Below are positions 1 through 64,000 of a stretch of DNA of 64,000 nt, in pieces; position 1 is the first letter of the stretch; every line of letters starts with the position of its first letter. The stretch is from Clostridia bacterium. GTDB taxonomy: Bacteria; Bacillota; Clostridia; Peptostreptococcales; Acidaminobacteraceae. Under the pieces are notes generated by a model. It was not told the origin of the DNA and did not search any database. It worked only from the letters and a program-made list of their open reading frames with translations. The stretch spans positions 1 through 64,000 of the forward strand of contig JAFGVN010000068.1 in NCBI GenBank assembly GCA_016937975.1, given 5' to 3'. Position numbers and translations under genes: made by a program.

Positions 1-84
1 GAACTGGCGGGTTAGCTTAGTCCATTAAAAGCTGTTAGGCTTTTCTACCTAAGAATCTTATGACTTTAGTCGTGAGAGGTTCAA

Positions 85-741
85 ATGGTAACAGAAGTTG
101 ATCAAAACTCTGAAAAGATGCTCATTGAAAAGTTAAAAAATGAATTCCCTGACTTTGGATTTTTAGCAGAAGAATCCGGTAGCAGTGATGAAAAGGAATA
201 CATGTGGGTCATTGATCCTTTAGATGGTACAACAAATTTTTCAGTGGGTGTCCCTATCTTTGCAATATCAGTAGGATTAAAAAAAGGAAGTGAAACGATT
301 TTAGGTGCTGTCTATATGCCTTTGACAAATGTTATGTATACAGCCATTAAAGGTGAAGGAGCATATAAAAACAACAGTGCTATTAGGGTAAATGATAACA
401 AAACCCTTAGAGCTTCTGTATTGGCTACAGGTTTTCCCTATGATCGTGCAGAAAACCGAATCAATAATGTTACCGAATTTTCAAAAGTAGTACCCCATGT
501 GAAAGGGATCAGAAGATTAGGCGTTGCTGCTTATGATTTATGCTTGGTCGCTGAAGGTGTATTTGCAGGTTATTGGGAATTTGGGATAAAACCTTGGGAT
601 TTCACTGCAGGATTATTAATTGCTACCGAAGCAGGTGCTACCTTTAAAATGCTACCCCATAGAGATTATTCGATGATTGTATCGAACCCATTTATTTTTG
701 ATGAATTAGAAAATATTTTAGATTTAAAAAAGCAGAATTAA
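85..741 (+). CDS. Inositol monophosphatase family protein, N-terminally truncated
   Basis: This family removes phosphate from inositol phosphates or related sugar phosphates in the cytosol using Mg2+. Visible metal-ligand motifs are LAEESG and WVIDPLDGTTNF, plus the C-terminal WDFTAG. The ORF opens at MVTEVD, which normally sits about 40 residues into the protein, so the N-terminal part is missing. A weak GAGAGG ribosome site precedes this ATG. The upstream bases read KNLMTLVVRGSN in frame 3, which fits the lost segment, but with a shifted frame and two TAG codons. The gene is therefore probably a pseudogene, or it carries sequence errors near a contig end. Family assignment is firm; functionality is doubtful. 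Confidence 0.75.
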   Translation: MVTEVDQNSEKMLIEKLKNEFPDFGFLAEESGSSDEKEYMWVIDPLDGTTNFSVGVPIFAISVGLKKGSETILGAVYMPLTNVMYTAIKGEGAYKNNSAIRVNDNKTLRASVLATGFPYDRAENRINNVTEFSKVVPHVKGIRRLGVAAYDLCLVAEGVFAGYWEFGIKPWDFTAGLLIATEAGATFKMLPHRDYSMIVSNPFIFDELENILDLKKQN

Positions 742-752
742 TCTGCTTTTTT
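726..752. terminator. Bidirectional hairpin terminator
   Basis: An 11-bp perfect stem (AAAAAAGCAGA / TCTGCTTTTTT) with a 5-nt loop lies between two convergent genes. It holds both stop codons and has A and T tracts on either side, so it can serve both directions. Confidence 0.8.
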
Positions 753-1582
753 CATTGCCATATTTCTTTATGCTCATCAATAAACATTTCTATGGTTCTC
801 GGATCTCTTCCTAATAATGTTTTGGCAGTTGATGTCACGTCCTTCGCCATACCCATACGTGTTGTTAAATAAAGTACCATCATAACATTGGCAAAAGTTT
901 TATCTAGGCCATTCCTTATCATCTTTTTTCTAAACTTAAGAAGACTAGGATTTGAATAAATAATTTTCCGTTTCAGAATTCTACTCATATGTTCTGCTAC
1001 TTCATAATAGTCAATGGCTTCTTTTCCTGTTATAGTGTATTTTTGATACTTCGCCTCTTCATTTAGAAGACATCTTGCAATGATTTCACCGATGTCTTTT
1101 GCATCTATAAAACTAATTTTAGCCTTCCCTGAAGGTATGAAAATCTCATTTAATTCAATTATCTCTTTACCATGAGGCTCAATTAGATTTTGCATAAAAA
1201 AACTCGGTCTTATAAAGGTATAGGGCATTCCCGATGCCTCAATGTATTTTTCAATTTTATGGTGTGGTGGAAAAGGATTCTTTTCTACGCCAAGTAATGA
1301 TAAGAATACAATATGTTTTACCTGCTGCTTTTTACAAGCATCTATGAAGGGCTCGAAAATCCCTTTAACATCTGTTAGCTCAGGAGGTCTCACTAAAAAT
1401 ACAGCATCAATGTCCTGAAGAGCATTTTCGAAGGTCTCAGATTTCTCAAAATCTAGAATTCTGTATGTTTCAGTATTATGATGATTTCTACTACTTGTAT
1501 AATAACTTACTTGGAGTGCATCAAGATACGAGCAAACTGATTTGCCAACATTTCCTCTTGAACCTGTAATTAATATATTCAT
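752..1582 (-). CDS. NmrA-like NAD(P)-binding oxidoreductase (atypical SDR)
   Basis: The protein has an N-terminal Rossmann fold with the motif TGSRGNVGKSV (GxxGxxG type), and its 276 aa suit the NmrA/QorB-like atypical SDR family. These cytosolic proteins bind NAD(P)H and act as reductases or redox sensors. The substrate cannot be read from the sequence. The gene directly abuts the upstream MarR gene (stop and start are adjacent), so the two form one operon. By analogy with other MarR operons it may answer a redox or electrophile stress, but that is inference. Confidence 0.85.
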   Translation of the reverse strand: MNILITGSRGNVGKSVCSYLDALQVSYYTSSRNHHNTETYRILDFEKSETFENALQDIDAVFLVRPPELTDVKGIFEPFIDACKKQQVKHIVFLSLLGVEKNPFPPHHKIEKYIEASGMPYTFIRPSFFMQNLIEPHGKEIIELNEIFIPSGKAKISFIDAKDIGEIIARCLLNEEAKYQKYTITGKEAIDYYEVAEHMSRILKRKIIYSNPSLLKFRKKMIRNGLDKTFANVMMVLYLTTRMGMAKDVTSTAKTLLGRDPRTIEMFIDEHKEIWQ

Positions 1583-1993
1583 CTACCGCTCCAATTTCTC
1601 AACTAAGAACAACATCTGTTTTTCAAGTTTTTCTTTTTCTTCAATGGAAAACGCCTTAAAAAATTCACTACTTAGCGCATCTGCTATTTTTCTTGCTTCC
1701 TTAAGCTTCTCTTGACCCAGATGTGTAAGCTTTATAAACTCTGAGCGTCTGTCATAATCATTCTTAAACTTTTCAATATAACTTAACTTTTCCAGTCGTG
1801 ATATTATGCCTGATATTGTTGGTCGATCAGAACCTAATTGTTCCGCGATTTCATTGGCAACACCCCTATTTCCCATGAGATCAATTTGATTCATCACAGA
1901 AAATTGTGAAGAAGTTAATGCTATAGACTTTAAACTTTGATCCATCTTAGTTTTCATATATCGTGAAACTTTAATTAATAAATAAGTCAGCAT
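1583..1993 (-). CDS. MarR-family transcriptional regulator
   Basis: This 136-aa winged-helix regulator shows the MarR DNA-binding core: GNRGVANEIAEQLGSDRPTISGII for the recognition region and the wing DYDRRSEFIKLT. MarR dimers typically repress their own operon and release DNA on binding a small ligand or on cysteine oxidation. This protein lacks an obvious N-terminal sensing cysteine. It is first in an operon with the NmrA-like reductase. A palindrome overlapping its own -10 box argues for autorepression. Confidence 0.93.
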   Translation of the reverse strand: MLTYLLIKVSRYMKTKMDQSLKSIALTSSQFSVMNQIDLMGNRGVANEIAEQLGSDRPTISGIISRLEKLSYIEKFKNDYDRRSEFIKLTHLGQEKLKEARKIADALSSEFFKAFSIEEKEKLEKQMLFLVEKLER

Positions 1994-2021
1994 AGTTTCT
2001 CCTTTTTAGTTAGCTTACTAA

Positions 2022-2055
2022 TAGTTAGTGTACTAACTAAAGTAATTTATGTCAA
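2022..2055 (-). promoter_or_regulatory. MarR-NmrA operon promoter with overlapping operator
   Basis: On the minus strand, a consensus -35 TTGACA (2050-2055) is followed after 17 bp by -10 TACACT (2027-2032). An inverted repeat TAGTTAGT-gt-ACTAACTA (2022-2039) covers the -10 box. A weaker copy, TTAGT-N6-ACTAA, lies at 2006-2021. The layout fits repression by the MarR protein encoded directly downstream. Confidence 0.8.
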
Positions 2056-2078
2056 TAAAAAAACTGCTTAAAGCAGTT
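2056..2078 (-). terminator. Hairpin terminator of the 2068-2370 gene
   Basis: On the minus strand, AACTGC-TTTAA-GCAGTT is followed by a run of seven T. The stem overlaps the stop codon of the small dimeric alpha-beta barrel gene. Confidence 0.75.
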
Positions 2079-2370
2079 CTTTCGTTTCAAAATATTTGAG
2101 TTCATAGGTTTTATTCACAGGTGCCTCCAGCAAATATTCACCAAAACTTGCCATTAAATCTTTAAAGACACCTGTTTTCATGAAAGCTTCAGCATAAGCT
2201 TTAGCTTCCCATGTGCCAATGGCCATCATTTCATTTTCACGGGTATAAAGCTGAACTCTTACAAAACCTTCAGCTCTAGTAATTTTGTTATAGACGCCTT
2301 CTTTCCATAGTGCGACCCCTTGTTCTAACATCCCTGGCTTAAACTTATATTCTATATGAGCATTATACAT
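2068..2370 (-). CDS. Small antibiotic-biosynthesis-monooxygenase-like (ABM/dimeric alpha-beta barrel) protein
   Basis: A 100-aa protein whose pattern (an opening strand with IEYKFKPGM, a helix, then RVQLYTRENEMMAIGTWE) resembles the ABM/YdhR-type ferredoxin-like dimeric barrel. Members include quinol monooxygenases and heme-degrading enzymes, but many are uncharacterised. No catalytic residue can be assigned here. It appears monocistronic, with its own terminator. The family call is by overall pattern and only moderately sure. Confidence 0.55.
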   Translation of the reverse strand: MYNAHIEYKFKPGMLEQGVALWKEGVYNKITRAEGFVRVQLYTRENEMMAIGTWEAKAYAEAFMKTGVFKDLMASFGEYLLEAPVNKTYELKYFETKELL

Positions 2371-2449
2371 GTTGCCTCCTTATTCTATACCATTTTAATA
2401 AACATTATATGAATATTATATAAGAAGGAACAATACATATCTACCTTTT

Positions 2450-2761
2450 TTAGAATATTCCTGTTAGTAACAACAAATAAACAATGCCTATGGTGCCTAT
2501 AACAGAGATGATTATGCCACCTTTAAAATAGCTATAGGCAACTGTGAAAATTATCCCAATTACACTTGCCGTGAGGTGCTCTGGTACAGCAGTCAAAGTG
2601 CCAGGTAAAACCAATACACCTAAAGCAGTATATGGGATATACTCCAGAAACTGTTTAACCTTATTGGGTAATCGTTCGTGATCAACCATAAAAAAAGGAA
2701 CTACTCTAGGCAGATAGGTAACAATCATCATACCAAGGATTATAAGATTAACACTACTCAT
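2450..2761 (-). CDS. azlD: Branched-chain amino acid export subunit AzlD
   Basis: A 103-aa protein with three to four hydrophobic segments. The early motif YLPRVVPFFMV is typical of AzlD (AzlD/YgaH family), the small partner of AzlC. The pair forms an inner-membrane exporter for branched-chain amino acids or their analogues. It overlaps the upstream azlC by 8 bp, implying translational coupling and a 1:1 complex. Confidence 0.9.
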   Translation of the reverse strand: MSSVNLIILGMMIVTYLPRVVPFFMVDHERLPNKVKQFLEYIPYTALGVLVLPGTLTAVPEHLTASVIGIIFTVAYSYFKGGIIISVIGTIGIVYLLLLTGIF

Positions 2762-3449
2762 ACTTCTCCCCCTTTACAATGATTGTTGCTGTAAGTGAGA
2801 TTATAACGATGGATAAAACTATACTCCAACCACTGGACAAATGGATTACTTTTAACAAGAAGGTATTCAGAAGACCAGATGATATGGCCAAAAGTAGTCC
2901 TAATCTATTCCCTTTAATCTTAGGAACCAGTAACGCAACAAACATAGCATACAGACCTATACCCATACTCAGTTGAAGCAGCTTGGGCAGCACCCCGCCT
3001 AAAAGGTAGCCAAATGCAGTTCCTAGACACCAGCCCAAGTAACCTGTTATTGTCATAGTCATCATGTAGGAAGCCGTCAACTGTCCTTTTGCAAAGGAAG
3101 CAACAGAAAAGGTTTCATCAGTAATAAAAAAACCTATGAATCCTTTCACCCCTTTGTGCTTAACTTTTAATCGAGCAGACAAAGAAGCACTCATAAGAAA
3201 ATGTCTGAAATTTAAAAATAGAGTGGTCAGTATAATTGCAACAGGGCTTGCTGCAACTGCAATCATTTTTACAGCGATAAACTGCGACGCACCAGCAAAA
3301 ACAATAATGGAAAAACTTATGGTTTCGAAAAAAGTTAATCCTGTATTGGAGGATAAAATACCAAAAGTAATTGCAATTGGAAAATAGCCTAGAAAAATTG
3401 GAAAACCATCTTTAAAACCTTGCTTTTTATCTAATATTTCTAATATCAT
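2754..3449 (-). CDS. azlC: Branched-chain amino acid export subunit AzlC
   Basis: A 231-aa AzlC/YgaZ-family membrane protein. Recognisable signatures are GYFPIAITFGIL near the N-terminus, FAGASQFIAVKMI, LNFRHFLMSASL and FITDETFSVA. With AzlD it exports branched-chain amino acids across the cytoplasmic membrane. It is first in the azlCD operon and has a near-consensus promoter just upstream. No Lrp-like regulator gene lies beside it. Confidence 0.93.
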   Translation of the reverse strand: MILEILDKKQGFKDGFPIFLGYFPIAITFGILSSNTGLTFFETISFSIIVFAGASQFIAVKMIAVAASPVAIILTTLFLNFRHFLMSASLSARLKVKHKGVKGFIGFFITDETFSVASFAKGQLTASYMMTMTITGYLGWCLGTAFGYLLGGVLPKLLQLSMGIGLYAMFVALLVPKIKGNRLGLLLAISSGLLNTFLLKVIHLSSGWSIVLSIVIISLTATIIVKGEKYE

Positions 3450-3471
3450 AATTTACCTCTTTTGTAAAACT

Positions 3472-3500
3472 ATTGTAGTGATTAAGTCTTGAAATGTCAA
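3472..3500 (-). promoter_or_regulatory. azlCD promoter
   Basis: On the minus strand, TTGACA (3495-3500), a 17-bp spacer, then TACAAT (3472-3477), about 20 bp upstream of the azlC start codon. This is a strong vegetative-type promoter. Confidence 0.75.
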
Positions 3501-3744
3501 TGCATTGTCCCTTTATAAGGCAACAAAATACAGACAATTAGAATCCTAATCTTGCAGATACTCTATCAAATTTTACTGCATATATTTTACAAAAGTAAAA
3601 ATAATGATAGACAACGAAACAAACTCAATCCTAAGAACCTCTTTTTGTATACTTTACAGTAACATTCTTTTGAAATATGGCTTATTTCCTATTTGAAAAT
3701 TATTGCATCATATAAAGTTAATTTCAACAAATAATTCTAAATAC

Positions 3745-3770
3745 AAAAAAACTGTACCCAAAGATACAGT
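3745..3770 (-). terminator. Terminator of the Nramp gene
   Basis: On the minus strand, ACTGTA-N8-TACAGT is followed by seven T, 20 to 50 bp after the Nramp stop codon. Confidence 0.75.
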
Positions 3771-3792
3771 CATGATTTTAAATGTTTTCTTT

Positions 3793-5052
3793 TTATCCTT
3801 TAAAAAAACTGATAAACAACATGATGTTCAGCACCGTAAGAATGAGACCGATGGACCATAGCATCAACTTTGTTAGCAGGTTGTTTTTATGTTTTCCCAT
3901 TACTTTTTCAGAGGAGGTTAAGTAGATCTGAAGAAATACAGTAATAGGTAACTGTATACTTAAAATCATCTGGCTGATAATTAAACCTCTAAAAGGATCT
4001 CCAATCAAGAATATTAATACTGTAGAAAAAGTTAAAATACCTATCACACCAATTTTTGAATGTATATCTTTGATGTTATAAGGTTCTCCAAACATACCTG
4101 CAAAAATGGAACCGCCTGCCATACCAGCTGTAATGGTTGATGATATCCCTGAAAACAATAATGCTACACCAAAGATAACCGCTGCACCACCACCCACTAA
4201 AGGCTCTAACATCTCTTTTGCCATGGAAAGTTCTTCTACGTGTATGCCACTAGCAAAAAATGTTGTGGCTGCTAAAATAATCATAGCACTGTTAATTGCC
4301 CAACCAACAATCATTGAAAACAACGTATCTGTAAACTCAAACTTCAATTGCTTTTTTATCACTCTTTCATCTTCCAAATTCCACTGTCTGCTTTGTATAA
4401 CTTCTGAATGTAAAAAAAGATTATGTGGCATCACGACTGCCCCTAATACAGACATAACGATGGTCATTGACCCACCTGGAATACTCACATGGGTCCATCC
4501 TCTTACCGCTTCAGACCAACTGATATCCACTAAAGTCAGTTCATATAAGAAAGATAATCCAATAATGGAAACAAAGCCAATAATCCACTTTTCAAGTTTA
4601 AAATAGGAATTGGACAAAAGCATATATATGATTAAGATTAAAACCATAACAGCCCCTAATTTCATAGGAACTTTAAACAATAATTCCAATGCTATGGCAC
4701 CACCCAAGATTTCTGCAAGGGCTGTTGAAATGGCTGCCATGATTCCCGTAATCAAAACACTCTTTGATAACCAAGGTTTTAAATGCTTCGTTGCAGCTTC
4801 AGATAAACAGTCTCCAGTAGCAATGCCTAAATGAGCAACGTTATGCTGTAAAATAATCAGCATCATTGTGGACAATGTCACCATCCATAAAAGTTTATAG
4901 CCGTAATCTGATCCTGCTGCAATGTTTGAAGCCCAGTTCCCTGGATCAATAAATCCTACTGTCACCAATAAACCTGGACCAATGTATTTTAAAATTTCGC
5001 TAATGCCAAATACTTTTTTATGATTTTTATTTTTTAACTCTTTTAAAAACAT
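3793..5052 (-). CDS. Nramp-family divalent metal (Mn2+/Fe2+) transporter
   Basis: A 419-aa polytopic membrane protein with both Nramp signature motifs: DPGN in the first helix and MPHN in the sixth (VVMPHNLFLHSEV). The retained methionine in the MPHN helix favours transition metals (Mn2+ or Fe2+) over Mg2+, based on what is known of Nramp selectivity. It would couple uptake to protons in the cytoplasmic membrane. It stands alone, with its own terminator. No MntR or Fur box could be identified with confidence in the 97-bp upstream gap. Confidence 0.92.
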   Translation of the reverse strand: MFLKELKNKNHKKVFGISEILKYIGPGLLVTVGFIDPGNWASNIAAGSDYGYKLLWMVTLSTMMLIILQHNVAHLGIATGDCLSEAATKHLKPWLSKSVLITGIMAAISTALAEILGGAIALELLFKVPMKLGAVMVLILIIYMLLSNSYFKLEKWIIGFVSIIGLSFLYELTLVDISWSEAVRGWTHVSIPGGSMTIVMSVLGAVVMPHNLFLHSEVIQSRQWNLEDERVIKKQLKFEFTDTLFSMIVGWAINSAMIILAATTFFASGIHVEELSMAKEMLEPLVGGGAAVIFGVALLFSGISSTITAGMAGGSIFAGMFGEPYNIKDIHSKIGVIGILTFSTVLIFLIGDPFRGLIISQMILSIQLPITVFLQIYLTSSEKVMGKHKNNLLTKLMLWSIGLILTVLNIMLFISFFKG

Positions 5053-5136
5053 GTAATACCTTCTTTGCTATGTCTATGATTTAATGTTTGCTACTTATCT
5101 ACTTCATCCTTTAATTTGTTTGATGGTATAACCCAG

Positions 5137-5165
5137 CATAACTTGTACATTATGCACAAGTTATG
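5137..5165 (-). other. 9-bp inverted repeat over the cysE stop codon
   Basis: CATAACTTG / CAAGTTATG with an 11-nt loop spans the end of cysE. It lacks a T-run, so it is either an mRNA-stabilising hairpin or a weak terminator. Confidence 0.4.
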
Positions 5166-5737
5166 TGATCACAATATTTTTTACTAGAGATAACCGTGTA
5201 TTCTGTTACCTGGGTTTCTTCTTCCCTTCGAATAACCTTTGCAGGTATACCTACAACCGTTGCATTTGGAGGTACCTCTTTTAAAACTACAGATCCAGCA
5301 CCAATTTTAGCATTATCTCCCACTTTAAATGAACCCAATACCTTTGCACCGGCACTGATTAATACATGATTACCAATAGATGGGTGTCTTTTACCAGTTT
5401 CTTTTCCAGTACCTCCTAAGGTCACACCTTGATAAATGGTTACATGATCACCAATAACAGCGGTTTCTCCAATAACAACGCCTTGTCCATGATCTATGAA
5501 CAATCCTTTACCAATGACAGCACCAGGGTGTATTTCAATACCTGTTCGCTTAACACCACGTTGGGATATATAGCGAGCAATAAAGTATTTTTTCTTTAAG
5601 TAAAATCTATGAGCAACTCTATAATACAAAAGGGCTATAAATCCAGGATATAAAAAAACCTCCATTGGTGATTTAATCGCTGGATCTTTTGACATAATAT
5701 TATCCATTTCACTTTTTATATATTTTATAATTTTCAT
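5150..5737 (-). CDS. cysE: Serine O-acetyltransferase
   Basis: Transfers acetyl from acetyl-CoA to L-serine, the first step of cysteine synthesis in the cytosol. The protein has 195 aa, as in the short EpsC/CysE type. It carries the left-handed beta-helix hexapeptide region with HPGAVIGKG, DHGQGVVIGETA, GVTLGGTGK and the active-site-loop region KRHPSIGNH. The tail ends ...CDHITCA, with two cysteines; feedback inhibition by cysteine through the C-terminus is known in the family. No cysK is adjacent in the window. A CymR-like box at the promoter suggests sulfur-responsive control. Confidence 0.93.
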   Translation of the reverse strand: MKIIKYIKSEMDNIMSKDPAIKSPMEVFLYPGFIALLYYRVAHRFYLKKKYFIARYISQRGVKRTGIEIHPGAVIGKGLFIDHGQGVVIGETAVIGDHVTIYQGVTLGGTGKETGKRHPSIGNHVLISAGAKVLGSFKVGDNAKIGAGSVVLKEVPPNATVVGIPAKVIRREEETQVTEYTVISSKKYCDHITCA

Positions 5738-5775
5738 AAGATACTCCTATTCATTGATATTTCTATCACAATTAA

Positions 5776-5803
5776 AGTATACTAAATCGGTAGGAATAGT
5801 CAA
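5776..5803 (-). promoter_or_regulatory. cysE promoter with CymR/Rrf2-like box
   Basis: On the minus strand, TTGACT (5798-5803), a 16-bp spacer, then TATACT (5776-5781). The spacer reads ATTCCTACCGATTTAG, resembling the ATTCCTA-type half-site of CymR/Rrf2 regulators of cysteine genes. The promoter is clear; the box is a pattern match from memory. Confidence 0.6.
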
Positions 5804-5930
5804 CATCTAACTATCATTCTACTAAAAATGATATCGTTTTCCCAAGAAAAATTACTTTACTGACTTCTTGAAACGCCATTTAAGGGAAAATTAATTTATT
5901 AAGAATATTTATGAAAATATCGGATAGACC

Positions 5931-5959
5931 AAAAAAGACTTTAGTTGAACTAAAGTCTT
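5931..5959 (-). terminator. Terminator of the kinase-phosphorylase gene
   Basis: A 12-bp near-continuous inverted repeat, AAGACTTTAGTT / AACTAAAGTCTT, is followed on the minus strand by a T-run, directly after the stop codon at 5967. Confidence 0.85.
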
Positions 5960-5966
5960 CAATAAT

Positions 5967-8570
5967 TTATTGATGAATTTTATATTTAAAAGTTTTAAAA
6001 TCAATTTCTATGCTGATACTAGCCAAATCATTGTGCCACTCGATTTTAAGTTCATGATCTTCACTTGGCAACAGATTTATACGTGAGTCTCCCGTAAAAG
6101 CAGGATGACTGTTTCTTAATTTAAGAAGGTCCAGTTGAGCAGTAACAACAGGCTCTGATATTTTACTATAAATCTCATCCATGGTGAAATTCGTTCTGTT
6201 AATTTCTTTATGAGCCAAGGAACCTGCTGCTTTAACGGCCTCATAATCATTCTTTCCACCAAACAAATCCAAATACCATACTTGGGGTTTCCCAGGCATA
6301 AACATCTGTAAAGCTCTCGCCAAAATTAATTTACTTTCATCTTCACCAATGGCACTGAAATACGTTGCATTTACCTGATAATATAAATTTTTCTTACCGT
6401 GTAAATCTTTTACGTGACCACCTCTTGCCACTACAACTTTAATTAAGTTTTCTATTTGCTCATCTGGCAGTAAACCTTTTAAGTCCAATAATGGTATGCC
6501 ATCATGACAACCTAACATATTGACAGTTTTTATATTCTCATCTAATATTTCGGTAATCCATCTTTTTAAGTAAGAGGCATCACTTCTTTCAAAGGCATCT
6601 ATAATTAAACCCGGTAAAAAGAAATCATATGTCATATAGCCTTGTTCTGCTATTTTTGAGTGAATCTTTTCATGATACATGGAATGTATTTCTGGCAAAA
6701 TACTTAAACCACGAGCTTGTGCCATCTCATTCACTTGATCAAGAACTTCCCAGGTTTCAGGATCATTTAAAAAGTTTCTTTTCCCTGGCGCTTTAGGTGC
6801 ATAGGCAAAAGCATCCAATCTAACAATCTCAGCACCATAACCTGCAATTTTATCCAATGTATTTTCATAAAACGCCCAGACCAAAGGTGATGCAATATTT
6901 AGATCCATTTGACCCAAATACTTTTTATTGGATTCCATATATTCAATGATCTTATTTTTATATGGCTCTGAGATATCAACATTCAAGTCATCTAAACATT
7001 GATGCTCATCCAATTGTTTGTTGAAAGCTTTCGCTAAAACTTCGGCTTTTCCATATTGTACTGGAATCAAAGCCATAATGTCTTGGGGATCCAACTTTTG
7101 ATATCTAATTTCCTGATAGAAAGTATTCCAGTAAGGAATATATGCTCCATTAGGCATTCTAACCCTTAGGATTGGTAATCCAGGTTTCCTAAAGAACATA
7201 TCTTTTGTATAACTTTCATCTGGAATTAGAACACCCTCTTCAACCTTGCCACATCCAGCCCAAAATTCATTCCAATTAATGAAAAAGTCCTTATATTTAG
7301 AATCTGTACCATGTTTCAATAAATCCTGAAATTGTGGGGATAACACTGAAGCATGATTCAAAATAAAATCCAATTTCAAGTTAATCTTTTCATTTTTTAA
7401 GTTTTCCAAGTCATGATAGCTGACGAGTGTTTCGTTTAAGTCATAATCTATAACTGAAAATCCTCTATCCAAATCTGTATTAAATAAACTTGGCAAAATG
7501 TAAAAAGATTCAAAGGCTCCACTTACTTCTTGACATGAAAGCAAATCAACTGAACCAGATAACTTGCCACCTAAACTATCAGGATATGCGTTAAACATCG
7601 GTCCCATCTTTACTGTTCTAGGTTTTGAAATTTTCAACAAAGTTTTATAATCAATTAACTCCCCTGATTTAGTCAATATTAATTTTGCTTTTTTACTTTG
7701 TAACAATAATTTTTCTTGTTCCAATTTTAAGACCATAGACGTAAAAGCACTGTCTATTTTACCGTCTCTGTTTCTGCTTGCTCGATGTGCTAAAGTTTCT
7801 TCAGGTGTGCTGTTCAGTAATATAGGAATATCTACACCATTTAAATAGTCGTTGTTACCATGGGTCCACTCAATAATCAACACTTTAATATCACCAAAAG
7901 AAACATGATCATACCACAAGTCATCGATGGTTCTTCCCATTCTCTTTAAGGCAATAAGGGTTTCATTGGACTTAAATTTTTCAATGATTTCATTGATCTG
8001 ATCAAAATCGATTTCATGTGGAGTGCCCAAGTAAGATTTAAGCCCTTTTATACCTTCACTTTGGTAAGCTGAAAGCCATGGGTATGTTTGACATAATGCA
8101 ACATCAGCATCTTTTTCATCTTTCCACAATTGAATCAATTGATCTTTTATTGATGATGTATATTGATTTTTCTTTATCAACCCTTTAAGTCCTGAAGTTC
8201 TAAAAACATTTAATCTTTCAGCATCATTATATTCAGGAATTCTTCTTGGATAATTATCACCCGATAAAATATAAGTATTAATTTTCATCTGATTCAAGTA
8301 ATACCCAATTAAGGCACCTGTTTCTGATTTGCCAACACCTGAACCGCCATGTATGGATATAACAATTTTATCCTGCACAAATAAAATTTCCTTCATAAGC
8401 TTCAGCAAAGGTTTAAAGAGATTATTGGTATTCACTATATGAGTTTCATTAATTTTAATCTTGTCACCCGGCATATCACCTTTAGGGATCGAATGTACAT
8501 CCTCTATAGATGGCGGTTGCCAAGTTTCTATTTGATTTTCAAGTATATTTAACAAATTATTTTTAACCAT
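5967..8570 (-). CDS. Fusion: P-loop kinase domain + GH13_18 glycoside phosphorylase (sucrose/glucosylglycerate phosphorylase-like)
   Basis: An 867-aa two-part cytosolic protein. Residues 1 to about 300 form a P-loop domain with Walker A GGSGVGKS (75-82) and an uridine-kinase-like layout (LSGDNYPRR, later TPEETLAHRASR). From about 325 (GPMFNAYPDSLGG) a GH13 subfamily-18 phosphorylase barrel follows. Its expected nucleophile lies in VRLDAFAYAPK (about D586), the acid/base in LPEIHSMYHEK (about E627), and the third acid in GCHDGIPLLDLKG. Such enzymes split an alpha-glucoside with phosphate to give glucose 1-phosphate. The kinase may act on the released acceptor or on the substrate, which is inference. 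A LacI regulator and operator lie upstream. The substrate is unknown. Confidence 0.85.
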   Translation of the reverse strand: MVKNNLLNILENQIETWQPPSIEDVHSIPKGDMPGDKIKINETHIVNTNNLFKPLLKLMKEILFVQDKIVISIHGGSGVGKSETGALIGYYLNQMKINTYILSGDNYPRRIPEYNDAERLNVFRTSGLKGLIKKNQYTSSIKDQLIQLWKDEKDADVALCQTYPWLSAYQSEGIKGLKSYLGTPHEIDFDQINEIIEKFKSNETLIALKRMGRTIDDLWYDHVSFGDIKVLIIEWTHGNNDYLNGVDIPILLNSTPEETLAHRASRNRDGKIDSAFTSMVLKLEQEKLLLQSKKAKLILTKSGELIDYKTLLKISKPRTVKMGPMFNAYPDSLGGKLSGSVDLLSCQEVSGAFESFYILPSLFNTDLDRGFSVIDYDLNETLVSYHDLENLKNEKINLKLDFILNHASVLSPQFQDLLKHGTDSKYKDFFINWNEFWAGCGKVEEGVLIPDESYTKDMFFRKPGLPILRVRMPNGAYIPYWNTFYQEIRYQKLDPQDIMALIPVQYGKAEVLAKAFNKQLDEHQCLDDLNVDISEPYKNKIIEYMESNKKYLGQMDLNIASPLVWAFYENTLDKIAGYGAEIVRLDAFAYAPKAPGKRNFLNDPETWEVLDQVNEMAQARGLSILPEIHSMYHEKIHSKIAEQGYMTYDFFLPGLIIDAFERSDASYLKRWITEILDENIKTVNMLGCHDGIPLLDLKGLLPDEQIENLIKVVVARGGHVKDLHGKKNLYYQVNATYFSAIGEDESKLILARALQMFMPGKPQVWYLDLFGGKNDYEAVKAAGSLAHKEINRTNFTMDEIYSKISEPVVTAQLDLLKLRNSHPAFTGDSRINLLPSEDHELKIEWHNDLASISIEIDFKTFKYKIHQ

Positions 8571-8622
8571 TCACATCACCTCATCTAGTTTATACACAAT
8601 ATATTTGTTTTCAATCAACAGA

Positions 8623-8644
8623 GTATGTCAACCGCTTAACATAC
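8623..8644. promoter_or_regulatory. LacI-family operator upstream of the kinase-phosphorylase gene
   Basis: A 22-bp imperfect palindrome centred on CG (GTATGTcAAcCG / mirrored), with 9 of 11 symmetric positions matching. It sits about 55 bp upstream of the fusion gene and covers a minus-strand TTGACA. The central CG and the AA/TT flanks are classic for LacI/GalR operators. The adjacent LacI gene is the obvious ligand. Confidence 0.8.
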
Positions 8645-8651
8645 AAGTTAT

Positions 8652-8672
8652 AAAAACAAGCCATAGTGGCTT
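8652..8672 (-). terminator. Terminator of the LacI-family gene
   Basis: On the minus strand, AAGCCA-CTA-TGGCTT is followed by GTTTTTA. It separates lacI transcription from the fusion gene promoter. Confidence 0.65.
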
Positions 8673-8738
8673 ATTTGCATAATATCATAGTCTTAAAGAG
8701 TTTTCAATTGATTTCAATACAAACTTTTTTGTAAAATC

Positions 8739-9722
8739 TTACAACCCAGTAGATTCTCTTTCAATCAAAGATACAGGCAATAAAATTCTTTTTGAAGGTT
8801 CCTTATCCTTATTAGCCTTTATCAAAGTCTCGACTGCAAGACTTGCGATTTCATTGATAGGCTGAGCTATGGTGGTTATACCAGGGTAAAGATATCTAGT
8901 GAGATAGATATTATCATACCCAACAATTTTTAGCTGCTCTGGTACATTAATATTGAGTTTTTTACATATTTTTAAAACACTTGCAGCAATTAAATCACTA
9001 CCTGTGAAAATACCATCTAACGTTGGATTACTTTTCAAAATTTCTTCAATCATTTGATCTTCGTGATTATCTAAAAGTAACGAAGCATCCGTTCGAAGGA
9101 TTTTAAAAGGAATGTTTCGCTTTTCACATGCCGCTCTAAAACCATTTTCTCTGTCATCTGAAGGCATATAGGACTCATAAACTGCACTGATTTCCAATAA
9201 ATTCCTACATCCTTTATCCATTAAAATCTCAGCTGCCAATTTTCCACCTTCATAATTATCTACTTCAATGGACAACACTGCTTCTTTTTGATATCTTTCT
9301 AAAGCAACAACTGGAACATCAACTCTTGATAAATACTTGTTATCATCTCTTCCACTGAATAAAATGATACCAGCAACCTTACTGCCTCTGCATTTATCCA
9401 TATATTGCTCCTCCAAATTTAAATCCGCGTTGGAGTTAAATAGCAGAATTTTATAGTGCTTATCCTCAGCCACCCTTTCGAGAGCATGAATTAAGGATGC
9501 AAAGTATGGATGAGAAATACTGGGTACAATAAGACCTATGGTATCCGTCTTTTGTTTAGATAAGGATCTTGCAACTTCATTGGGTTGATAATTTAATTTT
9601 TTCATTGCTTCTTGTACTTTAATTCTTGCTTCTTCACTGATATAACCACGATTATTTAAAACTCTTGATACTGTTGTAACAGTTAACCCAGCTTCTTTTG
9701 CAACATCTTTTAAGGTAACCAT
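8739..9722 (-). CDS. LacI/GalR-family transcriptional regulator
   Basis: A 327-aa protein with the LacI helix-turn-helix and hinge at the N-terminus (TLKDVAKEAGLTVTTVSRVLNN, then YQPNEVARSLSKQKT), followed by a periplasmic-binding-protein-like effector domain. It should repress sugar genes and respond to a sugar or sugar phosphate. Its likely target is the operator at 8623-8644 in front of the kinase-phosphorylase fusion, downstream on the same strand. The effector is unknown. Confidence 0.93.
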   Translation of the reverse strand: MVTLKDVAKEAGLTVTTVSRVLNNRGYISEEARIKVQEAMKKLNYQPNEVARSLSKQKTDTIGLIVPSISHPYFASLIHALERVAEDKHYKILLFNSNADLNLEEQYMDKCRGSKVAGIILFSGRDDNKYLSRVDVPVVALERYQKEAVLSIEVDNYEGGKLAAEILMDKGCRNLLEISAVYESYMPSDDRENGFRAACEKRNIPFKILRTDASLLLDNHEDQMIEEILKSNPTLDGIFTGSDLIAASVLKICKKLNINVPEQLKIVGYDNIYLTRYLYPGITTIAQPINEIASLAVETLIKANKDKEPSKRILLPVSLIERESTGL

Positions 9723-9921
9723 GTGCCCTCCTTCTGATATGGTAATGTTAACATAGGTAGTAAAATCTGTCTATGAAAGAGTAAACGCCTTCTTTATATA
9801 ACTTCATAGAATTCCTCGTAACAACAGCTTGGAAAATAACCATTATCATCATAAATCTTTCATGTAAGATTTATTTTAAAATTATAACGGAATGCATATA
9901 AACCCTTCACTCTGAAAAAAA

Positions 9922-9930
9922 TGGTATAAT
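9922..9930 (+). promoter_or_regulatory. Extended -10 promoter of the radical SAM cassette
   Basis: TGGTATAAT is an extended -10 element about 33 bp before the first start codon of the cassette. No good -35 box accompanies it, which is usual for extended -10 promoters. Confidence 0.65.
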
Positions 9931-9962
9931 AGAAAATATAATATTTGATTTAGGAGGTATTC

Positions 9963-10853
9963 ATGAAAGTAGATTACATTGATAAAATCATAAACAAACC
10001 CTCTCTTAAAGAAATGGACCTAACGAAGCAGTTTAATTATGGTTATGACTGGAAGCAACAAAACAAATCTTCCCAACCCATTAAAGAAGAACATCTATTG
10101 CCATGGCTTTTTTTTACCCTAAAGCATGGTATTACTTCGATTCCTAAGAAAGCTAAAACACTTGCCATCTTCGGAAGTATTATTTTATTGGTCAATCTAA
10201 TCTTTTGGACCATCAATACATACATGTTGCCAACATACTTAAAGCCATTTAAAGGCCTGATTAAGGCTGTGGTTTATCTTACTGCTACATATAATGATGT
10301 TGTTCCAAAAACCATATTCTGGGTATTGCTCTTTACTTTTGGCAGGCGATTATTCAAACAAATTATACGTCGTGGTCCAGAGAAGACCTTTGGTTGTATG
10401 AAAAATACTTTGCCTATGTTTATGGATTCCATAACAACTTTAAAAGAAAAAGCACTGCCAATTATTACCTTTGGTATTGGTTTTGGGTTAGTCGTTGCCA
10501 ACAATTTCGCCAGTTATTCAAGATTTTCTCAAGCCAGAAATAAATCTGACAAATACTTTATTGTATTAATTATGGCTTTTACCATTAGCTATTTGTTAGG
10601 TGAAGCAAACAAAACAGGAATTTTCAAATTTGTGAAATTAGCTTCAAAGGATTTGTCGCTTCTTGTTCTTAAAAAAGAGGGCTTAACGGATGAAGGTGTC
10701 TTTCTTATTTTATCAGGCTTTATCCTTGGTCTTCTTCTGGACGCACCATTCATATGGATGAAAGCAATGTATGGAGGCTATATCAGCGGTTTAATTCTGA
10801 TCCTAATCGCTATAGGGCTCTGGTTTAAGCATAACTATATTAAGAAAAGTTGA
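9963..10853 (+). CDS. Polytopic membrane protein of the radical SAM cassette, unknown function
   Basis: The family is not recognised. The 296-aa protein has a soluble N-terminus of about 65 residues, then roughly six hydrophobic segments, for example IFGSIILLVNLIFWTI, ALPIITFGIGFGLVVA, YFIVLIMAFTISYLL, and two at the C-terminus. The segment GRRLFKQIIRRGPEKTFG lies between them. The start follows TAGGAGGTATTC. Its stop codon lies 8 bp before the radical SAM start, so it is the first gene of a coupled four-gene operon. It might anchor, export or receive the downstream PDGT-repeat protein, which is inference. Confidence 0.75.
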   Translation: MKVDYIDKIINKPSLKEMDLTKQFNYGYDWKQQNKSSQPIKEEHLLPWLFFTLKHGITSIPKKAKTLAIFGSIILLVNLIFWTINTYMLPTYLKPFKGLIKAVVYLTATYNDVVPKTIFWVLLFTFGRRLFKQIIRRGPEKTFGCMKNTLPMFMDSITTLKEKALPIITFGIGFGLVVANNFASYSRFSQARNKSDKYFIVLIMAFTISYLLGEANKTGIFKFVKLASKDLSLLVLKKEGLTDEGVFLILSGFILGLLLDAPFIWMKAMYGGYISGLILILIAIGLWFKHNYIKKS

Positions 10854-10861
10854 GGTCAAAT

Positions 10862-11983
10862 GTGATTACCTATCAAGATCCAAATTATCATTATCGTGTT
10901 GCCTTTAACCCTGATACAGGGGTTTATGTCAGAACATCTATTCTGGATGAAGATTTGAAACAAACAACCCTTGAACCCTTTAGAGGTTCTTATCCTCATT
11001 TATTGGATGTGGGCATTATGGGTCATTGCCTTCATGGTATAAGCGGAAAATGTGGAGCATCTGGTGTTCAATGTTATCAATCAGGGAACATTAAACAAGA
11101 ACCACATATGTCCTTCGAAAACTTTAAAAAGCTTATTGACGAAAGTGAGAATCAGACCTTTCAAATTGCACTTGGTGGCCGTGGTGATCCTGATCAACAT
11201 CCTGATTTTTTAAAAATGATCCGATATGCAAAAGAACATAATATAGTACCGAATTTTACAACTTCTGGATATGGCCTGGATTTTAAAATCTTGCCTGAAG
11301 TCAAAAAATATTGCGGTGCTGTTGCAGTAAGTTATTACAGAAATTATTATACTTCAAGAGCAATCGAAGCATTATTAGCCCATGGTATTAAAACCAATAT
11401 TCATTTTGTTTTGGGAAATAATACAATAGATGAAGCCATCGATTGGATTGAAAACAAAAAAATCCCAAGTGGTATCAATCGAGTGATCTTCTTACTTCAT
11501 AAGCCTGTCGGTAATGGAGAACAAAGCAATGTTTTATCCTTTGATGACCCAAAAGTTAAATACTTTTATTCCTTGTTTAATCAAGAAGAAAACTGCTTGA
11601 TGGCTGGTTTTGATACTTGTACTGCCCCTGCTCTAATTCATTTTGCTGACAAAATTGCTAAATCATCTTATGATACATGTGAAGGTGGACGTTTCTCAGC
11701 CTATGTAACACCCGATTTTAAACTTCTTCCCTGTTCATTTGATGGCAGACAAAAGTATGCTGTTGATTTAACAAAGTATTCTGTAAAAGAAGCATTTAAC
11801 AGTATAACTTTTGACCAATTTAGAGAAAAGTTTGTTCAAACAATAGACCGATCAAATGAATATAGCACCTGTTTGAACTGCAAACATCAAGAGCTTTGCA
11901 TGGGCGGGTGTCCACTCATGAAAGAAATCGTCTTATGTCATGATATTCAAAGAATCGATCCGACTAAGGAGGTAAGATTATGA
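10862..11983 (+). CDS. Radical SAM/SPASM-type protein with atypical cysteine spacing
   Basis: The expected 4Fe-4S motif reads GHCLHGISGKCGASGVQCYQSG, that is C-x7-C-x6-C (C56, C64, C71 from this start) instead of CxxxCxxC. Radical-SAM-like features follow: IALGGRGDPDQHPDF (GGE-type glycine motif) and PNFTTSGYG. A C-terminal cysteine-rich region (CEGGRF, LLPCSFDG, CLNCKHQELCMGGCPL...C) matches SPASM/Twitch auxiliary-cluster domains, which are common in peptide-modifying enzymes. The ORF track begins at a TTG; a GTG four codons later has the better-placed GAGGT site. It overlaps the next gene by 4 bp. It may modify the PDGT-repeat protein. Confidence 0.85.
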   Translation: MITYQDPNYHYRVAFNPDTGVYVRTSILDEDLKQTTLEPFRGSYPHLLDVGIMGHCLHGISGKCGASGVQCYQSGNIKQEPHMSFENFKKLIDESENQTFQIALGGRGDPDQHPDFLKMIRYAKEHNIVPNFTTSGYGLDFKILPEVKKYCGAVAVSYYRNYYTSRAIEALLAHGIKTNIHFVLGNNTIDEAIDWIENKKIPSGINRVIFLLHKPVGNGEQSNVLSFDDPKVKYFYSLFNQEENCLMAGFDTCTAPALIHFADKIAKSSYDTCEGGRFSAYVTPDFKLLPCSFDGRQKYAVDLTKYSVKEAFNSITFDQFREKFVQTIDRSNEYSTCLNCKHQELCMGGCPLMKEIVLCHDIQRIDPTKEVRL

Positions 11984-13290
11984 AAATAAGCGTAGATCAT
12001 GTTACCAATTCATCAAGTGAATCTTTTGGTACAGTCATTATAGATACTGCTATAGCAATCAGTGTGGCTATACCTTATATAGCAGCGACGTTAAATGGAA
12101 ATGTAGATGCGGAAACTGAAGTGGATATTCCAGAAGATGACTGGGGTTATCAACCCCATGATTCAACGGATCCAAAAGATCCTCCTGGTACGATTGTCCA
12201 AAACAATAGAGATGGTACCATAACAAAGACTCTACCTGATGGTACAAAAGGAACGCAAATGAAAGATGGGACCATTTATGTTACACAACCTGATGGAACA
12301 ACTGGCGTCATTGATCCTGATGGTCACCAAAGAATGACTTTGCCTGATGGTACCAAAATAGAGCAATATACCGACGGCACTGCATATGCCGAATATCCAG
12401 ATGGCACGACAAGAGTCGAATACCCTGATGGTACTGTAAAAGAACAAGATCCAAAAGGTGAAGTTGTACAGATGAATCCTGATGGCACTTTTGAAGTCAC
12501 TGAACCTAACCAAACATGGACAAAAGTATATGCTGAGGATGGTAAACTTCTAAAAGGAAAAACTGAAACTGGAAGTGAAATCATAGTTGATGATCAAGGA
12601 GAAATTACAGGTAAATTAGTGGATCAGGATGGCAACGAAATGAAAGTATCTGGTAATTTAAATGAAGGTTTTAAGGCTGAAGATACAAAAGGAAATTTTG
12701 TTGAAGTCAATGAAGATGGCGAAGTCTCTAAAGTCTCATACAAAGATGAAAATGGTCATTATCAAATAAATGATGATGGCACTATGGACATAAATTATAA
12801 AGATCCTACAAGTGGGGATGAAATAGCCATAGAATTTGATCCAAATAAAGGTCTAAACTATAAAGATTCAAAGGGCAATTACATCAATATTGATCAAGAA
12901 GGTAAAGGTGAAGCACATCTAGTAAAGGATGATATGGAACTTCAGATCAATAAAGATGGCAGTGGCTACTACAAAGATAAAGATGGTGAAATGAAAACAG
13001 ACGGTAAAGGTCGTTTGGAAGTCAAAGATTCTGATGGTAATTATGAAATTGTTCAAGAAAACGAAGATGGTACAGTAACCTATGAAAACGGTAATAAAGA
13101 GGGTCAACAAATGACTGCAATTAAGGATAAAGATAACAATTATATCTTTACCAAAAATGACGGCAGCCAATTAGTGATTAAGGATTCAGGTTTAACCATC
13201 ACGGACAAAGATGGTAATACAACATCTTACACGAAAGCAGATATTGAAAATATGGTCAGTGAATATCATCAGTTAGGAGGTCAATCATGA
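11980..13290 (+). CDS. PDGT-repeat protein with TNSSSESF N-terminal motif, candidate radical SAM substrate
   Basis: A 436-aa acidic protein. Residues 1-16 (MKISVDHVTNSSSESF) match a head motif of the form TNSSSxSF that I recall from many proteins of unknown function. Residues about 17-39 are hydrophobic, a membrane or secretion segment. Residues 77-175 contain eleven consecutive nine-residue units of the type PDGTxxxxx. The remainder holds looser DG/NDG repeats, giving a long beta-sheet-like rod reminiscent of the G-box (TCP10_C) repeat. It starts after AAGGAGGTAAGATT, overlapping the radical SAM stop by 4 bp. Function is unknown; being a modified, surface-exposed product is inference. Confidence 0.8.
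   Translation: MKISVDHVTNSSSESFGTVIIDTAIAISVAIPYIAATLNGNVDAETEVDIPEDDWGYQPHDSTDPKDPPGTIVQNNRDGTITKTLPDGTKGTQMKDGTIYVTQPDGTTGVIDPDGHQRMTLPDGTKIEQYTDGTAYAEYPDGTTRVEYPDGTVKEQDPKGEVVQMNPDGTFEVTEPNQTWTKVYAEDGKLLKGKTETGSEIIVDDQGEITGKLVDQDGNEMKVSGNLNEGFKAEDTKGNFVEVNEDGEVSKVSYKDENGHYQINDDGTMDINYKDPTSGDEIAIEFDPNKGLNYKDSKGNYINIDQEGKGEAHLVKDDMELQINKDGSGYYKDKDGEMKTDGKGRLEVKDSDGNYEIVQENEDGTVTYENGNKEGQQMTAIKDKDNNYIFTKNDGSQLVIKDSGLTITDKDGNTTSYTKADIENMVSEYHQLGGQS
12208..12504 (+). repeat. Eleven 27-bp (9-codon) PDGT repeats
   Basis: In-frame tandem repeats encode [P/K/R/T]DGT-x5 units at exactly nine-residue spacing. The DNA copies have diverged in synonymous sites, so the repeat is old and kept at protein level. 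One unit (PKGEVVQMN) has lost the DG. Confidence 0.85.
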
Positions 13291-13499
13291 ATAATTCCAT
13301 TCCAAAAGAACATGCTGAAATGATATTGGAAACTCTAAAGATCAAAAATAAAATGAGTGAGTCAAGCACTTTGAAAGCTGGAAAGGAAATGATGCTAAAA
13401 GCTAAGGAACACACTTCAACTGCTCATTATGACTATAAGGACTTAAAATACAAAATGGATATGTTAAAGGACTTTGTTAGTTTTTTTTCAAAAGATTAA
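13287..13499 (+). CDS. Small hypothetical protein, last gene of the radical SAM cassette
   Basis: A 70-aa, lysine- and methionine-rich, probably helical protein of no recognised family. It has no cysteine and no signal peptide. The start overlaps the PDGT gene stop by 4 bp (ATGA) and follows GGAGGTCAATC, so translation is coupled. A strong terminator follows at once. Possible roles are a chaperone, a leader-binding helper or an immunity-like partner; none can be chosen from the sequence. Confidence 0.7.
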   Translation: MNNSIPKEHAEMILETLKIKNKMSESSTLKAGKEMMLKAKEHTSTAHYDYKDLKYKMDMLKDFVSFFSKD

Positions 13500-13528
13500 A
13501 GTAGAGATATTCTCTACTTTTCTATTTT
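13498..13528. terminator. Bidirectional terminator after the radical SAM cassette
   Basis: A 10-bp perfect stem, AAAGTAGAGA / TCTCTACTTT, with a 3-nt loop is followed by TCTATTTTTT. It lies between convergent genes. Confidence 0.85.
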
Positions 13529-14241
13529 TTGAGCCAATTATAATTTTCTTGATACATAATTGTTTCTTCCCATCGGTCATCATTATACGGACAGATTTCA
13601 AGACATAACTGACACCCTTTTATAAAAGGTAATTTAAAATTTACTTCTTTATTCTTCAACTGATCATGGATGATTTCTAACTCATGGTTTATACATAGGT
13701 TTTCATTTTTTTCATAGCCCTTTTCAAGGGCTTGTACAGGACAATTTCTAATACAACGACTGCAATGATCTGGACATGGTGGTGGCAAGTCGTCATTAAT
13801 AAATTCCATTTCCAGATCTGTAAACCACACATGTAAATAAACATGGGAACCTTCTTCTGTATAGAAATGCATGTTCTTTCTATATCGCCCAATTTTCATT
13901 TCAACTGCCAATTTCTCTATCGTCTTCAAATCCAAAGTCATACCATGAATAAACTGAATACCTTTGGATTCTAAAAAACTTTCAAAATCATGAGCAGTTT
14001 CATGTTCCAATGTATTTTCTATAAACCTGCTCTTAAAGGCTTCATAAAAATTCAAATGACTCACTTTTTCTTCGGGTAATTTGTATATATTATAATGAAA
14101 AGCACAAATTATAATGGATTTAATCCATGGAAATCCTTTAATTATAGTCCCTAACCCTTCAAGTTTTTCAGTTTTCAAGGTACCAAATCTTGTATAACCT
14201 ATATCCAATGCTTCATCATGTAAAATTTGTATCAAACTCAT
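13522..14241 (-). CDS. QueG-like double 4Fe-4S cluster protein (epoxyqueuosine reductase-related)
   Basis: A 239-aa protein with two ferredoxin-type clusters at the C-terminus (CPDHCSRCIRNCP and CQLCLEICPYN), as in the QueG/epoxyqueuosine reductase family. It lacks the C-terminal extension of full QueG (about 380 aa), so it may be a related cobalamin-dependent reductase or an electron-transfer protein. The ORF track start is 24 codons upstream, but AAGGAGTTGCTT precedes the ATG of MSLIQILHDEA at 14241, which I prefer. It is monocistronic. Confidence 0.75.
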   Translation of the reverse strand: MSLIQILHDEALDIGYTRFGTLKTEKLEGLGTIIKGFPWIKSIIICAFHYNIYKLPEEKVSHLNFYEAFKSRFIENTLEHETAHDFESFLESKGIQFIHGMTLDLKTIEKLAVEMKIGRYRKNMHFYTEEGSHVYLHVWFTDLEMEFINDDLPPPCPDHCSRCIRNCPVQALEKGYEKNENLCINHELEIIHDQLKNKEVNFKLPFIKGCQLCLEICPYNDDRWEETIMYQENYNWLKK

Positions 14242-14383
14242 AAGCAACTCCTTTTTCATGAATAGTTTAACATGATTTATTAGGACTGCTCCATTCAAAT
14301 CCCTTATAAACATCCCGATGAACTTATAGCAAAATCTTTTTATTTAATTGATTTTTTGCTAGAATAAGGCAAAGGAGATATTT

Positions 14384-15493
14384 ATGAACACAAATCTAAC
14401 AAAATCTTATTGGCTCTATGGCGTTTTTATTGCATTTCTCATTTTAATGATTATTCATTTTAATGTGGTTATTGGCATCATAAGTGCAATATTAAGCGTC
14501 TTATCACCGCTTTTTATCGGTATAGCCATTGCTTTTATTTTAAAAGGTCCCCAGCAGTTCTTCCATAAGTTATTAAAAAAAGTAAAGAAACCTAAAATAA
14601 GGCAAGGTGTTAGTGTACTTTTAACTTACATCTCAGTAACCATCGTTATTGCCTTGTTACTCTACTTGGTCATTCCACGACTCATTGACTCTGTACAGCA
14701 ATTAATTGATAACATGTCCATCTATCAAGATAATTTAGAAGAAATTTTCAATGATGTCATAGGTTTTCTAGACATCGAAAAAATATCCTTTGAAAAAATC
14801 AGTGAAGCCTTTAATGCGCTACCTGAAGAAGCAACCAATTTCTTCAAAGGCGTATTTCCAGAAGTTTTTGATTTCACTACAGGTTTAATTGTCAGTCTCA
14901 TGAATGGTTTACTGGGATTAATCTTATCTATTTATATTCTTTTGGATTCAAAGCGAATCAAAGAGCAATATCATCGTATAAGCAGATACCTCTTCAGCAA
15001 AGAAAAACAAAAGCGCCTGTCCTATTATGGTCAAGTCTTTGACAAGAGTTTTTCAAACTTTATCAAAGGGCAAACCACTGAGGTCATTATTTTAGGAATT
15101 CTTACTTTCATTGGTATGGTTATTTTCGGATTTTCATATCCTTTATTAATCAGCGTGATTATTGCTGTTTCTAGCTTTGTACCCATTGTGGGACCCATTA
15201 TTGGTCTAGTTCCATCAGTCTTTTTACTCCTAATGATCAATCCCATGGAGGCATTATATTTTCTTATGTTTATTATTGTCTTGCAGCAAATCGAGGGTAA
15301 CTTGATTTATCCTAAAGTTGTTGGAGAAAATGTAGGTTTGCCACCCATGTTTGTTCTTCTAGCCATTATCATTGGTGGCGGACTCTTTGGCATATTAGGC
15401 ATGTTAATCGGTGTACCTACCATGTCTGCATGCTTTGTAATATTTAATGATCGAATGAAGGATAAAGAAACGCCTTCTCAAAGAAAAAGATGA
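14384..15493 (+). CDS. AI-2E family transporter (YtvI/PerM-type)
   Basis: A 369-aa polytopic membrane protein with the typical layout: two N-terminal helices (around VVIGIISAILSVLSPLFIGIAIAFIL), another helix, a soluble helical middle, and a C-terminal membrane block with VPIVGPIIGLVPS and GGGLFGILGMLIGVP. Family members have been linked to autoinducer-2 release or ion/proton antiport, and substrates differ. It sits alone between a TGCTAGAAT extended -10 and a strong terminator. Confidence 0.9.
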   Translation: MNTNLTKSYWLYGVFIAFLILMIIHFNVVIGIISAILSVLSPLFIGIAIAFILKGPQQFFHKLLKKVKKPKIRQGVSVLLTYISVTIVIALLLYLVIPRLIDSVQQLIDNMSIYQDNLEEIFNDVIGFLDIEKISFEKISEAFNALPEEATNFFKGVFPEVFDFTTGLIVSLMNGLLGLILSIYILLDSKRIKEQYHRISRYLFSKEKQKRLSYYGQVFDKSFSNFIKGQTTEVIILGILTFIGMVIFGFSYPLLISVIIAVSSFVPIVGPIIGLVPSVFLLLMINPMEALYFLMFIIVLQQIEGNLIYPKVVGENVGLPPMFVLLAIIIGGGLFGILGMLIGVPTMSACFVIFNDRMKDKETPSQRKR

Positions 15494-15514
15494 ATCGAAG
15501 GATTCATCTTTTTT
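15484..15514. terminator. Terminator between AI-2E transporter and HD-GYP genes
   Basis: A perfect 10-bp stem, AAGATGAATC / GATTCATCTT, with loop GAAG is followed by TTTT and preceded by an A-rich tract, so it can serve both convergent genes. Confidence 0.85.
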
Positions 15515-15516
15515 GC

Positions 15517-16413
15517 TTATTTGATTATTTCTAAAAACAAATCCACTAAATCAGAATCATATTTGACGCCTGAAAGCTTCTTGATTTCCAATAGTGCATC
15601 TTCTTTAGATTTTGAAAATTGATAGACACGATTTGAAGTCATGGCATCATAACTATCACAAATAGCAATAATCTTTGCTTCTTCCATTATTTCATCGGAT
15701 TTTAATCCTTTAGGATAACCTGTACCATCTAGACGTTCATGATGTTGACTTATAATATCATAAACATAGTCATTGTAATTACCTTTAATAAAACTTTCTG
15801 CATTTAATACATGTTCTTTAATATGTTCATATTCTTCTATATTTAAACTGCCAGGTTTATTTAAAACATAGTCTCTTATATGTATTTTACCGATATCATG
15901 GTACATAGCAGCTTTACAAATGGCATACAATCTTTCTGAGACATAACCTAATCTTAGTGCCATTTTTTTAGTCAAATCGTGAACATTTTCACAATGCACC
16001 TTTGTATATTGATCTTTATTTTGAATCTCTGTCAGTAGACCATCTAATTTTATTTTGCTATCCTTAATGGTTTCATAACTGGAATAAAAAGTGGTCACAA
16101 TTAAAAGTTCTGTATGATCCAAGGCTTGAACACTAATAACTTGGTTCAACTGATTGCAAACAATTATATCTCCAGGTAAAAGTTCTTCTTCAGTATCTAA
16201 AAGTTTACATTTCCCCTTTAGAACATAATAACATTTATGTGAGTTCTCATCTTGTTGTAAATCTATATACAATAATCTCGCTGGTGTCATGTTTAAAACA
16301 GTGACTTCAAACTGATTATCCTTGAATTTCCTCTGTACTAATCCTAAAGTATTTGCAATACTTGAAGCTTCCAGATGGTCTTCATTTTTTATTACACTGC
16401 ACCCTTTTATCAT
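15517..16413 (-). CDS. HD-GYP cyclic-di-GMP phosphodiesterase with cupin-like N-terminal domain
   Basis: Residues about 1-120 form a small beta-rich domain (KCYYVLKGKCKLL, EELLPGDIIVCNQ) like a cupin or cyclic-nucleotide-binding sensor. The C-terminal HD-GYP domain follows with YHDIGKIHIRDYVLNKPG and HHERLDGTGYPKGL. HD-GYP proteins hydrolyse cyclic-di-GMP in the cytosol, and metal-binding H and D residues are present. It is a single gene with a near-perfect promoter. With the nearby MerR-GGDEF protein it may form a local make-and-break pair, which is inference. Confidence 0.9.
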   Translation of the reverse strand: MIKGCSVIKNEDHLEASSIANTLGLVQRKFKDNQFEVTVLNMTPARLLYIDLQQDENSHKCYYVLKGKCKLLDTEEELLPGDIIVCNQLNQVISVQALDHTELLIVTTFYSSYETIKDSKIKLDGLLTEIQNKDQYTKVHCENVHDLTKKMALRLGYVSERLYAICKAAMYHDIGKIHIRDYVLNKPGSLNIEEYEHIKEHVLNAESFIKGNYNDYVYDIISQHHERLDGTGYPKGLKSDEIMEEAKIIAICDSYDAMTSNRVYQFSKSKEDALLEIKKLSGVKYDSDLVDLFLEIIK

Positions 16414-16448
16414 TGGTTTAAAGTACTCCTCTTATTCATTACTCAAAT

Positions 16449-16476
16449 ATTATAATAATAAAAAATACAATGTCAA
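16449..16476 (-). promoter_or_regulatory. Consensus promoter of the HD-GYP gene
   Basis: On the minus strand, TTGACA (16471-16476), 16 bp, then TATAAT (16449-16454): both hexamers are perfect. Just upstream, an inverted repeat AACATTTT-N12-AAAATGTT (16490-16517) could bind a regulator. Confidence 0.8.
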
Positions 16477-16662
16477 CTATTATGACGAAAACATTTTATT
16501 ATTTTAAACAAAATGTTCAAATATAAGATTCAACCATAAATTAATTTTAACATGTGTTTTCTTATAATACTAACCTTTAACATTTTGTATTTTTGTGCTT
16601 CAAGTTCTTCATAAGACAATTTTAATAAATTCATGAAATTAAAACCAACTAAAAATGAGGTA

Positions 16663-17127
16663 TTAGATATACCATATTTCATTCGTAAGTGTACTAAGAA
16701 TTTTTTTATAATCCTCTATTGTTATAATAATCGTAATTTCAGGTACCGCAGGTGAGAATATCAAACTTTTCTTCTCCAAGAGCTTTTGATCTACCAAGTA
16801 AATCACTTCATGACCAAAACCAAAGGGTGGTATACAGCCAGGTATACAACCCGTAGTTACTAAAGTTTCATCTCGACTGCAAAGTGATAGTTTTTCACCA
16901 ATTATACTTTTAACATACTTTTTATTAAATTGCTCTCCTGAAAAAGTCACATAGACATAATATTTGCCTTTGTTATCCTTTAATATCAGGTTCTTACTTT
17001 CAGTCCCATACCAGTTAAACTGTGCACCTATTCGATCAGCATCCTCATAGTTAAGAATTGGATCATGGTGATATACCTCATGAGAAAAACCCATCTTTTC
17101 AATGGTTTCAATAATATGAATATACAT
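16663..17127 (-). CDS. YbaK/prolyl-tRNA-editing-domain protein (ProX-like)
   Basis: A 154-aa stand-alone editing domain of the YbaK/EbsC/ProXp family. These cytosolic enzymes hydrolyse mischarged tRNAs such as Ala- or Cys-tRNAPro. Visible family features are SKNLILKDNKGKYYVY near the middle and GCIPGCIPPFGFG, corresponding to the substrate-pocket GxxPGxxPPFG loop. The length is normal. The exact tRNA substrate cannot be told from the sequence. It sits alone. Confidence 0.88.
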   Translation of the reverse strand: MYIHIIETIEKMGFSHEVYHHDPILNYEDADRIGAQFNWYGTESKNLILKDNKGKYYVYVTFSGEQFNKKYVKSIIGEKLSLCSRDETLVTTGCIPGCIPPFGFGHEVIYLVDQKLLEKKSLIFSPAVPEITIIITIEDYKKILSTLTNEIWYI

Positions 17128-17243
17128 TTGAAAACCTTTCCTTATTAGACCTTGATAATGTATGTAAATTTATATATTAATCATATGATATACTAAACAA
17201 TTTATAAAGTTATATCCTCAAATCATCAAATAAAAAACTGAAC

Positions 17244-17273
17244 AAAAAAAAAAAAACGATCCTAAGACCGTTT
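17244..17273 (-). terminator. Terminator of the MerR-GGDEF gene
   Basis: On the minus strand, AACGGTC-TTAG-GATCGTT (one G-T pair) is followed by about 12 T, just after the stop codon at 17287. Confidence 0.85.
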
Positions 17274-17286
17274 ATAAAATGAAAAT

Positions 17287-18228
17287 TCATTGATTGATAT
17301 TCATGTAAATATATTGGTTTCTGCCATTTCTTTTGGCATCAACCAATGCTCTTCCACTTAAATCATGTATCATTTTGTGATGTGCTGGCTTAAGCATTCT
17401 TACAGCACCACATGAAACCGAAACATCTTTTTTACAACCTATTTTAGTAAAATCGAAAGAACGAATTGCTTGGAATGTCGCTTCTATACAATTCTTAACT
17501 TCATTCTCCTCTGCATTTTTTAAAAAGATACTACACTCATCGCCACCTAATCTTGCAATCAAATTTGTATCTGAATTCATTTCCAGTACAGCTTTCATAT
17601 TGTCATAAATCATATTTACCACATTGATGATCACACGATCCCCAACATCATAGCCGTATTCATCGTTTATGGACATAAAACTATCGATATCAAAGGTGAT
17701 GAAATGATAGTGATCCTTTTGGTCTAATAACATTAACTCTTCTAATCTTTCTAAAAAAACTTCTCTTGATAATAAATTTTTAAATTCTACCTTTACCCTA
17801 TTTTGCCCAACTGTCATGGCTTTGCTCCTCTCTAAATCAAGTAATTTACTTACTGTAGGAAAGGATTCTAATTGGTTTGACTGTAATTTCAAAATAAAAC
17901 GTCTAAGCATCATAACACTGGTTTTTAACTCATCTGACTTTTGTGTCACTTCTACTTCTTTATCTTTTAGAAGTTCTATAAACTCAGAGAAATTTACAGT
18001 TTGATGCAAGAGTGACTTCACTTCTGATAAAGAAAATCCCATTTGCTGCAGCATTTGAATTCTAATTAGGTCTTCTTCCTGATCTTCGCTATAATAACGG
18101 TAACCATTCATCTCATTTATGTGTATAGGACACAATAAATTCAACTTATCATAATGTCTAAGCATTCTTTTAGAAACACCAGTTTTGTCCGAAAATTCTC
18201 CAATGGAGTATTGCTTCATTACAATCAT
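17287..18228 (-). CDS. MerR-type DNA-binding domain fused to GGDEF domain
   Basis: A 313-aa fusion. The N-terminal MerR winged helix (YSIGEFSDKTGVSKRMLRHYDKLNLL, then NGYRYYSEDQ) is followed by a helical linker. A GGDEF domain follows (ITFDIDSFMSINDEYGYDVGDRV, RLGGDECSIFL). The signature reads GGDEC, and no RxxD inhibitory site is seen five residues before it. GGDEF domains make or sense cyclic-di-GMP, so this may be a transcription factor controlled by, or producing, the messenger. The ORF track start is upstream; AAAGGAATCAAA precedes the ATG at 18228, which I prefer. Confidence 0.88.
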   Translation of the reverse strand: MIVMKQYSIGEFSDKTGVSKRMLRHYDKLNLLCPIHINEMNGYRYYSEDQEEDLIRIQMLQQMGFSLSEVKSLLHQTVNFSEFIELLKDKEVEVTQKSDELKTSVMMLRRFILKLQSNQLESFPTVSKLLDLERSKAMTVGQNRVKVEFKNLLSREVFLERLEELMLLDQKDHYHFITFDIDSFMSINDEYGYDVGDRVIINVVNMIYDNMKAVLEMNSDTNLIARLGGDECSIFLKNAEENEVKNCIEATFQAIRSFDFTKIGCKKDVSVSCGAVRMLKPAHHKMIHDLSGRALVDAKRNGRNQYIYMNINQ

Positions 18229-18460
18229 TTTGATTCCTTTCCTTAACCTTTGATTTAAGTTTAGGGCTTGACACTGTGTTAAGGTCAATAGTTTTTTAAA
18301 TCATTCAATTTATATTTTATTCTATTGTAACAATTGTCGTATCAGTAAAAATTTATTGAAAATAGAAAGAGTCCTTTGACGGAATACATCAACAATCTTT
18401 GAGACACACCGACTTCACTTGTTAAAGAGGAGTAGAAATACCGTATTCATGCCATCAAAA

Positions 18461-19318
18461 TTACAAGTAGTTTCTCATCCCTGCATCTAGAGCTCTCTTG
18501 TCATTGTTCTCATATCCATATAAGGCCTCTTGTAAAGCAAAGGTTTTTGTGTAAAGAACTGCTCGCTTCAAGTAATTCTCTACATCAGGATAATTGACAA
18601 AATAATTTTCAATGAAAGCACTTGAAAAACCAAAGGGTCCAATAAGTGATGCAATATCTACCGCAGGATCTCCAATGGCTATAGAGCCAAAATCTATGAT
18701 GCCAGTTACCTTTGAATGTTCTTTGTCAATTAGGATATTACTTAAGCCAAAATCACCATGAATCACAGTTGTTTCAAAGTTTTTATCTCCTAGTGCAGCT
18801 AAAATTGCCTTAAAATCCTCTTGGACTTCAATTTTCTTTTCTTCTCGCATCATTGGCATGAGTTGCCTTTTAATTTTATCGTACATATGCTTCCAATAAA
18901 CATAGGGTTCTTCCACATCCAAATAGTTCTTTAACCCCTCTTTTAACTTGTTTTGATGTAACGTATATAAAAATTTAGAAAGGCTTTCTCCTATCTTTTT
19001 TAAATCCAGTACATCTAACATAGATTGATGCAAGGATTCACCTTCAATAAAATCATAACCCATGAAAAGTTCATCCAAAGCACCTTCTAAATTCAAATAC
19101 TTAACTTTTGGAATTTTCAATGTAAAATGGTTCTCCAATAAAGATAATGCATGAGATTCTTTCATCAACTCTTTATGATTAAGCTCATTCCTCGGACATC
19201 TCATAACAACTTTATGATTGAATTGAATAATCATATTATTTTGTCCTGCATCAATGACTTCATAGGGTTGATTTAAAAATTCAGGATATTTTTTGTATAT
19301 GGATTCGAGTTGTTTCAT
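18461..19318 (-). CDS. Aminoglycoside/choline kinase-like (APH) phosphotransferase
   Basis: A 285-aa APH-family kinase: VIHGDFGLSNILID is the catalytic loop (HxDxxxxN) and IIDFGSIAIGDPAVDIA carries the metal-binding DFG. VVMRCPRN sits at the expected N-lobe lysine region. The family includes aminoglycoside, choline and small-metabolite kinases, and the substrate is not assigned here. The ORF track start at 19576 would run through the divergent promoter; GAGGTGATTGCA precedes the ATG at 19318, which is the likely start. Confidence 0.85.
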   Translation of the reverse strand: MKQLESIYKKYPEFLNQPYEVIDAGQNNMIIQFNHKVVMRCPRNELNHKELMKESHALSLLENHFTLKIPKVKYLNLEGALDELFMGYDFIEGESLHQSMLDVLDLKKIGESLSKFLYTLHQNKLKEGLKNYLDVEEPYVYWKHMYDKIKRQLMPMMREEKKIEVQEDFKAILAALGDKNFETTVIHGDFGLSNILIDKEHSKVTGIIDFGSIAIGDPAVDIASLIGPFGFSSAFIENYFVNYPDVENYLKRAVLYTKTFALQEALYGYENNDKRALDAGMRNYL

Positions 19319-19425
19319 TGCAATCACCTCATTTATATTATAACTTAAAAATTCTATCCTCATAGGGTTAACATTTATATAATAGATTGCACATGGATTT
19401 TGTTGAAAATTATTCTCATTAGTTA

Positions 19426-19482
19426 TTGACATATGCCAAAAACTAAGTATAATAGTATTTAGTTTTGAACATATGTCCAAAA
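19426..19482 (+). promoter_or_regulatory. DUF134 operon promoter with paired CATATG palindromes
   Basis: TTGACA (19426-19431), 16 bp, TATAAT (19448-19453). Two related palindromes centred on CATATG lie around it: one over the -35 (centre 19430-19435) and one after the -10 (19463-19482, 18 of 20 positions symmetric). Their centres are 40 bp apart, about four helical turns. This suggests cooperative repression. Confidence 0.75.
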
Positions 19483-19491
19483 GGAGAAAAT

Positions 19492-19857
19492 ATGGGTCGA
19501 CCAAAAAAAAGAAAAAGAGTTTGTTCTGTACCAAAAGATAAATTATTTGGACCATTGTGTCATAATGATGACACAAAAGTTGTAGTTATGACTATTGAAG
19601 AATATGAAACCATTCGTTTAATCGATCACAATAATTTGACACAGGAACAATGTTGTCAACACATGAATATCGCTAGAACAAGCGTTCAGAGACTGTATGA
19701 TGACGCTCGGAAGAAAATAGCCGATGCATTGATTAATGATAAAGTCATTTCAGTTTCTGGTGGTGAATATGAAGAATGCAATGGACAAAATTTCTTAAGC
19801 TGTGGCTGCGAATGTGAAAAAAAAATTACTAAAGTTGATAAAGGAGCTCATTCATGA
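19492..19857 (+). CDS. DUF134 family HTH protein, probable metal(loid)-responsive regulator
   Basis: A 121-aa DUF134 protein: MGRPKKRKRVC head, TIEEYETIRLIDHNNLTQEQCC and a sigma-70-region-4-like helix-turn-helix (ARTSVQRLYDDARKKIADALI), then SGGEY. The tail carries a cysteine cluster, NFLSCGCECEKK, plus further cysteines near the start, suitable for binding a metal or metalloid. AAGGAG precedes the ATG at 19492, not the ORF track start. It overlaps the transporter gene by 4 bp. Its likely targets are the CATATG palindromes at its own promoter. The DUF134 assignment is sure; regulation is inferred. Confidence 0.87.
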   Translation: MGRPKKRKRVCSVPKDKLFGPLCHNDDTKVVVMTIEEYETIRLIDHNNLTQEQCCQHMNIARTSVQRLYDDARKKIADALINDKVISVSGGEYEECNGQNFLSCGCECEKKITKVDKGAHS

Positions 19858-20855
19858 AAAAATTATTCTTTTTTCCATCAAAAAATTTAATTATCAGTAT
19901 ACCAATGGTATTAACCTTAGGCTTTGTAACTGGATTATTTTTCAACTTATCTATTTTGAAAGATTATATATTATTGTTTACTTTCTTGATGATTTTTCCT
20001 ACTATGATTGGATTTAAAATTAAAGAAGCGGTTGATTTATCTCATATGAAAGTCGTAATTGCCAGTGCTATTGTAAATTTTGCCATTATCCCTATTTTAG
20101 CAATTATCATGGGCAAACTTTTCTTAAACAGTCAACCTCAATTATACGCAGGACTTATTATGATTTCTTTATTCCCAACAAGTGGTATGACTATTTCATG
20201 GACGATGATCAGTAAGGGCAATGTCCCTGCTGCTATAAAAATTACTGCCATTAGCTTAATTCTAGGATCTTTTTTAGCACCAGTATACTTATATTATATT
20301 GTCGGAACGCTAATTGAAGTGGATGTTTTAGGTACTTTTATAACAGTTATTCAAATTGTTATTTTACCCATGATTTTAGGACAAATCACTTACAAATTAT
20401 TAATGACAAAAATGACGCCAGAGACTTTCAAAAACAAAGTGAAACCATATTTCCCTGCTTTCAGTATCTGGGCAATGATGTTTATCATCTTTACAAGTAT
20501 CAGCTTGAAATCCAAAATGATTTTAAAGAATCCTGAAATTATTTTAACTACAGCATTATTATTGATTGGTTTTTACTTCTTAAATTTCTTAATAAGTACT
20601 TTTATAGGTAGATTTTTCTTCAACAGAAAAGATAGTTTTGCATTTGTTTATGGGACAGTCATGAGAAATCTATCCATTGCTCTAGGACTTGCAATAGCAT
20701 CTTTTGGACCTGATACGGCTCTTATTATTACAATTGCATTTATCTTACAAGTACAAGGCGGTGCTTGGTATGGCAAGTTAGCGAATAAATTCAACTGGCT
20801 TGATAAAAAGCAAGCACTTGAAAACGATTATATAGTCAATGAAAAAGCATCTTAA
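19854..20855 (+). CDS. Bile acid:sodium symporter/arsenite-permease-like transporter (BASS superfamily)
   Basis: A 333-aa protein with about ten hydrophobic helices. FPTSGMTISWTMISKGN and the second-half repeat VMRNLSIALGLAIASFG match the BASS/ACR3-related SBF-like family, whose members move bile acids, organic anions or arsenite. The gene is translationally coupled to the cysteine-rich DUF134 regulator (4-bp overlap), which favours a metalloid or thiol-reactive substrate; that is inference. It ends in a very strong terminator. Confidence 0.82.
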   Translation: MKKLFFFPSKNLIISIPMVLTLGFVTGLFFNLSILKDYILLFTFLMIFPTMIGFKIKEAVDLSHMKVVIASAIVNFAIIPILAIIMGKLFLNSQPQLYAGLIMISLFPTSGMTISWTMISKGNVPAAIKITAISLILGSFLAPVYLYYIVGTLIEVDVLGTFITVIQIVILPMILGQITYKLLMTKMTPETFKNKVKPYFPAFSIWAMMFIIFTSISLKSKMILKNPEIILTTALLLIGFYFLNFLISTFIGRFFFNRKDSFAFVYGTVMRNLSIALGLAIASFGPDTALIITIAFILQVQGGAWYGKLANKFNWLDKKQALENDYIVNEKAS

Positions 20856-20896
20856 AAAACCACAGAATTGATATTTTTCAATTCTGTGGTTTTCTT
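20854..20896. terminator. Strong bidirectional terminator
   Basis: A 16-bp perfect stem, AAAACCACAGAATTGA / TCAATTCTGTGGTTTT, with a 6-nt loop lies between the convergent transporter and serine hydrolase genes. Confidence 0.9.
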
Positions 20897-21903
20897 CATT
20901 GATCTTTTAAGATTAATAATTCAATTTCATTTAAAGTTTCATTAAATCTTTTAGCATCATTAATGTTCGATACCATTGTGAGCATAATTTCATCATCAAA
21001 GTAGAAAATGTTCATTGCTCTAACCCCTGTACCTCCACCGGCATGATATGCTTTTATTCTTTTCCTTCCAACCAGCTCACAAGTTTGAATAAATACACCA
21101 TAACCTGAATAGACTTCTTCTGCGATTTCATATTGATGATGAAACATCATCTTCATAGAGTCTTCAGTGATCAGAACATGATTTAAAATACCTTTATTGA
21201 ATCGTTCTAAATCTGTAATTGAGGCATATAAACCTCCTCCTGCGCCTGCGATTCTCATGTCAATAAAATCAGCGTTGGTCATATGATCCTCTTTAAAATC
21301 ATAAGGTGATGCACGACCTTTAATAATTGCTTTGTAATGATCAAAACCACTGTTTTTCATATTTAAAGGATCAAATATATTGGCTTGCAAATAAGCTTCA
21401 TAGGACATCTGAGAAACCTGTTCAATGATATATTGTAAAATAAGAAAACCTGAAATTGAATAAGAAAACTGACTTCCAGGATTAAATTGTAAGGGCTCAA
21501 ACTTAAACAGATCTATTAAAGCTTCTAGAACACTGTCACTGTTAAGTACCTCATAAAAATCATAGGATAACGGAAAATTGCTTATCCCAGATGTGTGCGT
21601 TAACAAATGATGTATCGTGATCTCATCGCCTCTTGGATAATCAGGTATATATTTTTTTATGTTGTCTTCTAAATGCAACAAACCTCTTTCAAAGAGTTGC
21701 ACAATAGAGATGGCAGTAAATTGCTTTGTGATAGAAGCAATTCTCATAGGGGTGTCCACAGTCATTTGAATGTCATGTTCCAAATTAGAGTAGCCATATC
21801 CCATAACCAACAAATTTTCTTTAAAATCGTCAATTAAAATTACCCCATTATAATGGTGTTTCTCAGTAATTTCATTCACCTGTTTCAAAAGATTACTTAT
21901 CAT
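20896..21903 (-). CDS. Serine hydrolase, class C beta-lactamase-like family
   Basis: A 335-aa member of the beta-lactamase/penicillin-binding-protein-like (Pfam Beta-lactamase) family. The nucleophile motif is SITKQFTAIS (SxxK), and a second motif is FSYSISGF (YxS type). No signal peptide is visible, so it is probably cytosolic. Such proteins are often esterases or D-amino acid peptidases rather than true resistance enzymes. It is the last gene of a TetR-GNAT-hydrolase operon with a 20-bp gap upstream, under the 31-bp operator. Confidence 0.88.
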   Translation of the reverse strand: MISNLLKQVNEITEKHHYNGVILIDDFKENLLVMGYGYSNLEHDIQMTVDTPMRIASITKQFTAISIVQLFERGLLHLEDNIKKYIPDYPRGDEITIHHLLTHTSGISNFPLSYDFYEVLNSDSVLEALIDLFKFEPLQFNPGSQFSYSISGFLILQYIIEQVSQMSYEAYLQANIFDPLNMKNSGFDHYKAIIKGRASPYDFKEDHMTNADFIDMRIAGAGGGLYASITDLERFNKGILNHVLITEDSMKMMFHHQYEIAEEVYSGYGVFIQTCELVGRKRIKAYHAGGGTGVRAMNIFYFDDEIMLTMVSNINDAKRFNETLNEIELLILKDQ

Positions 21904-21923
21904 ATCAACCTACCTTTCAACCC

Positions 21924-22757
21924 TTAAATCAATTGCATCATTTCATGTTGTTCTATTCTTAATTTAAAATCACGTCGTTTTAAAAAACCTTCAAACGCCA
22001 TGTTATTGCTCGATATAGCATAACATTTAGTTAAGTTTAGAGCTTTCAATCCATGATATAGCAATGCCGCTCCATAACCTTTATTTCTCAGTTCATTTCT
22101 TACCCAAATAAATTGAATTCCACCATTTCTCTTTAATGCTATTAATCCAGAAACTTCATGTTCTCCCATCACTGCATAAAATACTTGATCTTCAAGTTGG
22201 TCTTTTGTGAATATTTCATTTTGCCAATTGATATAGATTTCAGGCAAGTTCTTCCTCAAATCATATACGGTGTCTAAATCTACAGGCACAATTGCTTTGG
22301 AAATCTCAATATCTGTATGAATACATTCATTGACGTACATTCTGTAATCATGTATATCACTGTAACCGACTTTTTTATAGAATTTATAGGCTTTTGTATT
22401 CTCTTTTAAGACTTCTAAAAACAATTGCTTACATCCCAAATCAAGAGCCAAAGCTTTGTGTGCCTCATAAAGCATTTGTCCAACGCCTTTATTCCGATAT
22501 TCAGGAACAACAGCAAAAGCACCACATCTCATGGTTTTAATCCCTTGAAAGATTTTTACATCACCTAAAATAACACCTACAGGTTTCTCGCCATCACATG
22601 CTAAAAAAGAATATTCCTTTTTTGCGTCTTTTTCAAGAAAATGCTTTTTGAATATCTCAAGAGACATTTCCAATTTCATAAAATAGTCGGAATAACCTTC
22701 ATTGAATACTTTAAATATGGCTTCATCAGTAACCTTTAAACAAGATATAATCTTCAT
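21924..22757 (-). CDS. Tandem GNAT-family N-acetyltransferase
   Basis: A 277-aa protein. The first GNAT domain has the acetyl-CoA loop VVPEYRNKGVGQMLYEAH, followed by FLEVLKENTKAYKFYKKVGY. The second, weaker domain contains VRNELRNKGYGAALLYHG. It transfers acetyl groups to an unknown amine. It begins after AAGGAGGTCCAA and lies between the TetR gene (14-bp gap) and the serine hydrolase gene. The operon setting suggests modification of a toxic compound, which is inference. Confidence 0.87.
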   Translation of the reverse strand: MKIISCLKVTDEAIFKVFNEGYSDYFMKLEMSLEIFKKHFLEKDAKKEYSFLACDGEKPVGVILGDVKIFQGIKTMRCGAFAVVPEYRNKGVGQMLYEAHKALALDLGCKQLFLEVLKENTKAYKFYKKVGYSDIHDYRMYVNECIHTDIEISKAIVPVDLDTVYDLRKNLPEIYINWQNEIFTKDQLEDQVFYAVMGEHEVSGLIALKRNGGIQFIWVRNELRNKGYGAALLYHGLKALNLTKCYAISSNNMAFEGFLKRRDFKLRIEQHEMMQLI

Positions 22758-22771
22758 TTGGACCTCCTTGG

Positions 22772-23368
22772 TTAACTCAAATACATGCTGAATAGATCAA
22801 TAAGCATATCAATTTTATTTTCATTTAATGTACGGTTTAAAACAACATCTGTAAAAATCAAGCCATCTATTGTAGCAATCATTAAATCTATAAAAGTTTC
22901 CAATTTAACGTCATCCTGCTTAATTTTATGACTATGGCTAATCTCAAGAATACTTTTAATGTCTTCTTTAAATTCTTGATACCTTTTCTCCAAATCTTTC
23001 ATTTGATTTTTTGTTAAAGTTGTACTGGTCCAGAATTCGAAAGTATATTTTGCTCTCATGCGATTTTCTTCATTGAAATATCTTCTCAATCTATATTCAA
23101 TGTAATTTTTCATCCAATCGCCTTTATTTTCTTTTTTTAAAAGACTGCCATAATGAATAATACTTTGATCTGCATTATGAATCATTTCAAAAAACAAAGC
23201 TTCTTTAGATTCAAAATATGTGTAAAATCCACCTTTACTTACCTTTGCAACTTTTACGATATCATTCACAGAAGTTTTATTGTATCCTCTTTCAATAAAT
23301 AAGCTTTCTGCTGTTTTAACTAAATGTTCTATATTCTCTCTTCTTGTTTCTGGATTTATTTTAGGCAT
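22772..23368 (-). CDS. TetR-family transcriptional regulator
   Basis: A 198-aa regulator with the N-terminal TetR helix-turn-helix: AESLFIERGYNKTSVNDIVKVAKVSKGGFYTYFESKEALF. The C-terminal part is ligand-binding and helical. The start at 23368 is set by AAGGAGAGAAGT; the ORF track extension would run through the operator and promoter. It leads the operon with a GNAT and a serine hydrolase and almost certainly represses itself through the adjoining palindrome. Confidence 0.93.
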   Translation of the reverse strand: MPKINPETRRENIEHLVKTAESLFIERGYNKTSVNDIVKVAKVSKGGFYTYFESKEALFFEMIHNADQSIIHYGSLLKKENKGDWMKNYIEYRLRRYFNEENRMRAKYTFEFWTSTTLTKNQMKDLEKRYQEFKEDIKSILEISHSHKIKQDDVKLETFIDLMIATIDGLIFTDVVLNRTLNENKIDMLIDLFSMYLS

Positions 23369-23378
23369 ACTTCTCTCC

Positions 23379-23434
23379 TTATTAAAGCGACCACTGGTCG
23401 CTTTAATAATATCAAATTTATATTTTTCTGTCAA
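23379..23434 (-). promoter_or_regulatory. TetR operon promoter with 31-bp perfect palindrome
   Basis: On the minus strand, TTGACA (23429-23434), 17 bp, TATTAT (23406-23411). A perfect 15+1+15 inverted repeat (23379-23409; core GACCA-c-TGGTC) starts inside the -10 and covers the likely transcription start, placing the TetR protein to block initiation. Confidence 0.88.
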
Positions 23435-23506
23435 TTCTCATTGTTTAGTGAAAAAACATGTGGGTATGTTATTAACACTGAATAAGTATAGTTTAAGGAG
23501 GCAATT

Positions 23507-23932
23507 ATGGCACTAAATATCTATTTGAATTTTAAGGGAAACGCTTTGGAGGTAATCAGATATTATCAAAATATATTTTCAGCGCCAGAACCTGAAATTA
23601 TGTATTTTAAGGATATCCCACCCTCAGAGCAATTTCCTGTAACAAAGGAAATTGAGCAAATGGTGATGCATGGCGAATTGAAAATAAATGAAGCCTATAT
23701 GATGTTTTCTGATGTACCACCTAATAACCCACAACAAGTAGATTTTGGAAACAACATGTCGATCATGTACAGCTCAAAAGATTTCGATGAATTAAAAGCC
23801 TTATATGAAAAAATGTCTCAAGAAGGCAATATCATTATGCCTTTCCAATCTACATTTTGGTCAAAGGGCTATGGTATGCTTGTTGATAAATTTGGTATAT
23901 GTTGGCAATTCAATTGCAATTCCAATGACTAA
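23507..23932 (+). CDS. VOC-superfamily (PhnB/YjdN-like glyoxalase fold) protein
   Basis: A 141-aa protein of the PhnB-like subset of the vicinal oxygen chelate fold: LNFKGNALEVIRYYQNIF at the start, MHGELKINEAYMMFSD in the middle, and YGMLVDKFGICWQFN at the end. The function of most members is unknown; they are often annotated as glyoxalase or 3-demethylubiquinone methyltransferase-like. It starts after AAGGAGGCAATT. It is divergent from the TetR operon but has no visible shared site beyond the region at 23379-23434. Confidence 0.85.
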   Translation: MALNIYLNFKGNALEVIRYYQNIFSAPEPEIMYFKDIPPSEQFPVTKEIEQMVMHGELKINEAYMMFSDVPPNNPQQVDFGNNMSIMYSSKDFDELKALYEKMSQEGNIIMPFQSTFWSKGYGMLVDKFGICWQFNCNSND

Positions 23933-23943
23933 TAAAGAAATAT

Positions 23944-23982
23944 AAAAAACGACCTTCTACAATTTGTAAAGGGTCGTTTTTA
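23944..23982 (+). terminator. Terminator of the VOC-protein gene
   Basis: AAAACGACC / GGTCGTTTT flank a further internal pairing around TACA/TGTA, followed by T-rich sequence just after the stop codon. Confidence 0.75.
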
Positions 23983-24136
23983 GGTATAAAGAATCTTTTA
24001 TTGGGCTGATTAAGTATTTCAATTTGATTTTATTTCCAAAAATTGTTGCCTGCCGATTTCTTAACTTCAAAGAAAAAAAGCTTAGAGAATACCCAAAATT
24101 AATCTTAATTTGTCTCATTATGGATACTTTTATCGT

Positions 24137-25192
24137 CTAATCGTGAGCATGTCGATGATGCATATCTTGTGTGTGTTTATGGTGATGTTCTAAGTATTCA
24201 TGAAGATGTTCATGACTATGTTCACCTGAAAAATGATCCTCGTGATGATCATGATGACCATCATCATGACTATGGAGGTGATTATGACTTACTTTTTCAT
24301 GTATATGAAGATGATTATGTTCTTCAGACACTGCAAAATAGGTTCCAATGAGCATTACAAATAAGGCTACAATAAAAGTTATCGTTATATCCTCCCCTAT
24401 TACCAACCATGACGCTAAAACACCTATAAAGGGTGCAGCAGCATAAAAAGTACTCGTTCTTGATGCACCTAAATCTCTCTGCGCTCTAATATAGAAATAG
24501 ATACTCAAACCATAAGCAACAAAACCTAAAAATAGTGCTGCCAGTAAGTAAGAAAGATTATAGGTAAACTGATGACTTAGGATTGTAATAATCAAGGCCC
24601 CTAAGCCAGAACCAAAGCCTTTAATCATGACAATTTGAATTGGATTTTTGAGAGAAAGCATACGGGTGCAATTGTTTTCAAGACCCCAACTTATTGTCGC
24701 CAAGATTACCAATATTGATCCCATGGAGAATGAAAACTGACTTAAGTCATTCAAAGAAAGTATTAGACTTGCTATTGTAATGAAGCCTATGGAAATCCAC
24801 ATACTCTTACCAATAGTTTCTTTAAAGAGAAATAAGGCTAGTATTGAAGTTGCAACAATTTCAAAATTATTAAGTAAAGCAACACTTCCTGATGTCGTCA
24901 TCGTTAAGCCAAACATCATTAGCACTGGAGCAACAATATCTAGAATAATCATACCCATTACATATGGCAAATCATTTCTTGATAATTTGGCCTCCTTTAT
25001 ATGATCTTTAGATTTCAACTGAATCAAGTTTACAAGGAACATACCAAAACCCGCCCCTAAATACAATGATGCAGCCATTAAAGTTGGTGAAATGTGATTT
25101 AAAAGTATTTTAGAAACAGGCGTACTGATGCCATACAATAGTGCTGCTAAAAAAGCAAATATCATTGCATTTTGTGGATTATTCTTTTTCAT
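24137..25192 (-). CDS. EamA/DMT-family transporter with histidine-rich C-terminal tail
   Basis: A 351-aa drug/metabolite transporter with about ten helices in two EamA halves (PVSKILLNHISPTLMAA, and FYAAAPFIGVLASWLVIGEDI near the end). The last 60 residues form a hydrophilic tail with about 25 histidines and many Asp/Glu, well suited to bind Zn2+, Ni2+ or Co2+. Such tails are known on metal transporters but are unusual on EamA exporters. Pcp lies 17 bp upstream in the same direction, so the two may be co-transcribed. Confidence 0.87.
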   Translation of the reverse strand: MKKNNPQNAMIFAFLAALLYGISTPVSKILLNHISPTLMAASLYLGAGFGMFLVNLIQLKSKDHIKEAKLSRNDLPYVMGMIILDIVAPVLMMFGLTMTTSGSVALLNNFEIVATSILALFLFKETIGKSMWISIGFITIASLILSLNDLSQFSFSMGSILVILATISWGLENNCTRMLSLKNPIQIVMIKGFGSGLGALIITILSHQFTYNLSYLLAALFLGFVAYGLSIYFYIRAQRDLGASRTSTFYAAAPFIGVLASWLVIGEDITITFIVALFVMLIGTYFAVSEEHNHLHIHEKVSHNHLHSHDDGHHDHHEDHFSGEHSHEHLHEYLEHHHKHTQDMHHRHAHD

Positions 25193-25209
25193 AAGGCCCC
25201 TTTTTGCTC

Positions 25210-25854
25210 TTAATCTAAATTGCCTTGATGTGCATTTACAACATCCTCTGATTCAAACATGGCAACTTCAATGGCTTTGATCAAACCATCCTTAATCATA
25301 TCCAGACCCATGTGGGCTACTTGTCTTTTGCCAATCACCTGGGCTGGAATAAAGGGTACATGTACAAAACCGCCTTTAATTTCAACATCACTGGTTTTAA
25401 TATAATGCATGAGACTATAAAGTACATGATTACAGACATATGTTCCTGCCGTATATGAAACACTGGCAGGTATATTTTCTTTTTCTAGAGCCTCTACAAT
25501 TTTAAAAATAGGTAAATTAGAAAAATAGCCATCATCACCATCTTCTCTAATTTTTTTTCCTAAAGGTTCATTGCCTTCATTATCAGGTATTCTTCCTAAG
25601 TCCTTATTAATACCAATACATTCAAAGGAAAGGTCTGTTCGGCCGCCAGCTTGTCCAACACAAAATACAATTTGCGGCTTTTCTTTCTTGATGGTCTGTA
25701 TTAATAAATCAGACGATTTCTTAAATACAGTTGGTAATTCAAGCTTAATTATTTTTCCGTGATGAATAAAATCAGGCAATAATTTAACCGCTTCATATGA
25801 AGGATTAATGTTTTCTCCACCAAAGGGGTTAAAACCTGTTACTAATATTTTCAT
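25210..25854 (-). CDS. pcp: Pyroglutamyl-peptidase I
   Basis: Removes N-terminal pyroglutamate from peptides in the cytosol (peptidase family C15). The 214-aa length is standard. Active-site regions are present: FECIGIN (Glu), YVCNHVLYSLMHY (catalytic Cys) and GGFVHVPFIP (His). The free pyroglutamate would be a substrate for the 5-oxoprolinase encoded at 46-48 kb. It probably shares a transcript with the downstream EamA transporter. Confidence 0.95.
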   Translation of the reverse strand: MKILVTGFNPFGGENINPSYEAVKLLPDFIHHGKIIKLELPTVFKKSSDLLIQTIKKEKPQIVFCVGQAGGRTDLSFECIGINKDLGRIPDNEGNEPLGKKIREDGDDGYFSNLPIFKIVEALEKENIPASVSYTAGTYVCNHVLYSLMHYIKTSDVEIKGGFVHVPFIPAQVIGKRQVAHMGLDMIKDGLIKAIEVAMFESEDVVNAHQGNLD

Positions 25855-25927
25855 TTAAACCTCCTATCATATTCATTTCTATTTTACACCATAAGAGCTA
25901 AAAAACGGATTAAATTATCCTTAACTC

Positions 25928-25960
25928 TAACAATGCAGAGATTTCTCTCTGCATTTGTTA
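25928..25960. terminator. Possible terminator between MFS and pcp genes
   Basis: A stem ATGCAGAGA / TCTCTGCAT extended by AACA/TGTT lies downstream of the MFS stop. The T-run is poor, so it may be weak. Confidence 0.45.
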
Positions 25961-25966
25961 AAAGGT

Positions 25967-27247
25967 TTAATTTTTTAGTTCATATATCCTTCTATACAAA
26001 AACATACTTAAAGATCCAACAAAAATTATTGAACCTGCTAATGTAAGAACAGCTCCCATACCAGCTCCTTGACCAACACCAAAGAGAAATACCAAAGGGT
26101 GATCCTTCATCATCTTCGGTTCAAACAATTGATCCACCAATGGGCCAACAATTAAGAAAGATAAAGGTGCTGTGCCATAGGCAATCTGATATGCAATTGA
26201 AAAGACACGCCCTTGTAAATCTTGAGGTACCAAATGTTGTAGCATAGACTTGAATAAAGCACTTACCATTGGTAACGGCATCATTAAAAAGAAAAGTGAT
26301 GAGGCTAAGAAAAATGTCTGTCTAAAAATACCAAACAAAATCATCATAAAACCAGATAACGTTGTCAAAAGTAAAATACTTTGTATTCTTTTTCCTACAA
26401 AAATAAATCTTGTCATTAAATAAGCACCTATCGCTGTAGCAATCCCCATCATACTGAGCATGGAAGATACCATGACTTCATTTTCAGTCAAGCTGTAAAC
26501 ATATGGAATGACTAATTCCAATGGACCATTTAAAAGAAAATTAATAAACCCAAAATAAACGATAAAAATGAGTAGTGGCTTATTTTGACATAAAAAGTTA
26601 AAACCAATCTTTAACTCCTGGTGGATTTTTGTTTCTACATAAGAATTTTGAATCGCTTTGTTGGGTAATCGAATTGCAAATATAATCAGTACTGCTAAAA
26701 CAAAGGTAATTAAATCCAAGGTTAAGATTCCTTTAAATCCTATAAAAGGATATAACGCACCTGTTAATGCAGGACCTAAGAAGCTTGCCACTGGAAATAA
26801 CATTTCCTTAAAGCCATTGACTTTATCTCTCTTATCATTTTCAGCCAATTCACTTATTAAGGTATCAGCAGCGACAGTTTGCAAGCTGGCAAATATACCT
26901 TGCAATGCCACAACAGAATATAAAACTACAGGCATAAAGCCTTTATTAAATAAACTGATTAAAAGAATTAATGAGCCAAGTACTTGACCAAAATCACCTA
27001 AAATCATGGATTTCTTGTATTGCCATCGATCCACTAAAACCCCTGTTAATGGACCTACAAACAAATTCGGTAGCTCATTAAAAAATGGAATTAATAATAA
27101 ATAGGTTACATGTCCTGTTGTTTTAAATAACCATATACCCAAAGCAGTAGAAGTCATTCTACTGCCTATAAGTGAACTACCTTGTGTCATTAATAATATT
27201 GTAAGTGTTCTATTATGATTAGAACTCTGTATTTTTTTCTTTTTCAT
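25967..27247 (-). CDS. Major facilitator superfamily transporter (macrolide-efflux-like)
   Basis: A 426-aa, 12-helix MFS protein resembling the MefA/enterobactin-exporter type: PFFNELPNLFVGPLTGVLVDRWQYKKSMILGD is the cytoplasmic loop 2-3 region, and VPQDLQGRVFSIAYQIAYGTAPL the later signature. It should use the proton gradient to export a small hydrophobic compound. Its start overlaps the stop of the upstream flavodoxin-ferredoxin gene by 4 bp, so the two are coupled. The substrate is unknown. Confidence 0.88.
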   Translation of the reverse strand: MKKKKIQSSNHNRTLTILLMTQGSSLIGSRMTSTALGIWLFKTTGHVTYLLLIPFFNELPNLFVGPLTGVLVDRWQYKKSMILGDFGQVLGSLILLISLFNKGFMPVVLYSVVALQGIFASLQTVAADTLISELAENDKRDKVNGFKEMLFPVASFLGPALTGALYPFIGFKGILTLDLITFVLAVLIIFAIRLPNKAIQNSYVETKIHQELKIGFNFLCQNKPLLIFIVYFGFINFLLNGPLELVIPYVYSLTENEVMVSSMLSMMGIATAIGAYLMTRFIFVGKRIQSILLLTTLSGFMMILFGIFRQTFFLASSLFFLMMPLPMVSALFKSMLQHLVPQDLQGRVFSIAYQIAYGTAPLSFLIVGPLVDQLFEPKMMKDHPLVFLFGVGQGAGMGAVLTLAGSIIFVGSLSMFLYRRIYELKN

Positions 27248-27984
27248 TTTAACCTGATTACTTTCTTGCGATTGACTTCAAAAGCATCCTTAGGACACTT
27301 GTGAACACAACGCATACAGCTATTGCATATTTCATGGTTTATTTCTATTTTCTCATCTATTAAAGACAAAGCTTCTACTGGACATTGACGCATACAAATT
27401 TTACATCGAATGCATGCTTCATGATTGACTTGAATCTTGCGACTTTGCTGTGTCCAAATTTTTCTTCCCTTTGAAATGCTTCTCATCCAATCCGATAGAA
27501 TAGGCACTCTTCTCCAAGTTGTTTTGCCTTCTAGTAACTTTTCTAAAAATATGCCTACTTGATTTAAAGCCTTTGCATTTTTCAATTCGAGTTTAGTCCT
27601 ATTTATTGATTTCGTAAGCATACTGCTGCTCATTTTTAATTCAATTGCACCAACACAATCAAATCCTTTACTTTCTAATACTTTTTTCATCGGACCTACA
27701 ACACCACCTGAAAATTGATCCATGGTATCTACCATAAAAATTTTTTGATTTTCCTGCTTTGGAAGTCCTTCAATGAAATCCCAAACAATGGGATATGTGG
27801 ATTGTATTGCAACAGGGAAAAACAGGCCAACAAACGCTATATGATCCCAATCATAGTTTTTTACTGACTCCATAGCTTCCAGTGAAACCTCGTAGTTCAT
27901 TTCTTCAAGTTTTTGTTTTGAATACTCAGCAATTTTCAAGGTATTACCTGATCCGGTAAAGTAATAAAGTTGAATCTTTTTCAT
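27244..27984 (-). CDS. Flavodoxin-ferredoxin fusion (EFR1-type) protein
   Basis: A 246-aa cytosolic electron carrier or reductase. The N-terminal flavodoxin-like domain binds FMN (YYFTGSGNTLKIAEYS). The C-terminus holds two 4Fe-4S motifs, CIRCKICMRQCPVEAL and CNSCMRCVHKCPKDAF. EFR1-type proteins are common in anaerobic Firmicutes, with uncertain physiological partners. Translation runs directly into an MFS exporter gene, an odd pairing that may reflect reduction of a compound before export; that is speculative. Confidence 0.9.
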   Translation of the reverse strand: MKKIQLYYFTGSGNTLKIAEYSKQKLEEMNYEVSLEAMESVKNYDWDHIAFVGLFFPVAIQSTYPIVWDFIEGLPKQENQKIFMVDTMDQFSGGVVGPMKKVLESKGFDCVGAIELKMSSSMLTKSINRTKLELKNAKALNQVGIFLEKLLEGKTTWRRVPILSDWMRSISKGRKIWTQQSRKIQVNHEACIRCKICMRQCPVEALSLIDEKIEINHEICNSCMRCVHKCPKDAFEVNRKKVIRLK

Positions 27985-28130
27985 AAGACCTCCTACCTAC
28001 AAACTTATAGGATAAGATTGTACTATTCTCATCATAAAATGATTACAAAAATTTTTCTACATGACGAAAGTCATTTTCCTCTCTTACTATAATAAAATGT
28101 ATTTTCCAAAAGTGATTGTAAAAAATAAGC

Positions 28131-28153
28131 AAAAAAAAAGAGCTTCTAGCTCT
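28131..28153 (-). terminator. Terminator of the TIM-barrel/zinc-ribbon gene
   Basis: On the minus strand, AGAGC-TAGAA-GCTCT is followed by nine T, close to the stop codon at 28160. Confidence 0.8.
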
Positions 28154-28159
28154 AATTCT

Positions 28160-29206
28160 TTAAGCAGTTACTTTATTCAAGACTTCAATGTCTATATTTT
28201 CATCAAGTGCATAACCTTCTCTGTGGTTACATTCACTTAAATACTTACCACACAAAGGACATACTTCTTTTTCACAATAAGACTGATGAAATTCTCCTTT
28301 TTTAGAACCACATGCCTGACAGTCTTCAAAAGCCAAATCCCTTTTCATTTGCTCACCATTCACCAGTACAATTTCAGAATAATGTTTACCTTTCATTAAT
28401 TTGATCTCCTTCTCTAAGATTTTTATGGTTTCTCCTATTTGAGCACCTAAATTTACTTTTGCAACTTCAATAACACCATAGCCTTTAAAATGTTTTAAGT
28501 TAAAGACACTTTTGATGAAGGCATCGGTGATTTTAATATCTGTACATGTGCCATTTAATTGATGATCAGACTCTTCATTCGCATCGTGAATATGAATATT
28601 CCCAACCCTCTCCATTTGTAATGGTGTCAATTGATATGCTAACGCATCTGAAACAACATGTCCAAAATCCAAACAAAATTTTAAGTGAGGATAGTGTATT
28701 AATATTTCATCTATACGATTGATGTTTATCCGTTCTCTTCCAACAATATTTCTATACTTGTCATGTACTTCCTTCGGAAAAATCGATAGATTTCGTATCT
28801 GATTCAGATTTTCGAGATGAAGTACAATGTTCAAACGATGATCCTGAATATACTGATACATGGCATCCAACATCTCAAAGGTCATTTGAATGTCTTCTTC
28901 AATGGAAGTACCTAATGCATGATGTACAACCGCATGCACTGAACTTCCTGTTATTTCAGCGACGCGATTTAATTGGCTTAAAAGAGATAAATTATTTTTA
29001 TCCATTTCTGGTAAATGCACTTGATAGATCTTTCCTGCTTTTTTCAATCTTCTTGCCATTTCCAAATTGTATGATAAGTAATCCGTTCCTTCCAATTCAG
29101 AAAAACTTACTTCCACACCATGAATTTCTTCAGAATTTAAGACGTAATCAAGTATATTTCGTTCTGAATCAACTTCTGAAGGTCTATATCCAATTAGATA
29201 TTTCAT
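28160..29206 (-). CDS. Xylose-isomerase-like TIM barrel protein with C-terminal zinc-ribbon
   Basis: A 348-aa protein. Residues about 1-265 look like the AP endonuclease 2/sugar-phosphate isomerase TIM barrel: VHAVVHHAL, NIVLHLENL, LKFCLDFGHVVSDA, NIHIHDANEESDHQ and GYGVIEVAK supply the usual metal-binding His/Glu/Asp. The last 60 residues hold paired cysteines (CQACGS, CEKEVCPLCGKYLSEC), a likely zinc-binding add-on. The reaction could be isomerisation or epimerisation of a sugar or polyol; the substrate is unknown. The gene stands alone. Confidence 0.75.
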   Translation of the reverse strand: MKYLIGYRPSEVDSERNILDYVLNSEEIHGVEVSFSELEGTDYLSYNLEMARRLKKAGKIYQVHLPEMDKNNLSLLSQLNRVAEITGSSVHAVVHHALGTSIEEDIQMTFEMLDAMYQYIQDHRLNIVLHLENLNQIRNLSIFPKEVHDKYRNIVGRERININRIDEILIHYPHLKFCLDFGHVVSDALAYQLTPLQMERVGNIHIHDANEESDHQLNGTCTDIKITDAFIKSVFNLKHFKGYGVIEVAKVNLGAQIGETIKILEKEIKLMKGKHYSEIVLVNGEQMKRDLAFEDCQACGSKKGEFHQSYCEKEVCPLCGKYLSECNHREGYALDENIDIEVLNKVTA

Positions 29207-29476
29207 TAAGGTGATTACTCCTTATTAAGGTTATTTAATTCTTCACAACAGGAACATTTTAACTCAGTGTCAAAAGTCTGTAAACAATTATTTTGTTAAT
29301 TTAATACTAAAATCAGAAATATTTTTTTCTTCCCTACGCATTCTTACAACACTGTAAATAACTGGATTCATTTTGGTTTTAGATTTGCTCAACTAAACAC
29401 TTGTTTTCTCCCAACAAAGATATTAAATTTTTCTGTACACTTTAATTTAAATGTAGGTACTTCCTAAAGTATTCGA

Positions 29477-29482
29477 TATAAT
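29477..29482 (+). promoter_or_regulatory. -10 box of the M3 peptidase gene
   Basis: TATAAT lies about 20 bp before the start codon of the M3 peptidase gene. No good -35 hexamer is visible at the usual distance. Confidence 0.45.
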
Positions 29483-29502
29483 GTTCCTGGGAGGAAAGAA
29501 AA

Positions 29503-31026
29503 ATGACTAAATTAGATAAAATATTTGAACTGATGAAAAAATTGGATGCCCTAAGCGTAGAGTCCAGTCGCTTGGGTTGGGTCCAATATACAACAGGATA
29601 TGATTTCGGTGTTGTTGAAAATGACAAGAAAATCAATGATTTCTTAATGAATAAAGATCATTTTGAATTGGTGAAATCTCATTATTCTATGGACTTGGAT
29701 GAAAAAGACCGTAGAAGAATGGATTTGGTTTTTAAGATGTTTGAACCTTATCATAAATCCGACGAAATTAATGCTCTCAATGAAAAAATACAGGAAAAAG
29801 TAAACGAACTGTCTATGATTTTAAATACATTTAGATTTAAATTAGATGGTAAAGAAGTTACCTCTGTAGAACTTTCACAGATTCTAAACAACGATAATGA
29901 TCGTGAAAAGAGAAAAAAAGCATATTTAGCTCGAAATCAAATCAACAAACCAATGGTTGATGCAGGATTTTTAGATTTAATTGAGATGCGTAAGGAAATG
30001 GCAAAATTGAATGGTTTTAACTCTTTTGTTGAATTGAAACTTTATGAAGAAGATTTGACACCAGATATTTTTAAATCATGGAAAGATGAAGTCAATGAAA
30101 TGTTGCCAAAAATGAATGAAAAAAGAAAATATTATGCACAAAAGTTTTTAAAGGATGATCAATTGCATCCGTGGGATGCTGCATATGTTTCTAACAAAAT
30201 TGCACCTTCCTTATCAAAGCAAGTGAATATGCTTGAATACTATAAGCATCTTTCTGATCTTTTTATGAAATTTGGCTTTAATTTGGATGAATACAACATT
30301 ACTTATGATGTGTTTTCAAGACAAAACAAATCTGAATGGGGTTACAATTTCCCTATTGAAACAGCTAAAGACTCTCGTATTCTAGCGAATGTAAAAGATC
30401 GTTTTTACGAATATGGTGTTTTGCTTCATGAGACAGGGCACGGCGTTCATTCCTTCCTTCAAAGTCCAGATGAACCTATTCTTAATATGGGCATCAATGG
30501 TATTGTTACTGAAGGTATTGCGAACTTATTTGGTTCACTTATGTTGAATGAAACCTTTTACAGTACATTCTTTGATACGGATCTTGAAACTGCTCGAGAA
30601 GAGTTCAAGGAAATAAAAGAATGGGAAAAACTAAATGCTTTAAGAAGTGTATCTCGTATTTTATTTGATCAAGCTTTCTACACTACAGAAAATAAAAATC
30701 TTGAAGACATTTATGAAATGTACTGGAATAACGAAAAAGAGATCTTAGGAACTGAAAAAGGTGATTATGAGCCACCATGGGCTTTCTTAATTCATCACAC
30801 CACTCATCCTATATATCTTCACAATTACTTTATGGGCGATGTTACATGTGAAATGCTAGCTGAAGTTTTCAATAAAGCCCATGGTACAAAATCCATTACA
30901 GACAAACCATTGGCATTCGGTAAGTTTTTGTATGAAAAAGTTATTCAGCCATCAGGCTTGTATGATTATAAGACGCTCTTCGAAAAAATTAGTGGTGAGC
31001 CTTTTTCATTAAAGTATATCAAATAA
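29503..31026 (+). CDS. M3-family zinc oligopeptidase (oligoendopeptidase F-related)
   Basis: A 507-aa cytosolic metallopeptidase. The zinc motif is HETGHGVHSF (HExxH) with the third ligand in the following NGIVTEGIANLFGSL helix. It is shorter than PepF (about 600 aa), with a reduced N-terminal cap. It cleaves short peptides and contributes to peptide turnover. It begins after GGGAGGAAAGAAAA. No operon partner; a terminator follows at once. Confidence 0.9.
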   Translation: MTKLDKIFELMKKLDALSVESSRLGWVQYTTGYDFGVVENDKKINDFLMNKDHFELVKSHYSMDLDEKDRRRMDLVFKMFEPYHKSDEINALNEKIQEKVNELSMILNTFRFKLDGKEVTSVELSQILNNDNDREKRKKAYLARNQINKPMVDAGFLDLIEMRKEMAKLNGFNSFVELKLYEEDLTPDIFKSWKDEVNEMLPKMNEKRKYYAQKFLKDDQLHPWDAAYVSNKIAPSLSKQVNMLEYYKHLSDLFMKFGFNLDEYNITYDVFSRQNKSEWGYNFPIETAKDSRILANVKDRFYEYGVLLHETGHGVHSFLQSPDEPILNMGINGIVTEGIANLFGSLMLNETFYSTFFDTDLETAREEFKEIKEWEKLNALRSVSRILFDQAFYTTENKNLEDIYEMYWNNEKEILGTEKGDYEPPWAFLIHHTTHPIYLHNYFMGDVTCEMLAEVFNKAHGTKSITDKPLAFGKFLYEKVIQPSGLYDYKTLFEKISGEPFSLKYIK

Positions 31027-31052
31027 AAAATCAGGTTGAATACCTGATTTTT
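31026..31052 (+). terminator. Terminator of the M3 peptidase gene
   Basis: AAAAATCAGG / CCTGATTTTT with a 7-nt loop lies directly after the stop codon. Confidence 0.85.
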
Positions 31053-31056
31053 CTTC

Positions 31057-31091
31057 TGAAGAAATCCCTTATGCAACAAGGGATTTCTTCA
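31057..31091 (-). terminator. Second hairpin, end of the GNAT/ATP-grasp gene
   Basis: A 14-bp perfect inverted repeat (GAAGAAATCCCTT / AAGGGATTTCTTC plus a T-A pair) with a 7-nt loop spans the stop codon of the minus-strand gene. It stands back-to-back with the peptidase terminator. Confidence 0.7.
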
Positions 31092-33038
31092 TGATACTGG
31101 TCTTATAATTTTCATGGTATCTTCCAGACGACTGTAAAAAACATCCATAAGTTTATCATACAATTGATCTTTTTCAACCAAGTCTTCTACATCATGATCA
31201 ATATTCGGATTATCATTAACCTCAATGACATAAATTTTCCCATCTATTTCCTTTAAATCTACGCCATATAAACCGTCACCAATGACATGCGCTGAATCTA
31301 AGGCTGCCTTTATTACACCTTCTGGTACATCACACTGCTTTAAGGTTTCAGAATCACCTTCTGTAACACTCTCATTATTCCAGTTCATAATTTGCCAATG
31401 ATTGTTTGCCATAAAATATTTACAAGCAAAAAGAAATTTACCATCCAGTACACCAATACGCCAGTCAAAATCTGAAGGCATAAATTCTTGCCCTATGATT
31501 AATTCTGATCGCATAAATAATATTTCTAATTTTTCTTCTAATTCATTAAGATTTTCTACTTTATAGACATCTGCAGAAAACGCACTATCTGGCAATTTAA
31601 GCACCAATGGAAATGGTAAGTGTTTTATTTTATCCTTCCACGAATGTTTTTTATTAAAAATCCAACTCTTAGGCATGGCTACATGTGCCTTTTTCAGGGC
31701 ATCATATAAATATACTTTATTGGCACATCTCAAAATAGACCAGGGATCATCTATAACCACTAACCCTTCTGCATAGGCGAATCTGGAAAATTCATAAGTA
31801 TAATCATTCACACTCGTCGTTGTACGAATAAATAAGGCATCAAACTCTGGTATTCGACTGTAATCTTTTTCAGTAATAAAAGTAACAGCAAACCCTTTCT
31901 TCTCTGCAGCTCTTACTATAGCATTTAAAGCTTCTTTATCTGAAGGAGGTGTTTGTTCATCAGGATCAATGAGTATAGCCATATCGTAATCGTAATTTTT
32001 TAGAGAACCTTTACCATATTGATGCTTAAGAAAATAATCTGAAATCCAAGGTTTTATCATTATTTTTTCTTCTTCACTTAAATCCAATAAAGACTTCAAC
32101 TCGATTTGATTTAAAACCCAAATATCCTTTTTTAAAAATGAAAAGGTCAACAGAGGACCATGATACAATTGATTCAGTTGTCTTACCAAATGTTGATATT
32201 TTATATTTTCATTTTGGCCAAAATAACTATGAATTATAATTTCCTTTTCCGTCTCGTCCTTGAAAGTCTTTTGAATCAGATCATCAATTTCTTCACCAAT
32301 ACTTTGTAATACTTTTTTATTATTAATATCTCGAATCATACTGGCACTTGGATATGCTACCTGTTTTCTAGCTAAAGCTAGTAATGACACATAGTATCCA
32401 ACGGATTGGTAATTGTAATTCAAACACAAATTGAATACCTTCATAGATTTCGAGTATTGATAATGGGCATTTTCAATGAAATCGTTAGCTCTTGTCTGTA
32501 TAACATCTGTCATGTCATCAAAAAAATCTGTATCAAAATCCGTAACAATTAGACATTTGGGCTTATGCCTCTTAAGAATCATTTTTAAAGCATGTTTTGA
32601 AGTCTCATAATAATTCTCAAGATATTCTCGTTGTTCAAATCCCAACATTTCATACCATTGAATCAAACTTTTATTAGAGGCATCAACTTCTAAGAATAAC
32701 TGTGAAACTTGTAACTCGTTGCCATAATTTATTGCAAGTTCCATTAATTTTTGTCCAAGGCCTTTCCCTTTTGCCGATTTTAAAACCGCAATCGAATAAA
32801 TCCTAAGACTATGTTTATGAACTTTTAAAATCAAACTCCCAGCAGGCTCATTATTTTCATCATCAATAATGACAACAACTTGATGGTCGCTATGAATACT
32901 TCTTTTTAACATATCACGATTTGAGGCTCTATAGGGTTCAAAAGCTTCGTTTTCTAATGTAACAAGAAAATTCAAGTCATCATTGGTTGCAATACGCATT
33001 TTTTCTTCGAGTAACTGCTGAAGTATATTAATTTCCAT
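31089..33038 (-). CDS. GNAT acetyltransferase fused to RimK-like ATP-grasp ligase
   Basis: A 649-aa cytosolic fusion. The N-terminal GNAT domain (about residues 15-155) has SAKGKGLGQKLMELA. The middle segment resembles the RimK-linked (RLAN) domain seen with ATP-grasp amidoligases. The C-terminal ATP-grasp (from about 385) carries FPLVLKLPDSAFSADVYKV, the acidic EVNDNPN metal site, and YGVDLKEIDGKIYVIEV. It should join an amino acid to an acceptor carboxylate using ATP, with acetylation as a second step. Substrates are unknown. The ATG at 33038 lies inside the end of a 43-aa ORF, so translation is probably coupled. Confidence 0.85.
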   Translation of the reverse strand: MEINILQQLLEEKMRIATNDDLNFLVTLENEAFEPYRASNRDMLKRSIHSDHQVVVIIDDENNEPAGSLILKVHKHSLRIYSIAVLKSAKGKGLGQKLMELAINYGNELQVSQLFLEVDASNKSLIQWYEMLGFEQREYLENYYETSKHALKMILKRHKPKCLIVTDFDTDFFDDMTDVIQTRANDFIENAHYQYSKSMKVFNLCLNYNYQSVGYYVSLLALARKQVAYPSASMIRDINNKKVLQSIGEEIDDLIQKTFKDETEKEIIIHSYFGQNENIKYQHLVRQLNQLYHGPLLTFSFLKKDIWVLNQIELKSLLDLSEEEKIMIKPWISDYFLKHQYGKGSLKNYDYDMAILIDPDEQTPPSDKEALNAIVRAAEKKGFAVTFITEKDYSRIPEFDALFIRTTTSVNDYTYEFSRFAYAEGLVVIDDPWSILRCANKVYLYDALKKAHVAMPKSWIFNKKHSWKDKIKHLPFPLVLKLPDSAFSADVYKVENLNELEEKLEILFMRSELIIGQEFMPSDFDWRIGVLDGKFLFACKYFMANNHWQIMNWNNESVTEGDSETLKQCDVPEGVIKAALDSAHVIGDGLYGVDLKEIDGKIYVIEVNDNPNIDHDVEDLVEKDQLYDKLMDVFYSRLEDTMKIIRPVS

Positions 33039-33159
33039 TATATTCACCATATCCTCTAATCACCTTTGAAATTGGTTGGCATAATTGAATCTTAAAACGA
33101 TTATCTTCTTCATTATGTTTTTCTGATATTTGTTTTTTTTCTTTCTTTTTCTTTCCCAT
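33028..33159 (-). CDS. Small 43-aa ORF overlapping the GNAT/ATP-grasp start
   Basis: This ORF is not in the supplied track. It encodes 43 aa: a lysine-rich head MGKKKKEKKQ and the tail ISKVIRGYGEYNGN. The ATG follows TTGAGGTTATAAAC, a usable ribosome site. It overlaps the following gene by 11 bp in another frame. It may be a leader for translational coupling, or a small substrate of the ligase. Without homologues its reality is uncertain. Confidence 0.5.
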   Translation of the reverse strand: MGKKKKEKKQISEKHNEEDNRFKIQLCQPISKVIRGYGEYNGN

Positions 33160-33475
33160 GTTTATAACCTCAATAGGAAACTATAAGTAAGCCCAGTGCT
33201 TATTATAATCAAATCCAATATATGGATTATGATGACAATATTATACTCCTAATATGATTAAAAGCAAGAAATTTATTTCCATTTATGAAGAATGTTTTGC
33301 GATTTCATTTTAGTTCAAAACAATTCCCAAATCCAGTTCATTTTGGTGTCTATTATTTTTCTTTAACAACCAATAATTTACTTTCTAACTATCTTATATC
33401 AAGACTTTCACAATGTTTATCTCATTTTTTTTAGGGTAGAATACTGATAACTATACACTTTAAGCGAGGTTACAT
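33160..33475. other. Intergenic region between divergent genes
   Basis: This 316-bp AT-rich stretch separates the GNAT/ATP-grasp unit from the sensor gene. It must hold both promoters, but no pair of hexamers stands out, and no ORF with a ribosome site or clear RNA structure is visible. Confidence 0.6.
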
Positions 33476-35749
33476 ATGAACAAAAAAATTCTAACCATAC
33501 TTATTATAATTCTCCTTTTTAACTTCCCAATATGGTCAGATTCAAAACTTCCTGATGAAATTACTGTTGTAATGGATAACAACTATCCACCCTATGTTTT
33601 TTTTGACGAAAATAATGAGTTAAAAGGAATTTTAATTGATGAATGGGCATTGTTTGAAGAAAGAACAGGCATAAAAGTAAAGCTAAATGCAATGAACTGG
33701 AATGATGCCTTGATCGCTATGGAAAATGGAGAATATGATGTTATAGATACCATTTTTAAAAATCCACAGAGAGAAAAAATATATGCTTTTACAGATTCCT
33801 ATGCAGAAATTGATGTTTCCATTTTCTTTCATAAGAATATTTCTGGTATCAATACCGTTGAATCAATTAAAGGCTTTGCCGTTGCTGCAAAAAGAGGAGA
33901 TCAAGCCGTTAATGTCTTACGTGAAGCTGGCGTAGAAAACATTACTTTGTACGATAGTTATGAGGCGATTATTCAAGCAGCAAAAAACAATGAAGTTGTG
34001 ATTTTTGTTATTGATAACCCTCCTGCAAAATATTTTCTTTATAAATATGGTATTCAAGATACCTTCAACTATACAAGTCCACTTTATACAGGATATTTCC
34101 ATAGAGCAGTCCAGCTGGAACATGCTGATTTAATCCCTATCATTGAAGATGGATTTTCAAGAATTACAGCCAAAGAACGCGAAGTGATCCAGGAAAAATG
34201 GTATGGTAAGACTTCCAGTAACATAAATCAATTTACTAAATACTTAGTGTCTATTGGTTTTGTTGCTTTACTGATTGTACTGGGATTATTCATTTGGAAT
34301 CGAGCATTGACTCGATCAGTTCACAAAAAAACAAAAGAGCTTTCTGATGCGATTCATACACTAAGCTATAACAAGTCAAAACTCAATGCGATTATAGAAT
34401 CTTTACCGGACTGGGTTTTTGTCTCAAACAAGAACGGTACTTTCATAGATTTTCTAACACATAAGGATACGGATAATCTTCTTGTCCAACCCCAACAGTT
34501 TATCAGTCACAACATGTCAGAATTCTTTAACCCAGACTTAACTCAAGTGTTTTTTGACGCCATTACAAATACAATTCATAACAACGAGACGATCACTATT
34601 GAATATAACTTACAGCTTGATACATTAAATTATTATGAAGCTCGATTTTCTAAATTAAATGATGAGGAAGTTGTTATTGTAGTGAGAGATATTTCTGAAA
34701 GAATTATTGCTCAAAAGAAAGTAATCAATTTAAGTATTATGGATACACCAACAGGTGTTTACAATCGTAATTACTTTGAAGAACAAATTGCCCTTTATAA
34801 AAAAACATCTTTAGAAGGTTTAGGATTATTGATGGTCGATTTTGACGGTTTAAAGTTGGTCAATGATACTTTGGGTCATGCTACTGGGGATCGTTATTTA
34901 AAAACTGTGGCAAACTTGTTGAAAGAGGAATTTAAACAGGCTGATTTTATTGCCCGTATTGGTGGTGATGAATTCGTTGTTGTGATGCGAGATTTAAATG
35001 AAATGGAAATACTCATACTTAAAAAATCTCTACAAGAAAAAATTAGGTTGATGAATAATGATGAGCTCACTATACCCTTTAGTATTTCCATTGGTTTTGC
35101 CAATTACGGAACAGATGCATTCTCCATTGAAGATATGATAAAAGTCGCTGATGATTTTATGTATAGAGAGAAACTTTTTCATCGACAAAGCACTAAAAGT
35201 AAAAACATTGAAACCCTTGTAACCATGCTTGATGAAAGAGATTTTATCACGCAAGGTCATGGTTCAAGAATGACAAGACTTGTCGTTGATTTGGCAAAAG
35301 CCCTTAATGTACCTGAATCACAAGTAGAATCCTTAACGCTGTTTGCTCAGTTTCATGATATTGGAAAGATAGGGATCAGTGATGCCATTTTGTTTAAACC
35401 AGGTAAACTTTCTGATACAGAATATATTGAAATGAAACGTCATACCGAAATTGGTTTTAGAATTGCTGAATCTTCTCCAGATTTAATTCACATTTCTGAG
35501 TGGATTTATAAGCATCATGAATGGTGGAATGGTAAAGGTTATCCTTTCGGACTATCCGGAGAGGAAATTCCATTAGCATGTAGAATATTAACTTTAGTTG
35601 ATGCCTATGATGCCATGACAAACGATCGTCCATATAGAAATGCCCTTTCACACAATGATGCAATCAAAGAAATTCTTAATCATACAGGTAGCCAGTTTGA
35701 TCCAAACATTGTGCCAGTCTTTATTGAAATGTTAAATGAAATGTCATAG
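33476..35749 (+). CDS. Membrane sensor: solute-binding domain + PAS + GGDEF + HD-GYP
   Basis: A 757-aa cyclic-di-GMP enzyme. A signal/anchor (ILTILIIILLFNFPIWS) precedes an extracellular SBP_bac_3 domain (about 28-245; TVVMDNNYPPYVFFDENNELKG) like amino-acid-binding proteins. A membrane helix near 255-275 is followed by a PAS-like segment. The GGDEF domain has an intact RIGGDEFVVV. The HD-GYP domain has FHDIGKIGISDAILFKPG and HHEWWNGKGYPFG. It can in principle both make and break the messenger in response to an outside ligand. A histidine kinase gene follows 63 bp downstream. Confidence 0.93.
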   Translation: MNKKILTILIIILLFNFPIWSDSKLPDEITVVMDNNYPPYVFFDENNELKGILIDEWALFEERTGIKVKLNAMNWNDALIAMENGEYDVIDTIFKNPQREKIYAFTDSYAEIDVSIFFHKNISGINTVESIKGFAVAAKRGDQAVNVLREAGVENITLYDSYEAIIQAAKNNEVVIFVIDNPPAKYFLYKYGIQDTFNYTSPLYTGYFHRAVQLEHADLIPIIEDGFSRITAKEREVIQEKWYGKTSSNINQFTKYLVSIGFVALLIVLGLFIWNRALTRSVHKKTKELSDAIHTLSYNKSKLNAIIESLPDWVFVSNKNGTFIDFLTHKDTDNLLVQPQQFISHNMSEFFNPDLTQVFFDAITNTIHNNETITIEYNLQLDTLNYYEARFSKLNDEEVVIVVRDISERIIAQKKVINLSIMDTPTGVYNRNYFEEQIALYKKTSLEGLGLLMVDFDGLKLVNDTLGHATGDRYLKTVANLLKEEFKQADFIARIGGDEFVVVMRDLNEMEILILKKSLQEKIRLMNNDELTIPFSISIGFANYGTDAFSIEDMIKVADDFMYREKLFHRQSTKSKNIETLVTMLDERDFITQGHGSRMTRLVVDLAKALNVPESQVESLTLFAQFHDIGKIGISDAILFKPGKLSDTEYIEMKRHTEIGFRIAESSPDLIHISEWIYKHHEWWNGKGYPFGLSGEEIPLACRILTLVDAYDAMTNDRPYRNALSHNDAIKEILNHTGSQFDPNIVPVFIEMLNEMS

Positions 35750-35812
35750 CTGATGAAGCTTACATATGATATAAGTTAAAATGAATCAATGATATTACAC
35801 AAGGAGTTCATC

Positions 35813-37498
35813 ATGCAAATTAAGTTAAAAAGAAAGATACTTGTAATTTTCATATTTATTTTCATTTTCTCATTATTTTGCATTATTGCCTTTTTTGAAA
35901 ACAGAGAGAATATTTCGGATTACAAGAAAATTGTAAAACATGATGAAGACTTGCTTATTGAGCGTATCAATACATTACTTAATTTTAGTATTGGTAGTGC
36001 TGAAGGTGTTGTATCATTTGTAAGAACATATCCCAATCTAAATCAAGAAGATTTCAGCAATTACGTTTCAAAGGTTTTAGATAATAATAATCTGATTGTT
36101 AGTCATATGGTTGCAATTAAAGATACCACCATTGCTTTTTCTTATCCTTTAGAAGGCAATGAATCCGGTATTGGTATTGATTTAACAGCAGTAGACGATC
36201 AAAGAGATGAAATATTAAAGGTTAAGAATGAAAATATGAGTATGCTCGTAGGACCTGTTAATCTCGTTGAAGGTGGTATTCGATTAATAAACAGGATTCC
36301 AATATTTATTGACCCTATGGATGCTTCAACCTATTGGGGTCAGCTCTCAGTCATTATACGTTATGAAGAATTATTAAACAATGCAGGTATTGTTGATTTA
36401 GATGAGCTCTATCATATACGAATAGAACAAATCAACGAAGATCAAACAAAGGGTTTAATTTACGAAAATCATTCAATTTTCACTGATGATCGTATAGAAT
36501 CCATTGTCAACGTACCCAATGGTAAATGGATTATTACTTTGGAACCGATTCATGGTTTTCATGAAAAAAGCATGACTTTTTATTTATTCTTAGTCCTAGG
36601 GTTCGTTTTTTCTCTTGGTTTATCAGGTATGGTTCGCTATATTCTGAAGATTAATGAAAATTTAAATGAGAAGGTTGAAATTAGAACGGAGCATCTTAAA
36701 AATGCAAATATTCAATTAGAAGAATCCCTTGATGTTTTAAAAACGACTCAATTTCAACTCGTTGAAAAGGAAAAGCATGCTGCTTTAGGGAGTTTAGTAG
36801 CAGGCGTAGCCCACGAAATCAACACGCCTCTGGGTATATGTGTCACAGCAAATTCTTTTTTAAATAGCTTATCCTCCACGCTGCTTGAAGACTTGGAGTC
36901 AGGACAATTAAAAAAATCGAAACTCATTGAAAGCTTGAATCGCATAAATGATTCTACTAATATTATTGATCATAATTTAACTCGCACCAATAATCTAATT
37001 ACAAGTTTCAAACAGCTTTCAGTAGATCAGCATTTAGAAGAAAAACGAATCATTGATGTTCAAGAATATTTTGAATATATTATTCATACGGTTCAACCTA
37101 CTTATGATGCTGGCAATCATACTATCCATTTAAATGTTATTGAGAATAAGCGTATCATTACTTTCCCTGGTGCATTGGCGCAGGTTCTTACAAATCTTTT
37201 GATCAACAGTTTGACCCATGGGTTTAATGAAACTATTGAAGGTACTGTTAACATTGATGTCTCCATTCATGATCAGACCTTGTTTGTAGACTATTATGAT
37301 AATGGCAGTGGCATAGAATCTGAAATTGCAGATAAAATCTTCAATCCGTTCTTTACAACCAAAAGAGAACTTGGTAACACTGGATTAGGTATGCATATTA
37401 TTTTTAATATTGTAACCCAGCAGCTGCAAGGAACCATTCAGCTTATTCACGATCAGGAGAAAGGAGTTCACTTTCAAATTGAAGTGCCAATTTCATAA
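35813..37498 (+). CDS. Sensor histidine kinase with CHASE-like extracellular domain
   Basis: A 561-aa membrane kinase. Helix 1 (ILVIFIFIFIFSLFCIIAFF) and helix 2 (FYLFLVLGFVFSLGLSGMV) flank a CHASE-like sensor carrying YPLEGNESGIGIDL. A coiled coil leads to the phosphoacceptor GVAHEINTPLG, then the ATPase boxes NLLINSLTHGF, DNGSGIE and TGLGMHI. No receiver domain or response-regulator gene is adjacent, so its partner is elsewhere. The ORF track start is eight codons upstream; AAGGAGTTCATC fixes the ATG at 35813. Confidence 0.92.
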   Translation: MQIKLKRKILVIFIFIFIFSLFCIIAFFENRENISDYKKIVKHDEDLLIERINTLLNFSIGSAEGVVSFVRTYPNLNQEDFSNYVSKVLDNNNLIVSHMVAIKDTTIAFSYPLEGNESGIGIDLTAVDDQRDEILKVKNENMSMLVGPVNLVEGGIRLINRIPIFIDPMDASTYWGQLSVIIRYEELLNNAGIVDLDELYHIRIEQINEDQTKGLIYENHSIFTDDRIESIVNVPNGKWIITLEPIHGFHEKSMTFYLFLVLGFVFSLGLSGMVRYILKINENLNEKVEIRTEHLKNANIQLEESLDVLKTTQFQLVEKEKHAALGSLVAGVAHEINTPLGICVTANSFLNSLSSTLLEDLESGQLKKSKLIESLNRINDSTNIIDHNLTRTNNLITSFKQLSVDQHLEEKRIIDVQEYFEYIIHTVQPTYDAGNHTIHLNVIENKRIITFPGALAQVLTNLLINSLTHGFNETIEGTVNIDVSIHDQTLFVDYYDNGSGIESEIADKIFNPFFTTKRELGNTGLGMHIIFNIVTQQLQGTIQLIHDQEKGVHFQIEVPIS

Positions 37499-37616
37499 AG
37501 AATTGGCAGTTGCTGATTTTTATTGATCCCCTTCTGCCTTTTACATTTCAATATATTTTGAGATTATATGCTTTTTTAAATGGGCATAGTATCATAAACG
37601 AAAAAGGAGTCTAAAT

Positions 37617-38273
37617 ATGTATCAAGAAGAAAATTATCTAGAATTTAAGCATGCATTAAAAACTTTTGAAAAGGAAAAAGCTTATTTACACATCAAATCT
37701 TTATTAGACAACCAAACACTTACAATCATTGAAATCTATGAATTATATCTGGCTAAAAGCCTGTCTGAAATTGCAGGCAATAATTTAGAACAGCAGATTC
37801 CCATTTGGCAAGAACATCTTATAAGTAATATTGTACGTTCTATTGTTGAACTCACCTATCCTTACGTTTTAATTGAAAAAGGGAAAACCAGAGCAATCAA
37901 ACAATCTGTTGTTATATTGTGTCTTGAAGAAGAATATCACGACCTTGGGGCAAGAATGGTTCAAGATTTTTTTGAAATTGCTGGATTTACAGCATACTTT
38001 ATTGGTGCAAATACACCAGATAGTGAAATTGAAAGCGCTCTTCAAGTTTTAAAACCTGAAATTTTATGCATTAGCGTTACAAATTACTATCATTTGTCAA
38101 AATTACATAAACTTTTAAATCATATAAATGAGTTATTCCCGAATCATGATTTTAAAATTGCTGTAGGCGGTTACGCTATTCAAAATAGCAGCAAAGTTGA
38201 AAGTCAAATACAAGCAGATTATTATTTGAAATCCTTTGAAGACATTACAAATTTAAAGGAGGTGCTTTCATGA
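37617..38273 (+). CDS. Cobalamin (B12)-binding domain protein
   Basis: A 218-aa cytosolic protein: a helical N-terminal cap (about 1-95) and a B12-binding Rossmann-like domain. The base-off histidine motif reads EYHDLG (ExHxxG instead of DxHxxG), followed by GFTAYFIGANTP, ISVTNYYHL and IAVGGYAI. This is the MerR-like/CarH or methyltransferase-type module without DNA-binding or catalytic parts. It overlaps an ABC permease gene by 4 bp, so it probably senses cobalamin or light, or serves the exporter; that is inference. Confidence 0.87.
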   Translation: MYQEENYLEFKHALKTFEKEKAYLHIKSLLDNQTLTIIEIYELYLAKSLSEIAGNNLEQQIPIWQEHLISNIVRSIVELTYPYVLIEKGKTRAIKQSVVILCLEEEYHDLGARMVQDFFEIAGFTAYFIGANTPDSEIESALQVLKPEILCISVTNYYHLSKLHKLLNHINELFPNHDFKIAVGGYAIQNSSKVESQIQADYYLKSFEDITNLKEVLS

Positions 38274-39430
38274 AACTTTCCTTTAGAATAGCATTACGCT
38301 TTTTGTTTTCCAGTAAAGGTCAGACCCTTTTGATTTTATTAGGCATTGCCATAGGCATATCTGTTCAAATCTTTATAGGATCACTCATCCAAGGTCTACA
38401 AAGTAGCCTTTTAGATGCAACCATTGGTTCATCACCACATATAACGATTAAGGCAGTTGAAAAAAATGAACCTCTCAATCATCCAGAAACCATCATAAAT
38501 ACAGTTAAGAAAGATGAGCAATTAGTCGCCTTGTCTTCTTCTATCACTACTGGTGCTTTTCTACGTGTAGATGATCGCACGGAGCAAATTCTCGTAAGAG
38601 GTTTTAATTATAGTGATGCCAATAAGATATACAAATTTAATGATAAACTCATAGAAGGTCAATTACCCCTTCAAGAAAATGACATTATCATCGGTAAAGC
38701 ATTAGCCGAATCCTTTAAGCTAAAAATAGGCGATGAAGTCGACATACAATCCGTCAATGGTCATATCATTAAAGGTAATATTACTGGACTTTTTGATTTG
38801 AAGGTAGCGGCTATAAATGAGTCCTGGGTATTAAGTTCTATAGATTTTTCACGTCAAATTTCAGATTATTCTGCTGATCAAATTAGTGAAATTGAAATGC
38901 AAGTTATAGAACCTTTCGATGCAGATCTTATAGCAATTGAATTAAGCAAACTTATTAACCAAAATGAAATCTCAACTGTAGATTGGAAAACAGAAAACCA
39001 ACAACTTCTCAGTGGTTTAAATGGACAAAGTACATCAAGTCTCATGATTCAAGTTTTTGTTGTTATTTCAGTTGTTCTAGCAATTGCTAGTGTTCTGGCC
39101 ATATCAGTTATGCAGAAATCACGTCAACTTGGTATTTTAAAAGCCATGGGCATTAATGATACGATGGCAAGTTATATTTTCTTATCTCAAGGTTTCATTC
39201 TAGGCGTTATTGGTGCCATTTTAGGCATACTTTTTGGATTGGGATTACTTTATAGTTTCACTACATTCGCACTTAATCCTGATGGTACACCGGTTGTGCC
39301 TATACTCATTAATCCAGGTTTTATTTTACTATCTGGTGTAATTGCCATGTCAGCTTCCACTTTGGCATCACTCATTCCAGCATTAAAATCTAAAAAACTC
39401 TCTCCAATGGAGGTAATTAAAAATGGCTAA
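38270..39430 (+). CDS. ABC transporter permease, MacB/LolE type (FtsX family)
   Basis: A 386-aa permease with one N-terminal helix (TLLILLGIAIGISVQIFIGSL), a large extracytoplasmic domain and three C-terminal FtsX-type helices (VFVVISVVLAIASVLAISVMQKSRQLGILKAMG). The QLGILKAMG coupling segment contacts the ATPase. Such systems export lipids, peptides or drugs, or transmit force. The gene is coupled by overlaps to the B12-binding gene before and the ATPase gene after. Confidence 0.9.
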   Translation: MKLSFRIALRFLFSSKGQTLLILLGIAIGISVQIFIGSLIQGLQSSLLDATIGSSPHITIKAVEKNEPLNHPETIINTVKKDEQLVALSSSITTGAFLRVDDRTEQILVRGFNYSDANKIYKFNDKLIEGQLPLQENDIIIGKALAESFKLKIGDEVDIQSVNGHIIKGNITGLFDLKVAAINESWVLSSIDFSRQISDYSADQISEIEMQVIEPFDADLIAIELSKLINQNEISTVDWKTENQQLLSGLNGQSTSSLMIQVFVVISVVLAIASVLAISVMQKSRQLGILKAMGINDTMASYIFLSQGFILGVIGAILGILFGLGLLYSFTTFALNPDGTPVVPILINPGFILLSGVIAMSASTLASLIPALKSKKLSPMEVIKNG

Positions 39431-40112
39431 TTTAATAGAACTCAATAAAGTCTCTAAAATATATGGCACACAAGTACAGACTAAGGTCCTTCATGAGATT
39501 GACTTAGAAATAGAAGAAGGTTCATTTAATGGTATTATTGGAGCATCAGGCAGTGGTAAAAGTACGCTTTTAAATATTATTGGTACTTTAGATCAGCCAA
39601 CAAGTGGGATCATCAAAATCAACAATATTGAAACCCATTTAATGAGAAACAAGGCTTTAGCAAAACTAAGAAATGAAACCATTGGATTTGTTTTTCAATT
39701 TCACTATCTTCTACCTGAATTCACAGCTCTCGAAAATGTGTTAATGCCCTATTACATCAAAGGGAAAAAAATAGATAAACATATGAATGAACGCGCTCAA
39801 GAACTTTTAGAACTTGTAGGATTAACCAAAGTTATGAATAATCTGGCTGGTAACATGTCAGGGGGACAACAACAAAGAACTGCCATTGCTAGGGCTTTAA
39901 TCAACAATCCAAAGCTTATATTGGCAGATGAACCTACTGGGAATTTAGATAGTGAAACAACAGAACAAGTATATGAGCTCCTTAGAGAGATTCATCGCGA
40001 CTATAAGACTACTTTTGTGATTATAACCCATGACCGTAGAATTGCAGAAAAAACAGATCGTATTATAGAAATAAAAGATGGTCGTATTTTCAGTGACTTT
40101 TCTAAAATTTAA
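39423..40112 (+). CDS. ABC transporter ATP-binding protein (LolD/MacB type)
   Basis: A 229-aa ATPase: Walker A GASGSGKST, Q-loop FVFQFHYLLPEFTALENV, signature MSGGQQQR, Walker B LILADEPTGNLDS and the switch histidine in IITHDRR. It powers the permease encoded just upstream (8-bp overlap). Its sequence type matches three-component LolCDE/MacB-like exporters. No periplasmic adaptor gene is present. Confidence 0.94.
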   Translation: MANLIELNKVSKIYGTQVQTKVLHEIDLEIEEGSFNGIIGASGSGKSTLLNIIGTLDQPTSGIIKINNIETHLMRNKALAKLRNETIGFVFQFHYLLPEFTALENVLMPYYIKGKKIDKHMNERAQELLELVGLTKVMNNLAGNMSGGQQQRTAIARALINNPKLILADEPTGNLDSETTEQVYELLREIHRDYKTTFVIITHDRRIAEKTDRIIEIKDGRIFSDFSKI

Positions 40113-40148
40113 AAATGTTGTTACGATTTTCGTAACAACATTTTTTTT
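40111..40148. terminator. Strong bidirectional terminator
   Basis: A 16-bp perfect stem, AAAAATGTTGTTACGA / TCGTAACAACATTTTT, with a 3-nt loop and a further T tract separates the ABC operon from oleate hydratase. Confidence 0.9.
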
Positions 40149-40150
40149 AA

Positions 40151-41926
40151 TTAAATAACACCATAATTTTTCAAAATCACTTCTATATCCGTACCTTCTA
40201 TTTGTTTCATAGCTTTCTTGAAAATAAATTTTTCCTTCCAGGACATCTTCATTTCTGTAATTTTCTTCCCATCTCTCATTTTTACACTGGCATCCAGTAA
40301 ATCTCTTGCATCATAAGTGCTTCCCCACACCTCAGGAACACCACGATCTACATTTAACAAGGTATAAACGGCCTCCATTCCAGTTCTCATGGAATACTCC
40401 GTTGTAAAAATTGTGTCTCTTTCTGTTTCAGCAAATTGACCTAAGAAAGCAAAATTAACGGCATTTTCAGGTACAACTTGAGGTCTGTCACCTTTTTCCC
40501 TTGGCATGAAAAATGCTGTAATATATGGCATCATACAAGGAATGGTATTGGCACTATTTGAAGCCAAATCCTTAATTTCATTTTCAGGCACGCCCATATG
40601 GTACAACCATTCAGCACAGATTTCCTTACCTGTACATTCACGCATCGGTTTTTTTATATAGTTTCCTGGTTGATCACTGAAAAGACCGTATATCCAGCCT
40701 ACCAATTGATCTTTAGGTTGATCTCTGAACTGAGGTTGTCTATTAAAGGTCCAACTTAATAACCAATTGGAATCTTTTGCAGTTACAATACCTCCTGTTA
40801 CAACACCACCTGAGAAAGGATCCCTTTGACAAATTTTTTCTACATATGGCGGGATTTTCATGTCTAAAGTTGTCACTGTAGCACTCATCCAATTGCTTTT
40901 TTCAGGATCATGGCAGAATTTTTCTGGATTACCAAAGGCAGGATCTTGTGCTGCAATTTTCCGCCACATGTCCCAACCACCACCTTCTTTAATGCCTTTG
41001 CTATAAGGTGCAGGTTTGTCTTGGGAGCCATAGGTTGAATTTTCTACACACCCACCATGAGTGATAAACACTAAATCATTTTCAGTCAGATCAATGCAAT
41101 CCTTTTTACCGTCTTTTATGATCACAATGTTTTTCGCTTGTTTCTTATTCTTTTTAATATCAAATTCTACATTCACTACTTTTGTATTGTAATGGAATTG
41201 TACATCATGTGATTCCAAATATTTAATCATCGGTAAGATCATGGATTCGTATTGATTATATTTTGTGAAACGAAGTGCTTTAAAATCTGGAAGACCTCCA
41301 ACATGGTGAACAAATCGTTTGATATATAATTTCATCTCCAATGCACTATGCCAGTTTTCAAAGGCAAACATAGTTCTCCAGTACAACCAGAAATTTGAAT
41401 TTAAGACTTCCTCTTCAAACACTTCATCAATTTGCTTATTGTATAACTTTTCATCTGGTGTGAAAAAAAGTTTCATAATCTGCATAGCTGCTTTGTCAGA
41501 CAAATCAAATTTTCCATCTGTTTTGCCATCTTCACCTCTATTTTGTGTCGCACGCATCAAGGAAAAATTGGGATCTTTTTTGTTTAACCAATAATACTCA
41601 TCTAAAACGCTGATCCCTTCTGTTTCAATAGATGGAATTGAACGATAAAGATCCCACATAACTTCAAAATGGTTGTCCATTTCTCTTCCACCACGCATAA
41701 CATAGCCCAAACCGTCATAATGAAAACCATCACAAGCACCACCAGGAATAGGATCCTTCTCTAAAATATGTATTCGCTCACCTTTCATTTGACCATCTCT
41801 AACCAAATAACAAGCTGCAGCAAGCGAAGCCAAACCTGAACCTACTAAGTAAGCTGATTTTCTGTCAACACCTTCTGGTTTTAAGGGTCTTGCAAAAGCT
41901 TCATAATTTCCACTTGAATAATACAT
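40151..41926 (-). CDS. ohyA: Oleate hydratase (myosin-cross-reactive antigen family)
   Basis: A 591-aa FAD-dependent enzyme that adds water to the cis-9 double bond of oleic acid to form 10-hydroxystearate, detoxifying unsaturated fatty acids. Visible are the FAD-binding Rossmann motif VGSGLASLAAACYL, EKDPIPGGACDG, MRGGREMDNHFE and FSGGVVTGGIVTAKDSNWLLSWT. The length is typical. It starts after GGAGGTGTAAGA. A TetR-family gene lies directly upstream and could repress it in response to a fatty acid. Confidence 0.95.
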   Translation of the reverse strand: MYYSSGNYEAFARPLKPEGVDRKSAYLVGSGLASLAAACYLVRDGQMKGERIHILEKDPIPGGACDGFHYDGLGYVMRGGREMDNHFEVMWDLYRSIPSIETEGISVLDEYYWLNKKDPNFSLMRATQNRGEDGKTDGKFDLSDKAAMQIMKLFFTPDEKLYNKQIDEVFEEEVLNSNFWLYWRTMFAFENWHSALEMKLYIKRFVHHVGGLPDFKALRFTKYNQYESMILPMIKYLESHDVQFHYNTKVVNVEFDIKKNKKQAKNIVIIKDGKKDCIDLTENDLVFITHGGCVENSTYGSQDKPAPYSKGIKEGGGWDMWRKIAAQDPAFGNPEKFCHDPEKSNWMSATVTTLDMKIPPYVEKICQRDPFSGGVVTGGIVTAKDSNWLLSWTFNRQPQFRDQPKDQLVGWIYGLFSDQPGNYIKKPMRECTGKEICAEWLYHMGVPENEIKDLASNSANTIPCMMPYITAFFMPREKGDRPQVVPENAVNFAFLGQFAETERDTIFTTEYSMRTGMEAVYTLLNVDRGVPEVWGSTYDARDLLDASVKMRDGKKITEMKMSWKEKFIFKKAMKQIEGTDIEVILKNYGVI

Positions 41927-41995
41927 TCTTACACCTCCGTAAATACTCTAATTTCACATTAAGGATAACAAGAATAATTTATTCAAGATATAAAC

Positions 41996-42038
41996 AAAAG
42001 ACCTCAAATGATTAAAAATTAATCATATAAGGTCTTTT
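41996..42038. terminator. Terminator of the TetR gene upstream of oleate hydratase
   Basis: AAAAGACCT / AGGTCTTTT enclose a second pairing ATGATTAA / TTAATCAT, with T-rich flanks on both strands. Confidence 0.75.
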
Positions 42039-42044
42039 GTATAG

Positions 42045-42608
42045 TTAAAACTCAACTATTTCATAATTATTTAAAGCATGAATAATATCACCACGTATTA
42101 ATGTATTTATACGATCCACGATTCTCTCAGGATTCTCTTTCATACCATTTTTTATCCAATCCAACATTAATCCCACAAAAGCAAATTTGAAAAAGTCTGC
42201 AATAAATTTTTTCTCTTCAGTTTTCACTTGCATCCCCTTGGCTTTTTCTTCTACTACATCAATTAATAATTTATAAGTAACTTCATACAAGTATCTTTCT
42301 ACTTGTTCTCGACTGACAGAATGATAAACATTCATAATAAATGGTTTATTTTCAAGAACTGCATCAAAGATCTGTAAAAAACCTTGTTGCCAAGTATCAT
42401 AAGTCTTTTTGCCATCTAGTGCTTTCGCAGCATCTTCAATACATGACCATTCCACCAAATCAAAAATATCTTTAAAATGATAATAGAAAGTCATCCGATT
42501 GACACCGCATTCTTGTGTCAAATCATTTATGGTGATTTTATCTAAAGGTTTTTTTAACAATAACGCCTTTAATGCATTTTCTAAAGCTTTCTTTGTTGGT
42601 TGCGACAT
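42045..42608 (-). CDS. TetR-family regulator (DhaS/FasR-like)
   Basis: A 187-aa protein with N-terminal helix-turn-helix LDKITINDLTQECGVNRMTFYYHFKDIFDLVEW, the subtype usually annotated as DhaS or TetR_C_8. Its C-terminal domain holds the ligand site. It begins after AGGGAG. It is transcribed towards oleate hydratase but has its own terminator. A fatty-acid ligand is inferred only from this neighbour. A 13-bp palindrome GAATAATTTATTC in the hydratase leader (about 41974) is a possible target. Confidence 0.88.
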   Translation of the reverse strand: MSQPTKKALENALKALLLKKPLDKITINDLTQECGVNRMTFYYHFKDIFDLVEWSCIEDAAKALDGKKTYDTWQQGFLQIFDAVLENKPFIMNVYHSVSREQVERYLYEVTYKLLIDVVEEKAKGMQVKTEEKKFIADFFKFAFVGLMLDWIKNGMKENPERIVDRINTLIRGDIIHALNNYEIVEF

Positions 42609-42772
42609 GAGTACTCCCTCTATGTTTAATCTTTTCTAATTTATTTTATACTACTTTTCCATGAAAAAAAAGATAACAAACAGTATCCGAAGGCACTTAT
42701 TCATAATTATAATGTTTATTGCTTCAATCATAATAAACATCTCATGTCGTCAAATTTCGAAAATTTCTGTTA

Positions 42773-43720
42773 TCATATATGATAAATTTTCTGATCATGG
42801 GACCAGTCATAATCCCCTGTTATGTGTATACTCCAAAGATCATATTTCTTCTCAAAGGTTAAAGTGATTGGAAAACTAAATGCTTCTAAAGTATTTTCAC
42901 TTGTTGAATACAAATACATTTTCTCCCACCAATGAACTGAGATGTAGTATCCCTTTTCATCTTTGTTTAAAGACAAACCACTTTCTAATCCCTCTTCAGT
43001 AACTAATATTCCAGTAGGAAAAGTAAATTTGAGTGACTTATTTTCATGATGAATTAAATTCAAGTGTTTATAGATAATTTCCATATTTATTCGCCATGAA
43101 ATATTGTCGGAAACTTTAATCATCATCTTATCCAAAGTTGATGCCTGAAAAGCTTTATTCGACAAATCACGATAATGAGTCCACATATGATAAATACTTT
43201 GATCGCCTTCATAATGGTGTTTATGAAAATACAAATGATCTGGTGATAAAATAATATTTTTCCATCTTTCCCCACGCATTGAAAAAGCATTTTTTAAAGT
43301 AGATTCGGGATTTTCTGGATATAAGAACACTAATGTTGTGTTCAACTCAAAAAATAATTTAAAGAACTGTTGATAAAATGATAAAATTTGTTCATCACTG
43401 TAATAGCTTTCAAAAAAATATCTAATAATCGGCTGAAAAATGCAGCCTTCCAAAATGTATGTTTTGTGCTCTTCTTTTATGTTGTTGAGAAAAGTTTCCC
43501 ATCTAAGAAAATAGTCCTGGATGTTTTTTAGCATGCCCTCTTCACTTTCATAAGAGCCATTATTAAATTCACCACCATTCGCCCACCTTATAGGATGATT
43601 TTGACTTTCCTCATGTAACCACACCGCATCATAACCATTTTTAATATAATGATTATATATTAACTTTGAAGTTGTTGATTTACCAGAACCACTCATACCT
43701 GCGACTAAAATTAATTTCAT
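42773..43720 (-). CDS. P-loop nucleotide-kinase-like protein
   Basis: A 315-aa cytosolic protein opening with LILVAGMSGSGKSTTSKLIY (Walker A), then an adenylate/uridylate-kinase-like lid region (RGERWKNIILSPDHLYF). The second half is an add-on domain with no recognised fold. The substrate is unknown; the fold suits a small-molecule kinase or transferase. The ATG at 43720 follows GAGGTGATGTTC; the ORF track start is a GTG three codons earlier. Confidence 0.7.
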   Translation of the reverse strand: MKLILVAGMSGSGKSTTSKLIYNHYIKNGYDAVWLHEESQNHPIRWANGGEFNNGSYESEEGMLKNIQDYFLRWETFLNNIKEEHKTYILEGCIFQPIIRYFFESYYSDEQILSFYQQFFKLFFELNTTLVFLYPENPESTLKNAFSMRGERWKNIILSPDHLYFHKHHYEGDQSIYHMWTHYRDLSNKAFQASTLDKMMIKVSDNISWRINMEIIYKHLNLIHHENKSLKFTFPTGILVTEEGLESGLSLNKDEKGYYISVHWWEKMYLYSTSENTLEAFSFPITLTFEKKYDLWSIHITGDYDWSHDQKIYHI

Positions 43721-43959
43721 GAACATCACCTCATTTTAAGTATATGATTTTTTATTAGATTCTAATATAACTAAAACAATATAAAATAAAGGGTAATATT
43801 TTTAGTAAATTAGTACAAGGACTTATTTGTGACCTATATTTTTTTTACAAAACTACAATTTATATGATTTTTAAATCGCTGAGCGCTATATTTTTGATTA
43901 ATTGCAGTAAAAAATATGTTATGATTATGTATCGGTGTTATTTATTTAAAGGAGGATAT

Positions 43960-45462
43960 ATGAAATTAGGATTCGATTCGCAAAAGTATTTGGAAGAGCA
44001 ATCGAAATTTATACTTGAGCGTGTGAACAACTTTGACAAATTATATTTGGAGTTTGGTGGAAAATTAATATTTGATAAGCACGCTAAAAGATGTTTGCCT
44101 GGATTTGATGAAAATGCTAAGATCAAACTTTTACAAAAGCTAAAAGACAAGCTTGAAGTAATCATTGCATTTTATGCTGGCGATATTGAAAGAAATAAAA
44201 TTAGAGGCGATTTTGGTATTTCCTATGATATGGACGTCCTCAAACTTATAGATGACTTAAGAACCCATGGTCTTGAAATTAACAGTGTTGTGATCACAAG
44301 ATACGAGAATCAACCTGCAGCTACAGTTTTTATCAACAAACTAGAGCAAATGGGTATAAAAGTTTACAAACATTCAAAAACAAAAGGTTATCCAACAGAT
44401 GTGAACACAATTGTTAGTGATGAAGGTTATGGTCAAAATCCATATATTGAAACGACTAAACCCATCGTTGTTGTAACCGCTCCTGGTCCAGGTAGTGGTA
44501 AATTGGCGACTTGTTTAAATCAACTTTATCATGAAAACAAACTCGGTAGAAAAGTAGGTTATTCTAAGTTTGAAACCTTCCCGGTTTGGAATATGCCATT
44601 AAAACACCCTTTAAATATTGCATACGAAGCTGCTACAGTTGATTTAAAAGATGTCAATATGGTTGACTCATTCCACCTTGAAGCATACAATGAAGTGACT
44701 GTGAACTATAACAGAGATATTGAAACTTTCCCTGTTCTAAAGAGAATCATTGAAAAAATCACAGGTGAAGAATCTATGTACAAATCACCTACAGATATGG
44801 GTGTGAATAGAATTGGTTTTGGAATCATTGATGATGAAGTGATTAGAGAAGCTTCAAAACAAGAAATCATCAGAAGATATTTTAAAACTGGTATTGAGTA
44901 TAAAAAAGGTTTATGTGATTTAGATACTTTTGATCGCTCGAAGCTAATTATGGAAGAACTTGATCTAAAGCCTACTGATCGTGCTGTTGTAGAACCAGCT
45001 AGAACTTATGCAGTAGAGCTTGAAAAAATAAAGGAAGCAACAATTCCAGTTATGGCTTTAAAACTCGAAAACGGTGAAATTGTACTTGGAAAAAACGGTT
45101 CAGCTATGGATGCCATTGCAGCTTGTGTCATTAATGCTCTAAAGAAATATACAGGTATTTCAGATGATATTCATTTATTGTCACCAGCAATATTAAATCC
45201 AATCATTGATTTAAAAACAAAGAAACTTGGCGACCAAAAATCCTTATTGGATTTAGAAGAAGTTCTTATCGCTTTATCGGTCAGTGCAGCCTTTAATCCA
45301 ATCGCTCAAGAAGCATTAGATGCTCTTGCTAGTTTAAAAGGTTGTCAAGCCCATTCAACGGTTATGTTAAGTACGAGTAATGAAAGTACATTAAGAAATC
45401 TTGATATTGATTTTACAGCTGATAATGTTTTTGCTTCATCTAATCTATTCTATGATAAGTAA
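43960..45462 (+). CDS. UPF0371/DUF1846 family protein
   Basis: A 500-aa conserved protein of Firmicutes and Actinobacteria with an ATP- or nucleotide-binding look: [22 protein letters not shown] is P-loop-like, after an opening [14 protein letters not shown]. The biochemical role is unsettled. The start at 43960 follows AAGGAGGATAT; the ORF track adds 32 unsupported residues upstream. It stands alone, with a strong terminator after it. Confidence 0.9.
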
Positions 45463-45602
45463 TTTTTAAATGTTTCAATTCTAACTTTATGTGAGTTAAT
45501 TTCATACCTTTATCTGTAATGAAAAATATCAGTAATAAAGTTAAAGGTGTGCTTGTTATAATAAGCTTTATGCTTTAGAAGATGCTATATTAGATACAAA
45601 AT

Positions 45603-45632
45603 AAAAGAGTACTTATTGTACTCTTTTTCTTT
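45603..45632. terminator. Bidirectional terminator
   Basis: AAAAGAGTAC / GTACTCTTTT with a 5-nt loop and trailing T lies between the DUF1846 and DUF1904 genes. Confidence 0.8.
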
Positions 45633-45636
45633 GCAC

Positions 45637-45966
45637 TTAAAAGTGTTCACCATTTTCAAAATAGTGTTCCTTATTTAAATTTGTAAAGTATACGGTTACA
45701 TCATTATAAGGATAAGCTTTGATTGCTTTTGTAATGATCTCCGCTGCAGCTTGCATGGTTTGTACGCCTCTGTCAAACCACTCTACATTAACAAATGGAT
45801 AAGCATTCTTGTGTAATTCACCATCATGGAAAAATGTGCTTTCCTCTAATTCTAAAGTAAAATGATCTCTAGGAACATTGATTAAATTCACCAATGCATT
45901 CAAGAGCTCTGTAGACATTTCTTGAACCTCATCACGTTTCATACCTCTAAACTTAATATGTGGCAT
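45637..45966 (-). CDS. DUF1904 protein, tautomerase-like
   Basis: A 109-aa DUF1904 protein beginning MPHIKFRG; proline just after the initiator methionine is the catalytic base in the tautomerase superfamily. The rest (FTLELEESTFFHDGE, YPFVNVEWFDRG) fits the family. The start at 45966 follows AAAGGGGAGTTAATT. It is downstream of pxpBCA in the same direction (47-bp gap), so it may share the transcript. The substrate is unknown. Confidence 0.82.
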   Translation of the reverse strand: MPHIKFRGMKRDEVQEMSTELLNALVNLINVPRDHFTLELEESTFFHDGELHKNAYPFVNVEWFDRGVQTMQAAAEIITKAIKAYPYNDVTVYFTNLNKEHYFENGEHF

Positions 45967-46013
45967 AATTAACTCCCCTTTCACCTTTCATTATATCAAA
46001 ATTCCAGTTAGAT

Positions 46014-46727
46014 TCAATCGATCATGCCCTTTAAAGCAGATAACAATGCATTAACATGTTGTCCGTCACCATGAATACAGATGGTATCTGCACGCAAGAG
46101 CACTTTATTGCCTTCTTCTGTGACAGCATAACCTGCCTTCAAGTTCATTATTTGCTCTAATGAATCTTCCAAACTTAATAACGCACCTTGCTGTTGTCGA
46201 CTCATGAGCTGTCCGTTACTTTCATATCGCCGATCGGCAAAAACTTCGTGAAGAGTTTTTAAACCATTCGATTCAGCAATAGATAAAAACTTACTGCCAC
46301 TTAAGCCCACAACAACTAAATCTTTATTTACATCTTTTATTGCCCTTACAACGGTTTCAGCAAGCTGTTCATCCTCGGCGCATTGGTTATATAACGCACC
46401 ATGTGGTTTTACATGATACAGCTTTGTCCCTAAAACCTTACATATGCCTTCAAGAGCACAAAGTTGATATACCAAATCAGAATAAAGAATCTTCATGGGT
46501 AGATGCATTTCAATTCTTCCAAATCCTCTTAAATCATAATAACCTGGATGTGCACCTATTTTTAAATCATGTTTCATACCTCTTTTTATGGCTTCAATGA
46601 TTTTTTCAGGATCTCCACCATGAAAACCACATGCAACATTGATTAAATCCAACTGATTGATTACATTTTCTTCAAGGTGAAAATCATAATTACCATAACC
46701 TTCCCCGAAATCACAATTGATCTTCAT
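46014..46727 (-). CDS. pxpA: 5-oxoprolinase subunit PxpA (LamB/YcsF family)
   Basis: Subunit of the bacterial ATP-dependent 5-oxoprolinase that opens pyroglutamate to glutamate. A 237-aa polysaccharide-deacetylase-like barrel: NCDFGEGYG at the start, NVACGFHGGDP, IGAHPGYYDLRGFGR, VKPHGALYN and the tail DTICIHGDGQH. It overlaps pxpC by 17 bp in a pxpB-pxpC-pxpA operon. Confidence 0.95.
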   Translation of the reverse strand: MKINCDFGEGYGNYDFHLEENVINQLDLINVACGFHGGDPEKIIEAIKRGMKHDLKIGAHPGYYDLRGFGRIEMHLPMKILYSDLVYQLCALEGICKVLGTKLYHVKPHGALYNQCAEDEQLAETVVRAIKDVNKDLVVVGLSGSKFLSIAESNGLKTLHEVFADRRYESNGQLMSRQQQGALLSLEDSLEQIMNLKAGYAVTEEGNKVLLRADTICIHGDGQHVNALLSALKGMID

Positions 46728-47661
46728 GCATTACCTCCACACAATAGGATTTACCTTTCAATGAAAGATCTAAAGTTAAACTTTGTATTTCTTTATAATA
46801 AATAATTGAGCTTGGTTCAAGCTTTTCTATTGTTACAAAAACAAAGGTAAGTTTATCCTTTGGTTTTGCTTGAGCGAGTTGCCACAAATCTTCTTTTGAC
46901 ACTGTCCCCATCACCGTATAGCCACCAGTTGGTTGGTGATCTGACATCATAATAATGGGCTGTCCATTATGTGGCACTTGTATTGTTCCCATAACAATTG
47001 GTGTTGAAAGGATATCAGCGCCTCCCAAATGTGAAATGCTTTCTCCCCTTAGACGTATTCCCATACGATTTGCTTGCTCTGTTACCTCATATGATTGATT
47101 TGTAAAGATTACCTGCCCCTCTGTCGTGAAGCGATAAAAATCCATCCCTTTAAAGACACGTATGACACCTTTTTTTCTCTTTACAAAACCAAGTCTGTTT
47201 ACAGGATTCATTCCGCCTTCAAGAATCATATTTTTAATAAGTTTTACGCCAAACTTGGTTTTATCTTCATAGGTCAACGATCCTAGAAAAGTGGCATCTG
47301 TTTTTAAACCATAAATACCAATATATCCTCTACAACCTTGAGCAAATGGGCCAATGCTCACAAAATCATCTTTTTTTAACTGAAGGGTTTTATTTTTCCC
47401 AAATTTATAACCATTGATCTCAACATATGAGACATCCCCGGTTACCGATATGGTCACATCAGACTGCGAAACGAACTCTGGACCTGAATACATGAATTCA
47501 ATTGCTGGACTAAATGGCGGATTACCAACGAGTTCATTGGCTAACATAAATAACCCTTCGTCCATAGGAAGTCCTGGACTCACCCCTGTATAGCCATATG
47601 ATTTTCTACCTTGATCCTGGAAAATGGAATAAAATCCAGGATTTATTATGCGTAGGGCCAT
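46711..47661 (-). CDS. pxpC: 5-oxoprolinase subunit PxpC (biotin-dependent carboxyltransferase-like)
   Basis: A 316-aa cyclophilin-like carboxyltransferase-domain subunit: IINPGFYSIFQDQGRKSYGYTGVSPG, LANELVGNPPF, and late MSDHQPTGGYTVMGTV. With PxpB it forms the kinase/ATP-using part of 5-oxoprolinase. It overlaps pxpB by 16 bp and pxpA by 17 bp, showing strong coupling. Confidence 0.95.
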   Translation of the reverse strand: MALRIINPGFYSIFQDQGRKSYGYTGVSPGLPMDEGLFMLANELVGNPPFSPAIEFMYSGPEFVSQSDVTISVTGDVSYVEINGYKFGKNKTLQLKKDDFVSIGPFAQGCRGYIGIYGLKTDATFLGSLTYEDKTKFGVKLIKNMILEGGMNPVNRLGFVKRKKGVIRVFKGMDFYRFTTEGQVIFTNQSYEVTEQANRMGIRLRGESISHLGGADILSTPIVMGTIQVPHNGQPIIMMSDHQPTGGYTVMGTVSKEDLWQLAQAKPKDKLTFVFVTIEKLEPSSIIYYKEIQSLTLDLSLKGKSYCVEVMHEDQL

Positions 47662-48332
47662 GAAATCACCTTCACTTTAGGTTTGTCGTCATAATTCTTA
47701 AAGTCATCCTTCGATATTGGAACAAACTTTACAAACATACCTGCTCTAATTAAGGTATCTTCCTGATTGTATAGCTGGAGTGGTGTTCTTCCAATCACTT
47801 GCCAACCTCCAGGCAACTCACTTGGATAGATACCCGTTTGTTCACCTGCAATGCCTACAGATCCTTTTTCAATTTTTAACCTTGGTACTGTTTTTCTTTT
47901 TACTGCAATGGTATTATCCAAACCACCTAGATAAGCAAAACCATAGGTAAAACCCAGGAAATATGTAAAATAAATAGGTGTTGTATGTCTCTTGACAACT
48001 TCATCAAAAGAAAGATTCGTTTCTTTAACAACCTCTTCTTTGTCTAAAGCATACTCATCGTCATAACACACGGGGATTTCTATTAAATTAAATGCATCTG
48101 GTTTGGATAAATCCATTTTATAATCTTTCAACCATTCATGTATACGGTGATAACAAGAAAGGTTCTTTACGGTCAACATTAAGTCTACATAACCGAAGGA
48201 AATTTCTGTTATCTCATCAAAATTTGCTTTTAATGCCTCCTTTAAATGTTTCAAAAGAAAGTAATTCTCAACCATGATGTTGTCCGCTACATGAATCATC
48301 AAGGTATCTTCATTCACAACACTCAATTCCAT
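47646..48332 (-). CDS. pxpB: 5-oxoprolinase subunit PxpB
   Basis: A 228-aa allophanate-hydrolase-subunit-1-like protein: EIPVCYDDEYALD, YFLGFTYGFAYLGGL, VPRLKIEKGSVGIAGEQTGIYP and LPGGWQVIGRTPLQL are all signature stretches. It is the first gene of the pxp operon. The ORF track start is an upstream GTG; AGAGGTGAAGAGC favours the ATG at 48332. Confidence 0.95.
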   Translation of the reverse strand: MELSVVNEDTLMIHVADNIMVENYFLLKHLKEALKANFDEITEISFGYVDLMLTVKNLSCYHRIHEWLKDYKMDLSKPDAFNLIEIPVCYDDEYALDKEEVVKETNLSFDEVVKRHTTPIYFTYFLGFTYGFAYLGGLDNTIAVKRKTVPRLKIEKGSVGIAGEQTGIYPSELPGGWQVIGRTPLQLYNQEDTLIRAGMFVKFVPISKDDFKNYDDKPKVKVISWPYA

Positions 48333-48621
48333 GCTCTTCACCTCTATCCGATTATATCACATTCATTGAGAGAATGTTTCAAGTTCAGGATTTCATTTAC
48401 AAATCTTTACAAAGTTTTGATTCATTACTTTGTGAATACCTAAATTTAATCATCCTTGAATATCCCTGGTAGGTTTTTCACTTCATTTTGGTAAAAAATA
48501 GACAAATACGGAATCCTTGACAATAGATTTTTCTTGTGCAAAGATTAAGCTATAATCATTTCATCGAAACCATAAGTAAAATAAATAGAGAAAAAGTTCC
48601 CTAATCACATAGGAGGATCAT

Positions 48622-48996
48622 ATGACCATTACCCAATTTGACCCTTTAAGCTTCATTGCTTCACAGCCTGAAGCTTCTCAAAACTATCTGCTTTTAATTC
48701 GTCAATACATCTTAGAAGTTGTTCCTGAAGCAACAGAACTTCTTAATTATGGTACTTTAGCCTTTTCACTCATTGAAGGTGGAAAAAGAGATCAGCAAGT
48801 CATGGTGGCTGGTTTCAAAAAATATATCGGCTTTTATCCACACCCAGAAACTATAGAACAGTTCAAAGGATCACTTGTGGGTTACAAACAAGGAAAGGGT
48901 TCTCTTCAATTTCCACTCAATGAACCTTTACCAAAGACATTAATTCAAGAAATGGTTTTGTTTAGAAAAAATATGCTTTTAAAAACCGATAAGTAA
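48622..48996 (+). CDS. DUF1801 (YdhG-like) protein
   Basis: A 124-aa small protein of the DUF1801/YdhG fold: QYILEVVPEATELLNYGTLAF, KKYIGFYPHPETIEQFK and GKGSLQFPLNEPLP are typical. Some relatives are described as frataxin-like iron chaperones; the function here is not known. It starts after AGGAGGATCAT and stands alone with its own terminator. Confidence 0.88.
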   Translation: MTITQFDPLSFIASQPEASQNYLLLIRQYILEVVPEATELLNYGTLAFSLIEGGKRDQQVMVAGFKKYIGFYPHPETIEQFKGSLVGYKQGKGSLQFPLNEPLPKTLIQEMVLFRKNMLLKTDK

Positions 48997-49015
48997 AAAA
49001 CTTATCGGTTTATTT
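48984..49015. terminator. Terminator between DUF1801 and the AAA+ gene
   Basis: AACCGATAAG / CTTATCGGTT with a 7-nt loop and a T-rich tail; it serves both convergent genes. Confidence 0.8.
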
Positions 49016-52000
49016 CTATTTTTTAAGTAGAAAATCTTTGATCATACCTATATTATCCGTAAGATCACTTAAGGTTACCACGGCTTGTCCAAGCTTGTCG
49101 TCCCCTTTAATTAACTTATTCTTATTGTAAATCGTTTTTATTTCATGATAACGCTTGGCTTCAGATTCAGACAAACATCCAACTATTTCTTTCCATTTCA
49201 AAATATTGGATTCAGCATCAGTTGTTAAGGTTTGACAATCATTTTCATAACTTGCCAAAATTTCACTAAACAACTCTTCTTCATTCATGACAGAAACCAC
49301 TTTTTCTGCAATTTTATTCATGTTACGATAGGATCCCTGTAATTTAAACGGTGGTTCATTTCTGTACTCATCCGCTTGAGCGGCAGAATAGATATAAGCC
49401 ATATTTACTTTAAGAACGATATCTCTAACTGTATTAAGCTTTTTAAGGACTTCAATGTATTCGCTCAATTCATCAGAAGAATAACTGCTTTCTAATGACA
49501 CATCTTCCCTTTCAGCACCTGATGCCAATTCTATTAAGCCATATAAATCTTTTGGAGATTTATTGGTCAATTTAGACAATACTGGATTGGATGTAACAGC
49601 ATTTTCAATATAACTGAGTTTAAAGGCCTTTTCATTCTCCCTGAGCATATCACCAAGATTGTAAACATCTGCTCTGTTGGCTAACATATCAGGTATTTTG
49701 AATTTGTCACCACTTTCAGTATAAGGGTTACCAGCCATCACCACGGCTATTTTTTTACCTCGCAAATCAAAGGTCTGACCTATACCCTTATAAACACCTT
49801 CAATTTTCCTCTGCCCATCACACAATGAAATAAACTTTTGCAAGAACTCTGGATGACAATGCTGAATATCATCAATATAAAGCATGACATTATTCCCGAT
49901 TTTAAGGGCTAGGTTTAACTTTCTTAATTCTTCCCTTGCACTTGAATGCGTTGCCTTTTCTGGATCAAGGGATGTGACTTCATGACCAAGTGACGGTCCG
50001 TTTACTTTCACAAGTATGAAACCTAATCGACTTGCAATGTATTCCATTAATGTGGTTTTACCATAGCCAGGTGGAGAAACCAATAGCAATAGACCCATTA
50101 AATCTGTACGTTTGTTGTCACCAACAACACCCATTTGCTTGGCTAAGTTGTCACCAATCAAGGGTAAATAGACTTCATCAATGAGTTTGTTTCTCACGAA
50201 AGATGAAAGCACTCTAGGCTTGAAATCATCTAGCCTCAACTGACCTTTAAAGTCATCCAACAAGCCTTTTTTTATGGTATGAAGCCTATTAAACTCTTTT
50301 ACAGTTCCTTCAGAGAAGTTTTTAAGTTTATCATTGAATCTTGTGTAAGCCAAAGTATAAGTGCCTTCATTAATTTGACCATGTGATCCAACTAAATCCG
50401 TAATAGCCTTAGTCGTTGAAGTCGCTACGACGCCACTGGTATCCAAAGTTTCATCAAATAGCAGTACCACCGTTTCAACAAGAATAGCTTCAGCTTCTTC
50501 AGGTTTTAACGTACTGAAGACTTCTTCCAGTTCTGCATGAATAAACCCTTCTAACCATGATTTAATTAAGAAATATTGTCCTTCCAAATCTCCAGCCATA
50601 TGCTTTCTTGAAGCTTCAAAGGCCTCTCTTGCACTTTTTACAAGTAAGTATTCCATGAACTGATCATAAAGATGCTTCGCTTCTAAACTGATCACAAAGG
50701 CATCGTTTTTCATGATTTCCTTTGTTAAATATTCTGAAACACCATGAAGGTCATCGCTATCAATGAATTTTACTTCTTCAAGTTTTTCTTCTAAGATGTT
50801 CATAATGAAAGGCAAGTAATCATCTAACTTAGGTGCATTTTCAAAGAATGCACTCATGGTGGCTAAATGTGTTAATCGCCTACTGATTTTTTCTTTTGAA
50901 ACGTCATCAATGAGTCGATACCAGAACAGTCTACCTAGGGCACGCGTCTTATGTCCATAGGTTAACAAGTTGACTGAATAATAAAGTTCCAACATAGAAA
51001 AGAGTATTTTCGTTGCATCTAAATCATGTACGCCTTTTGTATAACCTTCTTGATATTTGGTTTCCATGTCACTTCTAACGACTTCCAAAAGTTCCTCTTC
51101 AGAAAGTGTTTTTAATTGTTCCAAATCCTTCTGACCTTTACACTTATATGCATTGAATACAGAATAAGCCAAGTATTCACCACGATAGACTTCATAGTTT
51201 TCTGATACAATACTTTGATTGAACAAATGCTTGTAGGTCATTATTTCACTGGAATTTACCTCATCCCAGAAATCTGTACCAGTAATATGATAATAAAATC
51301 GATCATCTTTAAAAATCATGGACAAGTCTACTTCTTTTCTGTTTACTGAGAAATGATGTGCACCTAACTTAATGACATCCTCACCATTTAAATAAAGCTC
51401 TTTTTTGTCTTTTAACTGTCTTAAAGTGTCTTCTTTTAATAGTTTGAGTTTGGAACTAATTTCATCGGCCTTTACATTATCGCCTAAGGATCTTAACTCA
51501 GAAATAATATCTCTAACCTTTTCAGCCATAAGATCTGTTGCCAGATAACCATTGATTTCTTCAGCTGAATCCAAATTGGAAAGACGATTTTCTATGCCTG
51601 ATAAAATCCTTTGAGAGGAATCAAAGAGCACGACTAACTTCTTGTTCAATTTATCAAGAATGGTCTGCTTTTTTGTTTCAAAGGTATTGTAGATTTCTTC
51701 TCTTTTTTCACTTAACTGAATGACATAATCATCAAACTCTGAAAACTTACCTTCCAACTCTTGAATCTGAACCATGATTTTATTAAGATAAGTATCACAT
51801 TTTTCATCGGTATCAGAGATTTCTAGATAATTGACAACCGCCTGCCCCAACAAATTAATTTGAGCATTAAATTGAATGGACATTTCACTTTTAGTAAAAG
51901 ACTCAATTTTAGTCTTTAACCTTGCTTTTGCGTTGTTCAACAAAGAAAATTGTCCTGATATCTTTTCAATGATTTCAGTGGTAACCGTTGGATCCTCAAT

Positions 52001-53884
52001 CTTAAAGTTACTGACAATATCCATCAACAGCTCTAAATCGGATGAAGTTTTATCCATGCTTTCAGCTAACACTTTGCCTTCTTGGGACTTTTCAACATTC
52101 TGAATAGCATTTTGTAAAGATTCGACTTGTTCCTCATAAGGCTTCAATCCAGTTGGACCAATGATGAAATCAACACATTTTTTTGAAAACTCTTCGTTTT
52201 TGCCTTTTACTTTTTCATCGAGCGCATTCACGAGATCTAAATCTGTATACATCAAATCTCTTAAGGAAACAATTTGACCTCTTAGTTTTCTGATCTCACT
52301 TAAAACATCCACATATTCATAAACAGAATCCAATGAACCAAATTCAATGTGTTTTAGTAACGCATCTGTTTGGTCTTTAGTGATATTAATCTGCTCTTCT
52401 GTTGCTTTTTTTATTCTTGAAACTTTCTCAAATTCACCAATAGCAAAGGTAGCCGTTTCTTTGACTGCTTTAAGTTCTTCAGCAAGGTTAAAGGTTTCTT
52501 CCTTACTCACCCAGAAATAGGAATCGATAATCGTTTGAGTTTCCTTAACAATATCCATATAGACGCTTTGATAGCTGTCACCTTTTTGAATTAACTTTAT
52601 TACACCCTGACAAGCTGCAATACAATCTACAACCTCTTTGTTACCGATTTTAAACAACATGGAATCACTGCTTTGTTCAATGATATAGTCTTTTCCGACA
52701 TAAGGTGTAGACCATTTTTGTAAGGTGTGATTTCTTCTCGGTTCGTTTTCATGACGAAAAACCACCATTTCTCCATCATTGAAGTGAGAATATCCACTAC
52801 AAATAATTGGTGTATCTATGGATTGTTCAATAACATTGTAGGAATAGATCAAGTAAATCCCTGTATCCATATTATAGAAGATATACTGAAAATCCTCACC
52901 ATTTGGAGACTGAATCATTTGATCAAAGACTGGGTTATCAATAGGTACATCAAATAACTTATACTCACCTGTTCGTAAATAATAGCCTTGTGGAAAAATT
53001 AAACCATGTCCTCCAGGCAGTAATTTACATGAATGTTCCACTGAGTCGATTCTAACAATATTTTTTAACTTATCATTAAAGATAAAGTAACGATAACGTT
53101 CTTCCTTGTAAGGCAAAATCTTAAGCACGATCATCTGACCAAGATCGGCATAATAAATTTCTGCATCATCTAAGGTCTGATCAGGATCCATAACTTCCTC
53201 TGAATAAATCCCTTTTCCAGAAGAAGTATTGTCTTCAATCTTGACTGTTAAATCGCCACCAATGGTTTCCACAAACAAGCGATCCAAGATTGAAACATGT
53301 GGATGTAAGCCTGTACGCTGATGGTCTCGAGTTGCTCTTTCAAATTTAAAGTCGTTTCCTACATTGAACTTAACTTCATGATCACTACGATTATCTAAAT
53401 ATCGTAAAGTGTCCCCTTCGATTTGCCATTTGAAGGTCTTAATATTTCTTGCATCACTTGAAGTTTGAAAAACCATATAAAAATAAGGTTCAATTATCGT
53501 AAATTTTGAAAAGAAAGTATTCTTATAATACAAATATAAATCTTCAAAATCCTTCTTAAAAAGATCATCATCAATGAGTGAGAGGGATTCCTTCGAAAAA
53601 CCCTCATCACTATGTTTATAAATTGAGAAAACATCCTTTAACTCAACTTTTGATTTTAATCCAATGTGTACGTTGTAACCAAATATAAAACAACTATCTA
53701 CTGGAGCCATATCCCTTGGAATACAGTTATTTTCAGTAAGAACCCGATCACTTGATAACAGCTTAGTCTCTATTGAACCAAAAACTTCTTTCCTAAGAGT
53801 ATTCAGCTTTCCAGTTTTAGTTTGTAAGTCTTTTCCCTGTTTTTCGAGACGACTCTTTATAACTTCATAGGTTCCGTTATCCAT
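49016..53884 (-). CDS. Giant AAA+ ATPase with DUF3686-like N-terminus and long coiled coil
   Basis: A 1622-aa cytosolic protein of the type often labelled DNA repair ATPase. Residues to about 430 form a beta-rich region with IFGYNVHIGL and repeated strands (PQGYYLRTGEYKLFD). From about 440 to 860 long heptad-rich helices are predicted. A second unknown domain (AHHFSVNRKEVDLS) leads to the AAA+ core: Walker A SPPGYGKTT (about 1275), Walker B MLYIDDIQ (about 1335) and sensor 1 VVMAGNPY. It starts after GGAG, 1 bp behind the flotillin stop. It probably works on or with the flotillin scaffold; the target is unknown. Confidence 0.85.
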   Translation of the reverse strand: MDNGTYEVIKSRLEKQGKDLQTKTGKLNTLRKEVFGSIETKLLSSDRVLTENNCIPRDMAPVDSCFIFGYNVHIGLKSKVELKDVFSIYKHSDEGFSKESLSLIDDDLFKKDFEDLYLYYKNTFFSKFTIIEPYFYMVFQTSSDARNIKTFKWQIEGDTLRYLDNRSDHEVKFNVGNDFKFERATRDHQRTGLHPHVSILDRLFVETIGGDLTVKIEDNTSSGKGIYSEEVMDPDQTLDDAEIYYADLGQMIVLKILPYKEERYRYFIFNDKLKNIVRIDSVEHSCKLLPGGHGLIFPQGYYLRTGEYKLFDVPIDNPVFDQMIQSPNGEDFQYIFYNMDTGIYLIYSYNVIEQSIDTPIICSGYSHFNDGEMVVFRHENEPRRNHTLQKWSTPYVGKDYIIEQSSDSMLFKIGNKEVVDCIAACQGVIKLIQKGDSYQSVYMDIVKETQTIIDSYFWVSKEETFNLAEELKAVKETATFAIGEFEKVSRIKKATEEQINITKDQTDALLKHIEFGSLDSVYEYVDVLSEIRKLRGQIVSLRDLMYTDLDLVNALDEKVKGKNEEFSKKCVDFIIGPTGLKPYEEQVESLQNAIQNVEKSQEGKVLAESMDKTSSDLELLMDIVSNFKIEDPTVTTEIIEKISGQFSLLNNAKARLKTKIESFTKSEMSIQFNAQINLLGQAVVNYLEISDTDEKCDTYLNKIMVQIQELEGKFSEFDDYVIQLSEKREEIYNTFETKKQTILDKLNKKLVVLFDSSQRILSGIENRLSNLDSAEEINGYLATDLMAEKVRDIISELRSLGDNVKADEISSKLKLLKEDTLRQLKDKKELYLNGEDVIKLGAHHFSVNRKEVDLSMIFKDDRFYYHITGTDFWDEVNSSEIMTYKHLFNQSIVSENYEVYRGEYLAYSVFNAYKCKGQKDLEQLKTLSEEELLEVVRSDMETKYQEGYTKGVHDLDATKILFSMLELYYSVNLLTYGHKTRALGRLFWYRLIDDVSKEKISRRLTHLATMSAFFENAPKLDDYLPFIMNILEEKLEEVKFIDSDDLHGVSEYLTKEIMKNDAFVISLEAKHLYDQFMEYLLVKSAREAFEASRKHMAGDLEGQYFLIKSWLEGFIHAELEEVFSTLKPEEAEAILVETVVLLFDETLDTSGVVATSTTKAITDLVGSHGQINEGTYTLAYTRFNDKLKNFSEGTVKEFNRLHTIKKGLLDDFKGQLRLDDFKPRVLSSFVRNKLIDEVYLPLIGDNLAKQMGVVGDNKRTDLMGLLLLVSPPGYGKTTLMEYIASRLGFILVKVNGPSLGHEVTSLDPEKATHSSAREELRKLNLALKIGNNVMLYIDDIQHCHPEFLQKFISLCDGQRKIEGVYKGIGQTFDLRGKKIAVVMAGNPYTESGDKFKIPDMLANRADVYNLGDMLRENEKAFKLSYIENAVTSNPVLSKLTNKSPKDLYGLIELASGAEREDVSLESSYSSDELSEYIEVLKKLNTVRDIVLKVNMAYIYSAAQADEYRNEPPFKLQGSYRNMNKIAEKVVSVMNEEELFSEILASYENDCQTLTTDAESNILKWKEIVGCLSESEAKRYHEIKTIYNKNKLIKGDDKLGQAVVTLSDLTDNIGMIKDFLLKK

Positions 53885-53885
53885 T

Positions 53886-55910
53886 TTATTCTCCAATTGT
53901 TGAATGAATCATACTTGCAGGTAAATTCTCAACACCAGCCTTTTTCACCGTGTCCAATAATTTGTTTAGCATTGGCTTGTCACTGCTGTCAGCAGAACCC
54001 ATCATCTTATGAATGGCACCAGCAATGGATAAATGCATTAAATCTTGAGATGAAAGGTTAAATCTACCCATTAAGTTTTTAAGTTGATTTTGGAAATAAT
54101 CTGCATCGCCAATAATTAAAGTTTCTTTGATATCTGTCATGACTTGAGAGTTGTCAACAAATCGATCTACAGACTTACCCTTTGCAATTGAACCAATAAT
54201 TTTATCAAAGAACATTGTTTCACCACCAACGATATCAATCTTAGCGGATTTAAGCGCTTCATTGATAACTGATGCCTGTGCCATGGCAATATCCTTTTGA
54301 ATGTTGATTTGTGCAAGGTCGATTTGCTTTTCTTTATCCAATTTAAGTTTGAACTCTTCATGTTCTTTACCAACTGAGTCAAGAAGTTTCATGCTGTTCG
54401 CTTTTTCTCTAATACCCTCTGCTTCAGAAACATATTTTTTCTTAAGGTTATCTGCAATAACAGTGCCCTCTTTTTCAAGAACTTCAACTTTAGCTGTTTC
54501 TCCTCTTGCTTCAGCCATTGCTTTAGCTTCAATAATTTTCGATTCAGCAATACCCTCAACAGAATTCTCTTGAATACGAGCATCAACTAATACTTTAATT
54601 GCATCTGCTTCTTTTTGTGATGCTTTCAATTTCGCTTCAGCATCAATAACAACTTTTTCTGCATCCTTTTCAGCCGCCATCTTAGCTGCTTCTGCTGCCT
54701 TAACTTGTCTAATTTGTTGGGTTTCAGCATCTTCTTCTGCTTTTCTTAAAGCGACATTCTTTGTTCTTTCTGCTTCTGCAAGTGCACGTGTATCTTTGAT
54801 TTTTTCTTCTTCAACAACCGTTTCTTTTTCAACAGCAACTCTTTCCCGAATAACCACTTGTACATTTTTCTTTTCAACTTCAACTAACTTTTCTTTGTCA
54901 ATGACTGCCAGTTCTACTAATTTATCTTTCTCTGTTCTTTCTAACAGACGTTTTCTTTCTACACGTTCAGTTTCAACTGCTTCAGTACTTTCTTTTGCTT
55001 TAGAGGCAATGATAATTTGTCTTGCTTTGTTTTCTTCTGCAATACCAATTTCCTCTTCTGTTTTAACACGAGCCATTTCAGATTTATAACGTTCCTCTTG
55101 AGCAACTTTTTCAGCTTCTGCCTGTTCACGAGAATTGATAATGGAAATTTCTTTTCTTTGTTTTGCTTCAGCCGCTTCTCTTTGCTTGTCCAATTCTAAT
55201 ATAGCTTCCGTTGCCGCTACGTCTTGTTTCTTGATGGTTTTCTCTTTTTCTCTTTCTATTTCATTGGCTAAAATTCTTTGAGCAGCAGTCAACTCTGTAA
55301 TTTTTTTGATACCTTCTGCATCTAAGATGTTCTCAGCATTTAATAAACGGATATCTGTTTGCTCCAAATAATCAATTGCAGCGTCATCGAGTACATAACC
55401 ATTTAAATCTGTACCAATGATTTGAAGGATCTCTTCCTTGAATTTCTCACGATCCGTATAAAGTTGAACGAAATCAAACTTTTTACCTACAGTTTTTAGG
55501 GCTTCAGAAAATTTCGCATCAAAAAATTCCATAAGTGTTTTAGGATCTGATGCCTTTTGACAACCTAACAATTGAGCAACTTTTAATACGTCTTGTGTGG
55601 TCTGATTTACCCTTACAAAAAAAGCAACTCGAATATCAGCTCTTAAGTTGTCTTTACAAATTAAACCGTCTTTACCTTCTCTGGCAATTTCAACGCGCTT
55701 AACTGAAATATCCATGATTTCATATCGATGAATAATTGGAACAACCATGATACCACCAAAGCTTACCACTTGGTTACCTACACCATTTCGGATAATAACC
55801 TTTGACTGTTCAACTTTGTGATAGAATTTTGCAAATAATGCAAGTAGTCCAATAATTATAACGATGGTAACACCAGCTGTTACGAAAGTTACTTGTGATA
55901 AAAAACCCAT
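53886..55910 (-). CDS. Flotillin/SPFH-domain protein (YqiK-like)
   Basis: A 674-aa membrane scaffold protein. One N-terminal helix (VTIVIIIGLLALFAKFY) precedes the SPFH/band-7 domain (about 30-220; VVSFGGIMVVPIIHRYEIMDIS). A long charged, alanine- and glutamate-rich coiled coil follows, then a globular tail after the flotillin-type GGETMFFDKIIGSI. Flotillins form oligomeric cages or platforms in membranes. Its start codon touches the stop of the NfeD/YqiJ-like gene, its usual partner family. Confidence 0.93.
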   Translation of the reverse strand: MGFLSQVTFVTAGVTIVIIIGLLALFAKFYHKVEQSKVIIRNGVGNQVVSFGGIMVVPIIHRYEIMDISVKRVEIAREGKDGLICKDNLRADIRVAFFVRVNQTTQDVLKVAQLLGCQKASDPKTLMEFFDAKFSEALKTVGKKFDFVQLYTDREKFKEEILQIIGTDLNGYVLDDAAIDYLEQTDIRLLNAENILDAEGIKKITELTAAQRILANEIEREKEKTIKKQDVAATEAILELDKQREAAEAKQRKEISIINSREQAEAEKVAQEERYKSEMARVKTEEEIGIAEENKARQIIIASKAKESTEAVETERVERKRLLERTEKDKLVELAVIDKEKLVEVEKKNVQVVIRERVAVEKETVVEEEKIKDTRALAEAERTKNVALRKAEEDAETQQIRQVKAAEAAKMAAEKDAEKVVIDAEAKLKASQKEADAIKVLVDARIQENSVEGIAESKIIEAKAMAEARGETAKVEVLEKEGTVIADNLKKKYVSEAEGIREKANSMKLLDSVGKEHEEFKLKLDKEKQIDLAQINIQKDIAMAQASVINEALKSAKIDIVGGETMFFDKIIGSIAKGKSVDRFVDNSQVMTDIKETLIIGDADYFQNQLKNLMGRFNLSSQDLMHLSIAGAIHKMMGSADSSDKPMLNKLLDTVKKAGVENLPASMIHSTIGE

Positions 55911-56555
55911 CTACTCTTCCTCCATCTCTTTCATAAAAAACTCATCTTTTGATAGTGATTTCGCAATGTAATAAACATCCTTTGCATCTTTTCTAAAAAC
56001 AAAAGCAATATCGTTTTTTAGAAAATTTTCTTCTTCAAATTCAGCTTTTACATTAATGACGTACGCAGCACCATTTGTATTCACCTTTGCTTGACCTAGG
56101 CGTCCTTTACTTAAATCCGTAATCAACACACATCTTCTCTTTAAAATTTTCTCTTGAATATCATTTTTAGAATCATCCCTTTTAAAAACTTTTTTCAGTG
56201 GCTTAATTTCCATGCGTGTGATCACCATACTCAATATAAGTTCAGGTACAAGTAAAATCCCTGCCAATAACCCTTCAACACTGATTGGTAAATAATGTGT
56301 CAACATAGCAATAATCCAGAAGTTTAAAATGATTAAACTAAATGCCAATGCAACTGGCACTTCACCAAGATTAATAAAAACTGCCAAAGCATCTAATGGT
56401 CCTGTGGCATCACCAGCATCAATATCAAGATCAACATCAAAAAAGTCAAAATCGAAAAGGCCAATAATTGCCAAAACCCAATACAAGAGCATCATTAAAA
56501 GCATGACTGTTGGTATGACATTTACACCTGAAAATGCAAATCTTAATAGTTCCGT
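55911..56555 (-). CDS. NfeD/YqiJ-like membrane protein with OB-fold tail, probable ACG start
   Basis: About 214 aa: three to four membrane helices (MLLMMLLYWVLAIIGLF, ALAFSLIILNFWIIAML, GLLAGILLVPELILSMVI) around an acidic loop DFDFFDVDLDID, then a cytosolic OB-fold-like domain (RCVLITDLSKGRLGQAKV). NfeD-type proteins partner flotillins. The ORF track ATG lies in the promoter; the only start well placed behind GGGGGAGGATTTT is ACG at 56555, so either a rare start or a sequence variant of ATG is involved. Confidence 0.75.
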   Translation of the reverse strand, partial: TELLRFAFSGVNVIPTVMLLMMLLYWVLAIIGLFDFDFFDVDLDIDAGDATGPLDALAVFINLGEVPVALAFSLIILNFWIIAMLTHYLPISVEGLLAGILLVPELILSMVITRMEIKPLKKVFKRDDSKNDIQEKILKRRCVLITDLSKGRLGQAKVNTNGAAYVINVKAEFEEENFLKNDIAFVFRKDAKDVYYIAKSLSKDEFFMKEMEEE

Positions 56556-56606
56556 AAAATCCTCCCCCTTATTACTATAATTGGTATACTTACTCCAGTA
56601 TTCATA

Positions 56607-56633
56607 ATTATAACAATAAAAAAAGCACATCAA
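56607..56633 (-). promoter_or_regulatory. Flotillin-AAA+ operon promoter
   Basis: On the minus strand, TATAAT (56607-56612) has a TTGATG or TTTGAT hexamer 15-16 bp upstream. It sits 50 bp before the GGGGGAGG ribosome site and inside the spurious 5' extension of the ORF. Confidence 0.65.
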
Positions 56634-56734
56634 AATGAATTAAAATCATACTTAATATAATTTAAATAAAACTACATTTATTGTGCGCTTTAATAGCACA
56701 AAGTTAAGGAATTCTTAATATTTGAAGGGACATT

Positions 56735-56758
56735 AAAAAAGACTGGTTATCACCAGTC
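56735..56758 (-). terminator. Terminator of the ArsR-like/MFS operon
   Basis: On the minus strand, GACTGGT-GATA-ACCAGTC is followed by six T, just after the stop codon at 56763. Confidence 0.85.
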
Positions 56759-56762
56759 CAAA

Positions 56763-57809
56763 TTATATCGTCAAATCATTTGTTATTAAGTTCAATAAAT
56801 CTCTTAATCTTTTTTTGTCCAGTTCAATGTACAATTTGTTCTGTTCACCTTGTTCAAAGGTAATTAATCCTAAACCATACAATTTGTTAACATGATAACT
56901 CATGGTTGCTGGTGTAATTTTAAATTTCTTTGCCAATTCATTAGCATACCATTTTTCTTTAGAAAGCATTTGGATCATTTCGTATCTTTTAGGATCTGAC
57001 AGGAATTTTAGAAAAGATTGCATTAAATCCTTTTCAAAATCCTCTTTGTTCAACTGTTCAAGCTTGTCACTGTAAATGATAAAACCATCGTTCTTCATGC
57101 TAATCATCAGATTATAAGGTGAGAAGAATGTAATATAAGGTTGATAATCTACTTTTAACAAATCTTCTTCTTTCAGCATACCCGTTGAAATATTTATCAT
57201 AAACTCAATTGGATTATTGCTATACTTTTCGTTATGATCCGCTAGTTTATTTTCAAAGTATGCCTCTGAAGGTTTATATTTATGTTCAATGAAAGCTTCT
57301 CGTAAAGACGCAATGGCGTTCTTAAAAATAGAATTAAACAGTCTTTCATCCTTTAAGGTCTCAAAAATCATTTGAGCTTCCTTACTATAATCATTGAAAA
57401 AATGTGGTTGATCGTAATGATCCTTTATGGCTTTATGAAGCTTTTCAATTTTCAAATCCTTCTCTTCTAGCTCCAACACCTTTAATACGAAAGCCTGAAA
57501 ATCCTCAAGATTTTCCTCTTCCAAGGATTTATTATGTATGGTAATCGACATTAAATAGTCCATAAACATGGAAACCTTTTTGAAGAACATATCCAATTCA
57601 CTTTTTTGAATATAAGAAAGTTTTTCATTATAATAAATTTCAGCTTCGTCATAATATTCATCATAACTTTTCTTCAAGTCTTTAGAACTTATGGCTGGAT
57701 GTTGTTTCATTTCTTGATTAGACATTTTTCTCATATCATGTACATTCGCACAAGTATGGCAATAACCAATAAAATCAAAATCCAATTTGTATATAATCGT
57801 CGGTTTCAT
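56763..57809 (-). CDS. ArsR-like winged-helix regulator with long N-terminal region
   Basis: A 348-aa protein whose last 90 residues form an ArsR-type winged helix: FLSDPKRYEMIQMLSKEKWYANELAKKFKITPATMSYHVNKL. The 250-residue N-terminal part is helical with an early CHTC pair (GYCHTCANVHDM) that could hold a metal; it may be an effector domain. It is the last gene of an operon with an MFS transporter and two tiny ORFs, and twin palindromes at the operon promoter are its probable targets. Confidence 0.85.
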   Translation of the reverse strand: MKPTIIYKLDFDFIGYCHTCANVHDMRKMSNQEMKQHPAISSKDLKKSYDEYYDEAEIYYNEKLSYIQKSELDMFFKKVSMFMDYLMSITIHNKSLEEENLEDFQAFVLKVLELEEKDLKIEKLHKAIKDHYDQPHFFNDYSKEAQMIFETLKDERLFNSIFKNAIASLREAFIEHKYKPSEAYFENKLADHNEKYSNNPIEFMINISTGMLKEEDLLKVDYQPYITFFSPYNLMISMKNDGFIIYSDKLEQLNKEDFEKDLMQSFLKFLSDPKRYEMIQMLSKEKWYANELAKKFKITPATMSYHVNKLYGLGLITFEQGEQNKLYIELDKKRLRDLLNLITNDLTI

Positions 57810-57825
57810 AACAAGCCCTGTCTTT

Positions 57826-59112
57826 CTATAATTCCATCATTTTTTTATCTGTAAGCATTAAAAATGCTATACTTACAATCATTATACCACTAATAACTGG
57901 AAGAAGGTAGCTACTCATATGGTCTATCATAAAACCAAATAGAATTAAGCCTAATGGCGAAATGGATTGAGCGGCCATGGAGATGACTCCACCGACTCTT
58001 CCTCTGTATTGATCATCAATGCTTTTCTGCATCATCACTTGTAAAGGAATGTTAATGGCAATAATTACAGTACCCATAACAAATGAAATTACCCCTATAG
58101 CTAATAAATTCATATGCCTTGTAAAGCTCATCATGATAGGACTTGACGGTAGACCGAACAACATGAAAATCACGCCAAACAACAAAGTATTCTTTGCAGT
58201 CTTTTGAAAGATCTTATCATGATCCTTCTTGAAAATACCATATAAAATTGACATCACAAGCATGCCTAGTGGAAATCCCATTTGTACAATGCCATATTCC
58301 TGTGGTGTAGCTTTTAAAACCTCAACAGATGTAAAGGGCAACGAAATCGTTAAACTCATAGCGATAAAATTTAAAAATAATACATATTTCATAATACCTT
58401 TAATCAGTTTGTGTTCTTTAAGATATAAGATACCTTCCTTCATGGATGCCAACATGCTTTGAGCTTTTACATTATGATTTACAGGGCGATTATAGATGTT
58501 GAAATCAATAAACATTTCTGAAATCCCCGAACAAACAAAGGATAGCCCATTTAAAAGTAAAAAGTATTGAATGCCGATAGCTGCATAAACGATACCACCA
58601 AGTAATGGACCAACCAGTGAAGTTGATGAGTCTATGGTGGATCGAAATGAGTTTATTTTCATCAATCTCTTTTCATCCACTAAATTTGGAACACTGGCTC
58701 CTAAAGCTACTCCAAAGAAAGTGTTAAAGATGGTCAGCATAGCTGAAGAAAAGTATACAATTGGTAAGGTCAGTGCCGTAACCCTCGTTAATAGAAACAC
58801 ACCTAACATTAAGAATCCACTCAACAAATCCATAATGACAACCATTTTTTTACGATCCAACTTATCTGCCAAAGCCCCAGCAAAAGGAGAAAGTATGATT
58901 CTAGGTACCATACCAAATAGGATGGCCAATGCAAACGAAGCACCTGAGCCTGTTAGTTTCAGTACAAATAATCCAATTGCAAAATTATACATATAGGTTC
59001 CCAAAGAGGATACCGCACTGCCAGCCGTATATAAACCCATATTTCTTTTTATGTTTCTTTCCTTGACCTTCGTAATCCTTAGATTTTCGTCTAACTGTAT
59101 TTTTTCAGCCAT
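57826..59112 (-). CDS. MFS transporter (MefA-like exporter)
   Basis: A 428-aa, 12-helix MFS protein: YMYNFAIGLFVLKLTGSG, the loop SPFAGALADKLDRKKMVVIMD, and DQYRGRVGGVISMAAQSISPLG. It should be a proton-driven exporter, by family. The start at 59112 follows GGGGGAAAT. The ArsR-like gene follows after 16 bp. Two small peptide ORFs lie before it, so its cargo or regulator may be linked to them. Confidence 0.88.
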   Translation of the reverse strand: MAEKIQLDENLRITKVKERNIKRNMGLYTAGSAVSSLGTYMYNFAIGLFVLKLTGSGASFALAILFGMVPRIILSPFAGALADKLDRKKMVVIMDLLSGFLMLGVFLLTRVTALTLPIVYFSSAMLTIFNTFFGVALGASVPNLVDEKRLMKINSFRSTIDSSTSLVGPLLGGIVYAAIGIQYFLLLNGLSFVCSGISEMFIDFNIYNRPVNHNVKAQSMLASMKEGILYLKEHKLIKGIMKYVLFLNFIAMSLTISLPFTSVEVLKATPQEYGIVQMGFPLGMLVMSILYGIFKKDHDKIFQKTAKNTLLFGVIFMLFGLPSSPIMMSFTRHMNLLAIGVISFVMGTVIIAINIPLQVMMQKSIDDQYRGRVGGVISMAAQSISPLGLILFGFMIDHMSSYLLPVISGIMIVSIAFLMLTDKKMMEL

Positions 59113-59176
59113 ATTTCCCCCATTTTGTACTGGCTTGAAAAAAGCAGACATTCGTCCGCTTGTATCAAAACCTATG

Positions 59177-59293
59177 TTATTTTATTGATCTTCTTAAACT
59201 TTCAAGAATGATCTTTTCTTTTTGATTGTTCATGCTTAAATCATTTTTCTTAACCAATTTTTCAATCGATCTTTTCATTTTATGCCTCCTCAT
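59177..59293 (-). CDS. Small 38-aa basic peptide ORF B
   Basis: This ORF is not in the supplied track. It encodes a 38-aa basic helical peptide beginning MRRHKMKRSIEKLVKK. AAGGAGGGATTTT precedes this ATG; a second ATG at 59278 also has GAGGAGGCATAAA. The N-terminal pattern matches the neighbouring ORF A, implying paralogues and a real gene. It has no signal peptide and no cysteines. Confidence 0.6.
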   Translation of the reverse strand: MRRHKMKRSIEKLVKKNDLSMNNQKEKIILESLRRSIK

Positions 59294-59460
59294 AAAATCC
59301 CTCCTTAATAGTAGCCCCATAGTGTTCCTCATAATATTCTTGTCATTTAGCGAACTTCATCACATTCATTGCACACACTAGAACATTTAAGTACTATATC
59401 TATTTCATGGATTACGCATTGAAGGATTCCAAATATGTTTCAACTTAAGGTTTAATCTTG

Positions 59461-59559
59461 CTATTTAAGTAAACCAATAAACATGTCTTTTTCTTCTTTA
59501 TAGTTGTGTGTACTTGCTTTCAAAGCTCTTTCAATTCTTTTTTCTTGATGTTTTGTCAT
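59461..59559 (-). CDS. Small 32-aa basic peptide ORF A
   Basis: This ORF is not in the supplied track. It encodes a 32-aa peptide beginning MTKHQEKRIERALKAS, after a near-perfect AGGAGGTAAAGTTT ribosome site. It is the first ORF behind the promoter at 59638-59666. Alignment with ORF B over the first 15 residues (MxxHxxKRxIExxxK) supports a shared origin. Confidence 0.6.
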   Translation of the reverse strand: MTKHQEKRIERALKASTHNYKEEKDMFIGLLK

Positions 59560-59603
59560 AAACTTTACCTCCTATAACCAAGTGAATTAACTCATATTTA
59601 TAA

Positions 59604-59666
59604 GTTAGAAATTCATCTAACGACCTTTCTTAATTATATAATAAGATATACATCTAACATTGTCAA
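59604..59666 (-). promoter_or_regulatory. Promoter with two ArsR-type operators for the small-ORF/MFS/ArsR operon
   Basis: On the minus strand, TTGACA (59661-59666), 17 bp, TATTAT (59638-59643). Two GTTAGA-N6-TCTAAC palindromes occur: one perfect (59604-59621) downstream of the -10, and one imperfect (59641-59658) between -35 and -10. This suits repression by the ArsR-like protein encoded at the end of the operon. Confidence 0.8.
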
Positions 59667-59734
59667 TAGTTTTAAACATTTTAATACTTTTCTAATCTTA
59701 TTTTAATCTTCATAAAGTTCGATAAATTTCTAAC

Positions 59735-59757
59735 AAAAAAAAGAAGCATTGCTTCTT
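59735..59757 (-). terminator. Terminator of the GNAT gene at 59813
   Basis: On the minus strand, AAGAAGC-AAT-GCTTCTT is followed by eight T. Confidence 0.75.
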
Positions 59758-59812
59758 CTCAATGGATACATGAATCATGTCTCTAAATGCATCCCCTTTA
59801 GAGAAAATAAAA

Positions 59813-60340
59813 TCATAGGCTGATATGCCAAATATAATGATCTGCTCCCTCACCCCAATAATTTTTAACAATATATTGTGGCTCTCCGAATTTTTTGACC
59901 CATATCTTTTGTGCAGTGGCATAGCCACTGTCTAAACAAAACATTTCTTCTCCGCGACTTTTTAAATCCTCGATGACAACTGATATTAACTTGCTGGCTA
60001 TGCCATTACCATGATACTCAGGAAAAACAAATACTGAAGCAAGCTCATAAAGGGATGCCAATTTATTTTCTGTACAACTGTTGATTAATTCACTTACTGG
60101 ACAGATCTCTGCAGTACCTACAATTTGATCTTCAATTTCTGCAACGTAGAAAGTTCTAATTTCACCATTAGAATCATAATACTCTTTTAAATGATTGTAC
60201 TTTTCATGTATTTCATCAAAGATGGCATTGGACATGTCCACTAAACCTTCTTGTAAAAATGCAAATTCAACTACGGTATTAAAGAGAGCCTCCAAATACT
60301 TTTGATCCTCTTTTAATGCTTTTCTGATTTTTATATTCAT
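59813..60340 (-). CDS. GNAT-family N-acetyltransferase
   Basis: A 175-aa GNAT protein: opening IKIRKALKEDQKYLEALF, the acetyl-CoA loop VFPEYHGNGIASKLISVVIEDL and the final beta segment. The substrate is unknown. It starts after AGGAGACAAGA and lies 12 bp behind the broken YdeI/OmdA-like gene, with which it may once have shared an operon. Confidence 0.88.
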   Translation of the reverse strand: MNIKIRKALKEDQKYLEALFNTVVEFAFLQEGLVDMSNAIFDEIHEKYNHLKEYYDSNGEIRTFYVAEIEDQIVGTAEICPVSELINSCTENKLASLYELASVFVFPEYHGNGIASKLISVVIEDLKSRGEEMFCLDSGYATAQKIWVKKFGEPQYIVKNYWGEGADHYIWHISL

Positions 60341-60352
60341 TCTTGTCTCCTG

Positions 60353-60913
60353 TTACAAATTATTCTTTTCACCTTTTAAGATACTTACTATTTTAAAACA
60401 TCGTCTTATGCGCGTTTTTTCTTGCTTAGCTGCTAAAATGTATCCAAGGTAATTTTTCTTCATAGAAGGTTTTTCTTGATGAAATATTTCTAGTACACCC
60501 TCTTGTTTAAAAAATGCTTCAAGATCCTCAGGCAATGTCTTTAGTTTTTCTTTATAGGCTTCCTCGTTGGCTTTTAATTGATCAATTTGATGTATCAAAC
60601 GGATATCAAAATATTTTAAGCCCGCCTCTGTCATTTTACCAGATTCAATTAAGGATTTCATTATAATAATATTTCTTAATGACCAGTTACTCTCTTTTCT
60701 TCTTGGTGCAAAATACTGTAGAAACTTCTCTTAATCAATCCATCCATAGCACAAAGCAGCTGTTAAGGCATCTTGATAAGTGAGACCTTTTGTTTCATAA
60801 CCTTTTTTATATAAAAATATAAAATGACCTTCTTCATTTTGATGATTTTCTTTTAACCATTGTATAAAATCTTTTTGATTTTTGAATGTTAAGCCTGTTG
60901 TTGGTTTATCCAT
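60353..60913 (-). pseudogene. YdeI/OmdA-family (bacteriocin-protection-like) gene broken by an in-frame stop
   Basis: The ORFs at 60731-60913 and 60353-60661 are two parts of one reading frame. The first ends ALCYGWID, then TAA; the frame continues EKFLQYFAPRRKESNWSLRN into the second ORF (SGKMTEAGLKYF). Together they give 186 residues, the usual size of the YdeI/OmdA family. The residues normally between GWID and FxPRR are partly missing as well, so a short deletion with a stop is likely. Expression of a working protein is improbable. Confidence 0.85.
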
Positions 60914-60971
60914 ATGAACTCCTTCATTACTTCAATTATAACATTTATTCCAAACATTCAACTTTCAAAAT

Positions 60972-61005
60972 AAAAAAAACTCCAAACAAAGCAAATGTTT
61001 GGAGT
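60972..61005 (-). terminator. Terminator of the aminotransferase gene
   Basis: On the minus strand, ACTCCAAACA-N7-TGTTTGGAGT is followed by eight T, next to the stop codon at 61013. Confidence 0.85.
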
Positions 61006-61012
61006 AATCCGA

Positions 61013-62257
61013 TTACTTATAACGATCCATAACTTCTTTAATGACTTGAGGTGCTTTTCTACATTTATCTTCTGAAACAGCACAAACTGCAAAACGAATA
61101 CCTTTTGCAAGTGGTACCATGAATATATTCTTTTCAGTTAAAGCTTCACTGATTTCATATGGTTTTTCACATGGTAAGCTTACAAAGAAACCATCTCTAT
61201 AAGGTAAAATTTCCAAATCAATTTCATTAGCAGCTTCAACAAAAGCTTCTGCTCTTTTTCTTAACATTGCCTTATATTGATTTTTTTCTTCAGTATATCT
61301 TTCAAATAAAGCTTTGTCGTTGTAAATCTCAGAAACAACCATCATGCCGCCTCTGTTACCATTTGACCAGTTTGCTCTACCTGAATGTAAACTGGATACT
61401 CTGAATTCATCTGCAATTTCTTGGTTTGAAGAAATACCAATAATTGCACCTAATCTCAAGCCATACATTGTAAAACCCTTTGATGTACTATATGCAGCCA
61501 TCACAAATAGATTTTCAGGTAAATTAGAGAATTTAGTAAAGAAAGCTCTTCTTTCGTCACCTTCACCTGCAAAATCAATGTATGCAGTATCTACTAATAA
61601 GATGATTTTTTTCTCAGGATCTTTTGCCTCTTCTTTTAAGAAGTCTAAGATTTCATCCCATTCTTCATCTGAAACACTGTATCCTGTTGGATTTTGAGCT
61701 GGTGTATTCAAAATCGTCATAATACGATCTTGCTTGTTTAAAATTCTTTTAAATTGATCTTTGAAATCTTGAACATTGAAGTTACCTTCTTCAGAGAAGA
61801 ATTTAAATGTAGATACTTTTCTACCGGCTTCTTCAGAAATTGTTTGGTATGGTGACCAGAACCAGTCAGAAGTTAGGATTTCATCACCTTCTTCAGTATA
61901 GTTCCACATCGCTACTTTTAATGCACCTGTACCACCTGGTGTTGCTACAACTCTAATATGAGCATCTGGTTTGTAACCAGCAAAGAAAGTTTCTTCTACA
62001 GCTTCTAAATATTCAGGCATACCTGCAATTGGTGCATATGCTGAAATTTCTTCATTAGGCATATTTTTAAAAGTACCAAAAACAGAATCAAAAGCAATAA
62101 GCTTACCTTCATCATCCATTAAAGCACCTAATGTAGAATTCGTAACATTCTCTTTTCCATAGGCTTTAATTGCTTCTTGAGCTTTTCCTGCAATTGCAAA
62201 AATAGCATCAGCTTTAGCAGGCCACTTTGCATGTTTCGCCACCATACTTATTGTCAT
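61013..62257 (-). CDS. Pyridoxal-phosphate aminotransferase, class I/II (aspartate/aromatic type)
   Basis: A 414-aa fold-type-I aminotransferase. The cofactor lysine lies in YSTSKGFTMYGLRLG, the cofactor-anchoring NPTGYSV is in TPAQNPTGYSV, and ILLVDTAYIDF holds the ring aspartate. The closest known pattern is aspartate/tyrosine aminotransferase, though the amino acid substrate is not fixed by sequence. It is a single gene with a strong terminator; the 261-bp AT-rich upstream gap shows no clear operator. Confidence 0.9.
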   Translation of the reverse strand: MTISMVAKHAKWPAKADAIFAIAGKAQEAIKAYGKENVTNSTLGALMDDEGKLIAFDSVFGTFKNMPNEEISAYAPIAGMPEYLEAVEETFFAGYKPDAHIRVVATPGGTGALKVAMWNYTEEGDEILTSDWFWSPYQTISEEAGRKVSTFKFFSEEGNFNVQDFKDQFKRILNKQDRIMTILNTPAQNPTGYSVSDEEWDEILDFLKEEAKDPEKKIILLVDTAYIDFAGEGDERRAFFTKFSNLPENLFVMAAYSTSKGFTMYGLRLGAIIGISSNQEIADEFRVSSLHSGRANWSNGNRGGMMVVSEIYNDKALFERYTEEKNQYKAMLRKRAEAFVEAANEIDLEILPYRDGFFVSLPCEKPYEISEALTEKNIFMVPLAKGIRFAVCAVSEDKCRKAPQVIKEVMDRYK

Positions 62258-62518
62258 AATATACTCCTCTTTTAATTAGGTTATTTAATCCTCGAATCTC
62301 TGAAATAAACGTTTTCTCATCGAAATAAAAGTTATTCTACTGACATTATAACAAATTCAAATCATTTGAAAACACTTCTTTCAAAAAAATCATATTTTTT
62401 TTCAAGAAACCTAATTTTTTGCAGTTTTTTGCAAGAATTTCAATCATAATATGCAAATTTGTCATTTTTTGCAATAATTTATGCATTTACAATACTTATA
62501 TATTATATGATTTCCATA

Positions 62519-64000
62519 TTACTCCATTGTATAGGACCATACATCATTGATTAAATTAAAAACAATCTTCTTTTTGATATACGTCTCAACGCCTATTGCA
62601 TCAAATTCAAAGGAAGTGTTAGATGTCCAACGACCACCTATAATTTCCCATGCTCCAAATCCTTTCTCAAAAACCAACTCAATGTTTTCACTGGTCATTT
62701 TATAAACACTGACACTAGAAGATATTTCATAATAGCCATTATTGTATGAGAAGAAATACTTCCCATTTGGAGATACTACAGGATGACCATCAGTACGGAA
62801 TACCTCTTTTGTCGTCATATTGTAAAAACTTCCTCCAGGAGGTCCTTCCCATGCATAATAGGATGTAAAGTATCCATAAGGACTTAACTCATCCGTTACA
62901 TAGTTGTAAACGCAATCACCTGAAATTTCAATGGTTTCCTTAGACCCATCCTCATAGATCAAATCATAGGTATCATATTGATAGCCTATACTGTCAGCCG
63001 CTCTAAAAGGTTTATAAGCATAACCAACAAGATCCTTAGTTGTTAACTTATACCACATGACCATTTGATCATCAATCAACTCATAAGTATTTAGAAATTC
63101 AAGGGATGCCTCTGTATCTACGGGTAAATACATCACAATTTTATTTTCCTCGCCAAGTCCATCATATACAGAAATGCCTGTATCAGTTAAATCCGGGTAA
63201 ACGGATATCAATTGATTGTCTTTGACTTCAAGCACAATAGATTCCACGAGGTAATTGTCCAATGTGATTTCTTCACTTGGATCACAATGAATAAATACCT
63301 TTTCATCTCCCGAGTAGAACAGATCATATGTTATACCCTCAAAACGTAATTCATCCAGTACATTTAAAGTATCTGTTTCATATAGTTTTACAACCAATTG
63401 ATTATTACTTTTTTCAGAGGCAATGATATACTTACCCTCATGCATCACACCATAGTACGCCCCTAAATAGACAAGGTCATGATTTTTGCCATGATAAGCA
63501 TAATAGCCATAATCTTTCTCTAAAATATAAATATCTTGATCTTCCAAAGTTGAACGTTGAATTCTGAAATTGACAAATTCGTTGTCAATAACGTTACCTT
63601 GTCCATCCAACAGGAGATCAAACCTTCTAGAAGAATATGGGCTATAAGCGTAGTCATTTCTTTTTTGATAACCCAAGTATTCTTTCTTCAAATAACCCTG
63701 CTCGACTTTCGCCCATGCTGTCATATGAGCATCTGATAAGCTCAAAGCCAAACTATAAGCATTATTTTTTTGATCATAACTCGATAAAGTATCAAAGGGA
63801 ATTGCATCGTCTCCTATATGATCATAAACCGCCACATATTCTGAAGCATTAGGGTCTAATTTTACGCCTCCTGAATCCAAGGTGAAAAATAATCTTCCAT
63901 TGAAAGATTCAAGATAATCATAGTACTTTTCTCCCAACTCAATAATCATCTGATCAGACTCCCAGAAAACATCAGCAATATTGCCTTCTGCTTTTTTATC
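62519..64000 (-). CDS. Large hypothetical protein, beta-propeller-like, partial at right edge
   Basis: The ORF track starts at 63949, but the frame stays open to the end of the window (DKKAEGNIADVFWESDQ precedes), so the gene begins outside. The visible 493 residues are rich in aromatic and short beta-strand repeats (GYYAYHGKNHDLVYLG, VVSPNGKYFFSYNNGYYEIS), typical of a secreted or lipid-anchored beta-propeller such as WD40/TolB-like proteins. No known family was recognised, and the signal peptide is not in view. Confidence 0.65.
   Translation of the reverse strand, partial: DKKAEGNIADVFWESDQMIIELGEKYYDYLESFNGRLFFTLDSGGVKLDPNASEYVAVYDHIGDDAIPFDTLSSYDQKNNAYSLALSLSDAHMTAWAKVEQGYLKKEYLGYQKRNDYAYSPYSSRRFDLLLDGQGNVIDNEFVNFRIQRSTLEDQDIYILEKDYGYYAYHGKNHDLVYLGAYYGVMHEGKYIIASEKSNNQLVVKLYETDTLNVLDELRFEGITYDLFYSGDEKVFIHCDPSEEITLDNYLVESIVLEVKDNQLISVYPDLTDTGISVYDGLGEENKIVMYLPVDTEASLEFLNTYELIDDQMVMWYKLTTKDLVGYAYKPFRAADSIGYQYDTYDLIYEDGSKETIEISGDCVYNYVTDELSPYGYFTSYYAWEGPPGGSFYNMTTKEVFRTDGHPVVSPNGKYFFSYNNGYYEISSSVSVYKMTSENIELVFEKGFGAWEIIGGRWTSNTSFEFDAIGVETYIKKKIVFNLINDVWSYTME

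Follow-up and report, generated by a model that had tools for sequence, protein, structure and literature searches.

Several described systems combine a flotillin with an NfeD- or YqiJ-type membrane protein. A flotillin-AAA+-YqiJ/YuaF operon was placed within the PSP network, often beside PspA, by Ravi et al. 2024 (PMC11237479). The same study found a CesT/Tir-PspA dyad with this operon type and proposed that short versions lacking PspA might use PspA encoded elsewhere. Like that operon, the 64-kb window (the whole stretch of DNA analyzed here) encodes a flotillin, a YqiJ-like membrane protein, and an N-terminally extended AAA+ protein in one cluster. The bac cluster of Pseudomonas aeruginosa (PA3729-PA3732; PMC2587700, PMC10948618) also includes a flotillin and a short NfeD partner, but these adjoin YjfI-type (BacA) and PspA-like (BacB) genes, and the window is without bacA and bacB. 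Loss of BacB or of BacA impairs biofilm formation in P. aeruginosa (PMC2587700, PMC10948618), and PA3728, adjacent in number to the cluster, is given as an ATPase (PMC8190622). In Escherichia coli YqiJ-YqiK and Shewanella SO1376-SO1377 (PMC2636767, PMC1468410), an NfeD2-type protein and a YqiK-type SPFH protein share one operon; unlike in the window, no DUF3686 ATPase is described with them. Loss of SO1377 leads to H2O2 sensitivity and altered iron metabolism (PMC1468410). In other subfamilies, complexes of SPFH and NfeD proteins have been described (as cited in PMC13086221), and SPFH cages bearing coiled-coil lids are also known (as cited in PMC10936438).

Among the papers searched, we found none naming DUF3686 and none testing a DUF3686 ATPase. 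A reading of this DNA from sequence only had stated that the AAA+ family has no established function, and this is correct; the gene set itself is already known as a genomic association (PMC11237479). New here are the quantitative linkage, the co-occurrence, the PspA-free setting, and the tentative placement of the motor as MoxR-like.

Architecture of the module

The window contains three minus-strand genes, for an NfeD/YqiJ-like protein, a 674-aa SPFH/flotillin, and a 1622-aa DUF3686-AAA+ protein, with the following features:

48983-49011, no strand assigned: 12-bp terminator-like hairpin between the ATPase stop and a convergent DUF1801 gene
49016-53884, minus strand: 1622-aa DUF3686-AAA+ ATPase, ATG start at 53884
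Approximate ATPase regions, in residues: propeller-like, 40-400; helical middle, 410-900; variable, 1000-1200; AAA+ motor, 1225-1622
49856-49882, minus strand: Walker B region LYIDDIQHC (residues 1335-1343), Asp-Asp form
50054-50077, minus strand: Walker A SPPGYGKT (residues 1270-1277), placed by counting from the ATG at 53884
53886-55910, minus strand: 674-aa SPFH/flotillin with an N-terminal TM segment, SPFH domain (residues 38-221), and long Ala/Glu/Lys-rich helical part
55911-56579, minus strand: NfeD/YqiJ-like membrane protein, stop at 55911, putative start
56607-56612, minus strand: perfect TATAAT, a possible -10 element of the operon judged from sequence alone
56740-56759, minus strand: terminator-like hairpin between the module and the HTH gene that lies upstream of it

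The NfeD and SPFH genes are separated by 0 bp and the SPFH and AAA genes by 1 bp; ORF coordinates and profile matches thus bear out the earlier description of three adjacent genes spaced by 0-1 bp. The genes are enclosed by terminator-like hairpins (56759-56740 on the minus strand, and 48983-49011), so they likely constitute a single operon. The single promoter suggested previously is made plausible by these hairpins and the TATAAT, but promoter-like matches in the module region equal chance expectation (36 found versus 36.0 expected) and it is not proven. The module end given in the same reading, 56612, is the TATAAT position and not a start codon. No RNA elements were found in the module region.

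Upstream of the hairpin that parts it from the module is a gene (56763-57809, minus strand) whose 348-aa product has a large uncharacterized N-terminal part and ends in an ArsR/Csa3-like HTH; an MFS transporter gene comes next. Just downstream of the module (45637-48341, minus strand) are a DUF1904 gene and a pxpA/C/B (5-oxoprolinase) operon, genes of ordinary metabolism that are missing from relatives' loci.

The NfeD-like protein has a TM region, an acidic loop (DxDxD), and a putative OB-type beta domain at the C-terminus, with several predicted hydrophobic segments. Its NfeD/YqiJ-like identity is weakly indicated by the single sequence (YqiJ_N E=0.31, below the Pfam cut-off) but is strengthened by its relatives: YqiJ_N was matched by 7/30 homologues and NfeD by 2/30 (E<=0.01), and the homologues have in common the N-terminal TM region, the acidic loop (DxDxD), and, at the C-terminus, a beta-type domain that contains a GQA motif. 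Across phyla, the first TM segment is followed by a conserved acidic DxDxDxD loop, which possibly has a metal-binding or charge role. In the stretch 56560-56612 (minus strand), the gene has a strong GGGGGAGG ribosome site with no in-frame ATG, GTG, or TTG just downstream. An ATG overlaps the ribosome site in the four relatives, and homologues of other phyla begin at a conserved ACG/Thr position or one codon before. Either the window gene starts at a non-AUG codon (ACG) or its sequence contains an error.

The second protein has the organization of an SPFH/flotillin, with a Band_7 match (E=2e-6, 28.3 bits versus a cut-off of 23.6) after an N-terminal membrane anchor and a long helical C-terminal part. 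One TM anchor is predicted, a TM-like segment at residues 1-34, and residues 221-560 are proline-free and A/E/K-rich. No solved relatives of this protein were found by sequence.

For the ATPase, DUF3686 (PF12458) matches residues 19-457 over the full profile (positions 1-448/448; E=2e-174, 580.6 bits versus a curated cut-off of 25). Further Pfam matches are DUF7902 (580-661) and AAA (1266-1358). No TM segment was predicted, and no protease domain was detected in the Pfam search. The Walker A sequence SPPGYGKT does not vary across 14 homologues, nor do the sensor 1 Asn and the NRAD Arg; these homologues were collected by searches with the whole protein or as members of the family, not by Walker A. 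The Walker B of most AAA+ proteins is Asp-Glu, whereas this one is Asp-Asp; for conservation of this motif only the 14-homologue set is unbiased, since a later 80-locus set was partly picked on this peptide.

An AlphaFold2 model of residues about 40-400 is confidently all-beta (pLDDT 90). Foldseek searches with it returned beta-propeller matches (E about 1e-6, with TM-scores of just 0.1-0.3), which suggests that the N-terminal domain is propeller-like, not a proven propeller. For the AAA+ part (C-terminal model, pLDDT 81), NorQ and CbbQ were among the best solved matches, with target TM-scores of 0.40-0.60 and scores by query of about 0.25-0.37; these low values make the fold labels of the ATPase approximate. 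By sequence, solved relatives share P-loop-level similarity only, and the profile search matched classical AAA P-loops rather than the MoxR clade. Overall, the models suggest a MoxR-like (NorQ/CbbQ) motor, resembling these MoxR-family proteins in the fold of its AAA+ part. MoxR proteins are small, and the VWA proteins that they work with are separate. In contrast, the motor in the window is joined to about 1200 further residues and has a flotillin as its partner, and no VWA-domain partner was identified in the three genes or among the most frequent flank families (each <=3/97 proteins).

Linkage, distribution, and PspA

A scan of genome contigs yielded at least 586 ATPase relatives, and 80 loci were kept. 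Of the 59 loci with at least 5.5 kb of upstream sequence, 56 have an SPFH gene as the immediate same-strand neighbor upstream of the ATPase, a 57th (L103) has it beside the ATPase but inverted, and 53 also have an NfeD gene. Because loci were picked on ATPase peptides, these neighbor counts are unbiased by locus choice. The three-gene order is kept in all five Acidaminobacteraceae carriers, and none of these shares flanking genes with the window as orthologous neighbors. Pfam searches of 97 flanking proteins revealed no recurring flanks (the most frequent family occurred three times). The full gene order was found in replicons of Pseudomonas, Hymenobacter, Deinococcus, Proteus, and Vibrio, and SPFH-AAA in Streptomyces. 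It also occurs in annotated plasmid records and, by ORF reading, in unannotated ones. The linkage is strongly conserved, more than expected by chance. This is the neighborhood survey that the sequence-only reading had put forward as a check, and the lack of linkage that it named as refuting did not occur. At the Proteus locus (L034, 3675-5455, minus strand), divergent genes resembling those for TPM-domain and LemA proteins adjoin the module.

The ATPase was detected in 5/25 sampled genomes of the window's family; for the flotillin, a search of 41 picked out these same five. In a sample of 300 genomes from the phylum, the window's genome was the sole carrier (0/299 others). The three genes are kept together over at least 10 phyla. 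An approximate FastTree phylogeny of 86 ATPases follows phyla, with 12 changes for 13 groups, the minimum, compared with an average of 48 in shuffles. In this tree the window ATPase clusters with other Bacillota in one clade (99, starred). Recent transfer of the ATPase from another phylum was considered and rejected on this grouping, despite its rarity in the phylum sample. Pairwise distances of the ATPase, flotillin, and NfeD proteins correlate (Mantel r 0.79-0.81; 1000 shuffles <=0.17). The three proteins travel together, a pattern that fits co-evolution and also plain vertical descent.

PspA is encoded directly upstream in 21/59 loci, all 21 from Bacteroidota. CesT/Tir accompanies PspA in Hymenobacter, and YjfI-PspA occurs on pQBR103. 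On this plasmid (L031, 986-14190) the module is in line with a YjfI-PspA-rhomboid-DUF2491-DUF350-DUF1190-glutathionylspermidine synthase set, an arrangement that joins two operon classes kept apart in PMC11237479.

In the family carriers, profile searches for PspA (PF04012) were negative in 5/5, including the window's genome (98.7% complete), and positive in 9/14 reference genomes used as a control; the absence rests on draft genomes and is not absolute. The proposal that PspA is encoded elsewhere (PMC11237479) therefore fails here, as PspA is undetected both in the window genome and in the four related carriers. Snf7 was not detected in these five genomes either, in a search with a weak control (positive in just 1/14). 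Clear PspA was identified in only two genomes of the family, and both are without the module. We checked 32 other carriers, 31 of them without adjacent PspA. Among the 31, 10 had no match and 5 had sub-threshold matches only; two of the ten (L040 and L042) look identical to genomes G002 and G012. At least as far as the draft genomes show, PspA is not a requirement of the module in every lineage. PspC-domain genes are present despite undetected PspA in the window genome (G000, contigs C33 and C13) and in G001, G002, and G011.

Possible functions

We read the module as a self-contained, PspA-independent, membrane-anchored AAA+ remodeling machine, to which we give a probability of about 0.5. The flotillin, assisted by its NfeD partner, would assemble into a ring or cage at the inner membrane, and the ATPase may dock onto the flotillin through its propeller-like and helical N-terminal parts. 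The putative MoxR-type ring motor could then spend ATP on remodeling, extracting, or assembling client complexes associated with the membrane, probably when the envelope is under stress. A TM-less ATPase, a one-TM flotillin, and a hydrophobic NfeD-like protein together speak for a soluble motor that is brought to a membrane platform. A membrane-anchored remodeling machine for envelope stress had been suggested from the sequence, in which coiled coils would link platform and motor. An ATP-driven, membrane-anchored machine agrees with the anatomy, with the linkage across loci, and with the PSP setting known from the literature, but the stress role comes from published neighbors only and PspA is missing here. 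Counting against the remodeling machine is the mild phenotype of paFlo3 (PA14_16180), a flotillin from such a locus: its deletion lowered biofilm by about 20% and produced no clear stress or other phenotype (PMC13086221).

The module could instead be a PSP accessory, a chaperone and membrane platform for the bacterial ESCRT-III-like PspA that works only with PspA nearby or elsewhere. This role was proposed in PMC11237479 and agrees with the loci where PspA is directly upstream, including the CesT/Tir and YjfI-PspA arrangements. For this lineage it is already weakened by the undetected PspA and Snf7 in the five family carriers, by the 15/31 other carriers with no or sub-threshold matches, and by the module-free state of the family's two clear-PspA genomes, and we consider it unlikely overall. 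SPFH proteins with AAA+ partners have a precedent in HflKC-FtsH. By analogy, the same kind of SPFH-AAA+ gene pairing here might serve membrane quality control, with an SPFH cage gating client access to an AAA+ unfoldase. However, the ATPase has neither a Pfam protease domain nor a TM segment and its motor appears closer to MoxR than to FtsH, making such a role doubtful.

An anti-phage or other conflict system would account for the patchy spread (5/25 in the family, 0/299 elsewhere in the phylum sample) and the occurrence on plasmids. The defense role suggested earlier, and likewise a defense-island location, gained no support from PADLOC, which has no model for the module and gave just weak P-loop matches; from the 97 flanking proteins, among which no defense family recurs; or from phage records and collections, in which no copies were found. 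The ATPase tree, which follows phyla and has one Bacillota clade, is also unlike that of a fast-moving defense cassette, and we regard this role as very improbable. Slimmer still are the chances of the database label, a DNA repair ATPase, which appears in the DUF3686 Pfam description and in deposited product names ("DNA repair ATPase"). The label is echoed by weak RuvB-like matches, but these are limited to the P-loop and far under cut-offs, the partners of the ATPase are membrane proteins, and no repair family recurs among the flanks; we reject it.

A bolder version of the remodeling machine is an autonomous ATP-driven remodeler, with a flotillin platform and a MoxR-type motor, that would replace PspA/ESCRT-III in PspA-less lineages. 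We view this as a long shot; to our knowledge, the combination of such a platform and motor is not known to work anywhere. Flotillins occur across life; that in at least 10 phyla they are paired almost obligatorily with a giant ATPase offers a direct handle on flotillin mechanics. The carriers without PspA let the function of the module be studied apart from the phage-shock response.
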